A program made the position numbers and the translations under genes. From NCBI GenBank assembly GCA_021785155.1, contig JAJYGE010000385.1:1-8162 (forward strand): a stretch of 8,162 nucleotides of DNA, written 5' to 3'. This DNA comes from Planctomycetota bacterium (GTDB lineage: Bacteria; Planctomycetota; Phycisphaerae; WQYP01). Of this stretch, positions 1-8,162 are shown piece by piece. The stretch's first letter is position 1; each line of letters starts with the position of its first letter. A model generated the notes under the pieces. That model saw only the letters and a program-made list of their open reading frames with translations, was not told the origin of the DNA and made no database searches.

Positions 1-465
1 AAGTATAAATATCTGGATTGGACAGTGCCCTATACGCCGGGAAAACTCACCGCGCGTGGTTATGATGGTGATGGTCATGAGGTCGTGGCGCGGTGGTCAT
101 ACCGTACCGCGGGGCCGGCGGCGGCGTTGCAGTTGCGTGATGAAGTACCGACACTTTCCGCCAACGGTGAAAGTCTGGCTCCCATCGCGATACAGGTGGT
201 CGATGCGCGTGGCATCCCGGATCCCGATGCGCGCAATATGATCCGTTTTCGAGTGTCAGGTCCCGGAACCATTGCGGGGGTTGCTAATGGCAGTTCGGCC
301 AGCCATGAGTCGAATATTGGCCATCAGGTGCGAGCCTTTCATGGCCTGTGCATGGTGATGGTGCACGCCACCCGCGATCCCGGTACCATCATCCTTACCG
401 CCCGTGCCAAGGGCTTGCCATCGGCTACGCTTGCCATCCGCACATCGGCACCGCCCGCACCATAA
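1..465 (+). CDS. Glycoside hydrolase family 2 (beta-galactosidase-like), C-terminal fragment
   Basis: This is the last 154 codons of a gene that begins before the window; frame 1 is open from the first base to the TAA at 463-465. Seen: a DWTVPYTPGKL segment at the very start, followed by a beta-rich stretch containing LSANGESLAPIAIQVVDARG, then FRVSGPGTIAGVANG, SHES, and RAFHGLCMV, ending in a short proline/alanine tail. This order is the familiar C-terminal layout of long bacterial GH2 enzymes: the end of a DUF4982-like domain (W-T-V-P-Y-x-P-G-x-L) and then a GH2 C-terminal beta-sandwich domain (Glyco_hydro2_C5 type). The catalytic TIM barrel lies outside the window, so beta-galactosidase, beta-glucuronidase or another GH2 specificity cannot be told apart. 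It converges with the permease gene downstream and probably belongs to the same glycan-use locus. Family assignment is firm; substrate is unknown. Confidence 0.88.
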   Translation, partial: KYKYLDWTVPYTPGKLTARGYDGDGHEVVARWSYRTAGPAAALQLRDEVPTLSANGESLAPIAIQVVDARGIPDPDARNMIRFRVSGPGTIAGVANGSSASHESNIGHQVRAFHGLCMVMVHATRDPGTIILTARAKGLPSATLAIRTSAPPAP

Positions 466-474
466 AACAGACAA

Positions 475-510
475 CAGGTGGCACCGGAGTATTTGGAGAC
501 ACCTGCCTTT
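475..510 (+). terminator. Weak hairpin between converging genes
   Basis: CAGGTG (475-480) and CACCTG (500-505) form a 6-bp inverted repeat around a 19-nt loop, followed by CTTTT (506-510). It starts 9 nt after the GH2 stop codon and lies between converging genes, where a terminator is expected. The stem is short and the T run is only four, so this is a tentative call. Confidence 0.2.
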
Positions 511-761
511 TACGGATTCAAACGAATGTTCCAGCGCAATGCGGTGGGTTGTATGGCGGTAACAGGTTTATTATAAATCAATGTGTTTTGTGTCTTGATG
601 GCAACTTCTTTCCCGTCCCTGCGCAAACTCCACGGTACCGAAGCGCCCCCGGGTAATACTGCCGGAACATTTACATGAACCGTTGCACCGAGGCCTGCGG
701 TTGCAGGATGCAATTGCGGTGCAACCGCCCGCGGGATCGGCAATTGGGTGGCGCCGAGCAT
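510..761 (-). CDS. Orphan small ORF downstream of the permease (83 aa), unrecognised
   Basis: I do not recognise this protein. From an ATG at 761, 10 nt past the permease stop, the frame runs 83 codons to TAA at 510-512. The frame is also open upstream to a GTG at 833, which would overlap the permease end by 62 nt. The text reads like protein rather than noise: a small proline-rich N-terminal part, then alternating polar/hydrophobic stretches such as ATVHVNVPAVLPGG, SLRRDGKEVAIKTQNTLIYN and ALRWNIRL, suggesting beta strands. There is no signal peptide or membrane segment. No good Shine-Dalgarno is seen: GAAGGG inside the permease end is about 16 nt upstream. It could be a small protein translationally coupled to the permease, the surviving C-terminal end of a deleted beta-sandwich protein, or chance. 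It covers most of an otherwise empty spacer. Confidence 0.35.
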   Translation of the reverse strand: MLGATQLPIPRAVAPQLHPATAGLGATVHVNVPAVLPGGASVPWSLRRDGKEVAIKTQNTLIYNKPVTAIQPTALRWNIRLNP

Positions 762-771
762 TTTGCGTTCG

Positions 772-2082
772 TCACGACCCTTCGGCACGGTGGTGGGAAA
801 TAGAAACATCCGCCGCAACCAAGCCGGTATCACCGGTCATGTTGCTTGACGGATTTTCAGCGGGCTTCAGCCACCACGAAATCAGGAGACCGACAATGGC
901 TATGATCAGACAGGCATAATACGCCAGGCGATAGTGAGCATGAAAATTAACGAGATATCCGACAATCAGTGAAGCAAGAATAGTAGCAATGGCGCGGGTT
1001 ATCTGGATCACGCCGAATACAGCGCCACGCATGTCTTCGGAAACACCTTCAAATGTCAAGGCCAGAATAGCGCTCATCTGTATCGTATAAGCCACAAAAT
1101 AGATGATTTGCACCAGCATCAGAGCTAACCAGTGACGGACAAATAACGCCATGGCGGCGGCCGCGATGATCCAGAGCGCAAAGGCCACCATCATCATGCG
1201 CCGCGGTGTGATCGTATCCACCGCATATCCCAGCGGCACGGCCAGCAGCAGGGCTATGATCGTCCCGGGAAACATGGCTTTGCCAAGCTGCCCCAGTGTA
1301 AAATGCAGGACACGTGTGACATAAAGTGATTGAAACAACACCATTGTAACCGGAAAAGCCAGTGCCGCCGCAGCGATAATGGAGATCATTGCATAGCGCC
1401 GATGCTCCCATAGCAGATGAATATGCGCCACTGGATTGTAGCGTGCCGGAACCGGAGTATGTGTGACATTTTCGGGAGTCATAAGCAGGCAGGGGATGGC
1501 CAGAGCTGTAATGATCGCTCCGGTTAAATAGGGGTAAAAGCCGCTGATATCCGCCCAGTGCATCACATAATATGTCATAAACAGTGTCATCAAGCCGCTT
1601 ATGAACATGCGGACAGACCCCGCTGTTCCCAGCCATCGTTGTTCAAGCACGGCGGGATAAAGTGTGGTGTGAGCGCTTAAATTAATTTCCTGACACATTT
1701 GCCACAGGATAAATACGCCGGCTACCGCTGCCAGCGCGTATACCGTGTGGTAATCACTTTTGGGAATCCATTCAGGCAGCAATCCGAGAAGGATGACAAA
1801 AATGGCCGTTCCCGGAAGCGAAACAAGAAGAAATGGCTTCCGTCGCCCGAACCGGCTGCGGATATGGTCGGCTTTCCACGCCACATACGGCTGAAGTGTA
1901 CAGCCCAAAAGGCGGTGCACATTCACCAGAATTGCGATGAGGAACAAATTGCCGGTAAATCCGCGAAATGTAACCACCACAATATTGAAGAAAATGAAAT
2001 CATTGGCATCAAGTGCGGTGCCTATATACCCCATCAATCCCATATTCAACGGCATGTGTTTGGTCTTTTCGACCGCCATCAT
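772..2082 (-). CDS. MFS permease, probable sugar/cation symporter (GPH / SLC45-like)
   Basis: Inner-membrane carrier of 436 aa with about 12 strongly hydrophobic segments in two halves, the usual MFS size. The loop between TM2 and TM3 carries the signature KADHIRSRFGRRKP (residues 70-83; D72, R77, G79, R80, R81), the form typical of glycoside-pentoside-hexuronide symporters and sucrose-type SLC45 carriers. A weaker copy, PLGYAVDTITPRR (283-295, D289), lies in the matching loop of the second half. ATG at 2080-2082 was chosen because GGGGAG lies five bases upstream; the next codon is also ATG (8-base spacing), and a TTG at 2097 lacks this support. A sigma-70-like promoter lies at 2150-2178. It is divergent from the sulfatase and faces the GH2 gene, so uptake of a sugar released from a sulfated glycan is likely. 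The transported compound is inferred, not shown. The C-terminal tail after the last membrane segment is short and polar. Confidence 0.92.
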   Translation of the reverse strand: MMAVEKTKHMPLNMGLMGYIGTALDANDFIFFNIVVVTFRGFTGNLFLIAILVNVHRLLGCTLQPYVAWKADHIRSRFGRRKPFLLVSLPGTAIFVILLGLLPEWIPKSDYHTVYALAAVAGVFILWQMCQEINLSAHTTLYPAVLEQRWLGTAGSVRMFISGLMTLFMTYYVMHWADISGFYPYLTGAIITALAIPCLLMTPENVTHTPVPARYNPVAHIHLLWEHRRYAMISIIAAAALAFPVTMVLFQSLYVTRVLHFTLGQLGKAMFPGTIIALLLAVPLGYAVDTITPRRMMMVAFALWIIAAAAMALFVRHWLALMLVQIIYFVAYTIQMSAILALTFEGVSEDMRGAVFGVIQITRAIATILASLIVGYLVNFHAHYRLAYYACLIIAIVGLLISWWLKPAENPSSNMTGDTGLVAADVSISHHRAEGS

Positions 2083-2149
2083 TGTTGCTCCCCGCAATGG
2101 GTTGTGTCCCGCTTTCTGTTAAAAATAAAAGGCGGCACGGATACGCAAC

Positions 2150-2178
2150 ACAATACGCCGTGGTTGGGGTGAGGTCAA
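2150..2178 (-). promoter_or_regulatory. Sigma-70-like promoter of the permease gene
   Basis: On the minus strand TTGACC (2173-2178) is followed by exactly 17 bases and then TATTGT (2150-2155). This matches the -35 box at 5 of 6 positions and the -10 box at 4 of 6, with ideal spacing. Transcription would start near 2143, giving a leader of about 60 nt before the permease ATG at 2082. Read by eye only. Confidence 0.45.
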
Positions 2179-2205
2179 CCCGACATTCCGGCGCTTCCAA
2201 AAACG

Positions 2206-2227
2206 TCAGAAGTCATTTATTCAGAAG
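2206..2227. repeat. TCAGAAG direct repeat, possible operator half-sites
   Basis: TCAGAAG occurs twice, starting at 2206 and 2221 (15-bp period), between the permease promoter and the presumed sulfatase promoter. AraC-type proteins, including XylR relatives, often bind tandem direct half-sites, and such a regulator is encoded at 4344-5549. The link is inference; a 7-bp repeat can arise by chance. Confidence 0.2.
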
Positions 2228-2365
2228 AACCGATTTTCTTTTTCCGGCGTGGGGGAATAAAATCCATTTTATGGTCAGGCTAATATTGCAAGCTTGGCAC
2301 GCTGACAGGCCGTGGCCGGTTACGATTTCCTCCTCGCATTGATTCACAGGAGAAGGACAATAAAA

Positions 2366-3880
2366 ATGGTAAAACCCAAGCAAGTTATTTTCATCATGAC
2401 CGACACGCAACGCACCGATATGCTGGGTTGCTATGGCAACCCGGCTATGAAAACCCCGGGAATTGATTCTCTGGCCGGCGGAGGCGTTCGCTTTGAAAAA
2501 TCCTACACCTGCCAGCCGGTTTGTGGTCCGGCTCGCAGCGCAATTTTCACCGGCACCTGGCCGCACTCCAACGGCTGCTGGGCCAATAATATGCCGCTGG
2601 GCGATAATATAAAAACCGTCGGCCAGCGACTGCGGGATCACGGCATCCACTGTGGCTACATCGGCAAATGGCACCTGGACGGCAGCGATTATTTTGGCCT
2701 GGGGCGGTGCGCTGATGGCTGGGACCCGAAATACTGGTACGACATGCGCTGTTACGTGGAAGAACTGTCGGAATCGGATCGCCGGCGCTCGCGGTACACG
2801 TCAACCAATGGTGATCTCCGGCTGGAAGCGCCGTTTACTTATGCGCATCGGTGTTCCAATCGCGCCATCGAATTCCTGCGCAACCATGCCGCTGAAGATT
2901 ATTTTCTGGTTGTTTCATATGACGAGCCACACCATCCGTTTTTATGTCCCCGGCCATTTTCGGAGATGTATCGTAATTATGTCTGGCCGCGCACGCGCAA
3001 TCATTTTGATGGTCTTGATGACAAACCTGAGCATCACCGTGTCTGGGCGGCGAGCCTGCCTTGCGAAGACCCGGCGAAGCGCACGTATGACGTGGCGGAT
3101 TACCTGGGTTGCAATTCCTTTGTTGATTATGAAATCGGTCGCGTTCTGGAAGCCGCGTCCGATTCAGCTTCCGGAGCCATGATCATTTATACTTCCGATC
3201 ACGGCGATGCTCTATATTCACACGGCATTAATAACAAAGGGCCGGCAGCGTATGATGAAATAACGCGCATTCCGTTAATCGTCCGCTGGCCGGATGAAGC
3301 GCCATCCGGCGCGACCTGTCGACTGCCGGTATCACATATCGACCTGGTTCCGACAATTATGGATGCTTTGGGCGTTCCGATCCCCCGGTCACTGGAAGGA
3401 AGGAGCATGTTGTCGACCATTCGTAACCCGGTGGTTCCCACGAACAGTGAAATCTTTATTGAATATGGGCGCTACGAGGTGGATCACGACGGATTCGGGG
3501 GATTTCAGCCAATGCGAGCTGTTTGTGATGGCCAGCATAAATTGGCCATCAATCTGCTGAGTTCCGACGAACTTTATGATCTGCGCAGCGATCCACAGGA
3601 GCTGATCAATCTTATCAATTCGCCTGTCCATCGTGCCATTCGAGATAGTCTGCATGACCGTCTACTGGACTGGATGAATCGCACGCGCGATCCGTTCCGT
3701 GGATACTACTGGGAACGCAGGCCTTGGCGCGCAAACGCCCGTCCTGCAACCTGGGATTACACCGGCATGACGCGACAACGGGAAAATGAGGAATATGAAC
3801 CGCGTCAGTTGGATTACGATACAGGCCTGCCCATGCATGAGGCGGTGCGCTCCAAATCACCGCCCGAGTTACGAGACTGA
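2366..3880 (+). CDS. Cys-type sulfatase (S1 family), no visible signal peptide
   Basis: Alkaline-phosphatase-fold sulfatase of 504 aa that hydrolyses sulfate esters using formylglycine. Seen: IFIMTDTQRTDMLGCYG near the N-terminus with metal-binding D13; the formylglycine motif C53-G-P-A-R57, meaning activation by a formylglycine-generating enzyme; G100-K-W-H103; D186-E-P-H-H-P; and T-S-D278-H279-G-D with H286 and K291 of the NNKG motif. The C-terminal part has the usual DELYDLRSDPQELINL segment and a tail with a DYDTGLPM stretch. The second Asp of the common DD pair is Thr14 here. ATG 2366 was chosen because AGGAGAAGG precedes it by 9 bases. Neither this start nor the in-frame GTG at 2312 gives a signal peptide, so a cytosolic place is inferred, unlike many exported sulfatases. 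It is divergent from the permease, suggesting that an imported sulfated sugar is desulfated inside. The substrate is not evident; a sulfatase or phosphonate-monoester-hydrolase-like side activity cannot be excluded. Confidence 0.94.
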   Translation: MVKPKQVIFIMTDTQRTDMLGCYGNPAMKTPGIDSLAGGGVRFEKSYTCQPVCGPARSAIFTGTWPHSNGCWANNMPLGDNIKTVGQRLRDHGIHCGYIGKWHLDGSDYFGLGRCADGWDPKYWYDMRCYVEELSESDRRRSRYTSTNGDLRLEAPFTYAHRCSNRAIEFLRNHAAEDYFLVVSYDEPHHPFLCPRPFSEMYRNYVWPRTRNHFDGLDDKPEHHRVWAASLPCEDPAKRTYDVADYLGCNSFVDYEIGRVLEAASDSASGAMIIYTSDHGDALYSHGINNKGPAAYDEITRIPLIVRWPDEAPSGATCRLPVSHIDLVPTIMDALGVPIPRSLEGRSMLSTIRNPVVPTNSEIFIEYGRYEVDHDGFGGFQPMRAVCDGQHKLAINLLSSDELYDLRSDPQELINLINSPVHRAIRDSLHDRLLDWMNRTRDPFRGYYWERRPWRANARPATWDYTGMTRQRENEEYEPRQLDYDTGLPMHEAVRSKSPPELRD

Positions 3881-4343
3881 TTGCACCGTATGAAAGTGTG
3901 AATTGGTTATAATTTTACATGCGCCATTTTTATTCCAGTACCACATGTTTTTCCCGTTTATTCGGTGCCGCAAGAGAACCGGTGTGAACACGGTGCGGCG
4001 CTATCAGGCCATCCAGACGTCTGCCGCCATGACCATGGTGGTACACACCCTATCGGCCACGATCCTGACTGCCCCCTTCCCGATACGAAGGCAAAAGCCT
4101 TTCATCAATCCGACAGGTGCTGCGACAGAATAGCAGGCAGTGGCTTCTCCTTTCACCGCATAAACCGTTACATGCGCAGAAACGCAATCTTTTTAAACAG
4201 AGATATACGCAACGCGGATTCCGGTGAGTAGAGTTGCCAACATATCGGAAATGGCGCAGAATCTCTGTGTCGGCATATTGCGAGGCTGGCCAATAAGAAG
4301 CGTTAAATCAGTGCTGACCCATGTTGTGGAATAAGTGTTCGTT
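3881..4343. other. Gene-poor spacer between sulfatase and regulator
   Basis: No convincing gene lies in these 463 bases. A hairpin GAAGGC/GCCTTT with an AAAA loop sits at 4087-4102 but lacks a proper T run. GCGCAGAA occurs at 4174-4181 and 4254-4261, the second overlapping the predicted regulator -10. On the minus strand a frame of about 60 codons (roughly 4010-4190, ending in tandem stops TGA TAG) reads partly like protein (CYSVAAPVGLMKGF) but has no good start; it could be a decayed gene. Plus-strand frames of 76 and 88 codons here lack ribosome-binding sites and recognisable motifs. Confidence 0.5.
4234..4262 (+). promoter_or_regulatory. Candidate promoter of the XylR-type regulator
   Basis: TTGCCA (4234-4239), a 17-base spacer, and CAGAAT (4257-4262) match the sigma-70 -35 box at 5 of 6 and the -10 box at 4 of 6 positions. 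Transcription would begin near 4269, about 75 nt before the ATG at 4344. Read by eye only. Confidence 0.33.
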
Positions 4344-5549
4344 ATGCACACGATAGCTTTGATTATTGATACGGTCGGCAGCTATGGCAGGGGATTACTT
4401 AGTGGCGTAGCACGGTTTGTGCAAACACATATCGGCTGGCAGGTGATTTATGAAGAACGCAAAGGAATCGACAATTTGCCCAAATGGCTGGTGCGCGGAA
4501 GCTGTCAAGGCGTGCTGGCACGGGTGAGAGATGACAGACAACTGGCATCCTTGCGGCGGCTGGGTATGCCGCTGGTAAGCCTTGGGGAAGTGTCACATCC
4601 AGCGGCTGGAATGGCGGAGATACTCAGTGATCATCGCATGATTGGGCAACTCGCGGCTGAGCATTTAATTGGGCGGCAACTGCGACACTTCGGATTTTAT
4701 GGCTCCGGTGGCGCGGCATTTTCCGATCTGAGACTGGATGGATTTCGCACTTATCTTGCAGGACACAAGCAGCAGGCGCACATTTTTCTGGAAGAGAAAT
4801 GGGGGCCTGGCCTTCCCAATAATACACGCCGGGGCGATCCATTCTGGGAAGATGCGAAACTGAATCAATGGCTCAAGCAATTGCCCAAACCCATCGGAAT
4901 CATGGCCTGCAATGATTATTTTGGCAGACTGCTGTTAAGCGCCTGCCGGCGCAACGAAGTCCATGTACCCAATGAAGTGGCCGTCATTGGCGTGGACAAT
5001 GATGAAATTATCTGCGATTTGGCGGTGCCACCGCTGACCAGCGTAGATCCCGCGGCCGATGCCGTTGGCTTTCGTGCTGCGGAATTACTGGATGAAATGC
5101 TTCATGGTCGGAGTATACCGCCCGGGACGATTTATTTTCCACCCAAGGCCGTGGTGGCCCGCGCCAGCACGAATACGATTGCCGTTGCGGACATGGTCAT
5201 TGTTCAGGCACTGCAGTTTATACGGGATCAGGGCGGGATCGGCATAAGCACAGAAGATATTCTGGATCATTTGGCAAAATCCTCGCTGCTGGTATCCCGC
5301 AGCACACTGGAACGCAGATTTCAAGCGCAATTGGGATTTGCGCCGCACGATGAAATAGCCCGCGTTCGCCTGGAACGAATAGAGCGACTGCTCACGAGCA
5401 CCAATTATTCACTGGCCCGCATCGCCGATATTGTCGGCATGGGCACAGAGCAGCAATTAACCGCCTTTTTTCGGCGCCATCGGGGTATGACACCGGGAAC
5501 ATTTCGGCGAACCTTCGGGGCTGGCAAACCGCGGAATTCAGGTGGCTAA
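4344..5549 (+). CDS. XylR-type transcriptional regulator (LacI-like sensor + AraC HTH)
   Basis: Cytosolic DNA-binding regulator of 401 aa with the same architecture as E. coli XylR (about 390 aa). Residues 1-280 form a LacI/periplasmic-binding-like ligand domain without the N-terminal LacI helix-turn-helix: the opening IALIIDTVGSYGRGLLSGV, then C-N190-D191-Y-F-G-R-L-L, then V-I-G-V-D218-N-D-E-I-I-C-D followed by PPLTSVDPAADAVGF. Residues about 285-395 are an AraC domain: VSRSTLERRF (317-326) in the first helix-turn-helix, RVRLERIERLL, IADIVGMGTEQQLTAFFRRH in the second, and GMTPGTFRRTF at the end. ATG 4344 is preferred over GTG 4335 because GGAATAA lies about 10 bases upstream. By family precedent it activates sugar-catabolism genes when a monosaccharide binds; the likely targets here are the permease and sulfatase. 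The specific ligand is unknown; xylose should not be assumed. The gene carries its own candidate promoter at 4234-4262. Confidence 0.9.
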   Translation: MHTIALIIDTVGSYGRGLLSGVARFVQTHIGWQVIYEERKGIDNLPKWLVRGSCQGVLARVRDDRQLASLRRLGMPLVSLGEVSHPAAGMAEILSDHRMIGQLAAEHLIGRQLRHFGFYGSGGAAFSDLRLDGFRTYLAGHKQQAHIFLEEKWGPGLPNNTRRGDPFWEDAKLNQWLKQLPKPIGIMACNDYFGRLLLSACRRNEVHVPNEVAVIGVDNDEIICDLAVPPLTSVDPAADAVGFRAAELLDEMLHGRSIPPGTIYFPPKAVVARASTNTIAVADMVIVQALQFIRDQGGIGISTEDILDHLAKSSLLVSRSTLERRFQAQLGFAPHDEIARVRLERIERLLTSTNYSLARIADIVGMGTEQQLTAFFRRHRGMTPGTFRRTFGAGKPRNSGG

Positions 5550-5844
5550 GTTCTTTGGCTGCCGACAATAGCTCCAGTAAGGCCGATAACGCCGGAATCC
5601 TCTTGACGCAATTTATTACAACACAAGATTCAATTTGCTCCTTCCATCGCAGTCTATTTCGATCTATAGTTCACTTGTCGTGTGGATGGCCGCCTGCCGC
5701 AAATTATGTGGGGGCGGACAAAAGTTGCGTATTGCGGGTCGGATTGGTTGATTGGATGTTGTTTCTTCAAGGAGTTCTCAACTCCATAGTGGCTGGCCGT
5801 GCGGTTGGCGTGGAGTGGGAGAGCAAAATGGGTCTTTTAATTAT
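5550..5844. other. Untranslated stretch between regulator and PEP-CTERM module
   Basis: About 295 bases with no believable gene. Seen here: TTGACG at 5603-5608 without a good -10; a two-part stem CCGCC..CCGC / GTGG..GGCGG at 5690-5717 with an AAATTAT loop (one G-U pair); and a perfect 6-bp hairpin GGAGTT-CTC-AACTCC at 5771-5785. None is followed by a T run, so none looks like an intrinsic terminator. A 141-codon frame across 5555-5980 has no motif and collides with the leader structures, so it is treated as chance. The promoter of the PEP-CTERM gene probably lies here but I cannot place it. Confidence 0.5.
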
Positions 5845-5867
5845 GGAGGTTTGGTATGAGTACCAAA
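5845..5867 (+). promoter_or_regulatory. Strong Shine-Dalgarno with its start codon in a hairpin
   Basis: GGAGG (5845-5849) stands six bases ahead of an ATG at 5856, the best ribosome-binding site in this part. TTTGGTA (5850-5856) pairs perfectly with TACCAAA (5861-5867) around a TGAG loop, so the A of the ATG is in the stem and the rest of the codon in the loop. The frame runs without a stop into the PEP-CTERM gene, so this could be an alternative start adding 38 residues before the signal peptide, or a remnant of an older start. It has no counterpart before the second copy of the leader. Confidence 0.4.
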
Positions 5868-5880
5868 ACAAGTATCGTTA

Positions 5881-5984
5881 CATCCGCCGCAACTTGTTGC
5901 GGCAAACCGTCGTCCATTCGGTCAATGGACAGTTCGAACAGCTTCAATATGGAGCGAAAGGGATCGTTTATGTTTTCTAATCGT
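5881..5984 (+). repeat. Duplicated structured leader, copy 1 (before PEP-CTERM gene)
   Basis: The first of two related leader segments. Hairpin A: GCCGCAA (5886-5892), CTTG loop, TTGCGGC (5897-5903). Then AAACCGTC. Hairpin B: GTCCATT (5912-5918), CGGTC loop, AATGGAC (5924-5930). Its 5897-5935 core matches 36 of 39 bases of 6970-7008. Similarity resumes over AATATGGxGCGxAAGG, the ribosome-binding site and the first codons MFxNR of the coding region. A 2-nt length difference in the loop region of hairpin A puts the copies in different frames upstream, so the conserved part is not kept as protein. Most likely it is part of a 5' untranslated RNA. It matches no riboswitch class I can name. Confidence 0.7.
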
Positions 5985-6773
5985 CTATCGCTGGTTTCCA
6001 GTGGCTGTTGTCTGGCCGCGGTGGCGTTCACAATTGCGGCAGTAGCTGGGCTGGATGGCACGGCCTCAGCTGCGGTTATTTATCAGGATAGCTTCAACCG
6101 CACCGGCGCGTTAAACGGGTCAACGCCGTCGCCCACGGATTCCAACTCGGCAACTTGGACCGCTCCTAGCTCCTCTTCGTATGCCTCCACAACCGGCGGC
6201 CAAGCGAGCTTTAACGGATCTGATCGTGTAACGGCTTACTTGCCATTTACGCCCGTGAGCGGCAATATCTACACTTTGACGGCGAGCTTGGACCCCGGGA
6301 ATTCCGGGAACGGAAACTGGCTGGGATTCGGATTTTTTACAAGCCCAACTACCACTCTATCTCCGTCTTCCGCCGCATCCATTTTAATGCTTGAGGGTGG
6401 CAACCGGAGCAGCCAGGCTTTGAATGGCGAGGAAACTGCTCCTGGCAAGTTCGCCAGCTTTGCTGGACCAACCTCTCCCAACAACCCTGGCTATACAACG
6501 TGGCAAATAACGCTCAATACCACGCAAACATACTGGACCAGCAGCTTCAGCGAGGTCGGAGTTCCCGGCGAGAATAATTTCTATACATACACATACAGTA
6601 GTGCGCATGCGAACCCGGCGATTACCTCGGTCGGAATCGGCAACTACCTCGTAGGTGGAACACTGCAGAATTTCACGCTGGCTACGGAGCCGGTGCCTGA
6701 GCCGGCGACGCTGGGACTGGTGGCGGTTGGCGGATTGGGGTTGCTGCTGGTAAGGCGGCGGAAAGTAGTGTAG
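5970..6773 (+). CDS. Secreted PEP-CTERM protein, probable jelly-roll (LamG-like) body
   Basis: Protein of 267 aa. Residues 1-34 are a signal peptide: MFSNR, then a hydrophobic core CCLAAVAFTIAAVAGL, with an A32-S-A34 cleavage site. The mature part starts VIYQDSFNRTGALNGS and is rich in Ser, Thr, Gly, Asn and aromatic residues, with NWLGFGFF and TTWQITLN stretches; this looks like a concanavalin/LamG-like beta-sandwich, as in many PEP-CTERM proteins, but no catalytic residues are evident. The C-terminus is a full PEP-CTERM sorting signal: V242-P-E-P-A, a hydrophobic helix (LGLVAVGGLGLLLV) and RRRK. By family knowledge an exosortase cuts or anchors it at the cell surface. ATG 5970 puts the signal peptide at the N-terminus, with AAAGGG 7 bases upstream; ATG 5949 and ATG 5856 are also in frame. 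It follows the structured leader 5881-5930. Binding partner or role is unknown. Confidence 0.9.
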   Translation: MFSNRLSLVSSGCCLAAVAFTIAAVAGLDGTASAAVIYQDSFNRTGALNGSTPSPTDSNSATWTAPSSSSYASTTGGQASFNGSDRVTAYLPFTPVSGNIYTLTASLDPGNSGNGNWLGFGFFTSPTTTLSPSSAASILMLEGGNRSSQALNGEETAPGKFASFAGPTSPNNPGYTTWQITLNTTQTYWTSSFSEVGVPGENNFYTYTYSSAHANPAITSVGIGNYLVGGTLQNFTLATEPVPEPATLGLVAVGGLGLLLVRRRKVV

Positions 6774-6775
6774 TG

Positions 6776-6870
6776 TCTGTCACAGCAGAGTGTTAGGGTT
6801 GACGAGGAACCCTGGCGATGGTTGGTGTGCCCTTTGAGAGGCAGCCAACGTAGAATTTTGATGTGACAGA
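6776..6870 (+). ncRNA. Possible multibranched RNA fold after the PEP-CTERM gene
   Basis: TCTGTCACA (6776-6784) pairs perfectly over 9 bp with TGTGACAGA (6862-6870). Enclosed are hairpin AGGGTT/AACCCT (6795-6800 / 6808-6813) and a bulged hairpin GTTGG..TGCC / GGCA.CCAAC (6821-6831 / 6840-6849). Together they would make a three-way junction starting two bases after the PEP-CTERM stop. It may be a 3' untranslated structure or part of the prepilin leader. There is only one copy, so no covariation supports it; this is a hand-drawn fold. Confidence 0.3.
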
Positions 6871-6898
6871 GTCGCAGGTAATGAATGCTGATTATGCT

Positions 6899-6944
6899 CC
6901 GGCCAGTCGCGCGGTTTCGCCTGTGCGACTGCCCCGGAACTTTT
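6899..6944 (+). terminator. Strong hairpin, candidate terminator or attenuator
   Basis: CCGG (6899-6902) + CAGTCGC (6904-6910) pair with GCGACTG (6925-6931) + CCGG (6934-6937), 11 bp interrupted by a 1x2 internal loop. AAC and TTTT (6941-6944) follow. This could end the PEP-CTERM transcript, though the T run is short. It sits only 12 bases before the second structured leader, so attenuation of read-through into the prepilin gene is also possible. Confidence 0.35.
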
Positions 6945-6955
6945 GGAGATAATCC

Positions 6956-7061
6956 CATCCGCCGCGCCGTTGCGGCAAACCGTCGCCCATTCGGTTAATG
7001 GGCAGTTCAGACGTCTCCAAATAATATGGTGCGGAAGGAGTCATTTATGTTTCCCAACCGT
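6956..7061 (+). repeat. Duplicated structured leader, copy 2 (before prepilin gene)
   Basis: The second copy of the leader seen at 5881-5984. Hairpin A: GCCGC (6961-6965) / GCGGC (6972-6976), shorter than in copy 1. Hairpin B: GCCCATT (6985-6991), CGGTT loop, AATGGGC (6997-7003). Compared with copy 1, T5913-A5929 has become C6986-G7002, which keeps the pair; the third core difference is in the loop (5923 C, 6996 T). The linker GGCAAACCGTCG is identical. The spacing from hairpin B to the ATG is 43 nt here and 39 nt in copy 1. The ribosome-binding site GGAAGGAG is at 7033-7040. Confidence 0.7.
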
Positions 7062-7985
7062 TTCCTGCAATCGGCTCGTAACCCCAGGCGCGGTTTTACG
7101 CTCGTTGAGCTGTTGGTGGTGATCTCCATCATCGCGTTGCTGATCGCGCTGTTGCTGCCGGCGCTGGCGATGGCGAAGCAAGATGCGAACAGCATGTCCT
7201 GTACTGCCAGGCTACGGTCGCTTGGCCAGCTTACAGCGGAATACGTGCAAACGTACAGGGGTATGTTGCCCCCCGGACTCATATCATCGACTATTCCGGG
7301 CTGGGGGGGCTTGCAGGGCATAAACGAGACTGACAGTTCCTTTGGTTGGAGCGATTTTCTTTACCAATACTCGGAGGGCCTGCCGACGCTCGGCCAGCTT
7401 TGGCAACCAAATTCTGGCGGGATATGCATACCGAGCATTGAGGCCAAGTGGGTAGGATTATTCCAGTGTCCTTCCGCAGTGCTCCCCAACCAGGTAAACT
7501 ACACCCATTGGACCGGCTGGTACGATCAGAACTACGAAGCGAATCCGAATATATTCGTGAACGGCTTATTTGCAACCAGGGGGGGCAAAGGAGAGATTTC
7601 CAGCCTTCCCATGAGTATGATTCAATCTTCGGCTCATTGCTTGGAATATATCGACGCGGTCCAACAACAGTCGGATGGTAACGCCTGGTGGACGCTGAAC
7701 TATACTTACAATCCCGCCGTGTACGGCTGGTATAATACATTACAATGGACTCCGACCTCGCCGCCTATGCCTTCGACACCCATATCGACCGCCATTATCC
7801 TGCCGATCGGTAATTCGGATTGGACTGCCGGCGCTCCCACTTATGATTTCACTCCTCGTTATCGCCACATGATGACCAGTGCGACTAACAGCGGATACGC
7901 CAACGCTGTTTTTGCCGACGGGCATGCCGCTGCCGTAAAACAATACGGTCTGTATGTGTATAACCTGCTTCCAACGACCAATTGA
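7047..7985 (+). CDS. Prepilin-type N-methylation protein (type II secretion pseudopilin-like)
   Basis: Protein of 312 aa. A short basic leader (MFPNRFLQSARNPRR) ends at G16, followed by F17-T-L-V-E21 and a hydrophobic helix rich in V, I, L and A: the classic type IV prepilin site, cut after G16 and methylated on F17 by prepilin peptidase. The body is rich in Trp, Tyr, Gly and Pro, including a WTGWYDQNYEANPN stretch. Near the C-terminus R273-H274 and NAVFA-D291-G292-H293 resemble the H-X9-DG domain of planctomycete and verrucomicrobial pseudopilin-like proteins, but H274 lies 16 residues before DG rather than nine. ATG 7047 has GGAAGGAG six bases upstream; ATG 7026 is in frame but would add seven residues and lacks support. 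Such proteins occur in many copies per genome in this group and their function is mostly unknown; role in a pilus, secretion or surface layer is open. It shares its leader with the PEP-CTERM gene. Confidence 0.92.
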   Translation: MFPNRFLQSARNPRRGFTLVELLVVISIIALLIALLLPALAMAKQDANSMSCTARLRSLGQLTAEYVQTYRGMLPPGLISSTIPGWGGLQGINETDSSFGWSDFLYQYSEGLPTLGQLWQPNSGGICIPSIEAKWVGLFQCPSAVLPNQVNYTHWTGWYDQNYEANPNIFVNGLFATRGGKGEISSLPMSMIQSSAHCLEYIDAVQQQSDGNAWWTLNYTYNPAVYGWYNTLQWTPTSPPMPSTPISTAIILPIGNSDWTAGAPTYDFTPRYRHMMTSATNSGYANAVFADGHAAAVKQYGLYVYNLLPTTN

Positions 7986-8162
7986 CATAAGGCAGGCCTC
8001 GAACGCGGGTGCACCGGAAACGTGGTGTTTTCCGCCGAGTAATTTTCCTTGGGCGCGGTGGACAGTCCAGGCTGCAATCTTGGGGTGTAGGAACTCCATG
8101 ATCGCAATGTGCGTGATTTTCCCGGCCCGCGGACGGAACATTTTTCCCCACTGGAACTGGGG
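7986..8162. other. 3' flank of the prepilin gene, cut by the window end
   Basis: No secure feature. CGGAAA (8015-8020) and TTTCCG (8029-8034) form a 6-bp stem without a T run. An ATG at 8098 with TAGGA five bases upstream opens a frame that stays open to the window end (22 codons), which could be the start of the next gene but is too short to judge. The last bases form CCCCA/TGGGG around seven bases. Minus-strand frames crossing this region run antisense into the prepilin gene and show no motif. Confidence 0.4.

What the first reader, a model, noticed from the sequence alone, without database searches (positions are those of the whole stretch)
5881..7061. Two copies of a structured leader with a compensated base pair, in front of two unrelated surface-type genes
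The 39-base cores 5897-5935 and 6970-7008 differ at three positions. Two are the partners of one base pair in hairpin B (T5913-A5929 versus C6986-G7002) and the third is in its loop, which is what selection on an RNA structure would leave. The genes behind them, a PEP-CTERM protein and a pseudopilin, share no mature sequence. An indel shifts the frame between copies, so the conservation is not for protein. The linker GGCAAACCGTCG between the hairpins is unchanged and could be a binding site for a protein, a small RNA or a ligand. This may be an undescribed cis-regulatory RNA that co-controls cell-envelope genes; alternatively it is a recent duplication of a promoter/leader cassette.
Basis: partly seen in the sequence, partly recalled or inferred. 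Interest (0 to 1): 0.78.

Follow-up and report, generated by a model that had tools for sequence, protein, structure and literature searches.

The report
Shared RNA leader of surface-protein genes
Two genes in this bacterial DNA begin with copies of the same folded RNA leader; related bacteria carry up to about twenty such copies, mostly just before genes for anchored surface proteins, so it looks like an undescribed RNA control element for the cell surface.

Summary
Both copies (5880-5972, 6955-7049) belong to a structured RNA family found in 18 of 258 sampled genomes of one planctomycete class (Phycisphaerae by inference), with 2-22 matches in each of 13 genomes. A model built without copy A scores it 76 bits. 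Structure: hairpin A, linker ACCG, hairpin B with a CGG loop (possible pseudoknot), hairpin C, Shine-Dalgarno, ATG. All 19 modelled pairs show double-sided changes; 91% of cells pair, against 69 +/- 4% in a tree-simulated null. No Rfam family matches the leaders.

Of 110 distinct downstream genes, 76 match PEP-CTERM (exosortase sorting signal) and 5 the pilin motif. Six leaders read in five further genomes precede PEP-CTERM-type genes, one of them truncated.

Most likely it is a cis-acting leader that co-controls translation or stability of these mRNAs. Ligand, mechanism and transcription start are unknown: Shine-Dalgarno accessibility shows no bias, promoters are not clearly enriched, pseudoknot covariation is weak. 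Predicted c-di-GMP riboswitches before Methylophaga PEP-CTERM genes are a precedent in another RNA class.

The parts
5880..5972 (+). Leader RNA copy A (model R1, positions 1-90), before the PEP-CTERM gene
   Evidence: 76.4 bits, not in the training set
5886..5903 (+). Copy A hairpin A (GCCGCAA-cttg-TTGCGGC)
   Evidence: fold; pairs vary on both sides in the family
5904..5911 (+). Copy A linker AAACCGTC; CCG 5907-5909 could pair with CGG 5919-5921 (pseudoknot, inferred)
   Evidence: 96.1% of cells pair in the family, but shuffles reach this in 32 of 500
5912..5930 (+). Copy A hairpin B (GTCCATT-cggtc-AATGGAC), contains T5913-A5929
5941..5955 (+). Copy A hairpin C (GCTTCA-ata-TGGAGC)
5957..5972 (+). 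Shine-Dalgarno-like AAAGGGA and start codon ATG 5970-5972
   Evidence: spacing family-wide
5970..6773 (+). PEP-CTERM (exosortase-substrate) gene, 267 aa from ATG 5970
   Evidence: PF07589 27.8 bits, TIGR02595
5792..5809 (+). Upstream hairpin P1 (GCTGGCC-GTGC-GGTTGGC), shared by a subset of copies
5845..5858 (+). GGAGG and upstream ATG 5856, in frame and open to the PEP-CTERM gene through the leader
   Evidence: no codon-level constraint in the subgroup tested
6955..7049 (+). Leader RNA copy B (model R1, positions 1-90), before the prepilin-type gene
   Evidence: 72.4 bits (in the training set)
6961..6976 (+). Copy B hairpin A (GCCGC...GCGGC)
6977..6984 (+). Copy B linker AAACCGTC
6985..7003 (+). 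Copy B hairpin B (GCCCATT-cggtt-AATGGGC), contains C6986-G7002
7013..7032 (+). Copy B hairpin C, imperfect (4 of 6 standard pairs)
7033..7049 (+). Shine-Dalgarno GGAAGGAG and start codon ATG 7047-7049
7047..7985 (+). Prepilin-type (pseudopilin-like) gene, 312 aa from ATG 7047
   Evidence: (scanned from ATG 7026)

Best explanation
It is a family of structured 5' leader RNAs in one lineage of planctomycetes. Each copy lies directly before a start codon and folds into hairpin A, a short linker with CCG, hairpin B (whose CGG loop may pair with that CCG), hairpin C and the Shine-Dalgarno. Shown: it is one family; the fold is kept by compensatory change with G-U tolerated on the sense strand; copies sit at a near-fixed distance before start codons, mostly of exosortase-substrate (PEP-CTERM) genes and some pilin-type genes. 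Inferred: it is transcribed as part of the mRNA leader and acts in cis after transcription; the A-linker-B part is recognised by one shared trans-acting factor (a metabolite such as a second messenger, or an RNA-binding protein), and hairpin C beside the Shine-Dalgarno passes this on to ribosome loading or mRNA life-time, so that many unlike surface proteins are set together. I put 0.97 on a real structured RNA family, about 0.55 on control of translation initiation and about 0.25 on mainly mRNA stability.
For: 126 matches in 13 genomes, 114 of them at 29 bits or more. Copy A, left out of training, scores 76.4 bits. 107 distinct rows: all 19 pairs with double-sided changes, 237 such cells against 75.6 +/- 6.5 in shuffles, 91.3% of cells paired against 79.8% shuffled and 31-61% with partners slid. 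Tree-simulated null from a fully paired root, 105 rows, 200 simulations: 69.4 +/- 4.4% paired (max 81.0) against 91.4%, and 51 +/- 19 double-change cells (max 114) against 229. Stem cells hold 165 G-U and 40 A-C, against 260 and 151 shuffled. Shine-Dalgarno to ATG spacing 6-7 nt in 88 of 102 cores. Of 110 downstream genes, 76 match PF07589 and 5 PF07963. In five further genomes, six of their 13 matches were read and all six precede PEP-CTERM-type genes, one truncated, whereas three matches of 26.5-28 bits do not. The upstream frame is not under codon selection.
Against: No expression or probing data. Shine-Dalgarno accessibility equals that of leaders with shuffled upstream part (0.42 against 0.40; higher in 50 of 102), so no conserved occluding or exposing fold is seen. 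Alternative pairing of hairpin C with the Shine-Dalgarno is not kept where C arms change (by eye). Sigma-70-like sites upstream are not clearly enriched (16 of 56 against 11.2 +/- 2.6) and none is found in window 5540-7060. Pseudoknot covariation is weak. In each of the 13 genomes PEP-CTERM matches (20-72) outnumber the leaders (2-22), so most or many substrates may lack it. The pair counts use an alignment fitted to the structure.
Confidence: 0.75

Rival explanations
1. A passive 5' mRNA stabiliser: the hairpins protect surface-protein mRNAs from decay and keep the ribosome-binding site in order, without sensing anything.
For: Three hairpins in a row close to the likely 5' end: eight copies, several of them related, have a -10-like box 24-27 nt before the model start (noticed after the fact). 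No switch in Shine-Dalgarno accessibility. Precedent: the E. coli ompA leader (recalled, not looked up).
Against: The near-invariant CCG in the linker and CGG in the loop (92 of 111 rows) suggest a specific partner or tertiary fold; a stabiliser would need pairing only.
Confidence: 0.25
2. A promoter/leader cassette that spreads by duplication; the likeness is common descent and the hairpins are incidental.
For: Like leaders stand before unlike proteins, and tandem leaders occur before single genes in L033, L060, L061, L069, L134 and L142. Window copies A and B are neighbours.
Against: Pairing and double-sided changes exceed neutral evolution on the same tree in 200 of 200 simulations; G-U is kept but A-C avoided; promoter-like sites are not clearly enriched upstream.
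Confidence: 0.05
3. Conserved coding sequence: the leader encodes a conserved N-terminal extension of the surface proteins, and the palindromes follow from it.
For: 40 of 119 matches have an upstream ATG with Shine-Dalgarno, in frame and open to the gene, and gene callers use it. In L034 and L040 the usual inner ATG is missing.
Against: 65 of 119 matches have no such ATG. pN/pS over 108 pairs of 25 sequences is 0.82 in this frame and 0.83 and 0.80 in the two wrong frames.
Confidence: 0.03
4. A DNA operator: the inverted repeats are binding sites of a transcription factor rather than RNA.
For: Hairpin B is a near-perfect dyad.
Against: Stem sequences change freely while pairing is kept, G-U exceeds A-C four to one against 1.7 to one shuffled, and position is tied to the start codon. 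A sigma-54-like site is not enriched in 150 nt upstream.
Confidence: 0.04

Closest known systems
c-di-GMP-I riboswitches predicted before PEP-CTERM genes in Methylophaga nitratireducenticrescens GP59 (PMC12530212, passages read)
   Same: Structured RNA upstream of several PEP-CTERM genes of one genome (four there, PEP-CTERM or VPLPA-CTERM), suggesting RNA-level co-control of exosortase substrates
   Different: Different RNA class: no Rfam family, c-di-GMP-I included, matches the leaders tested here; other phylum. The shared string GGCAAACC (recalled from the c-di-GMP-I consensus) is not kept across our family
Sigma-54 cis-regulatory DNA site of proteobacterial PEP-CTERM genes with PrsK/PrsR (Haft et al. 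2006, PMC1569441, passages read)
   Same: Shared upstream element of many PEP-CTERM genes in one genome (99 of 167 proteobacterial genes there); a regulon of surface proteins
   Different: DNA site for an enhancer-dependent sigma factor, proteobacteria only; ours is a folded leader at the start codon, and no sigma-54-like site is enriched upstream
Rhodopirellula-1 motif (Weinberg et al. 2010, PMC2864571, Table 1 passage only)
   Same: Candidate cis-regulatory motif listed for Planctomycetes and Proteobacteria
   Different: Marked doubtful as RNA there and without an Rfam accession; its sequence and targets were not available here, so identity is not excluded
Small pseudoknotted riboswitches such as preQ1-I and SAM-II (recalled)
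   Same: H-type pseudoknot close to a Shine-Dalgarno would be a similar layout if the CCG-CGG pairing is real
   Different: No Rfam match; targets are surface proteins, not a metabolic pathway; no ligand known

Membership tests
Any Rfam 15 family (4227 models, incl. c-di-GMP-I) | Covariance-model match over the leader | tested here: not met
   Window: 0 matches at E<=1. 12 loci: two sub-threshold matches (E 0.05 and 0.51), both away from the leaders
Structured cis-acting leader RNA (kind, not family) | Conserved fold supported by covariation | tested here: met
   R-scape itself was not available
Structured cis-acting leader RNA (kind, not family) | Fixed place before start codons of functionally related genes | tested here: met
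   Spacing; 76 PEP-CTERM and 5 pilin-motif of 110 genes
Structured cis-acting leader RNA (kind, not family) | Transcribed as part of the mRNA | tested here: inconclusive
   Promoter-like sites not clearly enriched, none in window 5540-7060; no RNA-seq
Riboswitch | Ligand-binding aptamer | not testable with these tools
   No binding data; near-invariant CCG/CGG only hints
Riboswitch | Expression platform with mutually exclusive folds | tested here: inconclusive
   No bias in Shine-Dalgarno accessibility; no conserved anti-Shine-Dalgarno seen by eye
Haft sigma-54 PEP-CTERM site | -24(GG)/-12(GC) promoter element upstream | tested here: not met
   At most 3 mismatches to a recalled consensus: 2 of 110 upstream stretches of about 150 nt, shuffled 2.8 +/- 1.4
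Rhodopirellula-1 motif | Published consensus sequence and structure | not testable with these tools
   Only its table row is in the main text; a word search for it found 0 papers

The most novel reading that the evidence does not exclude
A new sensory RNA class (riboswitch, perhaps for a second messenger, or a protein-bound translational operator) that governs an exosortase-substrate regulon in Phycisphaerae: one signal read by the A-linker-B domain sets a dozen or more unlike surface proteins and some pilins at once. It would be an independent counterpart, with another fold, of the c-di-GMP riboswitches predicted before PEP-CTERM genes in Methylophaga.
Probability: 0.4. Interest if true: 0.86.

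Novelty: new variant of a known kind. Interest (0 to 1): 0.71.

Why it matters
How PEP-CTERM surface proteins are regulated outside Proteobacteria was left open in 2006, whose authors wrote that further regulatory elements remained to be found (PMC1569441, passages). This gives a defined element with over a hundred natural variants to test. It is an unusual layout: a folded leader attached to a sorting class of proteins rather than to a pathway. If it is a riboswitch, its ligand would report what these planctomycetes sense when they set their surface; a second-messenger ligand would match the c-di-GMP riboswitches predicted before PEP-CTERM genes elsewhere.

Tried and rejected
Exact-pattern scans of genome and viral contigs with patterns taken from copies A and B gave 17 and 6 stretches, all judged chance by eye. 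The pattern demanded CAGTTC, which most relatives lack (CAATTC is common), so the one genome scan was badly aimed.

Whole-genome search with the translated leader gave one weak match each in a phylum draw of 392 and an order draw of 301, both judged chance; only the class draw found the family (13 of 397). The XylR-type protein search, meant to place the window, found nothing above 41% identity among the matches listed.

Hairpin C as an anti-Shine-Dalgarno switch: considered and not supported. A common sigma-70 promoter: not clearly enriched. A first tree-simulated null with random root was no fair yardstick for pairing and was replaced. A first sigma-54 scan had a spacing error and was replaced. 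Viral contigs and plasmids held no relative at the sensitivity used.

Matches of 26.5-28 bits in G387, G116 and G157 (L167, L169, L170) have no PEP-CTERM gene behind them and were rejected as chance; hence 18, not 19, of 258 genomes.

Full report
Observation. The two cores differ at three of 39 positions, two of them the partners of one pair in hairpin B. The likeness extends over the whole leader into the start codons. The genes behind are a PEP-CTERM protein and a prepilin-type protein. The window's own genome is not held, so relatives had to be found elsewhere.

Finding the family. Copy A is open in frame with its gene, so I searched the protein database with the translated leader only (residues 1-50). 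Twelve proteins came back, one of them the window's own. Six carry the precomputed PF07589 and five more end in a PEP-type tail by eye; one is named as from a Phycisphaerae bacterium. Their later parts differ while the leader peptide is alike. A second search with another leader gave 13 more, 8 with PF07589 and the other 5 with a PEP tail by eye. A made-up consensus peptide found two short fragments. A profile of the peptide found 13 of 397 genomes in a class-level draw, after one chance-like match each in a phylum draw of 392 and an order draw of 301. The class is not named by the tool; Phycisphaerae is inferred from the one named protein.

RNA model. From 19 DNA leaders, copy B among them and copy A not, I built model R1 (90 positions, 19 pairs). 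It finds 126 matches at E<=0.01 in the 13 genomes (2 to 22 per genome), 114 of them at 29 bits or more, and the two window copies at 76.4 and 72.4 bits. R1's E-values are rough. In a draw of 258 genomes of the class, 19 have a match at E<=1e-4. One (G387, 26.5 bits) I reject; five of the other 18 are new (G701, G715, G723, G767, G805). In a draw of 189 genomes of the phylum only two matches of 27-28 bits appear, both rejected. The draws overlap, so these numbers do not add up, and the phylum draw is too thin to fix the limits of the family.

Independent check. Of the 13 matches in the five new genomes I read six. All six stand before a protein with a signal-peptide-like start; five of these end in PEP-CTERM-type tails and one is cut by the end of the sequence held. 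The three matches of 26.5-28 bits do not. About 29 bits is a fair working threshold, though two real-looking copies score less (L037 at 25.9; L043, cut by a contig end, at 20.7).

Covariation. On 107 distinct aligned matches (two chance-like rows included) all 19 pairs show changes on both sides that keep pairing: 237 such cells against 75.6 +/- 6.5 in shuffles; 91.3% of cells paired against 79.8%. Sliding partners by 1-3 columns gives 31-61%. Since related sequences can fool shuffles, I simulated 200 alignments on the inferred tree from a fully paired consensus root, 105 rows: 69.4 +/- 4.4% paired (max 81.0) and 51 +/- 19 double-change cells (max 114), against 91.4% and 229 observed. The alignment was fitted to the structure and includes the training rows, which favours it. 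RNAalifold on the same alignment predicted 9 pairs, in hairpins A and B only, all 9 with double-sided changes; hairpin C was not recovered there. Stem cells hold 165 G-U and 40 A-C, against 260 and 151 shuffled, as expected of sense-strand RNA.

Anatomy. Hairpin A varies widely (GCCGC/GCGGC, GTCCCG/CGGGAC, GGCCGC/GCGGCC and others). CCG in the linker and CGG in the loop of B stand together in 92 of 111 rows and could pair as a three-base-pair pseudoknot: 96.1% of cells pair, against 63% or less when slid, but shuffles reach the observed value in 32 of 500. One compensated CCT/AGG occurs in L083 and again in the related L162; L067 fits with a shifted register. Hairpin C abuts the Shine-Dalgarno, which lies 6-7 nt from ATG in 88 of 102 cores.

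Targets. The two model runs gave 124 matches (111 and 13). Five look like chance and were dropped, leaving 119, the window's two included. Nine of the lowest-scoring rows were not fetched. Merging six tandem leaders of one gene and dropping three fragments leaves 110 genes. 76 match PF07589 and 5 match PF07963 at E<=0.01; NCBIfam gives 72 and 5. A looser regular expression classed 85 of the 119 rows as PEP-CTERM and 4 as pilin, leaving 30: 14 not complete in the sequence held (one of them a pilin, L040), 9 with a near-PEP or PEP-like hydrophobic tail, one pilin (L066), one URO-D-like gene (L148; URO-D is found once among the 110) and five broken or doubtful. In the 13 genomes PEP-CTERM matches number 20 to 72, more than the leaders in every one, so the leader marks a subset.

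Upstream reading frame. 40 of 119 matches have an upstream ATG with Shine-Dalgarno in frame and open to the gene; 65 have no such ATG, in any frame. A further hairpin P1 is found upstream in 27 rows by a loose pattern, 24 of them 79-89 nt before the model start. In 25 of the 40 sequences, 108 pairs, pN/pS is 0.82 in this frame and 0.83 and 0.80 in the wrong ones. So the frame is kept open but its peptide shows no codon-level selection. The genomes were first chosen by this peptide, which may inflate the share.

Mechanism. What is shown is a maintained sense-strand fold at a near-fixed place before a functional class of genes. That it acts after transcription is inferred from position. Against simple occlusion: Shine-Dalgarno accessibility is 0.42 against 0.40 with the upstream part shuffled, higher in 50 of 102. 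Against a mapped start: sigma-70-like sites are found in 16 of 56 upstreams against 11.2 +/- 2.6, none in window 5540-7060; eight copies, several related, have a -10-like box 24-27 nt before the model start, noticed after the fact. I hold translational control by a shared trans-acting factor as most likely and passive stabilisation as the main rival.

Known systems. No Rfam family matches the leaders. Haft et al. 2006 (passages) describe a sigma-54 site before 99 of 167 proteobacterial PEP-CTERM genes and say that others remain unexplained; no such site is enriched here. PMC12530212 (passages) lists c-di-GMP riboswitches before four PEP-CTERM-type genes of Methylophaga, so RNA control of this protein class has a predicted precedent in another RNA class. 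Word searches of the paper library (listings, with PMC1569441, PMC2864571, PMC12078418 and PMC12530212 opened by passages) showed no leader RNA of planctomycete PEP-CTERM genes. PMC10599522, listed, was not opened. That library lacks most subscription papers, and the Rhodopirellula-1 motif could not be compared.

Noticed in passing
window 5792-5809; 27 rows: A second conserved hairpin (P1, GCCAACC-GTGT-GGTTGGC type, with compensated variants such as L045) lies 79-89 nt before the leader in 24 of 27 rows and is followed in many copies by Shine-Dalgarno and an in-frame ATG; it may be a second RNA element.
   Followed up: partly
L033, L060, L061, L069, L134, L142: Two leaders in tandem before one gene, the upstream one ending in its own Shine-Dalgarno and ATG.
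   Followed up: partly
L148:301-1431: A leader (46 bits) before a uroporphyrinogen-decarboxylase-like gene, the one clear non-surface target seen.
   Followed up: no
L034 and L040 (match 1568-1659): The usual inner ATG after the leader is missing; only the upstream in-frame ATG can start the gene, so the extended N-terminus may be used there.
   Followed up: partly
13 genomes: 20-72 PEP-CTERM matches per genome, more than the leaders in each; upstream regions of the others were not examined.
   Followed up: no
window 772-5549: Sugar-type MFS transporter, sulfatase and a XylR-like (periplasmic-binding plus AraC) regulator lie upstream, like a sulfated-polysaccharide use cluster.
   Followed up: no
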